Assembly: GCF_029255125.1 (NCBI RefSeq)
Contig: NZ_JAPUVR010000099.1
Coordinates: 1 to 45,964, forward strand
Direction of reading: 5' to 3'
Source: Accumulibacter sp.
Lineage (GTDB): Bacteria > Pseudomonadota > Gammaproteobacteria > Burkholderiales > Rhodocyclaceae
Length of the DNA: 45,964 nucleotides
Under the pieces are notes generated by a model. That model did not search any database and had not been told where the DNA came from. It saw only the letters and a program-made list of their open reading frames with translations. The position numbers and the translations under genes were made by a program. Below, in pieces: positions 1-45,964 of this stretch. Every line of letters starts with the position of its first letter. Position 1 is the first letter of the stretch.

Positions 1-120
1 GTCTGACAGGCGACTCCAGAAAGCGATTTCCTCGATCGTCCGGAAGCAGCCAATGCACAGGCCGATCTGTTCGTCCATCTGGCAGACACTGATGCACGGC
101 GAGGCGACGGGTTGCGTCAT
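1..120 (-). CDS. DUF1289 family small cysteine-rich protein (partial, N-terminal part)
   Basis: Reading the minus strand from the ATG at 120 gives 40 codons running off the left edge, starting MTQPVASPCISVCQMDE and continuing with LCIGCFRTIEEIAFWSRL. The pattern C-x3-C followed by C-x2-C and a 'GC.RT..EI..W' segment is characteristic of DUF1289, a short family thought to bind a metal or Fe-S centre; its function is not established. It starts 36 nt after the stop of the HMG-CoA lyase gene on the same strand and may be the last gene of that transcript. The C-terminal end is outside the window, so full length cannot be judged. Confidence 0.75.
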   Translation of the reverse strand, partial: MTQPVASPCISVCQMDEQIGLCIGCFRTIEEIAFWSRLSD

Positions 121-156
121 GTCGTATCCTTTCCGTCGGGCAGCGCTCGCCTTGCC

Positions 157-1095
157 TCAATCGGTGGACGCCGCGCGGCGCCGGGCGAGCACTGCGCGCG
201 CGACGCGCGAGCCGGGCTGGCGGCCGAGTTGCTGAGCAATGTACTCGGCGGTCAACACCAGTTTGTCGAGGTCGATGCCGGTCTCGATGCCCAGGCCGTG
301 CAAGAGGAAAACGACGTCTTCACTCGCCACGTTGCCGCTCGCGCCGGGCGCGTACGGGCAGCCGCCGAGTCCGCCGACCGAAGCGTCGAAAACGCGCATG
401 CCGAGTTCGAGCGAGGCATAGACATTGGCCACCGCCATGCCGTAGGTGTCATGGTAGTGGCCGGCGAGCTGCTCGAGCGGCACGACCTTGGCGCAGGCCT
501 CGATCATCCGCTGCACCGATGCCGGTGTGCCGGCGCCGATCGTGTCGCCGAGCGAGACCTCGCAGCACCCCATGTCGTACAGAGCGCGGGCGACCGTGGC
601 GACCTGCTGCGCGTCGATCGGCCCTTCGTAGGGACAGGCGACGACGCACGAGACGTAACCGCGCACCGGGATATCCAGCGCGCTCGCCGCATCGATGACG
701 CTGGCGAACCGCTTCAGGCTCTCGCCGATGCTGCAGTTGATGTTCTTCTGCGAGAAAGCTTCCGAGGCGGCGGCGAAGACAGCCACCGCCTGCGCACCGG
801 CGGCAAGCGCGGCATCGAAGCCTTTCAGGTTCGGCGTCAAGACCGGATACGATACGCCGGCCCGCCGGCGCGGGCTGGCCAGCAGCGCTTCCAGCAGCGT
901 CTTCTGGTCGGCCATTTGCGGTATCCAGCGCGGCGAGACGAAAGACGTGACTTCGATCGTCGTCAGCCCGGCTTCGCTCAGACGTTCGATCAGTTCGAGC
1001 TTGACCGGCGTCGGGACGATCTGCGCTTCGTTCTGCAGGCCGTCGCGCGGTCCGACCTCGACCAGCCTGACCCGCTCGGGGAAACCGCCGCTCAT
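157..1095 (-). CDS. mvaB: Hydroxymethylglutaryl-CoA lyase
   Basis: This 312-residue protein cleaves HMG-CoA to acetoacetate and acetyl-CoA, the last step of leucine degradation (LiuE-type role). The N-terminus carries the family motif GPRDGLQNE (R17, D18), the metal-binding HYHDTYG (H213, H215) lies in the TIM barrel, and the glycine-rich loop GGLGGCPYAPGASGN holds the catalytic Cys246. Length fits bacterial HMG-CoA lyases (about 300). The ATG overlaps the stop of the upstream carboxylase alpha subunit by four bases (1092-1095), which suggests translational coupling. All neighbours on this strand belong to the same pathway, which makes the substrate assignment strong. Confidence 0.95.
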   Translation of the reverse strand: MSGGFPERVRLVEVGPRDGLQNEAQIVPTPVKLELIERLSEAGLTTIEVTSFVSPRWIPQMADQKTLLEALLASPRRRAGVSYPVLTPNLKGFDAALAAGAQAVAVFAAASEAFSQKNINCSIGESLKRFASVIDAASALDIPVRGYVSCVVACPYEGPIDAQQVATVARALYDMGCCEVSLGDTIGAGTPASVQRMIEACAKVVPLEQLAGHYHDTYGMAVANVYASLELGMRVFDASVGGLGGCPYAPGASGNVASEDVVFLLHGLGIETGIDLDKLVLTAEYIAQQLGRQPGSRVARAVLARRRAASTD

Positions 1096-3128
1096 GGCTC
1101 GGGGGCGAAGTCGACGAGTTCGGCACCGTCAGCCACCTGGTCGCCGGCGGCGTAGTGGAATGCCTTGACCTCGCCGTTGGCCGGTGCGGTGATGGTGTGC
1201 TCCATCTTCATCGCTTCGAGAATGAGCAGCGGCGCTCCTTTATTCACCCGTTGGCCGCTGGCAGCGAGCAGCGCGATCACCTTGCCCGGCATCGGCGCCG
1301 TCAGGCGGCCGCCCTGCGTACCGCCGGCTTCGACCAGGTGCAGCGGGTCGTCGCGCATGATGACGTAGTTCGTTCCATTCAGGAAAACGTGCCGCTTCTG
1401 TTCATTCTTTTCGGTGACGGCAACGACGCTGGCGACCAGGCGGCGGTCGTCGAGTTCGACGGCGAGTTGCCCGGCGAAGCGCCCGCGCTCGAGAAAACGG
1501 CCGCGCGCGACGACCGATTCGCCGTCCAGCGTCAGGCGCCAGCCGTCCGCTTCGTAGGCGACGACGACTTCGTAGTGCGCATCGCCAGCGCGATAGGTCA
1601 GCGTCCGGCGCGGCTGCAGGTTGAGCCGCCAGCCGTCGTGCAGGCTCCACGGCGACCACGGGTCGCCGCTTTGCCCGGCGCGCGCGATGGCCGCTGCCTG
1701 CTCGCGCAGCAGACCGGCGACCGCCGCGACGAAGAAGACGTTGCGCGGTGGAGCCGCCTCGGCCGGAAAAAGGAACTCGCGGCTGCGCTCGATCAAACCG
1801 GTGTCGAGGTCGGCGTCGGCAAACGCCGGGCAGGCGACCAGGCGCGAGAGGAAGTCGATGTTCGTCGTTACGCCGACGATACGGTAGTCGGCGAGGGCCT
1901 GGCGCATGCGTGCCAGCGCGGCGTGCCGGTCGACGTCCCAGACGATCAGCTTGGCGATCATCGGGTCGTAATACGGGGTAATCTCGTCGCCCTGTTCGAT
2001 GCCGGTATCGACGCGCACGTTCAGGCTCTCGGCCGGCGGTACCAGGTGCACCAGGCGCCCGGTCGAGGGCAGGAATTCCTGCGCCGGATTTTCCGCATAG
2101 ACGCGCGCTTCCAGCGCGTGCCCGCGAATTTCCAGTTGTTCCTGGCGCAAGGGCAAGGCTTCGCCACAGGCCACGCGGAACTGCCATTCGACGAGGTCCT
2201 GCCCGGTGATCATCTCGCTCACCGGGTGCTCGACTTGCAGGCGCGTATTCATTTCCATGAAGTAGAAGATGCCTTCGCGCGCGAAGCCCTCGCCAACGAT
2301 GAATTCGACCGTTCCGGCGCCGACGTAACCGACGGCGCGCGCCGCATCGACCGCGGCCTGGCCCATCGCCGCGCGCTGCGCCGGCGTCACGCCGGGGGCC
2401 GGCGCTTCTTCGAGCACCTTCTGGTGGCGGCGCTGGACCGAACAGTCGCGTTCGAAAAGGTAAACGCAATTGCCCAGCGTGTCGGCAAAGACCTGGATCT
2501 CGATATGCCGCGAGCGGCGCAGGTATTTCTCGATCAGCACTTCCTGCGAACCGAACGACGACGCCGCTTCACGCTGGCACGAGGCCAGTGCGGCGGGAAA
2601 ATCGTCGCTCGCTTCGACCAGCCGCATTCCCTTGCCGCCACCGCCCGCGGCTGCCTTGATCAGCAGCGGATAACCGAGCGCATCGGCCTGGCGACGGAGG
2701 AAGTCGCCTTCCTGGTTCGCGCCGTGGTAGCCCGGGGTGAGCGGAACGCCGGCGGCGGCGAGCAGCGTTTTTGCCGCCGATTTCGAACCCATGGCGCGGA
2801 TCGCCGCGGCTGGCGGCCCGATGAAGACGATTCCGGCGGCGGCGCAGGCCTCGGCAAACTGATCGTTTTCGGAGAGAAAGCCGTAACCGGGGTGGATCGC
2901 CTGGGCGCCGGTTCGCTGCGCCGCGTCAATGATTCGTTCGCCGACCAGGTAGGATTCGCGCGCGCTTGCCGGCCCGATGCACACAGCTTCGTCGGCCAGG
3001 CGGACGTGGCGCGCATTGACGTCGGCTTCCGAGTAGACGGCGACCGTGCGCACGCCCAGCCGGCGCGCCGTGCGCACGATCCGGCAGGCGATTTCGCCGC
3101 GATTGGCAATCAGTATCTTGGTGAACAT
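1092..3128 (-). CDS. mccA: Methylcrotonyl-CoA carboxylase biotin-containing (alpha) subunit
   Basis: This 678-residue biotin-dependent carboxylase subunit has an N-terminal biotin carboxylase domain (begins KILIANRGEIACRIVRTA), an ATP-grasp core with a glycine-rich AAAGGGGKGM loop, a middle BT-like region, and a C-terminal biotinyl domain. The biotin attachment motif EAMKMEH puts the biotinylated lysine near residue 641. It carboxylates biotin with bicarbonate and ATP, and the beta subunit at 3943-5565 transfers the carboxyl group to 3-methylcrotonyl-CoA. Acetyl- and propionyl-CoA carboxylase subunits look alike; the assignment to methylcrotonyl-CoA rests on the flanking HMG-CoA lyase, methylglutaconyl-CoA hydratase and isovaleryl-CoA dehydrogenase genes. 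Confidence 0.92.
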   Translation of the reverse strand: MFTKILIANRGEIACRIVRTARRLGVRTVAVYSEADVNARHVRLADEAVCIGPASARESYLVGERIIDAAQRTGAQAIHPGYGFLSENDQFAEACAAAGIVFIGPPAAAIRAMGSKSAAKTLLAAAGVPLTPGYHGANQEGDFLRRQADALGYPLLIKAAAGGGGKGMRLVEASDDFPAALASCQREAASSFGSQEVLIEKYLRRSRHIEIQVFADTLGNCVYLFERDCSVQRRHQKVLEEAPAPGVTPAQRAAMGQAAVDAARAVGYVGAGTVEFIVGEGFAREGIFYFMEMNTRLQVEHPVSEMITGQDLVEWQFRVACGEALPLRQEQLEIRGHALEARVYAENPAQEFLPSTGRLVHLVPPAESLNVRVDTGIEQGDEITPYYDPMIAKLIVWDVDRHAALARMRQALADYRIVGVTTNIDFLSRLVACPAFADADLDTGLIERSREFLFPAEAAPPRNVFFVAAVAGLLREQAAAIARAGQSGDPWSPWSLHDGWRLNLQPRRTLTYRAGDAHYEVVVAYEADGWRLTLDGESVVARGRFLERGRFAGQLAVELDDRRLVASVVAVTEKNEQKRHVFLNGTNYVIMRDDPLHLVEAGGTQGGRLTAPMPGKVIALLAASGQRVNKGAPLLILEAMKMEHTITAPANGEVKAFHYAAGDQVADGAELVDFAPEP

Positions 3129-3138
3129 CCGCGGCCTC

Positions 3139-3933
3139 TCAGTCGCCGTTCCAGTGGGGCTTGCGCTTTTCGAGAAAGGCCGCGATCCCTTCCCGGCCGG
3201 CGGGACTGGCGCGCACGCGCGCGATGCACTGGGCGGTGTCTTCCCTCGTCTGCTCGTCTATCGGTTGCCCGGCCACGATACGGATCAGCGCCTTGCACTC
3301 GGCCTGCGCGGCCACGCTGTTGGCCAGCAGGCGGTCAAGGATCTCGGCGATGGCTTCGTCGAGTTGTTCCTCACCCGGAACGAGTTCGTGCAGCAGGCCG
3401 ATGCGGTACGCTTCGGCGGCTGAAAACGATTCAGCGGTGAGCATGTAGCGGCGGCTGCAGCGCTCGCCGATCGCCGCCAGGACGTAGGGGCTGATCACCG
3501 CCGGAACGATGCCCAGGCGCACTTCGCTCAACGCAAAGGACGCGTCGTAGGTGCCGAGCGCAATGTCGCAGGCCGCGATCAGGCCAACTCCGCCGCCGTA
3601 AGCCGGCCCCTGAACGCGCGCGATCGTCGGTTTGGCCAGCTCGTTCAAGGTGGACAGCAAGCGCGCCAGGCGGTGCGCGTCGCGCAGATTCTCCTCGTGC
3701 GAATAGCCGGCGGCGCGCCGCATCCATTCGAGGTCGGCGCCGGCGCAGAAGCTCTTGCCGGTCGACGAGAGGACGACCGCCCGCACGCGCTGATCTGCCT
3801 CCATCTCGCGCAGTCCATCGGTCAGTTCGGCAATCAACTGCTCGTCGAAGGCATTGTGCCGATCGCCCTTGTTGAGCGTCAGGATGCCGACGTTGCCGTC
3901 GACCTCGCTGGTGATCGATTGATACTCGCTCAT
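3139..3933 (-). CDS. liuC: Methylglutaconyl-CoA hydratase (enoyl-CoA hydratase family)
   Basis: This 264-residue crotonase-fold protein is the likely enzyme hydrating 3-methylglutaconyl-CoA to HMG-CoA. The oxyanion-hole segments are SFCAGADL (about residues 61-68) and GPAYGGGVGL (about 109-118). The conserved acid is Glu137 in LSEVRLGIVPAVISPY, an ending also found in LiuC proteins. The first glutamate of classical two-glutamate hydratases is replaced by glycine in GGGVGL. The gene sits between the two carboxylase subunits, as in known liu operons, with 10 nt to mccA and 9 nt to mccB. General enoyl-CoA hydratase activity cannot be excluded from sequence alone. Confidence 0.88.
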   Translation of the reverse strand: MSEYQSITSEVDGNVGILTLNKGDRHNAFDEQLIAELTDGLREMEADQRVRAVVLSSTGKSFCAGADLEWMRRAAGYSHEENLRDAHRLARLLSTLNELAKPTIARVQGPAYGGGVGLIAACDIALGTYDASFALSEVRLGIVPAVISPYVLAAIGERCSRRYMLTAESFSAAEAYRIGLLHELVPGEEQLDEAIAEILDRLLANSVAAQAECKALIRIVAGQPIDEQTREDTAQCIARVRASPAGREGIAAFLEKRKPHWNGD

Positions 3934-3942
3934 CGCTCGCTC

Positions 3943-5565
3943 CTACATCCGGAAAACGCCGAATCTCGTCGGCTCGGCCGGCGCGTTGAGCGCCGCCGAG
4001 AGACCCAGGCCGACGACGCGGCGGGTGTCGGCCGGGTCGATCACGCCGTCGTCCCAGAGGCGCGCGCTGGCGTAGTAGGGATGACCCTGCGCCTCGTACT
4101 GGGCGCGAATGGGCGCCTTGAACGCTTCCTCCTCTTGCGCGTCCCAGCGCTTGCCGGCGGCTTCGATGCCGTCGCGGCGCACGGTCGCCAGGACGTTCGC
4201 TGCCTGCTCGCCGCCCATTACCGAAATGCGCGCGTTCGGCCACATCCAGAGGAAACGCGGCGAGTAGGCGCGACCGCACATGCCGTAGTTGCCGGCGCCG
4301 AACGATCCGCCAATGATCACGGTGAACTTGGGCACGCGCGCACAGGCGACCGCCGTCACCATCTTCGCTCCGTCGCGTGCGATGCCGCCGTTTTCATACT
4401 TGCGGCCAACCATGAAGCCGGTGATGTTCTGCAGAAAGAGCAGCGGGATGCCGCGCTGCGCACAGAGCTCGATGAAATGCGCAGCTTTCAGCGAAGACTC
4501 GGAAAACAGAATCCCGTTGTTCGCGACGATGCCCAGCGGATAGCCCCAGAGATGCGCGAAACCACAGACGATGGTCGTCCCGTAGCGCGCCTTGAACTCG
4601 TCGAATTCCGAACCGTCGACCAGACGCGCGACGATCTCGCGCACGTCGAAAGGTCGCCGGGTGTCGCAGGGGATGACGCCATAGATCTCGTCGGCCGGAT
4701 AAAGCGGCGGGCGCGGCTCGCAGAGCTTGAGTGGCGGCTGTTTGCGCCAGTTCAGGTGAGCGACGATGCGCCGGGCGATCGCCAGTGCATGCGCGTCGTT
4801 CTCGGCGAAATGGTCGGCGACGCCCGAGACGCGCGTATGCACGTCGGCACCGCCCAGGTCTTCGGCGCTCACCACCTCGCCGGTCGCCGCCTTGACCAGC
4901 GGCGGCCCGCCGAGAAAGATCGTTCCCTGTTCCTTGACGATGATCGATTCGTCACACATCGCCGGCACATACGCGCCGCCTGCGGTACACGAACCCATGA
5001 CGGCAGCGATCTGCGGAATGCCGGCCGCCGACAGATTCGCCTGATTGTAGAAAATGCGCCCGAAATGCTCCCGGTCGGGGAAGACCTCATCCTGCATCGG
5101 CAGGAAAGCGCCGCCGGAATCGACCAGATAGACGCACGGCAGGCGGTTCTCGCCGGCGATTTCCTGCGCGCGCAGATGTTTCTTGACGGTCAGCGGATAG
5201 TAGGTTCCCCCTTTCACCGTCGCGTCGTTGGCGACGATCATGCATTCGACGCCATTGATTCGACCAATGCCGGTAATCAGCGAGGCTGCCGGGACCTCGA
5301 AAGGGTGCGCCTCGCCGTACATGCCGTAGGCGGCGAGTTGCGACAGTTCGAGGAAAGGCGAACCGGGATCGATCAAAGCGTTGACCCGTTCGCGCGCGAG
5401 CAGCTTGCCGCGCGCCAGGTGCTTCTGGCGCGCCGTTGCCGGACCGCCGAGGGCAATCGTCGCGATGGTCGAACGCAGGTCGGCGACGACCTGCGTCATC
5501 GCTGCGGCGTTCGCCTTGAATTCGGCGCTGCGCGAATCGACCTGCGTCGGCAGAAGCGGCATCAA
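3943..5565 (-). CDS. mccB: Methylcrotonyl-CoA carboxylase carboxyltransferase (beta) subunit
   Basis: This 540-residue carboxyltransferase is about the usual length for MCC beta (roughly 535). It has two crotonase-like halves: an N-terminal half with [31 protein letters not shown] and [16 protein letters not shown], and a C-terminal half with [15 protein letters not shown] and [16 protein letters not shown]. These segments are typical of the MCC/GCD group rather than propionyl-CoA carboxylase. It pairs with the biotin-bearing subunit encoded two genes downstream. Its ATG overlaps the end of the DsbA-like gene? In fact the downstream-most bases of the preceding gene (5562-5565) overlap its start by four bases, so the two are probably co-translated. 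Confidence 0.94.
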
Positions 5566-6164
5566 AAACCTCCAGTGGCGAGCCAGCGCTCGATCTGCGG
5601 CAGGCGGTCGGCGCCGAAGAAGGGTTCGCCGTCGACGACGATGTAGGGCGAGCCGAAAACGCCTTTCTGCAGCGCGGCGTCGTTCTCGGCTTTCAGGCGC
5701 TCCTTGAGTTCCGCACCTTCGAGCGCCGCCGCCAGTGTAGCGCGATCGGCGCCCTGCTGGGCGGCCAGTTCGAGGACCAGCCCGGTTTCGGAAACGTCGC
5801 GCCCATCACGAAAGAACGCGCGGTAGACGGCGTGGGCGAAGGCGCGCGCCGCAGCGCAATCCTGGTCGTGCAACCAATAGTAGGCGCGCGCCGCCTGCTG
5901 CGTCGGCAGCGGGAACTTCTCCGGCTGCACGTAGGGCACGCCGAGGAAGCGCGCCGAACGCGAAAAGTCGTGCAGCGAGTATCTTCCCTTGAGCGGCAAG
6001 GTGGTGAGCGGCGCGCCGCCGGTCGCCCGGAAGATCACGCCGAGCAGGACCGGCCGCCACAGCACCTTGCGGGCAAAGCGTGCGGCCAGTTCGTCGATCT
6101 TCTCCGAAGCCAGGTAGCCGTACGGCGACGAGAAGTCAAAATAGAATTCGATGGGGTTCGACAT
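5562..6164 (-). CDS. 2-hydroxychromene-2-carboxylate isomerase family (DsbA-like) protein
   Basis: This 200-residue protein belongs to the DsbA-like thioredoxin-fold/kappa-GST group. The start [24 protein letters not shown] carries the FDFSSPY motif, where a serine replaces the usual CxxC and binds glutathione. The C-terminal segment [23 protein letters not shown] is the family's conserved cis-proline region. Characterised relatives isomerise 2-hydroxychromene-2-carboxylate in naphthalene degradation, but no aromatic-degradation genes are present here. Its stop overlaps the mccB start by four bases, so a role linked to acyl-CoA or aromatic-acid catabolism is plausible; the true substrate is unknown. 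Confidence 0.82.
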
Positions 6165-6244
6165 GGGCTAGTCCTCCGCTGATCAGTTCTTTGCTCGGCA
6201 AGCCGGCACCGCGTCGGACGCACGCGTTGGCCAGCGCGCCTGGC

Positions 6245-7381
6245 TCAGGCCTCGGCAACAGCGCGCCCGATCACCAGACGCTGAATGTCGTTGGCGCCTT
6301 CATAAATCTGGCAGACGCGTACGTCGCGATAGATTCTCTCGACCGGGAAGTCGCTGACGTAGCCGTAGCCGCCGAGGATCTGGATGGCGTCTGAGCACAC
6401 TCTTTCGGCCATTTCCGAGGCGAACATCTTGGCCATCGACGCTTCCTTCAGGCAAGGCTGGCCGGCATCCTTGCAAGTCGCGGCGCGCCATACCAGCAAG
6501 CGGGCGGCGTCGATCTGCGTTGCCATGTCGGCCAGACGGAAGCTCACCGCCTGATGTTCGATGATCGGCTTGCCGAAGGTTTCGCGTTCCTTGGCGTACT
6601 GTACTGCCGCTTCGAAAGCGGCGCGCGCCATGCCGACCGACTGGGCGGCGATGCCGATGCGGCCGGCTTCCAGGTTGGAGAGCGCGATGCGGTAGCCGTC
6701 GCCCTCCTTGCCGAGCAGGCAGGTGGCCGGAATGCGGCAGTCCTCGAACAGGATCTGCGCCGTATCGGAAGCACGCTGACCCATCTTTTCCTCGATCCGG
6801 GCGACGATGTAACCCGGCGTGTCGGTGGGTACGAGGAAGCACGAAATGCCTTTCTTGCCGGCCGACTTGTCGGTGACCGCGAAGACGATCGCCACTTGCG
6901 CGTACTTCCCGGTGGTGATGAACTGCTTGACGCCGTTCAGAATGAAGTGGTCGCCGTCGCGCTCGGCGCGCGTCGTGATCGCTGCTGCGTCCGAACCGGT
7001 GTGCGGCTCGGTCAGGCAGAAGCAGCCGAGCATCTCGCCACGGGCCAGCGGTTTGAGCCAGTTTTCCTTCTGCTCGTCGCTGCCATACTTCATCGTGATG
7101 CCGCAGGCCAGCGAGTTCTGCACGCTGACGATGGTCGAGGTGGCGCCGTCGCCGGCGGCAATTTCCTCGATCACCAGGACGAGCGACATGTAGTCCATGC
7201 CGGCGCCGCCCCATTCCTCGGGGACCACCATGCCGAGTGCGCCGAGTTCGCCCAGCTCGCGCAGGGCTTCGGCCGGAAAAGTGTGGTTGCGGTCCCACTC
7301 GGCGGCGAAGGGGGCAAGCCTGTCCTGCGCAAAATCGCGCAGCGACGCCCGAATCATTTCCTGTTCCTGAGTCAAGATCAT
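6245..7381 (-). CDS. Acyl-CoA dehydrogenase (short-chain/branched-chain type)
   Basis: I place the start at the ATG at 7381 (MILTQEQEMIRASLRDFAQD), giving 378 residues; the open frame extends further upstream only because the region lacks stops. FAD-enzyme signatures are present: LTEPHTGSDAAAITTRAERDGD in the middle and the C-terminal YEGANDIQRLVIGR, where Glu361 in the Y-E-G motif is the expected catalytic base. That position is typical of short-chain and 2-methyl-branched-chain dehydrogenases and differs from the isovaleryl-CoA enzyme encoded at 9627-10790. It overlaps the transporter stop (7378) by four bases. It probably oxidises another short or branched acyl-CoA, such as butyryl- or 2-methylbutyryl-CoA; the exact substrate is inferred. 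Confidence 0.9.
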   Translation of the reverse strand: MILTQEQEMIRASLRDFAQDRLAPFAAEWDRNHTFPAEALRELGELGALGMVVPEEWGGAGMDYMSLVLVIEEIAAGDGATSTIVSVQNSLACGITMKYGSDEQKENWLKPLARGEMLGCFCLTEPHTGSDAAAITTRAERDGDHFILNGVKQFITTGKYAQVAIVFAVTDKSAGKKGISCFLVPTDTPGYIVARIEEKMGQRASDTAQILFEDCRIPATCLLGKEGDGYRIALSNLEAGRIGIAAQSVGMARAAFEAAVQYAKERETFGKPIIEHQAVSFRLADMATQIDAARLLVWRAATCKDAGQPCLKEASMAKMFASEMAERVCSDAIQILGGYGYVSDFPVERIYRDVRVCQIYEGANDIQRLVIGRAVAEA

Positions 7382-8313
7382 GCCGTTTTCTCCTTGCTGT
7401 TGGCCGCCGTTGCGCGGAACGCAGCGGCTCGATTGGTGATGATGACGCCGGTGATGACCAATGCGCCGCCGACCAGTACCGCCAGGCTCAGGCGCTCGTC
7501 GAGGAGTAGCGCACCGAGAATGACGGCACTCAACGGAACCAGGTTGATGAATGCCGCCGAGCGTGTGGCGCCGATTTGCTGCACGCCTTCGGCGTACCAG
7601 GTGAAGGCAAGCGCGGTGCCGCAAAGGCCGAGGAAAGCGACCGCGATCCACCCGCGCCAGGTCGTCTGGCCGACGGCGAAGAGCGAACCCTCGAACAGCG
7701 CGGCGCCGCTCAACATCAGCCAGCCGGTGAGGCTGGCGCCGAAGGTCATCGCCAGCGGCGAAAGCGAACAGGTTCCGCGCCGTCCGATGAAAGTATAAAC
7801 CGCCCAGAGGATGCTGCAGCCGATGATCAGCCATTCGCCGAGACCGATCTGGCCGGCGAGGAGGAGATGCGGGTTGCCGTTGGTGACGACGACGAGGCAG
7901 CCGAACATGGCGATGCCGATCCCGGCGGCCTTGCCGGCCGACATCGGAGCGCCGAAGAGCAGCCAGTCGCCGGTGGCAATGACGGCCGGCGTGAGTGCGA
8001 CGACGAGCGCTCCGCGCCCGGCTTCGATCAGTTGCAGGCCGTAGAGAAAGCACAGGTTATACAGGAAGATGCCACTTGCGCCGAGGGCCGCGAGCGTCAG
8101 CCAGTCGGTGCGCGACCAGCGCGGGCGGCCCTCGCGCACGACGACCAGCGCGCCGAGCGCGAGCGTGGCGAGCAGGAAGCGCCAACTGGCGACGGTCAAG
8201 GGCAACGCTTCACCGACCGCGACCCGGCCGGCGATCCAGGTGGCTCCCCAGACGATCGCCGTGGCGAAGAGTTTCAGGTAGGTCGTTGCGCCCACCACCG
8301 GTGCCGGCGGCAC
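7378..8313 (-). CDS. DMT superfamily transporter, EamA type
   Basis: This is a polytopic inner-membrane protein with about ten hydrophobic segments arranged as two EamA repeats (TAIVWGATWIAGRVAVGEA near the start, SAAFINLVPLSAVILGALLLDE in the second half). Such proteins export amino acids or other small metabolites. The frame is open back to an ATG at 8475, but the first 54 codons are arginine-rich and overlap the carbonic-anhydrase gene. Family members begin close to the first membrane helix, so I favour a GTG near 8313 (8298 is another choice), without a clear ribosome binding site. The substrate is not predictable; placement in an acyl-CoA cluster may indicate export of a branched-chain compound. 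Confidence 0.85.
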   Translation of the reverse strand: MPPAPVVGATTYLKLFATAIVWGATWIAGRVAVGEALPLTVASWRFLLATLALGALVVVREGRPRWSRTDWLTLAALGASGIFLYNLCFLYGLQLIEAGRGALVVALTPAVIATGDWLLFGAPMSAGKAAGIGIAMFGCLVVVTNGNPHLLLAGQIGLGEWLIIGCSILWAVYTFIGRRGTCSLSPLAMTFGASLTGWLMLSGAALFEGSLFAVGQTTWRGWIAVAFLGLCGTALAFTWYAEGVQQIGATRSAAFINLVPLSAVILGALLLDERLSLAVLVGGALVITGVIITNRAAAFRATAANSKEKTA

Positions 8314-8422
8314 GTTCAACGCAGCCGCGCGGCGCCGGACGGGCAGCGCGGCGCTGACCGTCCGGCCGCCGCGCGCACGAACGCCGCTCGTCGCAGTTGG
8401 CAGGCTGGCCAGCGCGCGCGCT

Positions 8423-9565
8423 TCAACGCGGCAGCGCCTCGAGCGCGGCGGCGTATTGGCCGGGCAGGTCAGCACAGCGGTGTACGGTGAACCCGAGATC
8501 GCGCATCAGCCCGTCCTGCAAGCCGTAGATCCAGCCATGGACGGTGAGCGGCTGGCCGCGTGCCCAGGCGTCCTGGACGACAAAGGTCTGGCAGACGTTG
8601 GCGACCTGTTCGAGGACGTTCAGTTCGCACAGGCGATCGTGCCGCCTTTCCGCCGGCAATCCATCGATCAGCGCCAGATGCTTCTCGTGCACGTCACGGA
8701 CGTGGCGCAGCCAGATGTCGACCAGGCCGGCGCGTTCGCGATTGAGCGCCGTCTTGACGCCGCCGCAGCCGTAATGGCCGACGACCATGATGTGCCTGAC
8801 CCTGAGCACGTCGACCGCGAACTGGATGACCGACAGGCAGTTGAGGTCGGTGTGCACGACGACATTGGCGACGTTGCGATGAACGAACAACTCGCCCGGC
8901 AGCAGACCGACGATTTCGTTGGCCGGAACGCGTGAGTCGGAGCAGCCGATCCACAGGTAGGCGGGCGTCTGCAACTGCGAGAGCTTGACGAAGTAGTCCG
9001 GGTTGATTTCCTGCATCCGGCTCGACCACGCACGGTTGAAGTCGAACAGGTGGAAGAGGTTCTCGTTGGCGACTTCTTCCTCGGACCAGTTCTCCAGATC
9101 GAGGGCGAGAAACATCGTTCCTTCGAGCGGCGTCTGGTAGTGCGCCGGCGTCTCCTTGAAGCCCATCTCGCGGTAGAGCTTGACGGCAAAGCGCATCGAC
9201 GGCAGCGTGTCGAGCAGCAGCTTGCGATAGCCGCTGTCCTTGGCCATTCTGATTGCCGCCAGCGTCAGGTCGCGACCGATCCCGTAGCCGCGCAGCGCCG
9301 GCTCGACGTAGAGCCGCTTCATTTCGCAGAGGCCACCGGAGAAAGGCCGAATGCCGACGCAGCCGGCCGGCCGACCGTCGAGCTCAGCGTAGTACAGGCA
9401 GCCACCGGGCGCCGAGTAGGCCCCCGGCAGCGTTGCGAGTTCCTCGTCGAAACCCTGAAAACAAAGGTCTACGCCAAGCCATGCGGCGTAGTTGCGGAAG
9501 AACTGACGCACCTGGTCGAGCGCGTCAGTGTCGTCGGGGGTGAGCGTGCGTAGGGTGGCTTTCAT
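8423..9565 (-). CDS. GNAT N-acetyltransferase fused to beta-class carbonic anhydrase
   Basis: One uninterrupted 380-residue frame encodes two domains. Residues 1 to about 157 are a GNAT acetyltransferase, with the acetyl-CoA binding loop RGYGIG at 92-97 and the helix KLYREMGFKE near 129-138. Residues from about 165 to 380 are a beta-carbonic anhydrase of Can type: it starts NLFHLFDFNRAWSSRM, and the zinc ligands and dyad are Cys208, Asp210 and Arg212 in CSDSRVPA, then His264 and Cys267 in HYGCGG. The carbonic anhydrase half is full length with all catalytic residues present. It should interconvert CO2 and bicarbonate; the acetyl acceptor of the first half is unknown. It lies between liuA and the carboxylase genes, which use bicarbonate. 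Confidence 0.92.
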   Translation of the reverse strand: MKATLRTLTPDDTDALDQVRQFFRNYAAWLGVDLCFQGFDEELATLPGAYSAPGGCLYYAELDGRPAGCVGIRPFSGGLCEMKRLYVEPALRGYGIGRDLTLAAIRMAKDSGYRKLLLDTLPSMRFAVKLYREMGFKETPAHYQTPLEGTMFLALDLENWSEEEVANENLFHLFDFNRAWSSRMQEINPDYFVKLSQLQTPAYLWIGCSDSRVPANEIVGLLPGELFVHRNVANVVVHTDLNCLSVIQFAVDVLRVRHIMVVGHYGCGGVKTALNRERAGLVDIWLRHVRDVHEKHLALIDGLPAERRHDRLCELNVLEQVANVCQTFVVQDAWARGQPLTVHGWIYGLQDGLMRDLGFTVHRCADLPGQYAAALEALPR

Positions 9566-9626
9566 GCTTGACTAGCGTGCGTTGGGGGTGACGCGGCATC
9601 GGCCCTGCCGGCCGCGCGCCAGTGGT

Positions 9627-10790
9627 TCATAGGGTTTCGCCGAAGAGCTCGCGGCCGATCAGCATGCGGCGAATCTCCGAGGTGCCGGCGCCGATCTCGT
9701 AGAGTTTTGCGTCACGCCATAGCCGGCCGGCCGGATACTCGTTGACGTAGCCGTTGCCGCCCAGCGTCTGGATCGCTTCGCCGGCCATCCATGTCGCCTT
9801 TTCCGCAGCATAAAGAATCGCTCCAGCGGCATCCTTGCGCGTCGTTTCGCCGCGGTCGCAGGCCTGGCCAACGGCGTAGACGTAGGCCCGGCAGACGTTG
9901 AACGTGGTGTACATGTCGGCCAGCTTGCCCTGCATGAGCTGGAATTCGCCGATCGCCTGGCCGAACTGCCGGCGGTCGTGCACGTAGGGGAGAACCAGAT
10001 CGAGCGCCGCCGCCATCAGTCCGAGCGGGCCGCCGGCGAGCACGGCGCGTTCGTAATCCAGTCCGCTCATCAGCACGCGCACGCCACCGTCGACCTGTCC
10101 GAGAACGTTCTCGGCCGGCACTTCGCAGTCGTCGAAAAAGAGCGGATACGTGTTCGAGCCGCGCATGCCGAGCTTGTCGAGCTTGGTTCCGCAGGAAAAG
10201 CCTTTCATCCCCTTTTCGATGATGAAGGCGGTGATGCCGCGCGCGCCGGCGCTGCTATCGGTCTTCGCATAGACGACCAGCGTGTCGGCATCGCCGCCGT
10301 TGGTGATCCACATCTTGCTGCCGTTCAGTATGAAGCGGTCGGCGCGGCGTTCGGCCTGCAACTGCATGCCGACGACATCCGAGCCGGCGTTCGCTTCGGA
10401 CATCGCGAGCGCTCCGACGTGCTCGCCGGAAACCAGTCGCGGCAGGTACTTTTCCTTCTGTGCGGCGGTGCCGTTGCGGCGAATCTGATTGACGCAGAGG
10501 TTGGAGTGCGCACCGTACGACAGCGCGACGCTGGCCGAAGCGCGCGAGATTTCTTCCATGGCGACGATGTGCGCCAGGTAACCCAGCCCGCTACCGCCGT
10601 ATTCCTCCTCGACGGTGATTCCGAGCAAGCCCATGTCGCCCAGTTTGCGCCACAGATCCTCCGGAAAGAGGTTCGCCCGGTCGATCGCTTCGGCGCGCGG
10701 AGCAATCTCGGCAGCAGCAAAACTCTGCACGCTGGCGCGCAGCATGTCGATCGTTTCGCCGTGGGCAAAGTTCAGGCTCGGGTATTGCAT
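9627..10790 (-). CDS. liuA: Isovaleryl-CoA dehydrogenase
   Basis: This 387-residue flavoprotein catalyses the first dedicated step of leucine degradation, isovaleryl-CoA to 3-methylcrotonyl-CoA, passing electrons to ETF. Family segments include [14 protein letters not shown] (about 129-142), [14 protein letters not shown] (156-169) and the C-terminal [19 protein letters not shown]. The key distinguishing feature is Glu247 in [13 protein letters not shown], where isovaleryl-CoA dehydrogenases carry the catalytic base; the usual C-terminal glutamate is still present as Y-E but followed by IGAGTSE rather than GANDIQ. Length matches bacterial LiuA. It is separated by 61 nt from the downstream GNAT-carbonic anhydrase gene. 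Confidence 0.94.
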
Positions 10791-10811
10791 GTCGGTCGCT
10801 CCTTGTCTGGG

Positions 10812-11264
10812 TTAGGGGCTGGCTGTTTCCTTCTTGCCGTGCACGGCGATTATCGTTTGCTGCATCAGGCCGCAGAGGTTCTTCTTGCCGTGCTTGACGG
10901 CAAAGACTTCGGCCCGGGTGACGATCAGCGTTCGCCCGTAGCGCACGACCGATCCTTCGGCAATCAACAACTGGCCGTCGGCCGGGGCAAGCAGGTTGAG
11001 CTTGTACTCGACGGTGAGCACGCCGGTCTCGCTGGCGGTCAACGTGCCCGCCGCGTAGCCGGCGGCGGAATCGGCGATCATGCCGACGACACCGCCGTGA
11101 ATGAAGCCATGCTGCTGCGTGATTTCCGGCCTGAAGGGCAGGTGGATCTCGGTATAGCCGGCTTCGACCACCGCCATGCTGGCACCGATCAAGCGCATTG
11201 CCGGCTGGCGCGCAAAACTGGCGCGGACGCGTTCGGCAAAATGCGGGTCCTGAGCTTTGTGCAT
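10812..11264 (-). CDS. PaaI-family hotdog-fold thioesterase
   Basis: This protein of about 150 residues has a single hotdog domain with the segment QQHGFIHGGVVGMIADSAAGYAA, the PaaI/YdiI-type active-site helix in which the HGG turn and a downstream acidic residue activate water. It should hydrolyse an acyl-CoA thioester. The frame is open up to an ATG at 11306, but I prefer the ATG at 11264 (MHKAQDPHFAERVRASF), preceded by GAAAG and matching the usual family N-terminus. It is the first gene of the minus-strand leucine cluster, 21 nt ahead of isovaleryl-CoA dehydrogenase, so relief of CoA sequestration during branched-chain acid breakdown is a reasonable inference. Confidence 0.87.
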   Translation of the reverse strand: MHKAQDPHFAERVRASFARQPAMRLIGASMAVVEAGYTEIHLPFRPEITQQHGFIHGGVVGMIADSAAGYAAGTLTASETGVLTVEYKLNLLAPADGQLLIAEGSVVRYGRTLIVTRAEVFAVKHGKKNLCGLMQQTIIAVHGKKETASP

Positions 11265-11441
11265 CGGTCTGCTTTCGAGTGGCGAAGCTGCGTCCGGCTG
11301 CGGCAAGACGCGGCCGGTAGGAGTTGGATCACGTACAATGCCAGCGCGGCGACCAGCGCGCAGCCGCCGACGAGCCGCTGCGGTTCGGCAAGTTTATAGA
11401 CTTCAGCGCTTTTTACAATCCGCCGCGAAAGCCTTTGACCG

Positions 11442-12512
11442 ATGTTGCCTGCTTACCCATTTGCCGCGCCGCCAGCCGCTGGCGAGACCTTGGCGGTGTC
11501 GCCCGGCATCCTCTGGTTGCGCATGCCGCTGCCGTTTGCCCTGAACCACATCAATCTCTGGCTGCTCGCCGACGGCGACGCCTGGGTGATCGTCGATGCC
11601 GGCTTTGCGCTCGACGCGGTGAAGGAGTGCTGGCAGCAGATTCTCGCCCGGCTGGCACCTGAGCTGCCGAGTCCGCGCATCTCGCGCATCATCGTCACGC
11701 ACTTCCACCCGGACCATCTTGGCCTCGCCGCCTGGTTGCAGTCGATGACCGGCGCGCCGCTGTGCATGACGGCCGGCGAGTACCTGACCGCGCACGCCGT
11801 CTGGCATGAAGTTGCCGGGCACGGCAATCAGCCGATGTTGCGCCAGTTTCGCGCACACGGGCTGGACGAAGAGCGCTGTGCCGCGCTTACCCGGCGCAGC
11901 GGCGCGTACAACCGTGGCGTACCGGCGATTCCGACCGACTACCAGCGCCTCTTCGCCGGCGACGAACTGCGCATCGGTGGTGCGCGCTGGCAGGTCCGCG
12001 TCGGCTACGGCCATTCGCCGGAGCACGCGGCGCTTTACAGCCCCGATCTCGGCGTGCTCATTTCGGGCGACATGCTGTTGCCCAAGATCTCGACCAACAT
12101 CAGCGTCTTCGCGGTGACGCCGAAGGCCGACTCGCTGGCCGATTATCTGGCCTCGATCGACCGTTATCGCGAGTTGCCAAGCGACACGCTCGTCCTGCCC
12201 TCGCATGGCCTGCCGTTCCATGGCATCGAGGGGCGCGTGCGGGCGCTGCACGCGCACCATGAAGAACGTCTGGCGCTGCTCGCGGCCAACTGTTCGACGC
12301 CGCGCAGCGCTGCCGAGTTGTTGATGACGCTATTTCCGCGCGACCTCGATACGCATCAGACGATGTTTGCCATGGGCGAAGCGATCGCGCACCTCAATCG
12401 GCTCGAACGCAGCGGGCGCCTGCTCCGCGTCGAAGACAAGACGAGCGGCCTGATCCGCTTCGTTCGCGCCGACGCCGCGCAGGCGCCGCCGATCGTCGGC
12501 GATGCGCGATGA
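11442..12512 (+). CDS. Metallo-beta-lactamase-fold hydrolase
   Basis: This 356-residue protein has an N-terminal MBL domain. The metal-binding motif THFHPDHLG (His87, His89, Asp91, His92) follows a strand DAWVIVDAGFALDAV that matches the usual second motif, and later metal ligands are probably in GYGHSPEHAALY and the SHGLPFHG segment. The last ~80 residues form the C-terminal helical extension (winged-helix-like, FAMGEAIAHLNRLERSGRLLRVED) often seen in the glyoxalase-II-like LACTB2 group. Substrate unknown; thioester or ester hydrolysis is possible. It diverges from the thioesterase gene, and the 177 nt between them holds AT-rich hexamers but no convincing promoter pair. Confidence 0.85.
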   Translation: MLPAYPFAAPPAAGETLAVSPGILWLRMPLPFALNHINLWLLADGDAWVIVDAGFALDAVKECWQQILARLAPELPSPRISRIIVTHFHPDHLGLAAWLQSMTGAPLCMTAGEYLTAHAVWHEVAGHGNQPMLRQFRAHGLDEERCAALTRRSGAYNRGVPAIPTDYQRLFAGDELRIGGARWQVRVGYGHSPEHAALYSPDLGVLISGDMLLPKISTNISVFAVTPKADSLADYLASIDRYRELPSDTLVLPSHGLPFHGIEGRVRALHAHHEERLALLAANCSTPRSAAELLMTLFPRDLDTHQTMFAMGEAIAHLNRLERSGRLLRVEDKTSGLIRFVRADAAQAPPIVGDAR

Positions 12513-12632
12513 CCGGCGCAGCCTGGCCGACGAGCGCGGCCGGCGCGTCGTCGAGCGCGGCGAACGAAGCCGCCGCGCACAATCGGCGGGCGCCTGCGCC
12601 GCCGCGCTTGCTTGGCGTAGAATGGCCCGATC

Positions 12633-13799
12633 ATGAGCGCCACTCTCCTGCCCGACTATGCCGGCGGCGGCATCGTCAACCTGATGCAGAGCATCGCCAC
12701 CGCCTGCGGCGCGCCGCAAGGCCTCTACCCGCAGCAGGCGCAGCTTCCGGCAACTTTGCTGGCGCGCGCCCGGCACATCGTTCTCCTGGTCATCGACGGA
12801 ATGGGCCTGCGCACGCTGGGCAGGCACACGGCCAGCCCGTATCTGCAGCAGCACGTGCTGGGCAGCCTCACTTCCGTCTTTCCATCGACTACGGCGAGCG
12901 CGATCACCACCTTCATGAGCGGTCTTGCCCCGGCCCAGCACGGCCTGACCGGTTGGCACATGCACATGGACGAGATCGACCAGACGCTCGCCATCCTGCC
13001 GCTGACGCCGCGCCAGGGACCGCCCACGGTGGCGCCGGCCGATTTGCCCGCACAGCTCTTCGAGCACCCGCCGCTGTTCCGGGGGTTTGATCGGGAAGCC
13101 TGGGTCGTCGCTCCGCAGAGCATCGCCAGCAGTCCGTTCAATGCCTGGCATGCGCGCGGCGCGCAGACGGTGGCCTACAGCACGCTGCCCGGCCTGTTTG
13201 CCTGCCTGAGCGATGGGCTGCTGGACAACGCGCAGGCACGCTACATTTACGCCTACTACCCCGAGCTCGACAGCCAGTCGCATCATTTCGGGAGCGATAG
13301 CCGGCAAGCCAAGCATGTGCTGGCCGAGTTCGACCAGCAACTCGGCGAATGCATTCGCCGGCTACGCGGCAGCAATACCTGGTTGCTGGTGACCGCCGAT
13401 CACGGTTTCATCGACTCGCCGCCGCGCCGCGTCGTCGAACTCGACGACCATCCGCAACTGGCCGGGCTGCTGTTCAGGCCGCTCTGCGGCGAGCGACGCG
13501 CCGCCTTCTGCTACGTCGAAGCGGAGCAGCGGCCGGAATTCGAGCGCTACGTGCGTCGCCGTCTCGGCCGCTCGGTACACCTTTACGCCAGCTCGGCGCT
13601 GATCAACGCCGGCTGGTTCGGCCCGCCGCCGTATCATCCGCGCCTGGCGGCACGCGTCGGCGATTACACGCTGGTGATGAAGGACAACTGGACGATCAAG
13701 GATTGGCTGCCGGAAGAAAAGCGTTATACGATGCTTGGTGTGCATGGCGGGATCAGTCCGTGGGAAATGCGCGTGCCGTTGATCGCCGTGCATCTCTAG
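12633..13799 (+). CDS. Alkaline phosphatase superfamily hydrolase (nucleotide pyrophosphatase/phosphodiesterase type)
   Basis: This 388-residue protein has the superfamily's metal-binding pattern: HIVLLVIDGMGLRTLG (Asp55), the nucleophile region SVFPSTTASAITTFMSG (a threonine at 86 or 87), then YYPELDSQSHHFG and LLVTADHGFIDSP supplying the remaining Asp/His ligands, and LGVHGGISPWEM near the end. No signal peptide is evident, so it is probably cytoplasmic, unlike secreted phosphatases. Nucleotide pyrophosphatase or phosphodiesterase activity is likely; the substrate is not determined. It stands alone between the MBL hydrolase and the HNH nuclease gene, with 120 nt upstream that include TAGAAT about 10 nt before the start codon, of doubtful meaning. 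Confidence 0.85.
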   Translation: MSATLLPDYAGGGIVNLMQSIATACGAPQGLYPQQAQLPATLLARARHIVLLVIDGMGLRTLGRHTASPYLQQHVLGSLTSVFPSTTASAITTFMSGLAPAQHGLTGWHMHMDEIDQTLAILPLTPRQGPPTVAPADLPAQLFEHPPLFRGFDREAWVVAPQSIASSPFNAWHARGAQTVAYSTLPGLFACLSDGLLDNAQARYIYAYYPELDSQSHHFGSDSRQAKHVLAEFDQQLGECIRRLRGSNTWLLVTADHGFIDSPPRRVVELDDHPQLAGLLFRPLCGERRAAFCYVEAEQRPEFERYVRRRLGRSVHLYASSALINAGWFGPPPYHPRLAARVGDYTLVMKDNWTIKDWLPEEKRYTMLGVHGGISPWEMRVPLIAVHL

Positions 13800-13862
13800 C
13801 CGCTGGCCGAACGCGGCCGGACGCCGCCGGCACGTCGTGCACCGACGAGCGGAGAATCCACC

Positions 13863-14252
13863 ATGGCTAATGACAACAGCAAATCGGAACGTACGGATCG
13901 ACTGATCGCCGATGCCGTACGCAATCGTCTGAGCCGCGAAGCGGGTTACCGGGAGAGGGCGCTGAAGATTTACCCGTGGATTTGCGGGCGCTGCGCGCGC
14001 GAATTCTCGTCGGCCAACCTGCGCGAACTGACCGTCCACCATCGCGACCACAACCACGACAACAACCCGCCCGACGGCAGCAACTGGGAGCTGTTGTGCG
14101 TGTACTGTCACGACAACGAGCACGCTCGCCAGATCGAGGCCGAAGCCGCGCGGCGGCGTGGCCAGAACGGATCGGCAGCGCAGCGTCCGGCGCCGGCCAC
14201 GGCGCAGCCCTTCGCCAATCTGCACGATCTGCTACGCCGCCGCCAATCCTGA
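13863..14252 (+). CDS. yajD: YajD-like HNH endonuclease domain protein
   Basis: This 129-residue protein contains a compact HNH domain. A zinc-binding pair ICGRCAREF (about residues 39-46) is followed by LTVHHRDHNHDNNPPDGSNWELLCVYCHDNEHAR, which carries the H-N-H catalytic residues and the second CxxC-type pair. The order and length match YajD of enterobacteria and its betaproteobacterial homologues, a conserved family of unknown physiological role. The last ~35 residues are low-complexity and alanine/arginine-rich. A GGAG sequence precedes the ATG by about eight bases. The 3' end faces hisC, whose stop lies 20 nt away on the other strand. Confidence 0.88.
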   Translation: MANDNSKSERTDRLIADAVRNRLSREAGYRERALKIYPWICGRCAREFSSANLRELTVHHRDHNHDNNPPDGSNWELLCVYCHDNEHARQIEAEAARRRGQNGSAAQRPAPATAQPFANLHDLLRRRQS

Positions 14253-14272
14253 TCGCTGACCGCGCGCGGTGC

Positions 14273-15358
14273 CTACGCCGGGCGCTGGAGAATCTCGCGC
14301 AAGGCATCGACCAGCATGGCGCATTGCTCGTCGGTGCCGATCGTGATGCGCAGGTATTGCGCGATGCGTGCGAGCGCAAAATGCCGCACGACGATCCCGC
14401 GCTGGCGCAATTCGGCGGCCAGCCTGGCGGCATCGTGCGCCGGATGGCGCGCGAAGATGAAGTTGGCCGCCGAGGGGACGACCTCGAAGGCCAGATCGCC
14501 CAGTGCCTCCGCCAATACTGCGCGACTGCGCATCACCGCCTGCCGCGTCCACGTGAAGTGCTCTTCGTCGGCCAGCGCGGCAACGGCGCCGACGATGGCC
14601 AGCCGATCCAGCGGATACGAGTTGAAGCTGTTCTTGACCCGGGCCAGGCCGGCAATCAGCTCGTGCTGACCGATCGCATAGCCGACGCGCAAGCCGGCCA
14701 GCGCGCGCGACTTGGAGAGCGTCTGCACGACGAGCAGATTGGCGTGCGCGCCGACCAGGGCAATCGCCGTTTCGCCACCGAAATCGACGTAAGCTTCGTC
14801 CACGACGACCACCGAATCGGGATTGGCCGCGAGCAGTCGCTCGATTGAAGCGAGAGGCAGCAGACGACCGGTCGGGGCATTCGGATTGGCGATGACGATT
14901 CCGCCGTTGGCGGGCCGGTAGTCCGCTACATTCAGGCAGAAGTCGTCGCCCAGCGGCAGCGTGCGATGGGCGATACCGTAGAGCGCGCAATAGACCGGGT
15001 AAAAGCTGTAGGTGATGTCCGGGAAGAGCACCGGCTGATCGTGCTGGAGGAGCGCCATGAAAGCGTGCGCCAGGACTTCGTCCGACCCGTTGCCGACGAA
15101 AACCTGTCCCGGCTCGATCGCAAAGCGCGAAAAATGCGCCGCGATCGCCCACTTCAGGTGGTCTGCCTCGGGGTCCGGATAAAGCCGCAAGCCGTTGCCG
15201 TCATTCGCCAGTTCGCCGCGTATCGCGGCGATTGCCTGGGGCGACGGCGGATACGGGCTCTCGTTCGTATTCAGCTTGATCAGCTTGTCCAGCTTGGGCT
15301 GTTCGCCCGGGATATAGGGCGTCAGGCGATGGACCAGCGGACTCCAGAAGCGGCTCAT
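14273..15358 (-). CDS. hisC: Histidinol-phosphate aminotransferase
   Basis: This 361-residue fold-type I PLP enzyme converts imidazole-acetol phosphate to histidinol phosphate. Visible motifs are [12 protein letters not shown] at the N-terminus, the [14 protein letters not shown] substrate/PLP segment (about 156-170), [12 protein letters not shown] (185-195, aspartate to the pyridine nitrogen), and the Schiff-base lysine K216 in [16 protein letters not shown]. Length is normal. It is transcribed away from hisB, although in related bacteria hisC usually lies just upstream of hisB in the same orientation; the segment therefore appears inverted or hisC has been relocated. The shared 155-nt region with hisB would carry both promoters. 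Confidence 0.94.
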
Positions 15359-15397
15359 GTCAGTTTGTCATGTCGCGAATGCAAGGCGGATTGGTAA

Positions 15398-15406
15398 TGG
15401 TATCAT
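15398..15406 (+). promoter_or_regulatory. Candidate extended -10 promoter for hisBHAF
   Basis: The sequence TGGTATCAT gives a TGn extended -10 motif and a -10 hexamer TATCAT with four of six consensus bases. It lies about 100 nt before hisB in the divergent hisC-hisB gap. No good -35 hexamer is visible 16-18 bases upstream, which extended -10 promoters can tolerate. A transcript from here would have a leader of roughly 95 nt. I do not see a clear histidine-codon leader peptide in it. Confidence 0.35.
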
Positions 15407-15513
15407 GCGTGCTTGTTGGTCCAGGCGATCGGGCGGAGACTGGCTGTGCGTATGGCGGCCGGACGAATGCTGGCGCCGGTCAGCGGATTTTGCCACCCAG
15501 CAACGGAACCTCG

Positions 15514-16101
15514 ATGCGGCAAGCGGAAGTCTCCAGGAACACGCTCGAAACCCGGATTAGCGTCCGGTTGAATCTCGACGGCGGCGGGCACGGTCGCTTC
15601 GCCACCGGCGTCCCCTTCCTTGACCACATGCTCGAGCAGATCGCGCGCCACGGCCTGATCGACCTCGAAGTCGAAGCGAGCGGCGACCTGCACATCGACG
15701 CGCACCACACGGTCGAGGATATCGGCATCACGCTTGGTCAAGCGCTGGCGCGCGCGCTCGGCGACAAGAAGGGGCTGCGCCGCTACGGACACGCCTGCGT
15801 ACCGCTGGATGAGGCGCTGTCGCGCGTCGTCGTTGACCTGTCGGGACGTCCCGGACTGTTCTTCAACGTCGATTTCACGCGCGCGATGATCGGCGCATTC
15901 GACGTCGACCTGCTGCGCGAGTTCTTCCAGGGGCTGGTCAACCACGCCCTGCTGACGCTGCACATCGACAATCTACGTGCCGGCAACGCGCACCATCAGG
16001 CAGAGAGCATTTTCAAGGCTTTCGCTCGGGCACTGCGCGAGGCGGTGGAAATCGACCCGCGGGCCGGCGAGAGCATCCCCTCGACCAAGGGCGCGCTTTG
16101 A
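15514..16101 (+). CDS. hisB: Imidazoleglycerol-phosphate dehydratase
   Basis: This 195-residue enzyme dehydrates imidazole-glycerol phosphate in histidine synthesis. It starts [20 protein letters not shown], and the metal-binding histidine clusters are visible in [30 protein letters not shown] and the second set [20 protein letters not shown]. It is the monofunctional form without a histidinol phosphatase domain, as in betaproteobacteria. The open frame continues upstream to 15370, but those 48 codons show no family similarity; the ATG at 15514 is preceded by GGAA and fits the usual N-terminus. Its TGA overlaps the hisH ATG by one base (TGATG). Confidence 0.95.
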
Positions 16102-16754
16102 TGAGCACCGTTTCCAGCGGGCCGATCGTCGTTGTCGATTACGGCATGGGAAATCTGCGCTCGGTCTGGCAGGCGCTGGTCAGCGTCGCCGACGGGCGCC
16201 AGGTGCTCGTCTCGCACGATCCGTCGGTCGTGCGCAGCGCCGAGCGCGTCGTCGTTCCCGGGCAGGGCGCCATGCCTGACTGCATGCGCGAGCTTGAGAC
16301 GCGCGACTTGCGCACAGCGGTGCTCGAAGCGGCCAGGAACAAACCGTTTCTGGGGATTTGCATTGGCCAGCAGATGCTGCTCGAACACAGCGAGGAAGGT
16401 GATGTGGCCGGACTCGGGCTGATCGCCGGCGGTGTCCGCCGTTTTCCCGACGAGCACATGGTCGACAGCGCCGGTCGACGCCTGAAGGTGCCACATATGG
16501 GCTGGAACCAGGTTTGGCAGCGTTCGCGGCAAGCGCTCTGGCAGGGTATCGCCGATGGCGAGCGCTTCTATTTCGTGCATAGCTACTACGTCGATCCGCT
16601 GGATGCCGGGTGGGTCGCCGGGACGACCGACTACGGCATTGACTTTACCAGCGCCGTAGCCCGGGATAATATCTTCGCGACGCAGTTTCACCCCGAGAAA
16701 AGCGCCCGGCCCGGGCTCGCGATGCTGGCCAACTTCGTCTGCTGGAAGCCCTGA
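16101..16754 (+). CDS. hisH: Imidazole glycerol phosphate synthase, glutamine amidotransferase subunit
   Basis: This 217-residue class I glutaminase supplies ammonia to HisF. The start VVVDYGMGNLRSVWQAL is the family signature, the nucleophile is Cys87 in FLGICIGQQMLLEHSEEG, and the His/Glu pair is in ATQFHPEKS near the C-terminus. I use the ATG at 16101, immediately overlapping the hisB stop, rather than a TTG three bases earlier. The neighbours hisB, hisA and hisF are in the standard order. Confidence 0.95.
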   Translation: MSTVSSGPIVVVDYGMGNLRSVWQALVSVADGRQVLVSHDPSVVRSAERVVVPGQGAMPDCMRELETRDLRTAVLEAARNKPFLGICIGQQMLLEHSEEGDVAGLGLIAGGVRRFPDEHMVDSAGRRLKVPHMGWNQVWQRSRQALWQGIADGERFYFVHSYYVDPLDAGWVAGTTDYGIDFTSAVARDNIFATQFHPEKSARPGLAMLANFVCWKP

Positions 16755-16805
16755 GCGGCGCCCTTGCGTGGACTCGTTTCAACCTACCATTCTTCTGCTT
16801 TCGAC

Positions 16806-17549
16806 ATGCTGATCATTCCCGCGATTGACCTTAGACAGGGGCAATGTGTTCGTCTCAAGCAAGGCCTCATGGACCAAGTGACCGTCTTCTCGAATTCTCC
16901 CGGCGAGCAGGCAGGGCATTGGCTGGCGCAAGGCGCGCGCCGTCTGCACGTGGTCGATCTGGACGGCGCTTTTGCCGGCAAACCGAAAAACGAGCGCGCC
17001 ATCAAGGAAATCGTCGAGGCGGTCGGCGACGACATTCCGATCCAGCTCGGCGGCGGCATTCGCGACCTCGACACGATCGAGCGTTGCCTCGACGACGGCG
17101 TCAGTTACGTGATCATCGGCACCGCGGCAGTGAAGAATCCCGGTTTCCTGCACGACGCCTGCGGCGCTTTCCCCGGCCACATTCTGGTCGGGCTCGATGC
17201 GCGCGACGGCAAGGTGGCGGTGGAAGGCTGGTCGAAGATGACCGGGCACGATGTCATCGATCTGGCCAAGAAGTACGAAGACTACGGCGTGGAAGGGATC
17301 ATCTATACGGATATCGGCCGCGACGGAATGCTCACCGGGATCAACATCGAAGCCACCGTGAAGCTGGCGCAGGCCTTGCTCATCCCGGTCATCGCCAGTG
17401 GCGGCTTGTCGAGTATCGAAGACATCCACCGTCTATGCGCAGTCGAGCAGGAAGGCATCAGCGGGGCGATCGCCGGGCGGGCGATCTACGACGGCTCGCT
17501 CGACTTCGCGCAGGCGCAGGCGGCGGCCGACCGGGCGGCGCAGCCATGA
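16806..17549 (+). CDS. hisA: ProFAR isomerase (HisA)
   Basis: This 247-residue TIM-barrel enzyme isomerises ProFAR to PRFAR. It starts [20 protein letters not shown], with the catalytic aspartate in PAIDL at the end of strand 1. Phosphate-binding repeats are [13 protein letters not shown] and [13 protein letters not shown], and the second catalytic aspartate is in [12 protein letters not shown]. The frame is open from 16764, but the family start is at the internal ATG at 16806. It ends 39 nt before the hisF start. Confidence 0.95.
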
Positions 17550-17588
17550 GCGGCCGGCGGCGGCCGGCGCGCTGGAGGTTCTAGGCGC

Positions 17589-18350
17589 TTGGGACTGGCC
17601 AAACGAATCATTCCCTGCCTGGACGTGACCGCCGGTCGCGTCGTCAAGGGAACCAATTTTGTCGATCTGCGCGACGCCGGCGATCCGGTCGAGATTGCCC
17701 GTCGTTATGACGAGCAGGGCGCCGACGAAGTCGCTTTCCTCGACATCACGGCGTCCTCGGACCAGCGCGACATCATTCTGCACATCGTCGAAGCGTGCGC
17801 CGCCCAGGTTTTCATCCCGCTGACCGTCGGCGGTGGCGTTCGCTCGGTGGCCGACGTCCGGCGCTTGCTCAATGCGGGCGCCGACAAGGTCAGCATCAAC
17901 ACCGCGGCGGTGGAAAACCCGGATTTGATCGCCGAAGCGTCGGCTAAGGTCGGCAACCAGTGCATCGTCGTCGCGATCGACGCCAAGCAGTCGTCGCCCG
18001 GCGCCTGGCAGGTATTCACGCACGGCGGTCGGCGCAATACCGGTCTCGACGCGCTGATCTGGGCCCGGCGTGTCCAGCAGCTCGGCGCCGGCGAAATTCT
18101 GTTGACCAGCATGGATCGTGACGGAACGCGCAACGGCTTCGACCTTGCGCTGACGCGCGCCGTGTCCGACGCGGTCGATATTCCGGTGATCGCCAGTGGC
18201 GGCGTCGGCACGCTGCAACACCTGGCCGACGGCGTCAGTGTGGGGAACGCCGATGCCGTTCTGGCGGCGAGTATCTTTCATTTTGCCGACTACACGGTTC
18301 GCCAGGCGAAGGAGTTCATGCGCGAACGCGGGATCGAAGTTCGTCTGTGA
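17589..18350 (+). CDS. hisF: Imidazole glycerol phosphate synthase, cyclase subunit (TTG start)
   Basis: This 253-residue TIM-barrel cyclase converts PRFAR plus ammonia to imidazole-glycerol phosphate and AICAR. It begins (M)[23 protein letters not shown], with the first catalytic aspartate in [16 protein letters not shown] carries the second, and [15 protein letters not shown] binds phosphate. The only start consistent with the family N-terminus is TTG at 17589, supported by GGAGG about ten bases upstream. In relatives the next gene is hisI, but here none follows for 405 nt. Confidence 0.94.
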
Positions 18351-18755
18351 CCCGACCGACACCTGCGTTGCACGTCGGCATGACGGCGAAACGCCAACGG
18401 GCAGGGTATGATTCCCGCCTTCGTACGGGATGCGCGCAGCGCTGGTGCGCCGCTTTCCTGCTTAAAGCACGGGCATTTGGCGTCGCCGGCGAGCATGCTC
18501 GGCGCGATCACGCGATCACGGTATACTAGAGAGGCGCGCACCGGCGTTTGTGCAAGCGCGAGGCGTCTGGCTGTTGGCAGAGTGCGCCAAAGCTGTGCTC
18601 GTGTCGTGCGCTGGCGTGTTGCTGCTGGCGATCGGCCAGGCGAGGGCGTAGCCTGCTGCATCGAGCGTGAGATCTGCTTCTTTGATCAACTTGAGGGAAA
18701 AGCGTCGGGCTACCGCCGGCCCAGCGCTCAGTAACCCCGAGGAACCATACGGCAA
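18351..18755 (+). other. hisF-hisE gap lacking hisI
   Basis: These 405 nt sit where hisI (phosphoribosyl-AMP cyclohydrolase, about 130 codons) is normally found. I read all frames and saw none of the hisI signatures (a WLDEV-like start, AWMN, or the Cys/His metal cluster); the longest frames are arginine-rich shadows. Structure present includes a perfect palindrome GAGCATGCTC at 18491-18500, a tandem 8-mer CGCGATCA at 18503-18518, and a -10-like TATACT at 18522-18527 without a good -35. The rest is less GC-rich near 18660-18700. It may be a deletion scar, a leader for hisE, or a short noncoding RNA gene. Confidence 0.6.
18503..18518 (+). repeat. Tandem 8-bp repeat beside a -10-like hexamer
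   Basis: Two exact head-to-tail copies of CGCGATCA occupy 18503-18510 and 18511-18518, followed three bases later by TATACT (18522-18527). Tandem operators or iterons next to a promoter can look like this, but two copies of eight bases may also arise by chance or slippage. Confidence 0.5.
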
Positions 18756-19076
18756 ATGAACATGGACATGCTGCACCGCATTTCGGACACCTTGTTGGCG
18801 CGGCGTAAGGCCGACCCGGAGACTTCCTATACCGCACAGTTGTTGGCCAAAGGACCGGACGCCATCCTGAAGAAGATCGGCGAGGAAACCGCCGAACTGA
18901 TCATGGCCGGCAAGGAAGGCAATCGCCTGCACGTCGTCTGGGAATCGGCCGACGTGCTTTATCACACCATGGTTCTCCTCGCCTTCTACGGCCTGTCGAT
19001 CGAAGACGTGCTGCAGGAAATGCGTCGCCGGGAAGGCATTTCCGGGATCGACGAGAAAAAATCACGAAAGGGCTGA
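18756..19076 (+). CDS. hisE: Phosphoribosyl-ATP pyrophosphatase
   Basis: This 106-residue protein hydrolyses PR-ATP to PR-AMP, the second step of histidine synthesis. It is an all-alpha MazG-like fold with metal ligands in KKIGEETAELIMAGK (E-E-x2-E) and VWESADVLYHTMVLLA (E-x2-D). The normal stand-alone HisE is this size; it is not fused to HisI. Start at ATG 18756 is preceded by GAGGAA about 12 bases upstream; the ATGs at 18762 and 18768 are alternatives. It ends three nt before the HIT gene. Confidence 0.94.
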   Translation: MNMDMLHRISDTLLARRKADPETSYTAQLLAKGPDAILKKIGEETAELIMAGKEGNRLHVVWESADVLYHTMVLLAFYGLSIEDVLQEMRRREGISGIDEKKSRKG

Positions 19077-19079
19077 GGA

Positions 19080-19433
19080 ATGGACAATTGTCTCTTCTGC
19101 CGGATCGCATGCGGTCAGATTCCGGCGCGCAAGGTCTACGAGGACACCGAAATCCTCGCTTTCCACGACATCAACCCGGCGCGTCCCGTGCACCTGCTGG
19201 TCATCCCGAAGCGTCACATCACTTCGCTGGCGACGGTTGTCGAGGAGACCGACGTTCCCGTCCTCGGTCGCATGCTCGCGCTGGCCAGTCGTTTGGCAAG
19301 CGAGAACGGCAGCCCGGACGGTTTTCGCGTGATCATCAATACTGGGCGCATTGGCCACCAGGAAGTTCAACATTTGCACGCGCACATCGTCGGTGGGCCC
19401 GATCCGGTGGGCCCGATGCTCAAGCGGGTATGA
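19080..19433 (+). CDS. hinT: HIT family (Hint-like) nucleotide-binding protein
   Basis: This 117-residue protein has the histidine triad HLHAHIVGG near residue 100 and an N-terminal DNCLFCRIACGQIPARKVYED that matches bacterial Hint/HinT phosphoramidate hydrolases. These enzymes hydrolyse purine nucleoside phosphoramidates such as adenylated lysine; the cellular role is not well defined. The AAAGGG at the end of hisE serves as ribosome binding site. Location between hisE and tatA is conserved in betaproteobacteria and suggests co-transcription. Confidence 0.93.
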   Translation: MDNCLFCRIACGQIPARKVYEDTEILAFHDINPARPVHLLVIPKRHITSLATVVEETDVPVLGRMLALASRLASENGSPDGFRVIINTGRIGHQEVQHLHAHIVGGPDPVGPMLKRV

Positions 19434-19508
19434 GCGCGCAAGTGGAGATGAGTCGCGCTGCCGGCGGCGGTCGAAGACGCGCCGATTTCACTATCACGGA
19501 GGCCTGAC

Positions 19509-19754
19509 ATGGGCTCGTTCAGCATCTGGCACTGGTTGATCGTCCTGATCATCATTCTGCTGATTTTTGGTACCAAGAAACTGCGCAATCTGGGGTCCGA
19601 TCTGGGCGGCGCGGTGAAGGGCTTCAAGGACGGCATGCGTGATGCAGTGGCTGACGACAAGCCGGCCGAGCCGCCGCCGCCGGGGGTACCGCCGGCGCAG
19701 GTCGGTAGCGGGCAGACGATCGAGGGCGAGATTCGCGAGCGGACGAAAACCTAG
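19509..19754 (+). CDS. tatA: Sec-independent protein translocase subunit TatA
   Basis: This 81-residue membrane protein has one N-terminal helix, [21 protein letters not shown], the [24 protein letters not shown] hinge and amphipathic helix, then a short polar tail rich in proline. It oligomerises to let folded Tat substrates cross the inner membrane. GGAGG seven bases ahead of the ATG supports the start. It is followed by tatB and tatC. The periplasmic redox proteins encoded in this window have signal sequences without an evident twin-arginine motif. Confidence 0.94.
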
Positions 19755-19852
19755 GCCGCTGCCCGAGTGCTGCGCGGATGTCGCCGGCGGGTGCCGGTGA
19801 CCCATCCGGTAGCCGTGGCGATGTCCGCAACCAGATGAACTGACTGCTGCAC

Positions 19853-20257
19853 ATGTTCGATATCGGTTTTTCCGAGATGCTCGTCATCGCCATCGTTGCC
19901 CTCGTGGTGATCGGTCCCGAGCGGCTGCCCAAGGTGGCGCGCACGGCGGGGCATCTGCTCGGTCGCCTGCAGCGCTACGTCAGCGACGTCAAGGCCGACA
20001 TCAACCGCGAAATCCAGCTCGAAGAGTTGAAAAAGCTGCAGGCCGAAATCCAGGATTCGGCGCGCAGCGTCGAGCACAGCGTGCAGCAGGAAGTGCTCGC
20101 CGTGCGGCAGAGCGTCGAAAGCCTGGCCGCCGATCGCCCGACCGGCGAGTCAGCGGCGACCGGCAACCCAGGCTCTACCACGCCACCCGCCGTCGGCCAG
20201 AGCGCCCTGCCGGCAAGCCGGCCGGCGGCGGCCGACAAGCCGGCGCAGGAAGGCTGA
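19853..20257 (+). CDS. tatB: Sec-independent protein translocase subunit TatB
   Basis: This 134-residue protein starts MFDIGFSEMLVIAIVALVVIGPERLPKVARTAG, the TatB signature with the conserved glutamate in the membrane helix and GPERLP hinge. A long amphipathic/coiled helix (residues about 35-95) and a proline/alanine-rich tail follow. It forms the substrate receptor with TatC. It lies 98 nt after tatA and 6 nt before tatC. Confidence 0.94.
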   Translation: MFDIGFSEMLVIAIVALVVIGPERLPKVARTAGHLLGRLQRYVSDVKADINREIQLEELKKLQAEIQDSARSVEHSVQQEVLAVRQSVESLAADRPTGESAATGNPGSTTPPAVGQSALPASRPAAADKPAQEG

Positions 20258-20263
20258 GCAGGC

Positions 20264-21103
20264 ATGGATCCGGCGGAAGACTCGTTCCTCTCACACCTCG
20301 TCGAATTGCGCGATCGCCTGATCCGCTCGCTGATTGCCATCGGCATTGCCTTTCTTTGCCTGTTTCCGTGGGCCAAGGATCTCTACGCGCTGCTCGCCCA
20401 ACCGCTGCTGGCGACGCTGCCGCAGGGCGGCCAACTGATCGCTACCGACGTGGTTGGCGTCTTTCTGGTGCCGATGAAAGTGGCCCTGATGGTCGCGTTC
20501 CTGATTACCCTGCCCTACGTCCTTTTCCAGATCTGGGCTTTCGTCGCGCCCGGGCTTTATGCGCACGAAAAGCGCCTCGCCGTGCCGCTCGTCGGAGTCA
20601 GCGTGCTGCTCTTTTTCGTCGGCATGGCCTTCGCGTATTTTCTCGTCTTCCCGACCTTCTTCGGTTTCATGGCGACGGTCGTGCCGGAGCATGTCGCGTG
20701 GATGACCGACATCGAGAAATACCTGTCGTTCGTCTTGACGACCTTCATTGCCTTCGGCGTCACCTTTGAGGTGCCGGTGATCGTCGTGGTTCTCGTCCAT
20801 GTCGGCATCGTCGACCTGGGCAAACTGAAGGAGTGGCGCCCGTACGTGATCGTCGGCGCGTTCGTCGTGGCGGCCGTGTTCACGCCGCCCGACGTGATTT
20901 CGCAACTGATGATGGCCATTCCGCTTTGCCTGCTTTTCGAGCTGGGTCTCTTCCTGGCCCGCTTCGTCGGACGTCGGTCGGCAGCACGCGCGCCGTCGGC
21001 GGAGGCTGACGACGGCGAGTGGCAGGCGCTATCGGCTGAGGAAATGCAAAGGGCGCTGAGCGAGGCTCATCCGCCCGACGACAAGCGCAAGCCGGACGCC
21101 TGA
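20264..21103 (+). CDS. tatC: Sec-independent protein translocase subunit TatC
   Basis: This 279-residue six-helix membrane protein is the core of the Tat receptor. Conserved features are SFLSHLVELRDRLIRSL at the cytoplasmic N-terminus, FVAPGLYAHEKR in the first loop, and the conserved glutamate in the segment AFGVTFEVPVIVVVLVHVG. A charged cytoplasmic tail of about 40 residues follows the last helix. It closes the his-tat gene series and converges on gatB. Confidence 0.95.
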   Translation: MDPAEDSFLSHLVELRDRLIRSLIAIGIAFLCLFPWAKDLYALLAQPLLATLPQGGQLIATDVVGVFLVPMKVALMVAFLITLPYVLFQIWAFVAPGLYAHEKRLAVPLVGVSVLLFFVGMAFAYFLVFPTFFGFMATVVPEHVAWMTDIEKYLSFVLTTFIAFGVTFEVPVIVVVLVHVGIVDLGKLKEWRPYVIVGAFVVAAVFTPPDVISQLMMAIPLCLLFELGLFLARFVGRRSAARAPSAEADDGEWQALSAEEMQRALSEAHPPDDKRKPDA

Positions 21104-21109
21104 TCGTCG

Positions 21110-21132
21110 GCCCGGCCGGCGTCTGTCCGGGC
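21110..21132. terminator. Candidate hairpin between convergent tatC and gatB
   Basis: GCCCGG at 21110-21115 and CCGGGC at 21127-21132 form a perfect six-pair GC stem with an 11-base loop, seven nt after the tatC stop. No T-run follows on either side, so it is at best a weak or factor-assisted terminator. Confidence 0.25.
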
Positions 21133-21175
21133 GGTGTGCCGGCTGCTGGTGGACGAGATGATTGCCGGGTAGCGC

Positions 21176-22630
21176 TCAGCCCAGCTTCGCGCGTAGCAGT
21201 TCCTTGACCCGCTGCGGGTTGGCTTTGCCGCGGCTTGCCTTCATCGCCTGCCCGACCAGCGCGTGCAGCGCCTTTTCCTTGCCGGCGCGGAACTCGGCCA
21301 CCATCGTCGGATTTGCCGCGAGCAGTTCGTCGATCAGTTGTTCGAGCGCGCCGCTGTCGCTGATCTGGCGCAGCCCTTGGCGCTCGATGACTTCATCAGC
21401 CGAGTTCGCTTCGCCGCTCCACAAGGCGTCGAAAACCTGGCGGGCAATGTTCGTCGACAGGGTTTCGTCGCCGATGCGGGCAATCAGACCGCCGAGCTGT
21501 TCGGGAAGCAAGGGACATTCGCCGATCTCGCGGTCTTCCTTGTTGAGCCGTGCGGCGAGCTCGCCCATTACCCAGTTGGCGCAGGTCTTGGCGTTCGGCC
21601 GGCCGGCTTCGGCGACCGCCGCTTCGTAGTAGTTCGCCAAGTCGAGCGACGCCGACAGGACTCGCGCATCGTAGCTCGACAGTCCGTAGTCGGCGATCAA
21701 GCTTTCGCGCCGAGCTGCCGGCAGCATCGGCAGGCGGGCAGCAACTTCGCCGATCCAGGTGGCGTCGATCACCAGCGGCAGCAGGTCCGGGTCGGGAAAA
21801 TAGCGATAGTCGTGCGCATCCTCCTTCGAGCGCATGCTGCGCGTTTCGCCGCTCGCCGGGTCGAAGAGTACCGTTGCCTGCTCGATGCGGCCGCCGTCCT
21901 CGAGCGTGCCGATCTGCCACTGCACCTCGTAATCGATCGCCTGCTGCAGAAAGCGGAACGAATTCAGGTTCTTGATCTCGCGCCGGGTGCCCAGCTGCGT
22001 CTGGCCGAGCGGCCGGACCGAGACATTGGCGTCGCAGCGGAAAGAACCCTCCTGCATGTTGCCGTCGCAGATGCCGATCCAGCGGACCAGCGCATGCAGC
22101 GCGCGCGCATAGGCGACCGCTTCTGCCGACGAAGATAGATCGGGTTCGCTGACGATCTCGAGCAGCGGGGTTCCGGCGCGATTGAGGTCGATTCCCGACC
22201 TGCCGACGAAAGAATGGCCGCTTTGCTCGTGCAGCGACTTGCCGGCATCCTCTTCAAGGTGCGCGCGCGTCAGCCGGATTTCCTTTTCCTGATCGCCGCA
22301 CTGAATGACCAGCCTGCCGCCACTGACGACTGGTAGCTCGTACTGGCTGATCTGGTAGCCTTTCGGCAGGTCGGGATAGAAATAATTCTTGCGCGCGAAG
22401 ACCGAGCGCGCAGCGATCTCGCCACCGACAGCCAGCCCGAAGCGGATGGCGCATTCGACTGCGCCTTTGTTGAGTACCGGCAGGACACCGGGCAGCGCGA
22501 TATCGACCGCATCCGCCTGCAGGTTGGGCTCGGCGCCGAAGGTCGTCGAGCTTCCCGAAAAGATCTTGGCTTGCGTCGACAACTGCACGTGCGTCTCAAT
22601 GCCGATGACGATTTCCCACGCTTTGCTCAC
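21176..22630 (-). CDS. gatB: Aspartyl/glutamyl-tRNA amidotransferase subunit B
   Basis: This 484-residue subunit phosphorylates and helps amidate misacylated Glu-tRNA(Gln) or Asp-tRNA(Asn). It opens [22 protein letters not shown], has the [16 protein letters not shown] motif in the cradle domain, and ends in the Yqey-like tail ([17 protein letters not shown]) that contacts tRNA. Order gatC-gatA-gatB is standard. The 97 nt between gatA and gatB contain no gene. Confidence 0.96.
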
Positions 22631-22727
22631 AGGTCCTGTTTCTCCTCGACTAGGGTGGCCGCGCCGCTGCGGCAGGCCGCTCGCCGCCGCCTCGTCGACC
22701 GGTGATGGCGGGTCGCTGCCGGGCGCA

Positions 22728-24197
22728 TCAGGCGAAGGCGTCCGGGCGCGCCTGATGCCAGTGCGTGACCTGCTGGTAGCGGTGCGCCACGTTGAGCAGC
22801 TTCGCCTCGCTGAAATAGTTGCCGATCAACTGCAGCCCGGCCGGCAGGCCACGCGCGAAGCCACAGGGAATCGACAGGCCGGGCAGGCCGGCCAGGTTGA
22901 CGGCGATCGTGTAGATGTCGGACAGGTACATCTGCACCGGATCGGCCGCTTTCTCGCCCAGCTTGAAGGCCGTGCTCGGGCTGGTCGGTCCGACGATCAT
23001 GTCGCACTGGCGGAAAGCCGCAGCGAAATCCTGCGCGATCAGCCGGCGGATCCTTTGCGCTTGCCGATAGTAGGCGTCGTAATAGCCGTGCGAAAGCACG
23101 TAAGTGCCGATCAGGATTCGCCGCTTGACCTCGGCACCAAAGCCTTGGGCGCGCGTCCGGCTGTACATCTCGTTCAGATCATCGTATTCCGGCGCGCGGT
23201 AGCCGTAGCGCACACCGTCGAAGCGGGCCAGATTCGAACTGGCTTCGGCCGGCGCGATGACATAGTACGCGGCAACCGACAGACGCATGTTGGGCAGGCT
23301 GAGCACGACCGTTTCGGCGCCGAGCTTGCGGTACTCGGCAATCGCCTGCTCGACGAGCTGCATGACCTCCTGATCGCAGCCGCCGGCGAAAAACTCTTCC
23401 GGCAGGCCGATGCGGATGCCACGCAAGGGCTGCGTACCGCCGTCGCTGGCCAGCTCGCGCGTGTAGTCCTCGGGCGGGCGATCGAGGCTGGTCGAATCGC
23501 GTTCGTCGAAGCCGGCCATCGTGTTGAGCAGCAGCGCGCAATCGGCCGCCGAGCGCGCCAAGGGGCCGGCCTGGTCGAGCGATGAGGCGAAGGCGATCAT
23601 GCCGTAGCGCGAGATGACGCCGTAGGTCGGTTTCATTCCGCTCAAGCCGCACAACGCCGCCGGTTGGCGAATGGACCCGCCGGTGTCGGTGCCGGTAGCT
23701 GCCGGCGACAGCCGCGCGGCGACCGCCGCGGCCGACCCGCCAGACGATCCGCCAGGCACACAAGTCGAGTCCCAGGGGTTTCGCACCGGGCCGTAGAACG
23801 ACGTTTCGTTCGACGAACCCATGGCGAACTCGTCCATGTTGGTCTTGCCGAGGAGGACGGCGCCGGCCGCCTGGAAGCGCTCGATCACCGAGGCGTCGTA
23901 GGGGCTGACGAAGTTGCCGAGCATCTTCGAGCCGCAGGTCGTCCGCCAGTCGCGGGCGCAGAAAATATCCTTGTGCGCGATCGGAATTCCGGTCAGCGCA
24001 GTCTGCTCGCCGCGCGCCAGCCGCTCGTCGGCTTGCCGCGCCTGCGCCAGGCTGCGCTCGGCGTCGACGGTGAGGAAGGCGTTGAGCAGCGGGTTGTGGC
24101 GCGCGATGCGCTCGAGGTACAGACCGGTCAGTTCGACGCTCGAAATTTCCTTGCCGGCAAGCGCCTGAGCCATCTCATGCAGGCTGCGCTCGATCAT
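22728..24197 (-). CDS. gatA: Aspartyl/glutamyl-tRNA amidotransferase subunit A
   Basis: This 489-residue amidase-signature enzyme frees ammonia from glutamine for the GatCAB complex. The catalytic Ser-cisSer-Lys triad is visible as Lys76 in IPIAHKDIF, the [10 protein letters not shown] loop (Ser151/152) and Ser175 in [11 protein letters not shown]. Length is normal. Its ATG overlaps the gatC stop (24194-24197). Confidence 0.96.
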
Positions 24198-24490
24198 TCG
24201 ATGACCTTCGGGACGAGATAGAGGCCGGCCTCGGTCTCCGGGGCAATTGCCTGGAAAGCATTGCGCCGGGCCATTTGATCGGTGACGACGACCTGATCCG
24301 CACGCAAGCGCTGAGCGAGGTTCTGCGCATGGGCCATCGGCTCGATGCCCTGCGTGTCGACTGCCTGCATCTCTTCGATCAGGGCGAAAATATCGTTCAG
24401 ATGGCCGAGCGTACTCTCTGCTTCGGCGTCGCTGATTTCGATGCGGGCCAGGTGTGCAACGCGCCGGACCTGTTCTAGGGTGAGCGACAT
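24194..24490 (-). CDS. gatC: Aspartyl/glutamyl-tRNA amidotransferase subunit C
   Basis: This 98-residue helical subunit wraps GatA and GatB and stabilises the complex. It starts [25 protein letters not shown], the family signature, and ends with [10 protein letters not shown], the conserved 'VPKV' tail. It is the first gene of gatCAB and diverges from mreB across a 100-nt gap. Confidence 0.94.
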
Positions 24491-24511
24491 GGGACAGAAA
24501 TCACTAAAGGG

Positions 24512-24540
24512 TTAAACGCCGAGGTCTTCTAAGGTATCAT
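24512..24540 (+). promoter_or_regulatory. Candidate sigma70 promoter for mreB operon
   Basis: TTAAAC (24512-24517) and TATCAT (24535-24540) match the -35 and -10 hexamers at four of six positions each, with an ideal 17-bp spacer. They lie 50 nt before the mreB ATG in the AT-richest part of the gatC-mreB gap. Transcription would start near 24547 and give a leader of about 45 nt. Confidence 0.5.
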
Positions 24541-24542
24541 AA

Positions 24543-25634
<1,092 letters not shown>

Positions 25635-25639
25635 GGCTT

Positions 25640-25654
25640 GGCGGTTTAGCCGCC
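25640..25654 (+). repeat. Short inverted repeat in the mreB-mreC gap
   Basis: GGCGG and CCGCC flank a five-base TTTAG loop six nt after the mreB stop. The stem is only five GC pairs and lacks a T-run, so full termination is unlikely; partial attenuation or mRNA stabilisation of mreB is possible. Confidence 0.3.
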
Positions 25655-25682
25655 GTACGTCGCCTGCCCACCGAGCACAGGG

Positions 25683-26612
25683 ATGGATCATCAGCCGCCA
25701 CCGTTCTTCAAACGCGGTCCGGCACCCGTCGCGCTGCTGTCGTTTTACGTGGCGTTGTCGGCTGCCTTGCTGGTTCTCGACGCGCGTTTCCAGGCGCTGG
25801 AAATGCTGCGCCAGGCGCTGTCGATGTTTTCGCTGCCGCTGCAGAGCCTGGCTCACATGCCGATACAGGCGCTCGACGGCTTCGGCGCGTATTTCGTCAA
25901 TGTCGAGCGTTTGCGCGACGAAAACGCCCGTCTGAAACGCGCCCGACTCGGCAACGTTGCCACCTTGCTGCGCACGCAGCAGCTCGAGGTCGAGAACGAG
26001 CGCCTGCGCAAGCTGCTCGGCGTCAAGGAGCGGCAGCAGGCGAGCGGCCACGCGGCGCAAATCCTCTACGCTGCGCGTGATCCTTTTTCACGCCGCATCG
26101 TCATCGACAAGGGGCAGCAGGACAAAGTCGTTGCCGGGCAGCCGGTGATCGACGACGCCGGAATCGTCGGCCAGGTGACGCGCGTTTTCCCTTTCGTTTC
26201 CGAGATCACGCTGATTACCGACAAGGAGCAGGCGGTGCCGGTGCAGATCGTGCGCACCGGCCAGCGTTCGGTCGTCTTCGGACTCGGCAACGGCCAACTC
26301 GATCTGCGCTTCCTGCCGGCGAACGCTGACGTGCAGAATGGCGATCTGCTCGTCACCTCCGGGCTGGACGGCGTCTTTCTGCCCGGTTTTCCGGTCGCCA
26401 AGGTGGTACACATCGAACGCGATACGGCCTATTCGTTTGCCCGCATCTATTGCCTGCCGCTGGCCGCCGTCGAGAACTTCAGTGAAGTCATGGTCCTCGA
26501 TCCGCGCCCGCCGGTGGCCCTGCCCGAGCAACTGACGAGCGAGGCGAGCGGGCGCGATGGCCGGTCGCCGGGCAAGTCGGCGGGCAAGAAGAGGCGCTTG
26601 CGTAAGGATTAA
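25683..26612 (+). CDS. mreC: Rod-shape-determining protein MreC
   Basis: This 309-residue bitopic inner-membrane protein has a helix at about residues 16-33 (VALLSFYVALSAALLVLDAR), then a coiled coil (about 65-110: VERLRDENARLKRA... QLEVENERLRKLLGV), then the beta-barrel domains of MreC ending near residue 270. The basic, low-complexity tail after that is typical. MreC links MreB to PBP2 and RodA in the periplasm. Confidence 0.95.
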   Translation: MDHQPPPFFKRGPAPVALLSFYVALSAALLVLDARFQALEMLRQALSMFSLPLQSLAHMPIQALDGFGAYFVNVERLRDENARLKRARLGNVATLLRTQQLEVENERLRKLLGVKERQQASGHAAQILYAARDPFSRRIVIDKGQQDKVVAGQPVIDDAGIVGQVTRVFPFVSEITLITDKEQAVPVQIVRTGQRSVVFGLGNGQLDLRFLPANADVQNGDLLVTSGLDGVFLPGFPVAKVVHIERDTAYSFARIYCLPLAAVENFSEVMVLDPRPPVALPEQLTSEASGRDGRSPGKSAGKKRRLRKD

Positions 26613-26617
26613 GCACG

Positions 26618-27139
26618 ATGCAGACCAGCTACTCGTCTTCCCGCATCCTGTTGCCCGTGTGGCCGCCGTTCATCGGCCTGACGCTGCTCGTCGCCCTGCT
26701 CTTGAACCTGCTGCCGACGGCAGCCTGGCCGGCGATGCCCGACTGGCTGGTGCTGACGCTGGTCTTCTGGAGCGTGCGCGAGACACGGCGGGTGGGCATG
26801 GGATTGGCGTTTCTGTCAGGACTGGCGATGGACGTGGCGGACGCCAGCCTGCTCGGTCAGCATGCCTTGGCTTATGTGCTGGCGGTCTACGGCGGTTCCG
26901 CGCTGTCGCGCCGCATTCTGTGGTTCCCGCTTGGCCAGCAGGCGCTGCACGTCTTTCCCTTGCTGCTGCTCGTCCAGCTCGTGCAGTTGGCGGTGCGCAC
27001 GCTGGCGGGCGCCGATTCGCCGGGAATCGCCTACCTTCTTGGTCCGTGTCTGGCCACGCTGCTCTGGCCCCTCCTGACCTACCTTCTCCTTCTGCCGCAG
27101 CATCAGCCGGTGGACCACGATGCGAACCGACCGCTCTGA
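26618..27139 (+). CDS. mreD: Rod-shape-determining protein MreD
   Basis: This 173-residue polytopic inner-membrane protein has five to six predicted helices. The segment WSVRETRRVGMGLAFLSGLAMDVADASLLGQHALAYVLAVYG is the conserved MreD core. It follows mreC by five nt and belongs to the elongasome. Size and context make the assignment firm despite low sequence conservation in this family. Confidence 0.93.
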   Translation: MQTSYSSSRILLPVWPPFIGLTLLVALLLNLLPTAAWPAMPDWLVLTLVFWSVRETRRVGMGLAFLSGLAMDVADASLLGQHALAYVLAVYGGSALSRRILWFPLGQQALHVFPLLLLVQLVQLAVRTLAGADSPGIAYLLGPCLATLLWPLLTYLLLLPQHQPVDHDANRPL

Positions 27140-27225
27140 AGCTTCGCTGGTGCGCCCGGAAGCGGCGCCAAGACCGTCTGGCGCGCCGGCCGTGCGGCGT
27201 AGACGCGCCGTTTGAGGGAGTTGCC

Positions 27226-29121
27226 GTGGCGCTCGCTCAGGCTTCGCTGAATGCACCCGACCGCGAACTCGAACGCTTCCGCTTTCGCGTCGCGCTGGCG
27301 GGCGTCGCGGTGGTCGCGGCGTTCGCGCTTCTTCTTGCCCGCTTCTTCCACCTGCAGGTTGTGCAGCACGAGTACTACACGACGCGCGCCGAGGACAATC
27401 GCATTTCGCTGGTGCCGATCGTCCCCAGTCGCGGCGTCATCGTCGATCGCCGGGGTACCGTTCTGGCGCGCAACTATTCAGCTTATACGCTGGAGATCAC
27501 GCCGTCGAAAGTCGACGATCTGGAGGCGACGATCGAGGGTCTGGGGCGAGTGATCGACGTTCAGCCGAAGGATCGCAAGCGCTTCCGCAAGTTGCTCGAG
27601 GAGAGCAAGACCTTCGAGAGCCTGCCGATTCGCACCCGCCTGAGCGAGGAAGAGGTGGCCAGATTCGCCGCCAACCGCTACCTCTTCCCGGGGGTCGAGG
27701 TCAAGGCGCGCCTGTTTCGTCATTACCCGCTTGGGCCGGTGGCCTCGCATGCCATCGGCTACATCAGCCGGATCAACAAGCGCGATCTCGAAATGATCGA
27801 CGACAATGGCCAGACGGCGAACTACAAGGGCAGCGAACACATCGGCAAGACCGGCATCGAACAGAGCTACGAGTTCGACCTGCACGGCGAGGCGGGATAC
27901 GAGCAGGTGGAAATCGATGCCGGCGGCCGGGCAATCCGCAGTCTGGCGCGTACGCCGCCGGTGCAGGGCAACAATTTGACGCTGACGCTCGACGTCAAAC
28001 TGCAGGAAATCGCGGAAAAGGTCTTCGGTGACCGGCGCGGCGCCCTGGTCGCGATCGAGCCGTCGACGGGTGGCATCCTGGCACTCGTGTCGACGCCGAC
28101 CTTCGATCCCAACCTCTTCGTTGATGGGATCCGCAGCGACGACTGGGACGCGCTCAACAACTCGCCCGACAAGCCGATGCTCAACCGGGCGCTGAACGGT
28201 GCCTATCCGCCAGGTTCGACCTTCAAGCCGTTCATGGCACTCGCCGCGCTGGAGACCGGCAAGCGGACGCCGGGGCAGGCGATCTCCGATCCCGGCTACT
28301 TCAACTTCGGCGGACACCAGTTTCGCGACGACAAGAAGGGTGGGCATGGCAGCGTCGACATGCACAAATCGATCGTCCATTCCTGCGACACCTACTACTA
28401 CACTCTGGCCAACGACATGGGTATCGACAGCATCGCGCGCTTCATGGCGACGCTCGGCTTTGGCCAGGAGACCGGGATCGACCTCGAGGGCGAGTCGGAA
28501 GGTGTTCTGCCGTCACCAGAATGGAAGAAGCGCCGCTTCAAGCGGCCGGAACAGCAGAAGTGGTTTGCTGGCGAAACGATTTCGATCGGCATCGGCCAGG
28601 GCTACAATGCCTACACGCCGATTCAACTGGCGCTGGCGACGGCCGTGGTGGCGAACAACGGAATCATGTTTCGCCCGCACCTCGTCAAGTACATCACCGA
28701 CAGCCGGACCGGCGAAAAGACGATGATCGAACCCGAGCCGCTGCGCGTATTGCCGTGGAAGCAGTCGCATGTCGAGACGATCAAGCGCGCGATGGTCGGG
28801 GTCAACACGCATGGCACCGGCACGCGCGCCTTTGCCGGTGCCGGCTACGTGGCAGCGGGCAAGACCGGTACGGCGCAGGTCTTCAGCCTGAAGGGGGGGG
28901 ACTACAAGGCCTCGCGCGTGAAGAAGGAGTTGCGCGACCACGCCTTGTACATCGCTTTTGCGCCGGCCGACAAACCGCAGATCGCGCTCGCCGTCCTGGT
29001 CGAAAACGGTGGTTTCGGTGCGCAGTCTGCGGCGCCGATTGCGCGCATGGTCTTCGACTACTACCTGCTCGGCAAGTTGCCCAAGGGTGTGGCGGAAGAA
29101 GACGAAGCGGAGGAGGACTAG
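27226..29121 (+). CDS. mrdA: Penicillin-binding protein 2, elongation transpeptidase (GTG start)
   Basis: This 631-residue class B PBP has an N-terminal helix (VALAGVAVVAAFALLLARFF), the PBP dimerisation domain beginning PIVPSRGVIVDRRGTVLARN, and a transpeptidase domain. The active-site serine is S331 in PPGSTFKPF (S-x-x-K), the second motif is SCD in HSCDTYYY, and K546-T-G is in AAGKTGTAQVF. I choose GTG at 27226 because GAGGGAG lies five bases upstream; the frame stays open back to 26557 inside mreD only by absence of stops. A run of eight G (28893-28900) lies in codons for SLKGGDY after the KTG motif, a possible slippage site. It partners with RodA. Confidence 0.95.
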   Translation: MALAQASLNAPDRELERFRFRVALAGVAVVAAFALLLARFFHLQVVQHEYYTTRAEDNRISLVPIVPSRGVIVDRRGTVLARNYSAYTLEITPSKVDDLEATIEGLGRVIDVQPKDRKRFRKLLEESKTFESLPIRTRLSEEEVARFAANRYLFPGVEVKARLFRHYPLGPVASHAIGYISRINKRDLEMIDDNGQTANYKGSEHIGKTGIEQSYEFDLHGEAGYEQVEIDAGGRAIRSLARTPPVQGNNLTLTLDVKLQEIAEKVFGDRRGALVAIEPSTGGILALVSTPTFDPNLFVDGIRSDDWDALNNSPDKPMLNRALNGAYPPGSTFKPFMALAALETGKRTPGQAISDPGYFNFGGHQFRDDKKGGHGSVDMHKSIVHSCDTYYYTLANDMGIDSIARFMATLGFGQETGIDLEGESEGVLPSPEWKKRRFKRPEQQKWFAGETISIGIGQGYNAYTPIQLALATAVVANNGIMFRPHLVKYITDSRTGEKTMIEPEPLRVLPWKQSHVETIKRAMVGVNTHGTGTRAFAGAGYVAAGKTGTAQVFSLKGGDYKASRVKKELRDHALYIAFAPADKPQIALAVLVENGGFGAQSAAPIARMVFDYYLLGKLPKGVAEEDEAEED

Positions 29122-29124
29122 GCG

Positions 29125-30231
29125 ATGTCGGAAGACGTGCTGCACCGCCTGTGGCGGCGCCTGGTCGAGCATCTCGATGGCCCTTTGTTGCTGATTACCG
29201 GCGCGCTGATGCTGGTCGGCCTGACCACCGTGTACAGCGCGACCTACGATGCGAGCAATCGCCTGATCGCGCAAAGCCTGAACATGACGGTCGGCTTGGC
29301 CGCGATGTGGATTGCCGCCCAGATCCCGCCACAGAAGCTGATGCGCTTCGGCGTGCCGCTCTATGTCATCGGCGTCATCCTGCTGATCCTCGTATTCGTC
29401 TTCGGGGTCAAGGTGAACGGCGCACGCCGCTGGTTGTCGATCGGTTTCACCCGCGTACAGCCATCCGAACTGCTCAAGATCGCCGTTCCGCTGATGCTCG
29501 CCTGGTACTTCCACAAGCACGAAGCCGTTCTCAAGTTTCGCCACTTCGTGGGTGCCGGTGTGCTGCTGCTCGTCCCCTTTGTCCTGATTGCCAAGCAACC
29601 CGACCTGGGCACCGCGATCCTGGTCGGAGCGGCCGGATTCTACGTCATCTTCTTCGCTGGCCTCCCCTGGCAAGTGATCGCCGGGCTCGGCGTCGCCGCG
29701 GCGAGCGCCGCACCCTTTGCCTGGACGATGCTGCGTGACTACCAGCGCAAGCGCATCCTGACCCTGATCGACCCGACGAGCGATCCGCTCGGCGCCGGTT
29801 ACCATATCATCCAATCAACCATTGCCATGGGTTCCGGAGGTACCTTCGGCAAGGGCTGGCTGGAGGGAACGCAGACCCACCTGGAGTTCATTCCCGAGCG
29901 CCACACCGACTTCATCTTTGCCGTCTTTTCCGAGGAGCGCGGGCTGTTGGGCAACGCGTTCCTCGTTCTCCTCTACCTGCTGCTGATCGCCCGCGGTCTG
30001 GTGATTGCGGCCAACGCCTCGACGCTGTTTGCCCGCGTCATGGCCGGCTCGATCACGCTGAGCTTCTTCACCTACGCCTTCGTCAACATGGGCATGGTCA
30101 GCGGGATTCTGCCGGTCGTGGGCGTTCCCCTGCCTTTCATGAGCTACGGGGGAACCGCGCTGGTCACCCTGTCGATCGGCATCGGCATTCTGATGAGCAT
30201 TCGCACGCACCGGATGCTGGTCAGGAAATGA
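29125..30231 (+). CDS. rodA: Peptidoglycan glycosyltransferase RodA
   Basis: This 368-residue SEDS-family membrane protein has ten helices. Conserved SEDS segments are GARRWLSIGFTRVQPSELLKIAVPL, FVLIAKQPDLGTAIL (with the catalytic aspartate), and VGVPLPFMSYGGTALVTLSIGIGI near the end. It polymerises lipid II during elongation with PBP2. It begins three nt after mrdA, and its stop overlaps the rlpA ATG. Confidence 0.96.
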   Translation: MSEDVLHRLWRRLVEHLDGPLLLITGALMLVGLTTVYSATYDASNRLIAQSLNMTVGLAAMWIAAQIPPQKLMRFGVPLYVIGVILLILVFVFGVKVNGARRWLSIGFTRVQPSELLKIAVPLMLAWYFHKHEAVLKFRHFVGAGVLLLVPFVLIAKQPDLGTAILVGAAGFYVIFFAGLPWQVIAGLGVAAASAAPFAWTMLRDYQRKRILTLIDPTSDPLGAGYHIIQSTIAMGSGGTFGKGWLEGTQTHLEFIPERHTDFIFAVFSEERGLLGNAFLVLLYLLLIARGLVIAANASTLFARVMAGSITLSFFTYAFVNMGMVSGILPVVGVPLPFMSYGGTALVTLSIGIGILMSIRTHRMLVRK

Positions 30232-31307
30232 TACGACCCGCCTGGTCAACGCGCGACGATCTGCCGTGCCGGCGGCTGGCGACCGTTCTGCTGCTGTGCT
30301 TTCTGGCGGGATGCGGCGGACAGCCGGCACGCTCGCCGGACGTGGCGGTGCAGCCAGGCGAGGCGGCCAGGCTGCCGGGCAAGATCGTGCGCAAGCCGGC
30401 CGCCGTGCAGAAACGCGCCGGAGCCTATTACAAGGACGACGGCCCGGCGGACGAGATTCCGGACAATCTCGACGACATTCCGGATGCCCTGCCGCGCAGC
30501 GAACCCCTGCATCGTTTCGCCAACCGCCCGTACGTCGTCCTGGGCAAGGCCTACGAGCCACAAAACAGCCTGCGGCCGTACCGGCAACGCGGCGTGGCGA
30601 GCTGGTACGGGAAGAAATTCCACGGCCTGAAGACCTCGATCGGCGAGCCCTACGACATGTTCGCGATGACCGCGGCGCATCCGACGCTGGCCATTCCGTC
30701 CTACGTTCGGGTGACCCATGTCGGCAACGGCAAGTCGGTGGTCCTGCGCGTCACCGACCGTGGACCGTTTCATGCCGACCGGATCATCGACCTTTCGTAC
30801 GCCGCCGCCTACCGCCTGGGTTATGTCGATAACGGCAGCGCGCTGGTTGAGGTCGAAGCGATCGTGCCGGCAGACGCCGCGGCGCTCGCCCTGTCCAGCG
30901 CGCCCGCCAGCCCGCCCACCACCGTACCGGCGAAAGTGGCGTTGGCCGACGGTCGTGACGAAATCGAACTGCTCGCAGCCAGGCTGGAGCGCCAGACGGC
31001 GGCGCCGCCGACTGCTGGCCAGGGGCCCAGGCTGCCGGCGCCGGGCCCGAATGCTGCTTGGCCAGCGTCTGCCGTGCGCGGCATTTTCCTTCAACTGGGA
31101 GCTTTCGCCAGCCTCGACAACGCGGAAAGCCTGCGCGCCCATCTGGCGCGTGAACTCGATTGGCTGAGCGAAGAAATTGGCGTCAACCCGGGCGGCGGTA
31201 TACACCGGGTGCACCTCGGGCCGTATGCCAGCCGGGCTGACGCCGAGCGCGTTGCCGAACGGATTCGCCTGGCTCTGGGCTACAAGCCGACGATCATCAG
31301 CCGCTGA
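30228..31307 (+). CDS. rlpA: RlpA-family septal ring lytic transglycosylase (lipoprotein, SPOR domain)
   Basis: This 359-residue outer-membrane lipoprotein has a signal sequence with the lipobox LAGC (lipidated Cys29). A double-psi beta-barrel lytic transglycosylase domain spans about residues 121-215 (VASWYGKKFHGLKTSIGEPYDM and RVTDRGPFHADRIIDLSYAAA with the catalytic Asp). A C-terminal SPOR domain runs from about 280 (FLQLGAFASLDNAESLRAHL to the end) and should bind denuded glycan at the septum. The middle 215-280 is low-complexity. It overlaps rodA by four bases. Its stop abuts the stop of the convergent GAF-PAS gene in TGATCA. Confidence 0.93.
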   Translation: MIRPAWSTRDDLPCRRLATVLLLCFLAGCGGQPARSPDVAVQPGEAARLPGKIVRKPAAVQKRAGAYYKDDGPADEIPDNLDDIPDALPRSEPLHRFANRPYVVLGKAYEPQNSLRPYRQRGVASWYGKKFHGLKTSIGEPYDMFAMTAAHPTLAIPSYVRVTHVGNGKSVVLRVTDRGPFHADRIIDLSYAAAYRLGYVDNGSALVEVEAIVPADAAALALSSAPASPPTTVPAKVALADGRDEIELLAARLERQTAAPPTAGQGPRLPAPGPNAAWPASAVRGIFLQLGAFASLDNAESLRAHLARELDWLSEEIGVNPGGGIHRVHLGPYASRADAERVAERIRLALGYKPTIISR

Positions 31308-32231
31308 TCAGCCCTTGTTGGCGTCCTCGGCGAGTGGGCGAAAAACGCCCTGGACGACTTTCTTGCCTTTATCCAGGCGAACCAGGTGGCCGGTGACTTC
31401 CACCGGGATGATGCGGCCGTTCGCGGCGATTACTTCGCTGCGCAGGGTCTGTGCGCCATCCAGCCTGATCAGCTCGCCGAGCACTGCGCGCGCCTCCTGC
31501 GTGTCGCCACTGGCATGCAGTTCGGCCTGCAGGATACCGAGAAGCTGCTGCAGTTCGCGCCCGAAGAGCTTCTCGGCCTGCGGGTTGGCGTCGAGGATGT
31601 GCCCGCTGTCGGCATCGGAAATCAGGATGGCGTCGCGCGCGCCCATGAACAGCGCGTGGCGCAGGCAGTTGGCGTCGTGCAGGTCTTCCTCGATCGTCGC
31701 GACATGATGCTGCAGCAGGGCGAGCGCGACCAGGTTGCTGATCGCGTGTGCGAAAAGGCGTTGCACCGAAGTCCACGCGGAGTGCGGCCCGACACGTTCG
31801 ATGCGCAACACCCCCTGCAACTCGCCATTGACGTGAATCGGCGAGGCGATCAGCGCACTGATTCCGTTCATCAGCAGGTCATCGTCGACAAACTCCTGCG
31901 TCAAGGGATGCGTCAGCGCATCGTCGGCGACGATCGGGTCGCCATGCGCGAGCGCGCGAAAATACTCGGGATAGCGCGTCGCGTGCAGGACCACGCCGTT
32001 GCTGTGCCGGTTACGCGACAGCTCATAAAGATCGATACACTCCAGCGTCAACTGCTCGGCGGTCAGCCCCCAGAGGCTGACGCGCTCGATGTTGAGCATC
32101 TGTCCGGTGGCCGCGGTCAGTTGACGCAGTGTTTCATCCAGACTGTTGCCGGCGAAGCCGCCACGCGAAAGCTGTGCAAAAGCGCTTTGCAGGTCAAGGG
32201 AATCCGCGAGGGGTCGAAAAGGCGGCAGCAT
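31308..32231 (-). CDS. GAF-PAS sensory protein without output domain
   Basis: This 307-residue cytoplasmic protein has a GAF domain at roughly residues 25-165 (ATGQMLNIERVSLWGL, NGISALIASPIHVNGELQGVLRIE) and a PAS domain at about 185-300 (FMGARDAILISDADSGHILDANPQAEKLFG, VIAANGRIIPVEVTGHLVRLDKGKKVVQGVFRPL). No GGDEF, EAL, histidine kinase, DNA-binding or methyl-accepting domain follows, and it stops right after the PAS fold. It may be a stand-alone ligand sensor acting on a partner protein, or the shortened remnant of a larger sensor. No signal or membrane helix is seen. The start ATG at 32231 is well inside a 196-nt divergent gap with the carboxypeptidase gene. Confidence 0.82.
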   Translation of the reverse strand: MLPPFRPLADSLDLQSAFAQLSRGGFAGNSLDETLRQLTAATGQMLNIERVSLWGLTAEQLTLECIDLYELSRNRHSNGVVLHATRYPEYFRALAHGDPIVADDALTHPLTQEFVDDDLLMNGISALIASPIHVNGELQGVLRIERVGPHSAWTSVQRLFAHAISNLVALALLQHHVATIEEDLHDANCLRHALFMGARDAILISDADSGHILDANPQAEKLFGRELQQLLGILQAELHASGDTQEARAVLGELIRLDGAQTLRSEVIAANGRIIPVEVTGHLVRLDKGKKVVQGVFRPLAEDANKG

Positions 32232-32245
32232 GGGGTCCTGACTAT

Positions 32246-32264
32246 GCCCATTTGTCCCATGGGC
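32246..32264. promoter_or_regulatory. Inverted repeat upstream of the GAF-PAS gene
   Basis: GCCCAT (32246-32251) and ATGGGC (32259-32264) form a perfect six-base inverted repeat around a seven-base TTGTCCC centre, 15 nt ahead of the GAF-PAS start codon. It could be an operator or a small leader hairpin on the minus strand. A separate palindrome GCGTCGACGC lies at 32296-32305 in the same divergent gap. Confidence 0.3.
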
Positions 32265-32392
32265 TTATTGGTCGAGCAAACGAGCACCATCCTAAGCGTC
32301 GACGCAGCCGTGCGCTGTGGAGTACGTCACGCCAGCAGGGTCGCTGGTCGCTGATCTGTCACAAAACGTGCACAAGAGCACCCGGGGGCGCT

Positions 32393-32401
32393 TGCTATAA
32401 T
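32393..32401 (+). promoter_or_regulatory. Extended -10 promoter for the D,D-carboxypeptidase gene
   Basis: TGCTATAAT is a perfect TGn extended -10 and perfect -10 hexamer (TATAAT at 32396-32401), 26 nt before the ATG. The -35 region is poor (CAAGAG at 17-bp spacing), which suits an extended -10 promoter. Transcription would start near 32408. Confidence 0.6.
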
Positions 32402-32427
32402 CCGCGCTTTGCCTGGAACGTGTTCCC

Positions 32428-33561
32428 ATGCGCAGGTTTCGCTCGGTCGTTTTCCTTCTGCTTTGTCTTCCCGCTCTCGTCTTCGCCCAGCAATTGCCGA
32501 TTCCGCCAGTGCTGGCGGCCAAGTCGTGGCTCCTGATCGAAGCGGCCTCAGGCCAGGAACTCGCCGCACAGGCAGCCGACCAGCGTCTTGAACCGGCGTC
32601 GCTGACCAAGCTGATGACCGCGTACCTGAGTTTTGCCGCGCTGCGCCAGGGAACGATCAAGCTCGATCAGGCCGTACCGGTTTCGCAAAAGGCGTGGAAG
32701 ACCGGCGGTTCGCGCATGTTCATCCAGATCGGCACCGAGGTGCGCATCGAGGACCTGCTCAAAGGAATGATCGTGCAGTCGGGTAACGATGCCTGCGTTG
32801 CGCTCGCGGAAGCCATTGCCGGCGATGAGGAAAACTTTGCGCAGTTGATGAATCGCGAGGCGCAACGTCTGGGCATGAAAGCCTCGAGTTTCCGCAATGC
32901 GAGCGGCCTGCCCGATCCGCAGCACTACACGACGGCGCGCGACCTGGCGCTGTTGGCCGGCGCGCTGATTCGCGACTTTCCTGAAGAGTATGCGAAGTAT
33001 TACTCGCTGAAGGAGTTTCGCTACAACAAGATCACCCAACCGAACCGCAATCGCCTGCTCTGGCTCGACCCCACGGTCGATGGCCTGAAGACCGGACATA
33101 CCGAGGGTGCCGGCTATTGTCTGGTGTCTTCGGCCAAACGCGGCGCGCGACGCCTGCTGGCGGTGGTGCTCGGCACCGCGTCGGACAACCAGCGCGCGCA
33201 GGAATCGCTCAAGCTGCTCAATTACGGCTTTCAGTTCTACGACGCAGTGCAGCTCTATGCCAGGAACGAACCCGTTTCCAGCCTGAAGGTCTGGAAAGGC
33301 AAGGAGAATGCGGTGAAGCTTGGTTTTGCCCACGATCTCGTTCTCGCCGTGCCCAAAGGCTACGGCTCGCGCCTGCGGACCGAACTTGTCTCGCAACAGC
33401 CGCTGCTCGCGCCAATAACGCGTGGCCAGGTGCTTGGCACGCTCAAGGTGAGCATGGACGGAAAGCCCTACGGCGAGTATCCGGTCAGTGCGCTGGAAGC
33501 CGTCGAGCCAGCAGGAATCGTCGGCCGGGCGTTTGACGGCATCCGCCTCTGGCTGAACTAG
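32428..33561 (+). CDS. dacC: D-alanyl-D-alanine carboxypeptidase (PBP5/6 family)
   Basis: This 377-residue periplasmic enzyme trims the terminal D-alanine of peptidoglycan stem peptides. It has a cleavable signal peptide (cut after Ala20, VFA|QQ), the S-x-x-K motif at Ser58-Lys61 (EPASLTKLMTAYL), SGN at 118-120 (IVQSGNDACV) and KTG at 221-223 (DGLKTGHTEGAGY). The C-terminal domain and the amphipathic anchor (GIVGRAFDGIRLWLN) are present, so it should bind the inner membrane from outside. It has its own promoter. It follows the elongasome operon and may act with it. The family name dacA is equally possible. Confidence 0.94.
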   Translation: MRRFRSVVFLLLCLPALVFAQQLPIPPVLAAKSWLLIEAASGQELAAQAADQRLEPASLTKLMTAYLSFAALRQGTIKLDQAVPVSQKAWKTGGSRMFIQIGTEVRIEDLLKGMIVQSGNDACVALAEAIAGDEENFAQLMNREAQRLGMKASSFRNASGLPDPQHYTTARDLALLAGALIRDFPEEYAKYYSLKEFRYNKITQPNRNRLLWLDPTVDGLKTGHTEGAGYCLVSSAKRGARRLLAVVLGTASDNQRAQESLKLLNYGFQFYDAVQLYARNEPVSSLKVWKGKENAVKLGFAHDLVLAVPKGYGSRLRTELVSQQPLLAPITRGQVLGTLKVSMDGKPYGEYPVSALEAVEPAGIVGRAFDGIRLWLN

Positions 33562-33670
33562 GAGAGCAAGCGGCCATGTCGCCTCCGCCAAGACCAATTG
33601 AGGCACAGCACGCATGGACAACCGCTTGCCGAATCATCGATAATTCAAAGTCTGATTCACGGCGCCACGG

Positions 33671-34204
33671 ATGAAATTTCTTTTCGACCTGTTTCCGGTC
33701 ATCCTTTTCTTCATTGCCTACAAGGTCTGGGACATCTACACCGCGACCGCGGTGGCGATCGCCGCCACCTTCGCCCAGATCGGCTGGCTGTGGTTCAAGG
33801 GAAAGCGAATCGACACGATGCTTTGGGTCAGCCTGGTCGTCATCACGCTTTTCGGTGGCCTGACCCTGATCCTGCACGACGAGGAGTTCATCAAGTGGAA
33901 GCCGACCGTGCTCTATTGGGCCTTTGCTGCGGCGCTGCTCGTTGGCTCGCTTTTCCTGCGCAAGAATTTCATTCGCCTGCTGCTCGGCGAGCAGCTCGAT
34001 CTGCCGGAAGTCGCCTGGAGCAAACTCAATTGGTCGTGGATTGCCTTCTTTGCTTTCATGGGCGTCGTCAACCTGTTCGTGGCGTTCAACTTTTCCACCG
34101 ACGAATGGGTCAACTTCAAGCTCTTCGGCGCGACCGGTCTGATGCTGCTTTTTGTCCTGGCGCAAGGGCTGTTTCTGTCCCGCTTCCTTGAGGAGAAGAA
34201 ATGA
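33671..34204 (+). CDS. yciB: Inner membrane septation protein YciB/IspZ
   Basis: This 177-residue protein has five hydrophobic segments and starts [30 protein letters not shown], the YciB signature; [16 protein letters not shown] and the closing [28 protein letters not shown] also match. YciB is linked to cell-envelope synthesis and septation in enterobacteria. It leads the compact group yciI-bolA-ppiC. The 109 nt before it contain no gene. Confidence 0.93.
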
Positions 34205-34506
34205 TGTTCTACGCCATCGTCGGCGAAGATCGGCCGGATACGCTGGCACAGCGGCTTGCCGCGCGACCGGATCATGTACAGCGGCTAAAGGCTTTGCAGG
34301 CGGAAGGCCGCCTGCTGATGGCCGGGCCATTCCCGGCGATCGATGCGCCCGATCCCGGGCCAGCCGGCTTTACCGGCAGCCTGATCGTTGCCGAGTTTCC
34401 CTCGCTGACCGCGGCGCGCGCCTGGGCTGACGCCGATCCCTACGTCGCTGCCGGCGTCTATGATCGCGTTACCGTCCGGCCGTTCAAGAAAGTGCTGCCG
34501 GCGTGA
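34201..34506 (+). CDS. yciI: YciI family protein
   Basis: This 101-residue ferredoxin-like-fold protein carries the conserved His25 ([11 protein letters not shown]) and Asp79 ([16 protein letters not shown]), the pair seen in YciI and related dimeric alpha-beta barrels. Function is unknown, although a hydrolytic or dehydrochlorinase-like role has been suggested for relatives. It overlaps yciB by four bases and bolA by four bases, so the three are probably co-translated. Confidence 0.92.
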
Positions 34507-34820
34507 GCGCCAGCGACGACCGCGGCGCGCGCAGCGCCGATCTCGAAGCCGATATCCGGCAGCGCCTGAGCAAGCTGGCGCCGATCAGCCTTGATCTTTA
34601 CGACGACTCGGCGCGTCATGCCGGCCACTCGGGTGCCGGCGGCGGCGCGCATTACCGCCTGCGCATCGTCTCGGGGGCGTTTGCCGGCCAGGGCTCACTG
34701 GCCCGCCACCGCATCGTGCACGCTGCCCTGGCCGACCTCCTGGCGGGCAGGATTCATGCACTGAGCCTGACGACGCTAAGTCCGGAAGAGCACTCCGCGA
34801 CGGCTTCGATCGCGACTTGA
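34503..34820 (+). CDS. BolA family protein
   Basis: This 105-residue protein starts as GTG or ATG-like overlap with yciI (34503) and contains the BolA fold: [42 protein letters not shown] with the conserved histidine, then [35 protein letters not shown]. BolA proteins work with monothiol glutaredoxins in Fe-S cluster delivery or act as transcription factors. It precedes the parvulin gene by 45 nt, an arrangement common in betaproteobacteria. Confidence 0.92.
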
Positions 34821-34865
34821 TGCGAACAGCAAGTACTCATTTACCCCAACTCAAGGAACGCATAG

Positions 34866-35666
34866 ATGAACAAGCTATCCAAGCTGGCCAGCACGCTGCT
34901 CGTCGGCGCGCTACTCTCGCTGCCGGTGACTGCCGCCGAGAAAGGAAAGGCCGCGGGCGCCGTCGCCACGGTGAACGGCGTCGCCATTTCACAGACGCTG
35001 GCGAACGCTTTTGTTGCTGAGCAGCAGGCGCAGGGTGCACCGGACAGTCCGGAGCTCAAGAACGCCATCCGGGAAGAACTGATCCGTCGTGAATTGCTCG
35101 TCCAGGAGGCAAAGAAGCTCGGCCTCGACAAGAAGACCGACGTGGCCGCGCAGGCCGACCTGGCGCGGCAGGCGATCATCATCCGCGCTTTCGTCCAGGA
35201 GTATCTGAAGAAGCATCCGATCGGCGACGACCAGGTCAGGGCAGCCTACGACAAAGTGAAAGGTCAGCTCGGCAATACCGAGTACAAGGTGCGCCACATC
35301 CTCGTCGAGAAAGAAGATGAAGCGAAGACGATCATCGCCAACCTCAAGAAGGGCGCGAAGTTCGACGAACTGGCCAAACAATCGAAGGACCCCGGCTCAC
35401 GGGATAACGGGGGTGACCTCGGCTGGGGCAGCGCGGCGAAGTACGTCAAGCCGTTTGCCGACGCGGTGGCTGCGCTGGGCAAGGGCAAGTACAGCGACAC
35501 ACCGGTCAAGACCGATTTTGGCTATCACGTGATCCAGGTCGACGACAGTCGCCCGCTCACTCCCCCGACTTTCGATCAGGTCAAGCCGCAACTGTTGCAA
35601 CGCCTGCAGCAGGAGCAACTGCAGAAGTTTGTCGGGGAATTGCGCAGCAAGGCGAAGGTCGAGTAG
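34866..35666 (+). CDS. Periplasmic parvulin-type peptidyl-prolyl isomerase
   Basis: This 266-residue protein has a signal peptide (MNKLSKLASTLLVGALLSLPVTAA), a SurA-N-like helical region (about 30-130, ending IRAFVQEYLKKHPIGDDQVRAAYD), and a parvulin rotamase domain at about 138-230 (YKVRHILVEKEDEAK, FDELAKQSKDPGSRDNGGDLGW, YHVIQVDD). It should assist folding of outer-membrane or exported proteins. The ATG at 34866 is preceded by AGGAACGC about eight bases upstream. It is the last gene of the yciB group and faces the redox operon. Confidence 0.93.
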   Translation: MNKLSKLASTLLVGALLSLPVTAAEKGKAAGAVATVNGVAISQTLANAFVAEQQAQGAPDSPELKNAIREELIRRELLVQEAKKLGLDKKTDVAAQADLARQAIIIRAFVQEYLKKHPIGDDQVRAAYDKVKGQLGNTEYKVRHILVEKEDEAKTIIANLKKGAKFDELAKQSKDPGSRDNGGDLGWGSAAKYVKPFADAVAALGKGKYSDTPVKTDFGYHVIQVDDSRPLTPPTFDQVKPQLLQRLQQEQLQKFVGELRSKAKVE

Positions 35667-35981
35667 GCAGGCACGATTCGGCTTGGCCGGGTTCGCCTTC
35701 CGCGAGCTGCGGTCCGGCCAAATCGCCCACGGGTCTTTGCGGTACCCGCCCGGTCCCGGCAGATCTGAAAGCCAAGTCTGCCGGACCGAGCCCTGCGTTG
35801 GGCGAGATTCGCGCGAACGCAGCCGTGCCTCAGGTTCAGGCAGCGTGCAGCGTGACGCGCGCTCCGACTGGCGCCAAGCGATTGCTTGCCGCCTGAGCCT
35901 GGCTCGGAAGAATCGCGTTGAACAACTCGCCGGCGCGTAGCTCCTTGCTCTGCGACCGGCGTTTCCGCCGGGATCGCAGCG
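35667..35981. other. Convergent intergenic region with a long hairpin
   Basis: These 315 nt lie between the stops of the parvulin gene (plus) and the cytochrome b gene (minus). I see no gene-like frame. The main structure is the hairpin at 35752-35787, listed separately; shorter GC inverted repeats occur around 35731-35748. It probably serves as a bidirectional end-of-transcript region. Confidence 0.5.
35752..35787. terminator. Strong GC hairpin between convergent operons
   Basis: GGTCCCGGCAGA (35752-35763) pairs with TCTGCCGGACC (35777-35787) with a single bulged C and a 13-base loop, giving an 11-pair stem. It is 86 nt after the parvulin stop and about 195 nt after the cytochrome b stop on the other strand. 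There is no T-run, so it could be a factor-assisted terminator, an mRNA 3' stabiliser, or a dispersed repeat element. Confidence 0.4.
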
Positions 35982-36587
35982 CTATCGGGGGTTCTTTTCC
36001 TCGCCGTGCTCCCAGCCGGTCAGCATCGCTTTCAAATGCGCACCCACCGTGTCGCCGGTGGTGATCAGATAGACGTGGGCAATGAAGAAGGCCAGCATCA
36101 GAAAAGCGCCGATGGTATGCGCGAGGGCGATCGTGGCCAGATCGAAATGTTGCCCGAGGGCCGCCAGCTCGTTGTAGTAGAGATAAAGCAGTCCGGAAAT
36201 CCAGAGCAGGGGGTTGATCAGCACCTTGACCATCAGGTAGGCCTGCGCCTGCAGCGGATTGTGTTTTTGTCGGCGTGTTACCTTGAACGGGTGGGGTTCG
36301 CCGCGAAATATCCCCAACGCATAGTGCCTGAGGACCACGTCGGCATTCTTCATCGTCGGGATGTACTGGCGCCATTCGCCGGTGACGAAATGCCAGAAGA
36401 TGGCGAACACCCAGAGAATGATCAGCGCCCAGGCGGCGATGCCATGAATCTGGTGCGCCTTGGCGAAACCGAGCAGATGGTAGGTGCCGTGAATTTCGAA
36501 ACCGGTGAGCAGCATGCCAATCACCAGCAGCGCCTGCGTCCAGTGCCAGAAGCGTTCGAAGCGGGTAAAGATGTAGATACGTTCCAT
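35982..36587 (-). CDS. Cytochrome b561/hydrogenase-type membrane cytochrome b
   Basis: This 201-residue inner-membrane dihaem cytochrome b has four helices. Candidate haem ligands are His15 (FERFWHWTQALL), His45/His48 (KAHQIHGIAAW), His66 (FWHFVTG), His157 and His171 (LAHTIGAFLMLAFFIAHVYL). It resembles the b-type subunits of hydrogenases and of thiosulfate/tetrathionate redox enzymes, which exchange electrons between quinol and a periplasmic partner. It lies 16 nt after the octahaem cytochrome gene in the same operon, so it is the probable quinone-side partner of that enzyme. Confidence 0.85.
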   Translation of the reverse strand: MERIYIFTRFERFWHWTQALLVIGMLLTGFEIHGTYHLLGFAKAHQIHGIAAWALIILWVFAIFWHFVTGEWRQYIPTMKNADVVLRHYALGIFRGEPHPFKVTRRQKHNPLQAQAYLMVKVLINPLLWISGLLYLYYNELAALGQHFDLATIALAHTIGAFLMLAFFIAHVYLITTGDTVGAHLKAMLTGWEHGEEKNPR

Positions 36588-36603
36588 GAGGGTTTCCCTG
36601 AGA

Positions 36604-38223
36604 TCAGCGCGGGCGGCGCACGATGCGGATCAGGCCGTGCAGCGCGACGGCAGCCAGCGTGCCGCCGGCGACGATCCAGCCGATCAGGTTGACCAGGCGG
36701 TTGGCATCGCGCCCCGGAATGTAGACGCCGTCGATCGCGTCCAGGCGACCACCGCGGGTGTGGCATTCGCTGCAGCCGAGCGCCTTCTCTTTCGGCGCGA
36801 CCATGTGTGTGATCGGCCATGACATGTCGGTCTTGATGAAGCCCACTTTGCCCGAGAAATCGGCGCCCGCTACCTTCATGCCGGTCTCGATGGCCTTTTC
36901 CCAGCCAAAGTTTTTCCAGTACGCGGTATCGTCGTTGCCCGCGGTATGCGGCGTGACCAGCGTCTTGTTGACCGCGTCGAAGGGCTGTGCGCCGCGGAAA
37001 ACCTTCATTGGCCAGATCAGCGATTCGCCGTCTGTGGCGCTGCCGCCCAGCTTGTTGATGTGCGTCACGCCTTCGATGTTCTCGATCTTGTCGCCGAGCA
37101 GCGTGTAGCTCACCTTGCCATTGAACCAGGCGTACTCGGGGACGACGTTTTCACCCAGCGTGAAATCACCCTTCTTCGAGTCGTAGATGACGCGCCCCTT
37201 GTCGTCCTTCTTGATCATCGGCTTGCCGTCCGGCGTCAGCCGTCCGGCGGTCGACCAGTCCCAGCTCATCTTGGTAGCGACGCCGCCGCGCGCAATCGCG
37301 GGGATGTGGCAGGTCTGGCAGGCGATCTTGTCGGTATGGTGATTGAGCTTGGCCGCCATGCCTGAGTCCTTGTGCGGGCTGAGTCCGTGGCAGGCCTGGC
37401 AAGTCGCCGGATTGCTCTTGTCTTCCTTGCCGCGCATGTGGGCGCCGCCCTTGTCCTTGCCGACTGGTGTGTAACGGCTGCCGGGAACGTCGTGGCTGGC
37501 CGTCTTGTGGCAGGTGCCGCAAGTGAAGTCGAGGCCGGTGGCGTCCATGTGAACGTCGACTTCCTTGTCCGGCGAGGCGAGCGAGGAATCCATGTCGCCG
37601 TGCTTGACGCCGTCGCCGCCGCCCCCGAAGAAGTGACACGCGCCACAGGTGTCGCGACTGGTCTTGCCGACCTTCTGGGCAACCCGGCTCAGGTCGACGG
37701 CCTTGGCGATCTTGCCCGAACCGGGCGGAATCTCGACATCCTTATACGGCGGGTGCCCGGCGAGTCCGGGCAGCTTGCGGTAGCTGCCAGTGGTGTCATG
37801 GCAGACCAGGCAATCCACATTCTCTTCCGCAGTAAAGTCGAAGCTCGCGTCCTTCCAGCCGTAACCGACGTGGCAACTGGTGCAGAACGCGTAATTCGAG
37901 GGAACCGAGATGCAGAAGTTGTTGATGACGTTCTTCTTGCCCAGGCGCTGCTGGTTTTCCGGGTTGAGAAAGTCCCAGGTCCAGTGTTTGGTCCGGTGCA
38001 CCTGTTTGGCCGCTTCGGTATGGCAGCTCAGGCAGACTTTCGTCAGCTCCGGGCCCGACGCGAATTCCTGCTGCAATTCTTTGTATTTGCTATGGTCGGC
38101 CGTCGAATCCAGCCGTACTGGTGGGGGCTCGCTGGCCAAGGCGCTGCCGCCGACAAGCAGCGCGGCGAGCAGCAGGCCGCCCGACCACTCCGTGGCGATT
38201 CTCCGAAGAATTCTGGCGCTCAT
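36604..38223 (-). CDS. Octahaem c-type cytochrome, tetrathionate reductase (OTR) family
   Basis: This 539-residue protein has exactly eight CxxCH haem sites, starting at Cys64, 114, 138, 193, 235, 275, 302 and 484. A signal sequence ends near Ala30 (ALA|SE), and a C-terminal helix at about 510-532 (LVNLIGWIVAGGTLAAVALHGLI) should anchor it with the haem domain in the periplasm. NNFCISVPSNYAFCTSCHVGYGW and DCLVCHDTTGSYRK are typical of OTR, whose Shewanella member reduces tetrathionate, nitrite and hydroxylamine in vitro. I choose ATG 38223, preceded by GAGGAA, over an upstream ATG at 38295 that would overlap the rhodanese gene. The natural substrate is uncertain. Confidence 0.93.
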   Translation of the reverse strand: MSARILRRIATEWSGGLLLAALLVGGSALASEPPPVRLDSTADHSKYKELQQEFASGPELTKVCLSCHTEAAKQVHRTKHWTWDFLNPENQQRLGKKNVINNFCISVPSNYAFCTSCHVGYGWKDASFDFTAEENVDCLVCHDTTGSYRKLPGLAGHPPYKDVEIPPGSGKIAKAVDLSRVAQKVGKTSRDTCGACHFFGGGGDGVKHGDMDSSLASPDKEVDVHMDATGLDFTCGTCHKTASHDVPGSRYTPVGKDKGGAHMRGKEDKSNPATCQACHGLSPHKDSGMAAKLNHHTDKIACQTCHIPAIARGGVATKMSWDWSTAGRLTPDGKPMIKKDDKGRVIYDSKKGDFTLGENVVPEYAWFNGKVSYTLLGDKIENIEGVTHINKLGGSATDGESLIWPMKVFRGAQPFDAVNKTLVTPHTAGNDDTAYWKNFGWEKAIETGMKVAGADFSGKVGFIKTDMSWPITHMVAPKEKALGCSECHTRGGRLDAIDGVYIPGRDANRLVNLIGWIVAGGTLAAVALHGLIRIVRRPR

Positions 38224-38252
38224 GTCTTCCTCGCGTAGGTCGGTGAGCCGAA

Positions 38253-39398
38253 CTATTTCGTTTCGGCAATCCGGTAGCTGCCATCCTTGCTCCATTTGGT
38301 CTCGGCATCAAGGAAGTAGGTCTTCAGCGAAGGTTTGTACAGCTTGGCCATGTCGTGCGCCTCGCCGCTACGCGCGCTGGTTCCGCAGAAGAAGACAATG
38401 GGCTTGTCGGTGGGCAACTCGTCGATCCGCTTCTCCAGCGTGTTGATCGGGAAATTGACCGCACCCTTGAAGGTTCCGCTGGCATATTCGGCGGGTTCGC
38501 GCACATCGATCAAGTGGATGGTCGTCGGCGCTTCCTTGTAGATTCGTTCGAACGAGGCGAGGCTGATCGTGCCACTTTCCTTGCCTGGCTGGATCGTCGG
38601 AGCAGATGCCGTGGCGGCGGTTTCGGTGCTGGGTCCGGGGCCGTACAGTTTTTCCCAGGCGGGATAGCCCTCAGGCACCACCTTGACCGCGGTGTAGCCC
38701 AGCTTGACCGCCTTGGCGGCCGAGTCCGAACTCAGCTTGCAGCTCAGCCCTTCGCAGTAGAAGTAGAGTGGGGCAGCCTTGTCGGCCGGCAGGCGGTCGA
38801 CCAGCTTGTCGAACTGCAGGTCAGGAATGCTGATTGCGCCAGGAATGTGGCCCTTGTCGAACTTGCGCTCTTTCGGCCGCGAGTCGATCAGCGTCAGCGG
38901 CGCCTTGTCATCGATCAGCTTCTTGATGTACGGCACGCTGACGGCTGCAATATGGCCCTTCTTCAGCCAGTCCGGGTAACCGTCGGCATAGACCCGGATG
39001 TTGCTGTAGCCGAGCTTTTCGGCGCGGAAAGCCGAGTTGTGGCTGAGCATGCATTCCGGCCCGTCGCAATAGAAGATCAACAGGCTGCCCTTGTCCTTGG
39101 GCAATAGATCGACCAGCTTGTCGAACTGGCTGTCCGGAATGTTCAGCGCGGTCGGAATGTGCCCGGGATCGTACTTGCGCGCGGTTGGCCGCGAGTCGAC
39201 GATCAGAACGTCTTCCGGTTTGGGTAATACGGCGTACTTGGCGACGAACTCGGCATTGACCAGCTTGTGGTACCAGCCGGCCTTTGTTTGGCTGGCTGTT
39301 TCTTCGGCTGACACAGCGGCGGTCGGGAAGACGGTGGTGACGGAAAGAAGGGCGGCCAGCACGGTGGCAGCCGCGAGCGGGCGAGACGGTTTGAACAT
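38253..39398 (-). CDS. Periplasmic triple-rhodanese-domain protein
   Basis: This 381-residue protein has a signal peptide (cut near VSA31) and three rhodanese modules at about 45-148, 155-252 and 275-378. Active-loop cysteines are Cys111 (CDGPEC), Cys215 (CEGLSC) and Cys338 (CGTSAR). In modules 1 and 2 a second cysteine five residues on (C116, C220) makes a Cx4C pair that could form a disulfide or trisulfide; module 3 has a classic single-cysteine loop. Modules 1 and 2 are more alike to each other (VDSRPTARKYDPGHIP and IDSRPKERKFDKGHIP) than to 3, suggesting internal duplication. Such domains carry sulfane sulfur. It is 29 nt ahead of the octahaem gene. Confidence 0.92.
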   Translation of the reverse strand: MFKPSRPLAAATVLAALLSVTTVFPTAAVSAEETASQTKAGWYHKLVNAEFVAKYAVLPKPEDVLIVDSRPTARKYDPGHIPTALNIPDSQFDKLVDLLPKDKGSLLIFYCDGPECMLSHNSAFRAEKLGYSNIRVYADGYPDWLKKGHIAAVSVPYIKKLIDDKAPLTLIDSRPKERKFDKGHIPGAISIPDLQFDKLVDRLPADKAAPLYFYCEGLSCKLSSDSAAKAVKLGYTAVKVVPEGYPAWEKLYGPGPSTETAATASAPTIQPGKESGTISLASFERIYKEAPTTIHLIDVREPAEYASGTFKGAVNFPINTLEKRIDELPTDKPIVFFCGTSARSGEAHDMAKLYKPSLKTYFLDAETKWSKDGSYRIAETK

Positions 39399-39470
39399 GA
39401 TCTTTGGCAGATTCGAATGAACGGAATGGAGGGAATTGTCAGCAAGTGCGACCGAATCGGCAGGCGCGAC

Positions 39471-39863
39471 TCAGCTACATGTGGCGGGTGCTTCGCCGTC
39501 CTTGGCGCCCTTGATGACGAAAGCCTTGACGTCCTCGAACAGCTCGTCGTCGGCGACCTCGGCAAACTTTTCGGCTGCCTTGTTCTGGCTGCGAATGCTG
39601 GCGCGGTAGGCCTTGCTGACGTACTGCTTCATCGAATCCTTGCCCTTGGCGTGCTTGTCGGCCTGCAGGTAGCTGGCCCATTGCGCCTTGGTCATCGTGC
39701 TTGGCGCAATCGAGCCGCCCGCCTGGGCAGCATGGCAGGCGGTGCACACGCTGCGGTAATAGACCCGACCGCGCTTCCAGTCGGCGTCGTAGGCCAGGGC
39801 GAGCGACGAAAGACTAAAAAGGCCAACAGTGATTGCGCAGGCAATCGGCAAACGTTTGATCAT
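39471..39863 (-). CDS. Monohaem periplasmic cytochrome c
   Basis: This 130-residue protein has a signal peptide (cut after ALA24) and one haem site, C40-T-A-C-H44, followed by the class I-like segment GGSIAPSTMTKAQW. The C-terminal part is lysine-rich and helical, and ends GEAPATCS with a lone extra cysteine. It should shuttle electrons in the periplasm. GGAG lies eight bases ahead of the ATG. It opens the four-gene minus-strand redox operon, 72 nt before the rhodanese gene, so it may be the soluble electron carrier for the octahaem enzyme. Confidence 0.9.
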   Translation of the reverse strand: MIKRLPIACAITVGLFSLSSLALAYDADWKRGRVYYRSVCTACHAAQAGGSIAPSTMTKAQWASYLQADKHAKGKDSMKQYVSKAYRASIRSQNKAAEKFAEVADDELFEDVKAFVIKGAKDGEAPATCS

Positions 39864-39972
39864 GACAGACTCCGGTGAAAACTAGGCTTTCCTGGTCGCG
39901 CCTGCCGCTTCTGGGAGGCTCGGCGTGCGGAAGAATGTTACTCCTGGTACATTAGCAAATCAGTATATACGT

Positions 39973-39986
39973 ATGATCTGCGTCAA
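39973..39986 (-). promoter_or_regulatory. FNR/CRP-family-like site upstream of the redox operon
   Basis: Read on the minus strand, TTGACGCAGATCAT matches the FNR consensus TTGAT-N4-ATCAA at eight of ten defined positions. It lies about 110 nt before the cytochrome c start in an AT-rich segment. A TATACT on the same strand at 39962-39967 begins only five bases beyond it, and a GCTAAT lies further on (39951-39956). With either as -10, spacing from the site is shorter than the classical -41.5 activation position, so the site could repress, or the real -10 may be elsewhere. The link to oxygen control is inferred from the gene content. Confidence 0.35.
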
Positions 39987-40097
39987 CGATCGTTTGAATA
40001 TTCTCGCTTCGCCCGGAGCGCCCGTGCGGTGCGATTGCTGAAAAGGCGAGCGCAGACAACGGTCGATGATGCCCATTGCCGAAGCAGGCGGCAGCAC

Positions 40098-41438
40098 CTA
40101 GACCAGCCCACGCGCCGTCGCCAGAAAGTAGCCGGCCAGGCAGGAGGTTGCCACGCCGATCAGTCCGGGAAGGATGAAGCTGTGGTTGATCAGGTACTTG
40201 CCGATATGTGTCGTACCTGAACGATCGAACTGGATGGTGGCCAGGTCGCTTGGGTAGGTGGGCAGGATGTAGTAGCCGTAGCATGCCGCGGCGAAGGCGA
40301 CGACGTAGCCCGGCGGAACGCCGATCGACAGCGCCAGCGGCACCATCGCACTGATTGCCGCTGCCTGCGAGTTGACGAACTTCGAAACGATCAACAGCGC
40401 TACCGCGTAGGTCCAGGGCTGCGTCCTGACCAGGTCGGCCAGGGCTTCCTTGATGATCGGCAGATTGGCCTCGAAAACCGAATCGGCCATCCAGGCGACG
40501 CCGAAGACGGCGACCACGGCAATCATTCCCGCCCGGAAGACTTCTGTCTTACCGATGGCTGCCGGGTTGGTCTTGGTAAACAGGATGATGAATGCGCCAG
40601 CCATCATCATGAACATCTGGATCGTCAGGACCATCGACAGTGGCTTGCCGGAGAAGCTCGGCCGCAAGGTCTCGAAGGCACCGAGGGCGGCGACGACGGC
40701 GATCGCGCCGACGAAGATCCACATCGCCACCCACTGACCGCGTTCGAGCGTCTTGCCGAGCAGCGTCGCCGTCTCGCCGTAGACGAACTTGCGGCTTTCC
40801 GGATCGGCAATCAATTTCTGGAAGGCCTCGTCCTTGTCCAGGTCCTTGCCGCGGAACCAACTGAAAATGCCGATCATCAACACCCCGACTAGCGTCGATG
40901 GGATGGTGATCGAGAGCAGCGTGACGAAGTCGAGCACCGGCGCACCGGCTGGTGCCTTGGCGAGAAACGCTGCCAGCGAGACGACCGCCACCGACACCGG
41001 ACTGGCAATGATTCCCATCTGCGAACCGATCGACGAGCCGGCCATCGGCCGTTCCGGCCGGATGCCGTTCTTGATCGCAATGTCGTAAATGATCGGCAGC
41101 ATCGTATACACGACGTGCCCGGTTCCGCAGAGGATGGTCAGGAAGGTGGTGACGAAGGGGGCAAGGATGGACACGTACTTCGGGTTTCGCCGCAGCACTT
41201 TCTCGGCCATCAGCAACAGCACCTCCAGGCCGCCGGAGGCCTGCAGCGTCGCCGATGCGGCAACGACGGCGACGATGGTCAGCATCACGTCGACCGGTGG
41301 TTTGCCGGGTGGTACGTGAAACCCGAAAACGAGAACGACGACGCCAATCCCGCCGAGCAGGCCGAGCGCCACGCCACCTTTGCGCGCGCCGTAGAACAGG
41401 CAGATGAGAATCAGCAGCAGTTCGAGAGCCAAGGTCAT
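40098..41438 (-). CDS. dcuB: Anaerobic C4-dicarboxylate transporter, DcuB family
   Basis: This 446-residue inner-membrane carrier with about twelve helices starts [40 protein letters not shown], the Dcu signature. [40 protein letters not shown] and the [34 protein letters not shown] end are typical of DcuA/DcuB antiporters. Family members exchange fumarate, malate or aspartate for succinate during anaerobic growth. I use ATG 41438, preceded by GAGG; the frame extends to 41522 but that part lacks similarity. It lies 234 nt upstream of the cytochrome c gene and has its own promoter. Confidence 0.93.
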
Positions 41439-41752
41439 GATGGGGCCTCTTTCGCAGTGTCGGGAACTACATGAACGGTGGAAGCTGTCGGTTTGCCGGC
41501 GGAGTATATGAGTCTGTGTCAAGGCGGGTCAATCCCGGCTTTTCCCTGCTTTGCCCTTGGCCGGCGGTGCACGCGGGCGAAAATTGCGTCGGTGGTTGCC
41601 CCAATGGTCCGCCTGGCTGTCGGATAACAGCGGCCCGCGCACTGCCCAACGACGCGCACCGGCCTGTTCCTGCACGGGTAGACTTCGCCGCCCGCCAAGA
41701 CCTGGGGCAAGCGCTTGCATCTGCGTCGCTCCATGGTGCCAATCGGGTTAAG
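41439..41752. other. Divergent dcuB-moxR gap
   Basis: This 314-nt stretch contains the dcuB promoter near its left end and no convincing gene. The moxR frame is open through all of it, but the translation is cysteine- and arginine-rich and shows no AAA-family similarity. No strong promoter for moxR is visible. Confidence 0.5.
41503..41532 (-). promoter_or_regulatory. Sigma70 promoter for dcuB
   Basis: On the minus strand, TTGACC (complement of 41527-41532) and TATACT (complement of 41503-41508) match the -35 and -10 hexamers at five of six positions each, 18 bp apart. They lie 65 nt ahead of the dcuB ATG, giving a leader near 58 nt. No obvious FNR box overlaps. Confidence 0.55.
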
Positions 41753-42733
41753 ATGGCTTCCGCGCCGCTGCGCATGCATCTTCCGAAAGTCCACTGCGAA
41801 AGGCCACCGTTCGTGCTCGCCACCTCCCTGATTGACAACATTGAAAAAGTCGTCATCGGCAAGCGCACGGTAGTCGAGCTGGCCATCGTCGCGCTCCTTT
41901 GCCGCGGGCATATCCTGCTCGAAGACGTGCCCGGCACGGGCAAGACGACCTTGGCGCGCGCCCTGGCACGCTCGGTCGCGGCCGACATGAAACGCCTGCA
42001 ATGTACCCCCGACCTGTTGCCCTCCGACATCACCGGCGTGGCGATCTACAACCAGAAGAGCAGCGAGTTCGAGTTTCGGCCTGGCCCGGTATTCACCAAT
42101 CTGTTGCTTGCCGACGAAATCAATCGCGCGACGCCGCGCGCACAGTCGGCATTGCTGGAATGCATGGAGGAGTTCCACGTCACTTCCGACGGTGTGACGC
42201 ATGAGTTACCGAAGCTTTTCATGGTCCTGGCAACGCAAAATCCGATCGATATGGCCGGCACGCATCCGCTTCCGGAAGCCCAGCTCGATCGCTTCTTCGT
42301 CCGGCTGAGTATCGGCTACCCGTCGCTCAGCGAGGAATTAAGCATCCTTTCGGCACAGGCGAGGGAACACCCGATCGACCGCCTGCCAGCGGTGATCTCC
42401 GAGTCCGCCGTGCTCGCCGCGCGCGAGCAGGTAAAGGAAATCCATCTCTCCCGCGAGGTCGCCGACTACATCGTCAGGATCAGCGACGCGACGCGCCGAC
42501 ATCCCGACTTGCGTCTGGGGGCGAGCCCGCGCGCCACGCTGGCGTTGGCGCGCGGTGCGCGCGGTCTCGCTTATCTGCGCGGACGCGCCTATGTGACGCC
42601 GGATCTGGTCAAGACGATGGCCGCGCCAATCCTCGAGCACCGGCTGATCGCGAAGCCCAAAGCGGCGGCGCTCGGACGCAGCGCGCACGCCATTCTTGGC
42701 GAAGTCCTCGACCAGGTCGCTCCTCCGGTCTAG
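41753..42733 (+). CDS. MoxR family AAA+ ATPase
   Basis: This AAA+ ATPase of about 326 residues has Walker A in EDVPGTGKTTLARAL (Lys64), the MoxR-specific QCTPDLLPSDITGVAIYN, Walker B in LLLADEINRATPRAQSALLECMEE, sensor 1 in VLATQNPID and the arginine-rich C-terminal lid. MoxR ATPases act as chaperones that mature or activate partner proteins, usually with the DUF58 protein encoded next. The start is uncertain: ATG 41753 is used, but ATG 41774 or GTG 41813 (preceded by AAAGG) are also compatible with family length. Confidence 0.92.
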   Translation: MASAPLRMHLPKVHCERPPFVLATSLIDNIEKVVIGKRTVVELAIVALLCRGHILLEDVPGTGKTTLARALARSVAADMKRLQCTPDLLPSDITGVAIYNQKSSEFEFRPGPVFTNLLLADEINRATPRAQSALLECMEEFHVTSDGVTHELPKLFMVLATQNPIDMAGTHPLPEAQLDRFFVRLSIGYPSLSEELSILSAQAREHPIDRLPAVISESAVLAAREQVKEIHLSREVADYIVRISDATRRHPDLRLGASPRATLALARGARGLAYLRGRAYVTPDLVKTMAAPILEHRLIAKPKAAALGRSAHAILGEVLDQVAPPV

Positions 42734-42749
42734 GCTTGGCGGCGCGACG

Positions 42750-44030
42750 ATGGCCATCATCGGACAACTCGGCGGCTGTTTGCGCCGGCGCTTGCGCCTC
42801 TTCGCGCTGATCGGTCTGACGCTGGTTGCCTACATCGGCGCGGTCAACCGGGCGCAGAGCCTGCCGTGGTTCATCGCCGCGCTGTTGACGGCGACGCTTG
42901 TCGTCGGGCTGGTCTGGCCGCACTGGCTGGTGGGGCGTTTGTCGGTCGTCCGCCGCGGACCTGATCGGGCTGAAGAGGGCGAGACGATCAACTTTGCCGT
43001 CGATGTGCGCAACTGGGGTTACCTGCCGCGCTTCATGGTCGAGCTGGTCGATCGGCTGCCGGCATTCGGCGCTGCGCCGGGAGCGGCGCCTGGCGTCGCC
43101 CGGACGCTGGGGATGATCGGCTACGTGCCGGGGCGCAGCAGCCGTTGCTTCACCATGCCGCTGGTTTGCGAGAAGCGTGGGTTCTACCGACTGGGGCCGG
43201 TCGGCCTGGCCTCCAGTTTTCCGCTCGGCTTGGCCGAAGCGCGGCAGCAGCGCAACGACGGCGTCCATTGCCTGACCGTTTATCCGGCGGTGTTTCCGAT
43301 CGTCAGCCTGGCGCTGCGCGGCGCGCCGAGCCAGATTCATCGCGGCGGCTATCTGCTGCCCGAAGGCTCGGGCGCAGCCGAGTTTTGCGGCCTGCGCGAA
43401 TACCGGCTGGGCGACAATCCACGCCACATCCATTGGCCGACGAGCGCCCGGATGAATGAGCTGATGGTCAAGCAGTTCGAGCCCTTGGCTTCGGCGTGTG
43501 TGCACTTCGTCCTCGATCTTGCGCGCGGCTCGAACGTCGGCGCGGGTCGGCAGGCGACGCTGGAATATGCCTTGCGTATCGCCGCCTCGATGGCCCGGTT
43601 TACCTGCTACAACAACATTCGCACCCGATTGACGGGCGCCGCCAGACGAGCGGTCGAGGTCGAAGCGGGCAGCGGAGCGATGCAGTATCAGCGCATCCTC
43701 GACGAGTTGGCGGTAGTCGACGCCGACGGCAGCCGGCCGTATGCGAGTGTGCTGGAAGGGATTGGCCGTCGGGCGCTCGACGGCGAGACGGTGATCGTCT
43801 TCCTGTCGCCGGCGGCAGGCGAAGCGAGCGCTACATTCGAGGCATTGATGGCGCTGCGCGCCAGCCGGGCGCAGATCTTCGCGATCGTCTTCGAGCGCAG
43901 CAGTTTCGTCGATCCGCTCAGCTCGCGCGATGCGCAGGCGGATGCGGCCGTCGCGCTGCTGCACGAGATCGACGCGACGAGCGTGCGCGTTCGCTGCGGC
44001 GACGATCTCGTGCACCTGTTCAACGCATGA
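42750..44030 (+). CDS. DUF58 domain membrane protein
   Basis: This 426-residue protein starts MAIIGQLGGCLRRRLRL with two N-terminal helices (LFALIGLTLVAYIGAVN and WFIAALLTATLVVGLVW). A beta-rich periplasmic/cytoplasmic part follows, then the DUF58 core with FCGLREYRLGDNPRHIHWPTSARMNELMVKQFE, a von Willebrand A-like MIDAS region, to the C-terminus. It is the standard partner of MoxR ATPases. The frame begins earlier at TTG 42696 but would overlap moxR; ATG 42750 is 16 nt after it. Its TGA overlaps the next ATG (ATGA at 44027). Confidence 0.92.
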   Translation: MAIIGQLGGCLRRRLRLFALIGLTLVAYIGAVNRAQSLPWFIAALLTATLVVGLVWPHWLVGRLSVVRRGPDRAEEGETINFAVDVRNWGYLPRFMVELVDRLPAFGAAPGAAPGVARTLGMIGYVPGRSSRCFTMPLVCEKRGFYRLGPVGLASSFPLGLAEARQQRNDGVHCLTVYPAVFPIVSLALRGAPSQIHRGGYLLPEGSGAAEFCGLREYRLGDNPRHIHWPTSARMNELMVKQFEPLASACVHFVLDLARGSNVGAGRQATLEYALRIAASMARFTCYNNIRTRLTGAARRAVEVEAGSGAMQYQRILDELAVVDADGSRPYASVLEGIGRRALDGETVIVFLSPAAGEASATFEALMALRASRAQIFAIVFERSSFVDPLSSRDAQADAAVALLHEIDATSVRVRCGDDLVHLFNA

Positions 44031-45457
44031 GTCCGCCGGTCACCTACCGGCCGGCGTACATCGGCCTCTTCGCCGCACTGGTACTGGCGGTCACCTGCAA
44101 CGCGTACCTCGATATCCACCACGGCACTTTCGGTGTCGAGGTGCTGATCTGGTCGATGGTCTATTTCTTCACGCTGCGCGTCGCCTGGAAACAGAGTGGC
44201 AAGGTCGATGAAATTGGCCGGCGGCGGCAGAAGGTCTGGGCGATCGTTGCCGTGCTCGCCACGCTGCTCGTCTTCCTGCCGCTCTGGCGGCTGCCGCGCG
44301 CTGGTCTGTGGGCGCTCGCCGCCTTGCAGGCGGCCGCGAATTGCGTCACCGTCGATCGTCGGAGGTTCATGCTGGCGCTGCTCGTCTCGGCGGTGATGGT
44401 GATGTTTGCCGCCATGCACTGGCGCGCCGACTGGACGATGCTCTTCTATTTCGTGCCTTACCTGTTGGCCGTCGTCTTCACGCTGGTTGCCGAGCAGGTG
44501 AGCCGGCGCGTGCACGAAGTGCAAAACGATGCGCCCGGACAGAACCTGGTCGGCGGTCAGGGAGCGTCGATCGTTGCGGCGACGGCCAGTCTGCTGATCG
44601 TCGCGCTGGCGCTCTACGCGCTCACTCCGCAAGTCACCTGGGTCTGGCTGAAGTCTCAATACGGCCAGCTCAGCAACTTGGGATCGCTGCGCGGTATCGA
44701 CCCGGGCGCGCGGGGCGGACTGCGCGAAGCGGGCGGCCTCGGGGGCGGAGGCGACGATGCGAATACTGCGGGCGGCGCCGACGGGCGGGCTCCCGGCGGT
44801 GATCAGGATCTGGCCCACGGCGCGGCCGATGGACCAAGCGGCGACGGCTATCGGGAAAGCATACGCGTCAAGTTCGGCTGGCCGACGGTGCAGGAAATGC
44901 GCCAGGCGGCCAAGCGCTCCGGTATGCCCGTCTGGCAGGCCGCGACGATCCGCCAACTCGCCGATGCAGCTGAACTCATCGAGCGGATCGTTCAGCCGCT
45001 GACGATCAAGGGGGCGGCGATCAGTCGCGCCGTCGGCGAATGGCTGGAGGCCAATCGGTGGTCGATCATTCGGGGCTTGATCGGCGTCGTGCTGGTCCTG
45101 CTGCTCGCCGGGGCGTGCATGCTCGTGCGCGAAATGCGGCTTGGTCTCTGGCTGCGCGTACAGTTCGACTTCTTGCGCTTAGCCCTGTTGCGCCGGCATG
45201 CGGCGGGCACGGTCGGTGCCTGCCAGATTTTCGCGGCGATGCAACGACTCTTCGCGCTGCATCAGGTCGAGCAAGACGTGCGGCGCAATGCACGCGAGTA
45301 TCTGGCTGCGCTGAGTACGATGCATCGCTCCTTACGCCGCGAGGCGGGCGAAATGGTCGAACTCTTCGAGCATGCGCGCTACGGCAACGGCGCGGTCAGC
45401 ACTCGCCAGCTTGCGCGCATGTGCGAGCTTTACCGGCAGATGTACCGCTGCCTGTGA
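44027..45457 (+). CDS. TgpA-like membrane protein lacking the transglutaminase domain
   Basis: This 476-residue protein has five to six helices between residues 10 and 200, a glycine-rich linker (225-275, many GGGDD and GGADG), a helical periplasmic segment (280-345), one further helix (348-366), and a cytoplasmic C-terminal helical domain (395-470, ending FEHARYGNGAVSTRQLARMCELYRQMYRCL) that resembles DUF4129. This outline is that of TgpA-type proteins that follow MoxR and DUF58 genes. The transglutaminase-like core expected between the helices and the last membrane segment is missing: there is no cysteine between residues 106 and 364. The reading frame is intact, so it is not an obvious frameshift. 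Its function is unknown. Confidence 0.75.
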   Translation: MSPPVTYRPAYIGLFAALVLAVTCNAYLDIHHGTFGVEVLIWSMVYFFTLRVAWKQSGKVDEIGRRRQKVWAIVAVLATLLVFLPLWRLPRAGLWALAALQAAANCVTVDRRRFMLALLVSAVMVMFAAMHWRADWTMLFYFVPYLLAVVFTLVAEQVSRRVHEVQNDAPGQNLVGGQGASIVAATASLLIVALALYALTPQVTWVWLKSQYGQLSNLGSLRGIDPGARGGLREAGGLGGGGDDANTAGGADGRAPGGDQDLAHGAADGPSGDGYRESIRVKFGWPTVQEMRQAAKRSGMPVWQAATIRQLADAAELIERIVQPLTIKGAAISRAVGEWLEANRWSIIRGLIGVVLVLLLAGACMLVREMRLGLWLRVQFDFLRLALLRRHAAGTVGACQIFAAMQRLFALHQVEQDVRRNAREYLAALSTMHRSLRREAGEMVELFEHARYGNGAVSTRQLARMCELYRQMYRCL

Positions 45458-45515
45458 GCACGCGGGCAGCGTAGACCGGCAGGCGCGAACGGCCGGCCGC
45501 GGTGTACGGCAACGG

Positions 45516-45964
45516 TCAGACGTGGGTTTCGCGCAGGGCGAGACGCGCGAGCGCGTCGAAGTAGCTGGCGCCGACGACCAGCGCTTCCTCGTCGAAGTCG
45601 AATTGCGGATTGTGCAGCGGCAGGTTCGGCGTGTTCGGCCCACGACCGCCAAAGCGTACGAAACAGCCGGGGACACGTTCCAGATAGAAAGAAAAATCTT
45701 CCGCGCCCATGCTCGGCAGTTCCTGGGTCAATACACACGCACTGCCCACCACCGACATGGCGGCCTGGCGCGCCAGCACGGTTTCCCGCGGGGTGTTGAC
45801 CACCGGCGGATAGGTTGGCGAAAAAGTCAGCTCGATCTGCGTCTGGTAAGCCTCGCCGAAGGCACGGCACATTCGTTCGAGTCCGGCGATCAGCCGTTGC
45901 CGCGTTTCTGGCCGGGTGCTGCGGATCGTGCCGGAGAGCTGGGCGTCATGCGCGATGGCGTTGG
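45516..45964 (-). CDS. M20 family amidohydrolase (partial, C-terminal part)
   Basis: This frame enters from the right edge; the first readable codons give NAIAHDAQLSGTIRSTRPETRQRLIAGLERM, continuous with the 118 residues after the internal ATG at 45872. ELTFSPTYPPVVNTPRETVLAR and ELPSMGAEDFSFYLERVPGCFVRFGG, then LHNPQFDFDEEALVVGASYFDALARLAL, are the dimerisation-domain exit and the metal-ligand glutamate and histidine region of M20D peptidases/hippurate hydrolases. The N-terminal metal-binding half is outside the window, so the gene is truncated by the edge, not necessarily broken. It converges on the TgpA-like gene with 58 nt between. Confidence 0.92.
   Translation of the reverse strand, partial: NAIAHDAQLSGTIRSTRPETRQRLIAGLERMCRAFGEAYQTQIELTFSPTYPPVVNTPRETVLARQAAMSVVGSACVLTQELPSMGAEDFSFYLERVPGCFVRFGGRGPNTPNLPLHNPQFDFDEEALVVGASYFDALARLALRETHV

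Follow-up and report, generated by a model that had tools for sequence, protein, structure and literature searches.

Which substrate an octahaem cytochrome meets when its gene stands beside those of a triple rhodanese and two further cytochromes is the question raised by a four-gene cluster of Accumulibacter sp., contained in the 45,964-nucleotide stretch of DNA analysed here (the window). The octahaem cytochrome belongs to the tetrathionate reductase family (OTR), whose natural substrate is, to our knowledge, still not settled. The genes, here called CYC, RHO, OTR and CYB, and the residues that matter for the argument are as follows.

39471-39863, minus strand: CYC, a secreted monohaem cytochrome c (PF13442) with Cys129 and His71 invariant in 42/42 alignment rows
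39477-39479, minus strand: codon of the penultimate CYC residue, Cys129
38253-39398, minus strand: RHO, a secreted protein with three rhodanese domains (PF00581 in three stretches)
39051-39068, minus strand: active loop of RHO domain 1, C111-x4-C116, both Cys invariant (29/29 rows)
38739-38756, minus strand: active loop of RHO domain 2, C215-x4-C220, both Cys invariant (29/29 rows)
38370-38387, minus strand: loop of RHO domain 3, C338-x4-R343, of the ordinary rhodanese type, C338 and R343 invariant (29/29 rows)
36604-38223, minus strand: OTR, an octahaem cytochrome c (tetrathionate reductase family) anchored to the membrane at its C-terminus (TIGR04315, 1SP3, eight CxxCH)
37912-37914, minus strand: codon of OTR Cys104, equivalent by alignment to S. 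oneidensis Cys64 (136/137 OTR rows)
37603-37605, minus strand: codon of OTR Lys207, equivalent by alignment to S. oneidensis Lys153 (137/137 OTR rows)
35982-36587, minus strand: CYB, a membrane cytochrome b of the b561/thiosulfate-reductase-b kind (PF01292)

The four genes are neighbours, separated by gaps of 72, 29 and 16 nt, and coordinates together with Pfam and NCBIfam profile matches bore out the products that the initial annotation had assigned to them: a monohaem cytochrome c, a triple-rhodanese protein, an OTR with exactly eight CxxCH sites by count and a hydrophobic C-terminal anchor read by eye, and a b561-type cytochrome b. Their spacing suggests that they are transcribed as one unit; a simple scan, whose promoter and terminator counts resemble those of shuffled sequence, found no promoter-like site within the cluster and a single terminator-like hairpin on the gene strand, inside the CYB gene. 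Conservation in other genomes, proposed at the outset as a check, was found: the same four genes recur in the same order at loci L002-L008, L010, L011 and L028, which include Accumulibacter, Dechloromonas, Azonexus and Aromatoleum/Azoarcus records, so the arrangement is not a product of chance.

OTR (539 aa, counted from the ATG at 38223) matches positions 1-440 of the 440 in TIGR04315 with 632.1 bits, against a curated cut-off of 375, which places it in the family, and it matches the S. oneidensis enzyme of PDB 1SP3 with an E of 9.5e-112. The two proteins share the eight CxxCH sites and the Cys64, Asp150 and Lys153 positions, while the window system differs by its C-terminal membrane anchor, its cytochrome b partner and its CYC accompanied by RHO. 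We take Cys64 and Lys153 to have an active-site role, with Cys64 at the catalytic haem; the literature searched yielded no account of what Cys64 does near the haem. At L119, L121 and L132, the loci with OTRs that cluster with 1SP3, there is also a CYC with a terminal Cys, with no RHO or CYB of the window families nearby, and in L119 and L132 a DUF3373 protein lies between CYC and OTR.

CYB (201 aa; PF01292 79.2 bits, cut-off 30.1) is likely the quinone link, cytochromes b of the b561/PhsC kind being usually quinol-linked, and its best NCBIfam model, the PhsC-type NF011582, scores 113.4 bits, under the cut-off of 204, so that CYB is not classed as PhsC. The OTR-CYB pair is the core of the locus in 80 relatives and in a sample of the phylum. 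CYB lies within 4 kb of OTR in 46/46 full-flank loci among the best 80 of 206, a set biased to near kin from which full-flank counts omit the 34 loci without 4 kb on one side, and in 31/35 full-flank loci of the phylum sample; its presence was taken from family searches, as gene clustering mixed CYB with antisense frames.

One OTR clade supplements this core with CYC together with RHO, a YeeE/YedE-type transporter (YEE) or both. Among 300 genomes of the order, OTR occurs in 27, RHO in 9 and CYC in 9, all 9 of each falling within the OTR genomes (nominal hypergeometric 1e-10), and in the phylum sample 5/5 RHO genomes also have OTR. Of 54 OTR places over cut-off, 51 were used, the window's own and two incomplete OTRs (G339, G282) being left out. 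Within the best 80 of 206 loci, RHO is accompanied by CYC in 33/33 cases and YEE by CYC in 25/25. In the OTR tree, which omits rows shorter than 420 residues, the duplicates L162, L163 and L166, and the short L082-L110, the CYC/RHO/YEE module is confined to one 60-row clade (SH-aLRT 94), and none of the 46 full-flank rows without the module lies within it. The initial annotation had made its proposal depend on rhodanese and OTR genes being adjacent in other genomes, and here the outcome is divided. Seen from RHO, adjacency is the rule, at 6/9 order genomes, with two on other contigs and one distant and partial, whereas seen from OTR it is rare: the RHO family lies near 2/35 full-flank phylum-sample loci, plus one looser triple rhodanese, and most loci of that sample are without both CYC and RHO. 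Rhodaneses adjoin OTR outside the 60-row clade at L145 (triple) and L118 (single).

RHO (381 aa) belongs to the rhodanese superfamily, with 156.7 bits to PF00581 against a cut-off of 22.2. Its AF2 model (mean pLDDT 88.2, pTM 0.59) matches rhodanese structures in the PDB, whole-chain matches having a query TM of about 0.16-0.27, and with a pTM of 0.59 for domain placement it does not settle whether the three loops face one another. The top-scoring named model is TsoB (NF045694), at 125.3 bits against a cut-off of 805, which leaves RHO outside that family. The likeness lies in rhodanese loops with two redox residues four apart, the UxxxxU listed for the selenoprotein TsoB of the Tso operon in the available text of PMC13188914 corresponding to CxxxxC in RHO, whereas in RHO only rhodanese domains and no DsbD part were found, and cysteine takes the place of selenocysteine. 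Comparable neighbourhoods appear in the available portions of PMC12142623 and PMC10376724, where a secreted triple rhodanese adjoins the sulfur reductase in the Psr operon of Desulfurivibrio dismutans and a rhodanese adjoins a SirA/OTR-like octahaem cytochrome in clusters of Dethiobacter alkaliphilus. The enzymes there are different ones, however (Psr, and octahaem cytochromes about 20-23% identical to OTR/SirA), and those portions mention no CYC tail or YeeE module. The OTR/CYC/RHO partnership was not found in the literature searched, nor was a haem protein with a terminal thiol.

CYC (130 aa, one CxxCH; PF13442 27.8 bits, cut-off 27) carries the second set of conserved thiols. Its 42-row alignment, from which the L050 CYC, cut by a contig end, is excluded, has no Met at 90% or more apart from M1, and the invariant His71 without a conserved Met ligand hints at a low-potential haem. 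In 25/42 rows the only three Cys are the two of CxxCH and C129, which therefore has no free partner within the chain. Residues 119-130 are without secondary structure in the AF2 model (pLDDT 86.4), and a fold search with CYC gave no significant match (best E 0.95). With its fair model confidence, pLDDT 88 for residues 121-130, the tail may not be mobile. The penultimate Cys is kept in 3/3 Shewanella-like CYCs, and at L145 a haem-less protein beside OTR, weakly matching CYC (hhalign probability 53%, or 79% with the Shewanella-like rows added), has a Cys of the penultimate type as its sole Cys. DsrC resembles CYC in its C-terminal Cys but bears two conserved cysteines in its C-terminal arm, whereas the CYC tail has only C129, and CYC does not fall in the DsrC family. 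SoxY is alike in that its C-terminal GGCGG motif binds sulfur, according to the available part of PMC6067878. CYC differs from it as a haem protein in which only cytochrome c domains were found, outside the SoxY family. The CxxxxC loops and the invariant penultimate Cys, neither of which appears in the initial annotation, put CYC on a par with the rhodanese as a candidate sulfur carrier.

The neighbouring OTR clade offers a parallel. In 29/30 of its rows a DUF302 protein stands directly upstream of OTR, with a Gly-rich tail ending in Cys (29/29) that resembles the arm of SoxY, although DUF302 is another family than SoxYZ or DsrC. More generally, among genes of 70-260 codons on the OTR strand, a Cys in the last two positions is found in 50/219 within 2.5 kb of OTR and in 3/150 beyond 3.5 kb, compared with 5/109 and 5/122 on the other strand (8/272 for the far genes of both strands pooled), in a count that takes in related loci repeatedly, along with some called frames unlikely to be genes. 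A terminal-Cys partner universal to OTR was considered and rejected: 27/35 full-flank phylum loci have no CYC-type protein, DUF302 tail or L145 protein, so OTR does not generally require such a carrier. Further OTR neighbours in relatives include YeeE/YedE, DsrE-like and TlpA/redoxin proteins and small proteins with a terminal Cys. The YeeE/YedE protein of the relative L003, the one member scanned, scores 150 bits to PF04143 (cut-off 27) and 102.8 bits to TsuA (cut-off 400), and TlpA/ResA-like proteins, so assigned from one scanned member of their cluster (cluster 7), occur near OTR at 11 loci; the DUF302 clade accounts for ten, and at 8 of these ten they lie on the OTR strand.

YeeE/YedE and DsrE-like proteins were rejected as parts of the window's own system, a search of its genome at E 1e-10 having yielded no YEE, and the best DsrE-like candidate being a partial match of 17 bits. 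The absence of these clearest sulfur-transport partners counts against a sulfur module in this organism. SoxB and DsrA over cut-off were not found either (sub-cut-off relatives at 57 of 550 bits and 46.6 of 392.85 bits); with none of the four found, the window module would work alone in the periplasm.

We give a probability of about 0.5 to the operon encoding a redox module of the periplasm that handles sulfane sulfur bound to cysteines of proteins, because RHO and CYC are tied to OTR across the order and because the CxxxxC loops and C129 are invariant. The initial annotation's suggestion of a dedicated route for thiosulfate, tetrathionate or polysulfide thus persists as the best reading, on the strength of the RHO-OTR linkage in order and phylum and of the sulfur and thiol neighbours in relatives; genes, motifs, conservation and linkage are what the sequences show, whereas the carrier role, the substrate and the direction of the module are what we infer. 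CYB would exchange electrons with the quinone pool and OTR, by its family membership, would be the membrane-anchored catalyst. RHO domains 1 and 2 would load sulfane sulfur from thiosulfate, tetrathionate or polysulfide onto the CxxxxC dithiol, which could close to a disulfide once the sulfur leaves, while domain 3 would act as an ordinary rhodanese. CYC may use its C-terminal cysteine to ferry sulfur, or a sulfur-sulfonate group, as far as the OTR haem that has a lysine ligand; there S-S bonds would be reduced, the slightly favoured direction, or made, and in relatives the YeeE/YedE transporter and DsrE-like protein may pass sulfur onward.

A bolder version, which we advance tentatively, is that OTR acts on sulfur offered to it by cysteine arms of proteins, CYC being both haem protein and sulfur carrier and the membrane-anchored DUF302 protein with its Gly-rich Cys tail replacing it in the neighbouring clade. 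OTR and its carrier would then form a periplasmic counterpart of DsrAB/DsrC, fed by dithiol (CxxxxC) rhodaneses, and OTR would not be primarily a reductase of free tetrathionate or nitrite. The reported unusual haem ligand of OTR is Lys, not Cys. The main reading is favoured by the near-invariant Cys64 position; TsdA, a haem enzyme joining or splitting thiosulfate and tetrathionate, binds thiosulfate on the Cys at its active haem (available text of PMC5146829), although it has two haems and belongs to another family. A terminal Cys can also serve a dimer or docking, which counts against a carrier.

Among the alternatives, an oxidative version using the same parts is the strongest, though unlikely: sulfide, persulfide or thiosulfate would be oxidised to tetrathionate or sulfite, with sulfur loaded on the CYC tail and RHO and electrons leaving the OTR haems through CYB and quinone or through CYC and a terminal reductase. 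OTR loci come from Sulfuricella, Sulfurimicrobium, Thiobacillus and Sulfurisoma, which are sulfur oxidisers, two of these loci (L025, L012) having RHO and CYC, and sulfur oxidation commonly involves YeeE/YedE, DsrE-like proteins and Cys arms. At L118 the rhodanese-OTR-CYB set adjoins a DsrE-like gene and two proteins that score under cut-off, one resembling Blh/SDO (558 bits against 625) and the other SQR (184 bits against 525), and in lucinid symbionts SoxYZ adjoins otr, as the available part of PMC11237559 describes. Against it stand the lack of SoxB or DsrA over cut-off in the window genome, the usually quinol-linked kind of CYB, the hint of a low-potential haem in CYC and the OTR assays described in the available text of PMC4484225 and PMC6449678, which were run as reductase.

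An improbable alternative is that OTR serves in vivo to reduce nitrite, NO or hydroxylamine, the rhodanese and CYC being accessory, for example in thiol protection. In vitro, the S. oneidensis OTR can reduce both nitrite and hydroxylamine, an activity that counts against the sulfur-carrier reading, and it binds the small tetrahaem cytochrome (available text of PMC4484225), and the Beggiatoaceae enzyme also has nitrite activity; it nevertheless reduces tetrathionate faster (available text of PMC6449678). The OTR homologue of M. gryphiswaldense lies outside the HAO group and its gene responds to neither nitrogen source nor oxygen, according to the available part of PMC12774639. Nor do the 25 most frequent Pfam families of the 99 non-core operon neighbours at 81 OTR loci (128 families matched) include any from the nitrogen cycle, and the rhodanese, YeeE, DsrE-like, redoxin and terminal-Cys partners indicate sulfur instead. 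Least probable is a structural or thiol-repair role for the CYC terminal Cys and the CxxxxC loops, within a disulfide or persulfide stress system run on respiratory electrons, to which the TlpA/ResA-like neighbours and the partnerless C129, able to link two chains, would be suited, since terminal or next-to-last Cys in proteins as unlike as CYC, its haem-less kin and the DUF302 tails are more in keeping with an arm that reaches out than with a bond between dimer chains, and YeeE/YedE partners handle sulfur, not disulfides.

Returning to the sulfane-sulfur module, OTR neighbourhoods supply directly testable residues, namely C129 in CYC and the two CxxxxC loops in RHO, as well as lineages in which to examine them. 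Were the carrier version true, SoxY, DsrC, TusA and the lipoate proteins would be joined by a sulfur carrier of a new kind, a haem protein whose thiol lies at the chain terminus, and a widespread multihaem enzyme would move from nitrogen and tetrathionate to protein-bound sulfur chemistry in the periplasm.

The four genes that the initial annotation had grouped into one operon are borne out, their coordinates and intergenic gaps agreeing with the gene calls:

39471-39863, minus strand: CYC, a small secreted monohaem cytochrome c (PF13442 barely above its cut-off in a Pfam profile search)
38253-39398, minus strand: RHO, a secreted triple-rhodanese protein
36604-38223, minus strand: OTR, an octahaem cytochrome with a C-terminal anchor (TIGR04315, 632 bits against a cut-off of 375)
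35982-36587, minus strand: CYB, a b561-type membrane cytochrome whose closest named model, PhsC, scores 113 bits, under its cut-off of 204

Signal peptides and the OTR anchor were assigned by eye. The solved Shewanella enzyme aligns with OTR residues 50-495, and the closest named OTR, from an Accumulibacter MAG (L002; L numbers denote OTR loci of related genomes), is 91% identical. A gene for a Dcu anaerobic C4-dicarboxylate transporter (40098-41522, minus strand, 689 bits) is co-oriented with CYC and precedes it by 234 nt; since it has no relative in the fetched loci at E 1e-20, it is not a fixed partner. Elsewhere in the window, a minus-strand fusion gene at 8423-9565 encodes both GNAT acetyltransferase and carbonic anhydrase (PF00484) domains, with acyl-CoA dehydrogenase and carboxyl transferase genes close by.

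Partners were detected with family HMMs within 4 kb of OTR in the best 80 of 206 relatives found among genome contigs. In these 80 loci, CYB accompanies OTR in 70 (46/46 of those with at least 4 kb of sequence on each side, hereafter full-flank), CYC in 42, RHO in 33, a YeeE/YedE-type transporter (YEE) in 25 and a DsrE-like protein in 6. CYC is present wherever RHO (33/33) or YEE (25/25) occurs, and the single CYC lacking both, in L050, is located at a contig end. Two gene orders recur: CYC-RHO-OTR-CYB, in the window, Accumulibacter, Dechloromonas, Azonexus and Aromatoleum, and OTR-CYB-CYC-YEE-RHO(-DsrE), whole, in part or rearranged. In L003 and L004 the order is YEE-DsrE-CYC-RHO-OTR-CYB. The one YEE scanned, from L003, matches PF04143 at 150 bits and falls under the TsuA and YedE cut-offs, while the name DsrE-like is tentative because the protein scores 16.9 bits against a Pfam cut-off of 22.7. 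In the window genome, YEE was not found at E 1e-10, and the search for the DsrE-like gene gave only a 17-bit partial match.

Beyond these partners, 99 non-core operon neighbours from 81 loci matched 128 Pfam families, most commonly DUF302 (13), DUF3373 (6) and response regulators (5), followed by histidine kinases, cytochromes c and redoxins (4 each), with rhodanese and Sulf_transp at 2 each; no nitrogen-cycle family is among the 25 commonest. In L118 (genome G197), a single rhodanese, OTR and CYB are joined with DsrE-like, Blh/SDO-like and SQR-like genes, which is a sulfide-oxidation setting. The DUF3373 proteins in OTR operons (L119:5173-6897, L132:8428-10137, L059:9920-11851, L075:8196-10007) are outer-membrane porin-like by eye and are possibly a substrate entry route. 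OTR-CYB is preceded in L111 and L114 by a roughly 262-codon gene whose product by eye resembles the SAM hydrolase/halogenase family.

According to a quick tree built from 137 OTR rows, together with parsimony, the module, meaning RHO or YEE, marks one OTR subfamily. In a 60-row clade (SH-aLRT 94, not starred) are found 38 of 39 RHO rows and all 10 YEE-only rows, along with a row that has a looser rhodanese and 11 loci whose shortness prevents a call. It includes none of the 46 full-flank module-less rows; the 39th RHO row, outside the clade, is the second OTR of L013, sharing that locus's RHO. By parsimony, the distribution of the module takes 3 changes and that of RHO by itself 8. The module-bearing subfamily is chiefly betaproteobacterial and extends to Magnetospirillum (L024, L027) and to a few records whose titles say Gammaproteobacteria.

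Reciprocal searches, which scored first candidates only so that weak homologues may escape, were run on two samples. Among 300 evenly drawn genomes of the order (RHO at E up to 1e-20, CYC at E up to 1e-15), 27 carry OTR over cut-off, including 9/9 RHO genomes and 9/9 CYC genomes; the nominal hypergeometric value of 1e-10 is no true probability, given the kinship of the genomes. In 8 of the 9 CYC genomes, CYC and OTR are at most about 3 kb apart; in the other one, they are on different contigs. Among 398 genomes of the phylum, 45 carry OTR over cut-off, and all 5 with RHO-family matches have OTR, close by in 4. The initial annotation had staked its reading on the rhodanese and OTR genes being adjacent in other genomes. 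Starting from RHO this largely stood, with OTR within about 3 kb in 6 of the 9 order-sample genomes (2 on another contig, one distant and partial), but starting from OTR it did not: RHO is near only 2 of 35 full-flank phylum-sample loci, plus a looser triple rhodanese in L145, and linkage in this direction is weak.

The six-residue loop of an ordinary rhodanese reads C-x4-R. RHO domains 1 and 2 instead carry C-x4-C loops, domain 3 having the ordinary form, and C111, C116, C215, C220, C338 and R343 are invariant in 29/29 alignment rows; these five are the only cysteines of the window protein. Its top-scoring NCBIfam model is TsoB, a rhodanese selenoprotein listed with UxxxxU (PMC13188914). The L145 triple rhodanese has one CxxxxC loop.

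CYC ends in the pattern KDGxxPAxC-x, its penultimate cysteine and H71 being invariant in 42/42 rows, while no Met apart from the start reaches 90% conservation. In an AF2 model, residues 119-130 lack secondary structure, with a mean pLDDT of 88 for 121-130. Shewanella-like monohaem proteins upstream of OTR in L119, L121 and L132, each scoring 53 bits, are homologous to CYC and have TCG as their last three residues. L145, from the same class as the window genome, encodes between CYB and the triple rhodanese a 114-residue protein without CxxCH (5867-6208), whose sole cysteine, residue 113, is next to last; it matches CYC weakly, at a pairwise hhalign probability of 53% that rises to 79% once the profile includes the Shewanella-like rows.

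In a neighbouring OTR clade (30 rows, SH-aLRT 95), none of the 17 full-flank rows has CYC or RHO inside 4 kb, except the second copy of L013. Directly upstream of OTR in 29 of the 30 rows, its own HMM finds a tail protein; the 30th row is that second OTR of L013, with its flank cut.

L035:5157-5750 and 28 further loci: DUF302-type tail protein (Pfam assignment from the L035 member), directly upstream of OTR

By eye membrane-anchored, it has a Gly-rich tail with a terminal Cys in 29/29 and appears to be a sulfur-carrier arm of a new kind. Ten loci of this clade, and one outside it, have a TlpA/ResA-like protein (L064 member scanned) near OTR. Sulfur is carried on the GGCGG cysteine of SoxY (PMC6067878), and soxY and soxZ adjoin otr in lucinid symbionts (PMC11237559). 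Counting genes of 70-260 codons with Cys within the last two positions, we found 50/219 on the same strand and 5/109 on the opposite strand within 2.5 kb of OTR, against 3/150 and 5/122 beyond 3.5 kb; the same-strand Fisher value of 2e-9 is descriptive, as the same families are counted repeatedly and some of the frames are no genes. The 35 full-flank phylum-sample loci hold CYC-type proteins in 6, the DUF302 tail protein in 1 and the haem-less protein in 1 (L145); the remaining 27 have none of these, which counts against a terminal-Cys carrier pattern.

In the titles, abstract openings and passages of the open-access papers covered, we found no description of the OTR-rhodanese operon, nor of a terminal cysteine in its cytochrome. 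The nearest precedents are the Psr operon of Desulfurivibrio dismutans, with a triple rhodanese (PMC12142623), and a SirA-like octahaem cytochrome adjoining rhodaneses in Dethiobacter (PMC10376724). A Beggiatoaceae OTR is described as reducing tetrathionate at up to 93 umol per min per mg, above nitrite (PMC6449678). The assays of OTR relatives in the papers covered are reductive and neither SoxB nor DsrA was found over cut-off in the window genome, which would slightly favour a reductive direction; an oxidative one may be indicated by several OTR-bearing genera, which are sulfur oxidisers.

The Cys64 position (S. oneidensis numbering; Cys104 in the window) is kept in 136/137 OTR rows and Lys153 (Lys207) in 137/137. 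In the 2004 structure paper, Lys153 reportedly ligates haem II, with Cys64 beside it. Haem II is given as the catalytic haem of OTR (PMC4484225), and in TsdA a haem-site cysteine is described as binding thiosulfate (PMC5146829). Given this conservation, the role of haem II and the TsdA parallel, we favour a reading in which OTR haem 2 would be the site of sulfur chemistry, with the CYC tail and the RHO dithiol loops bringing sulfur to it.
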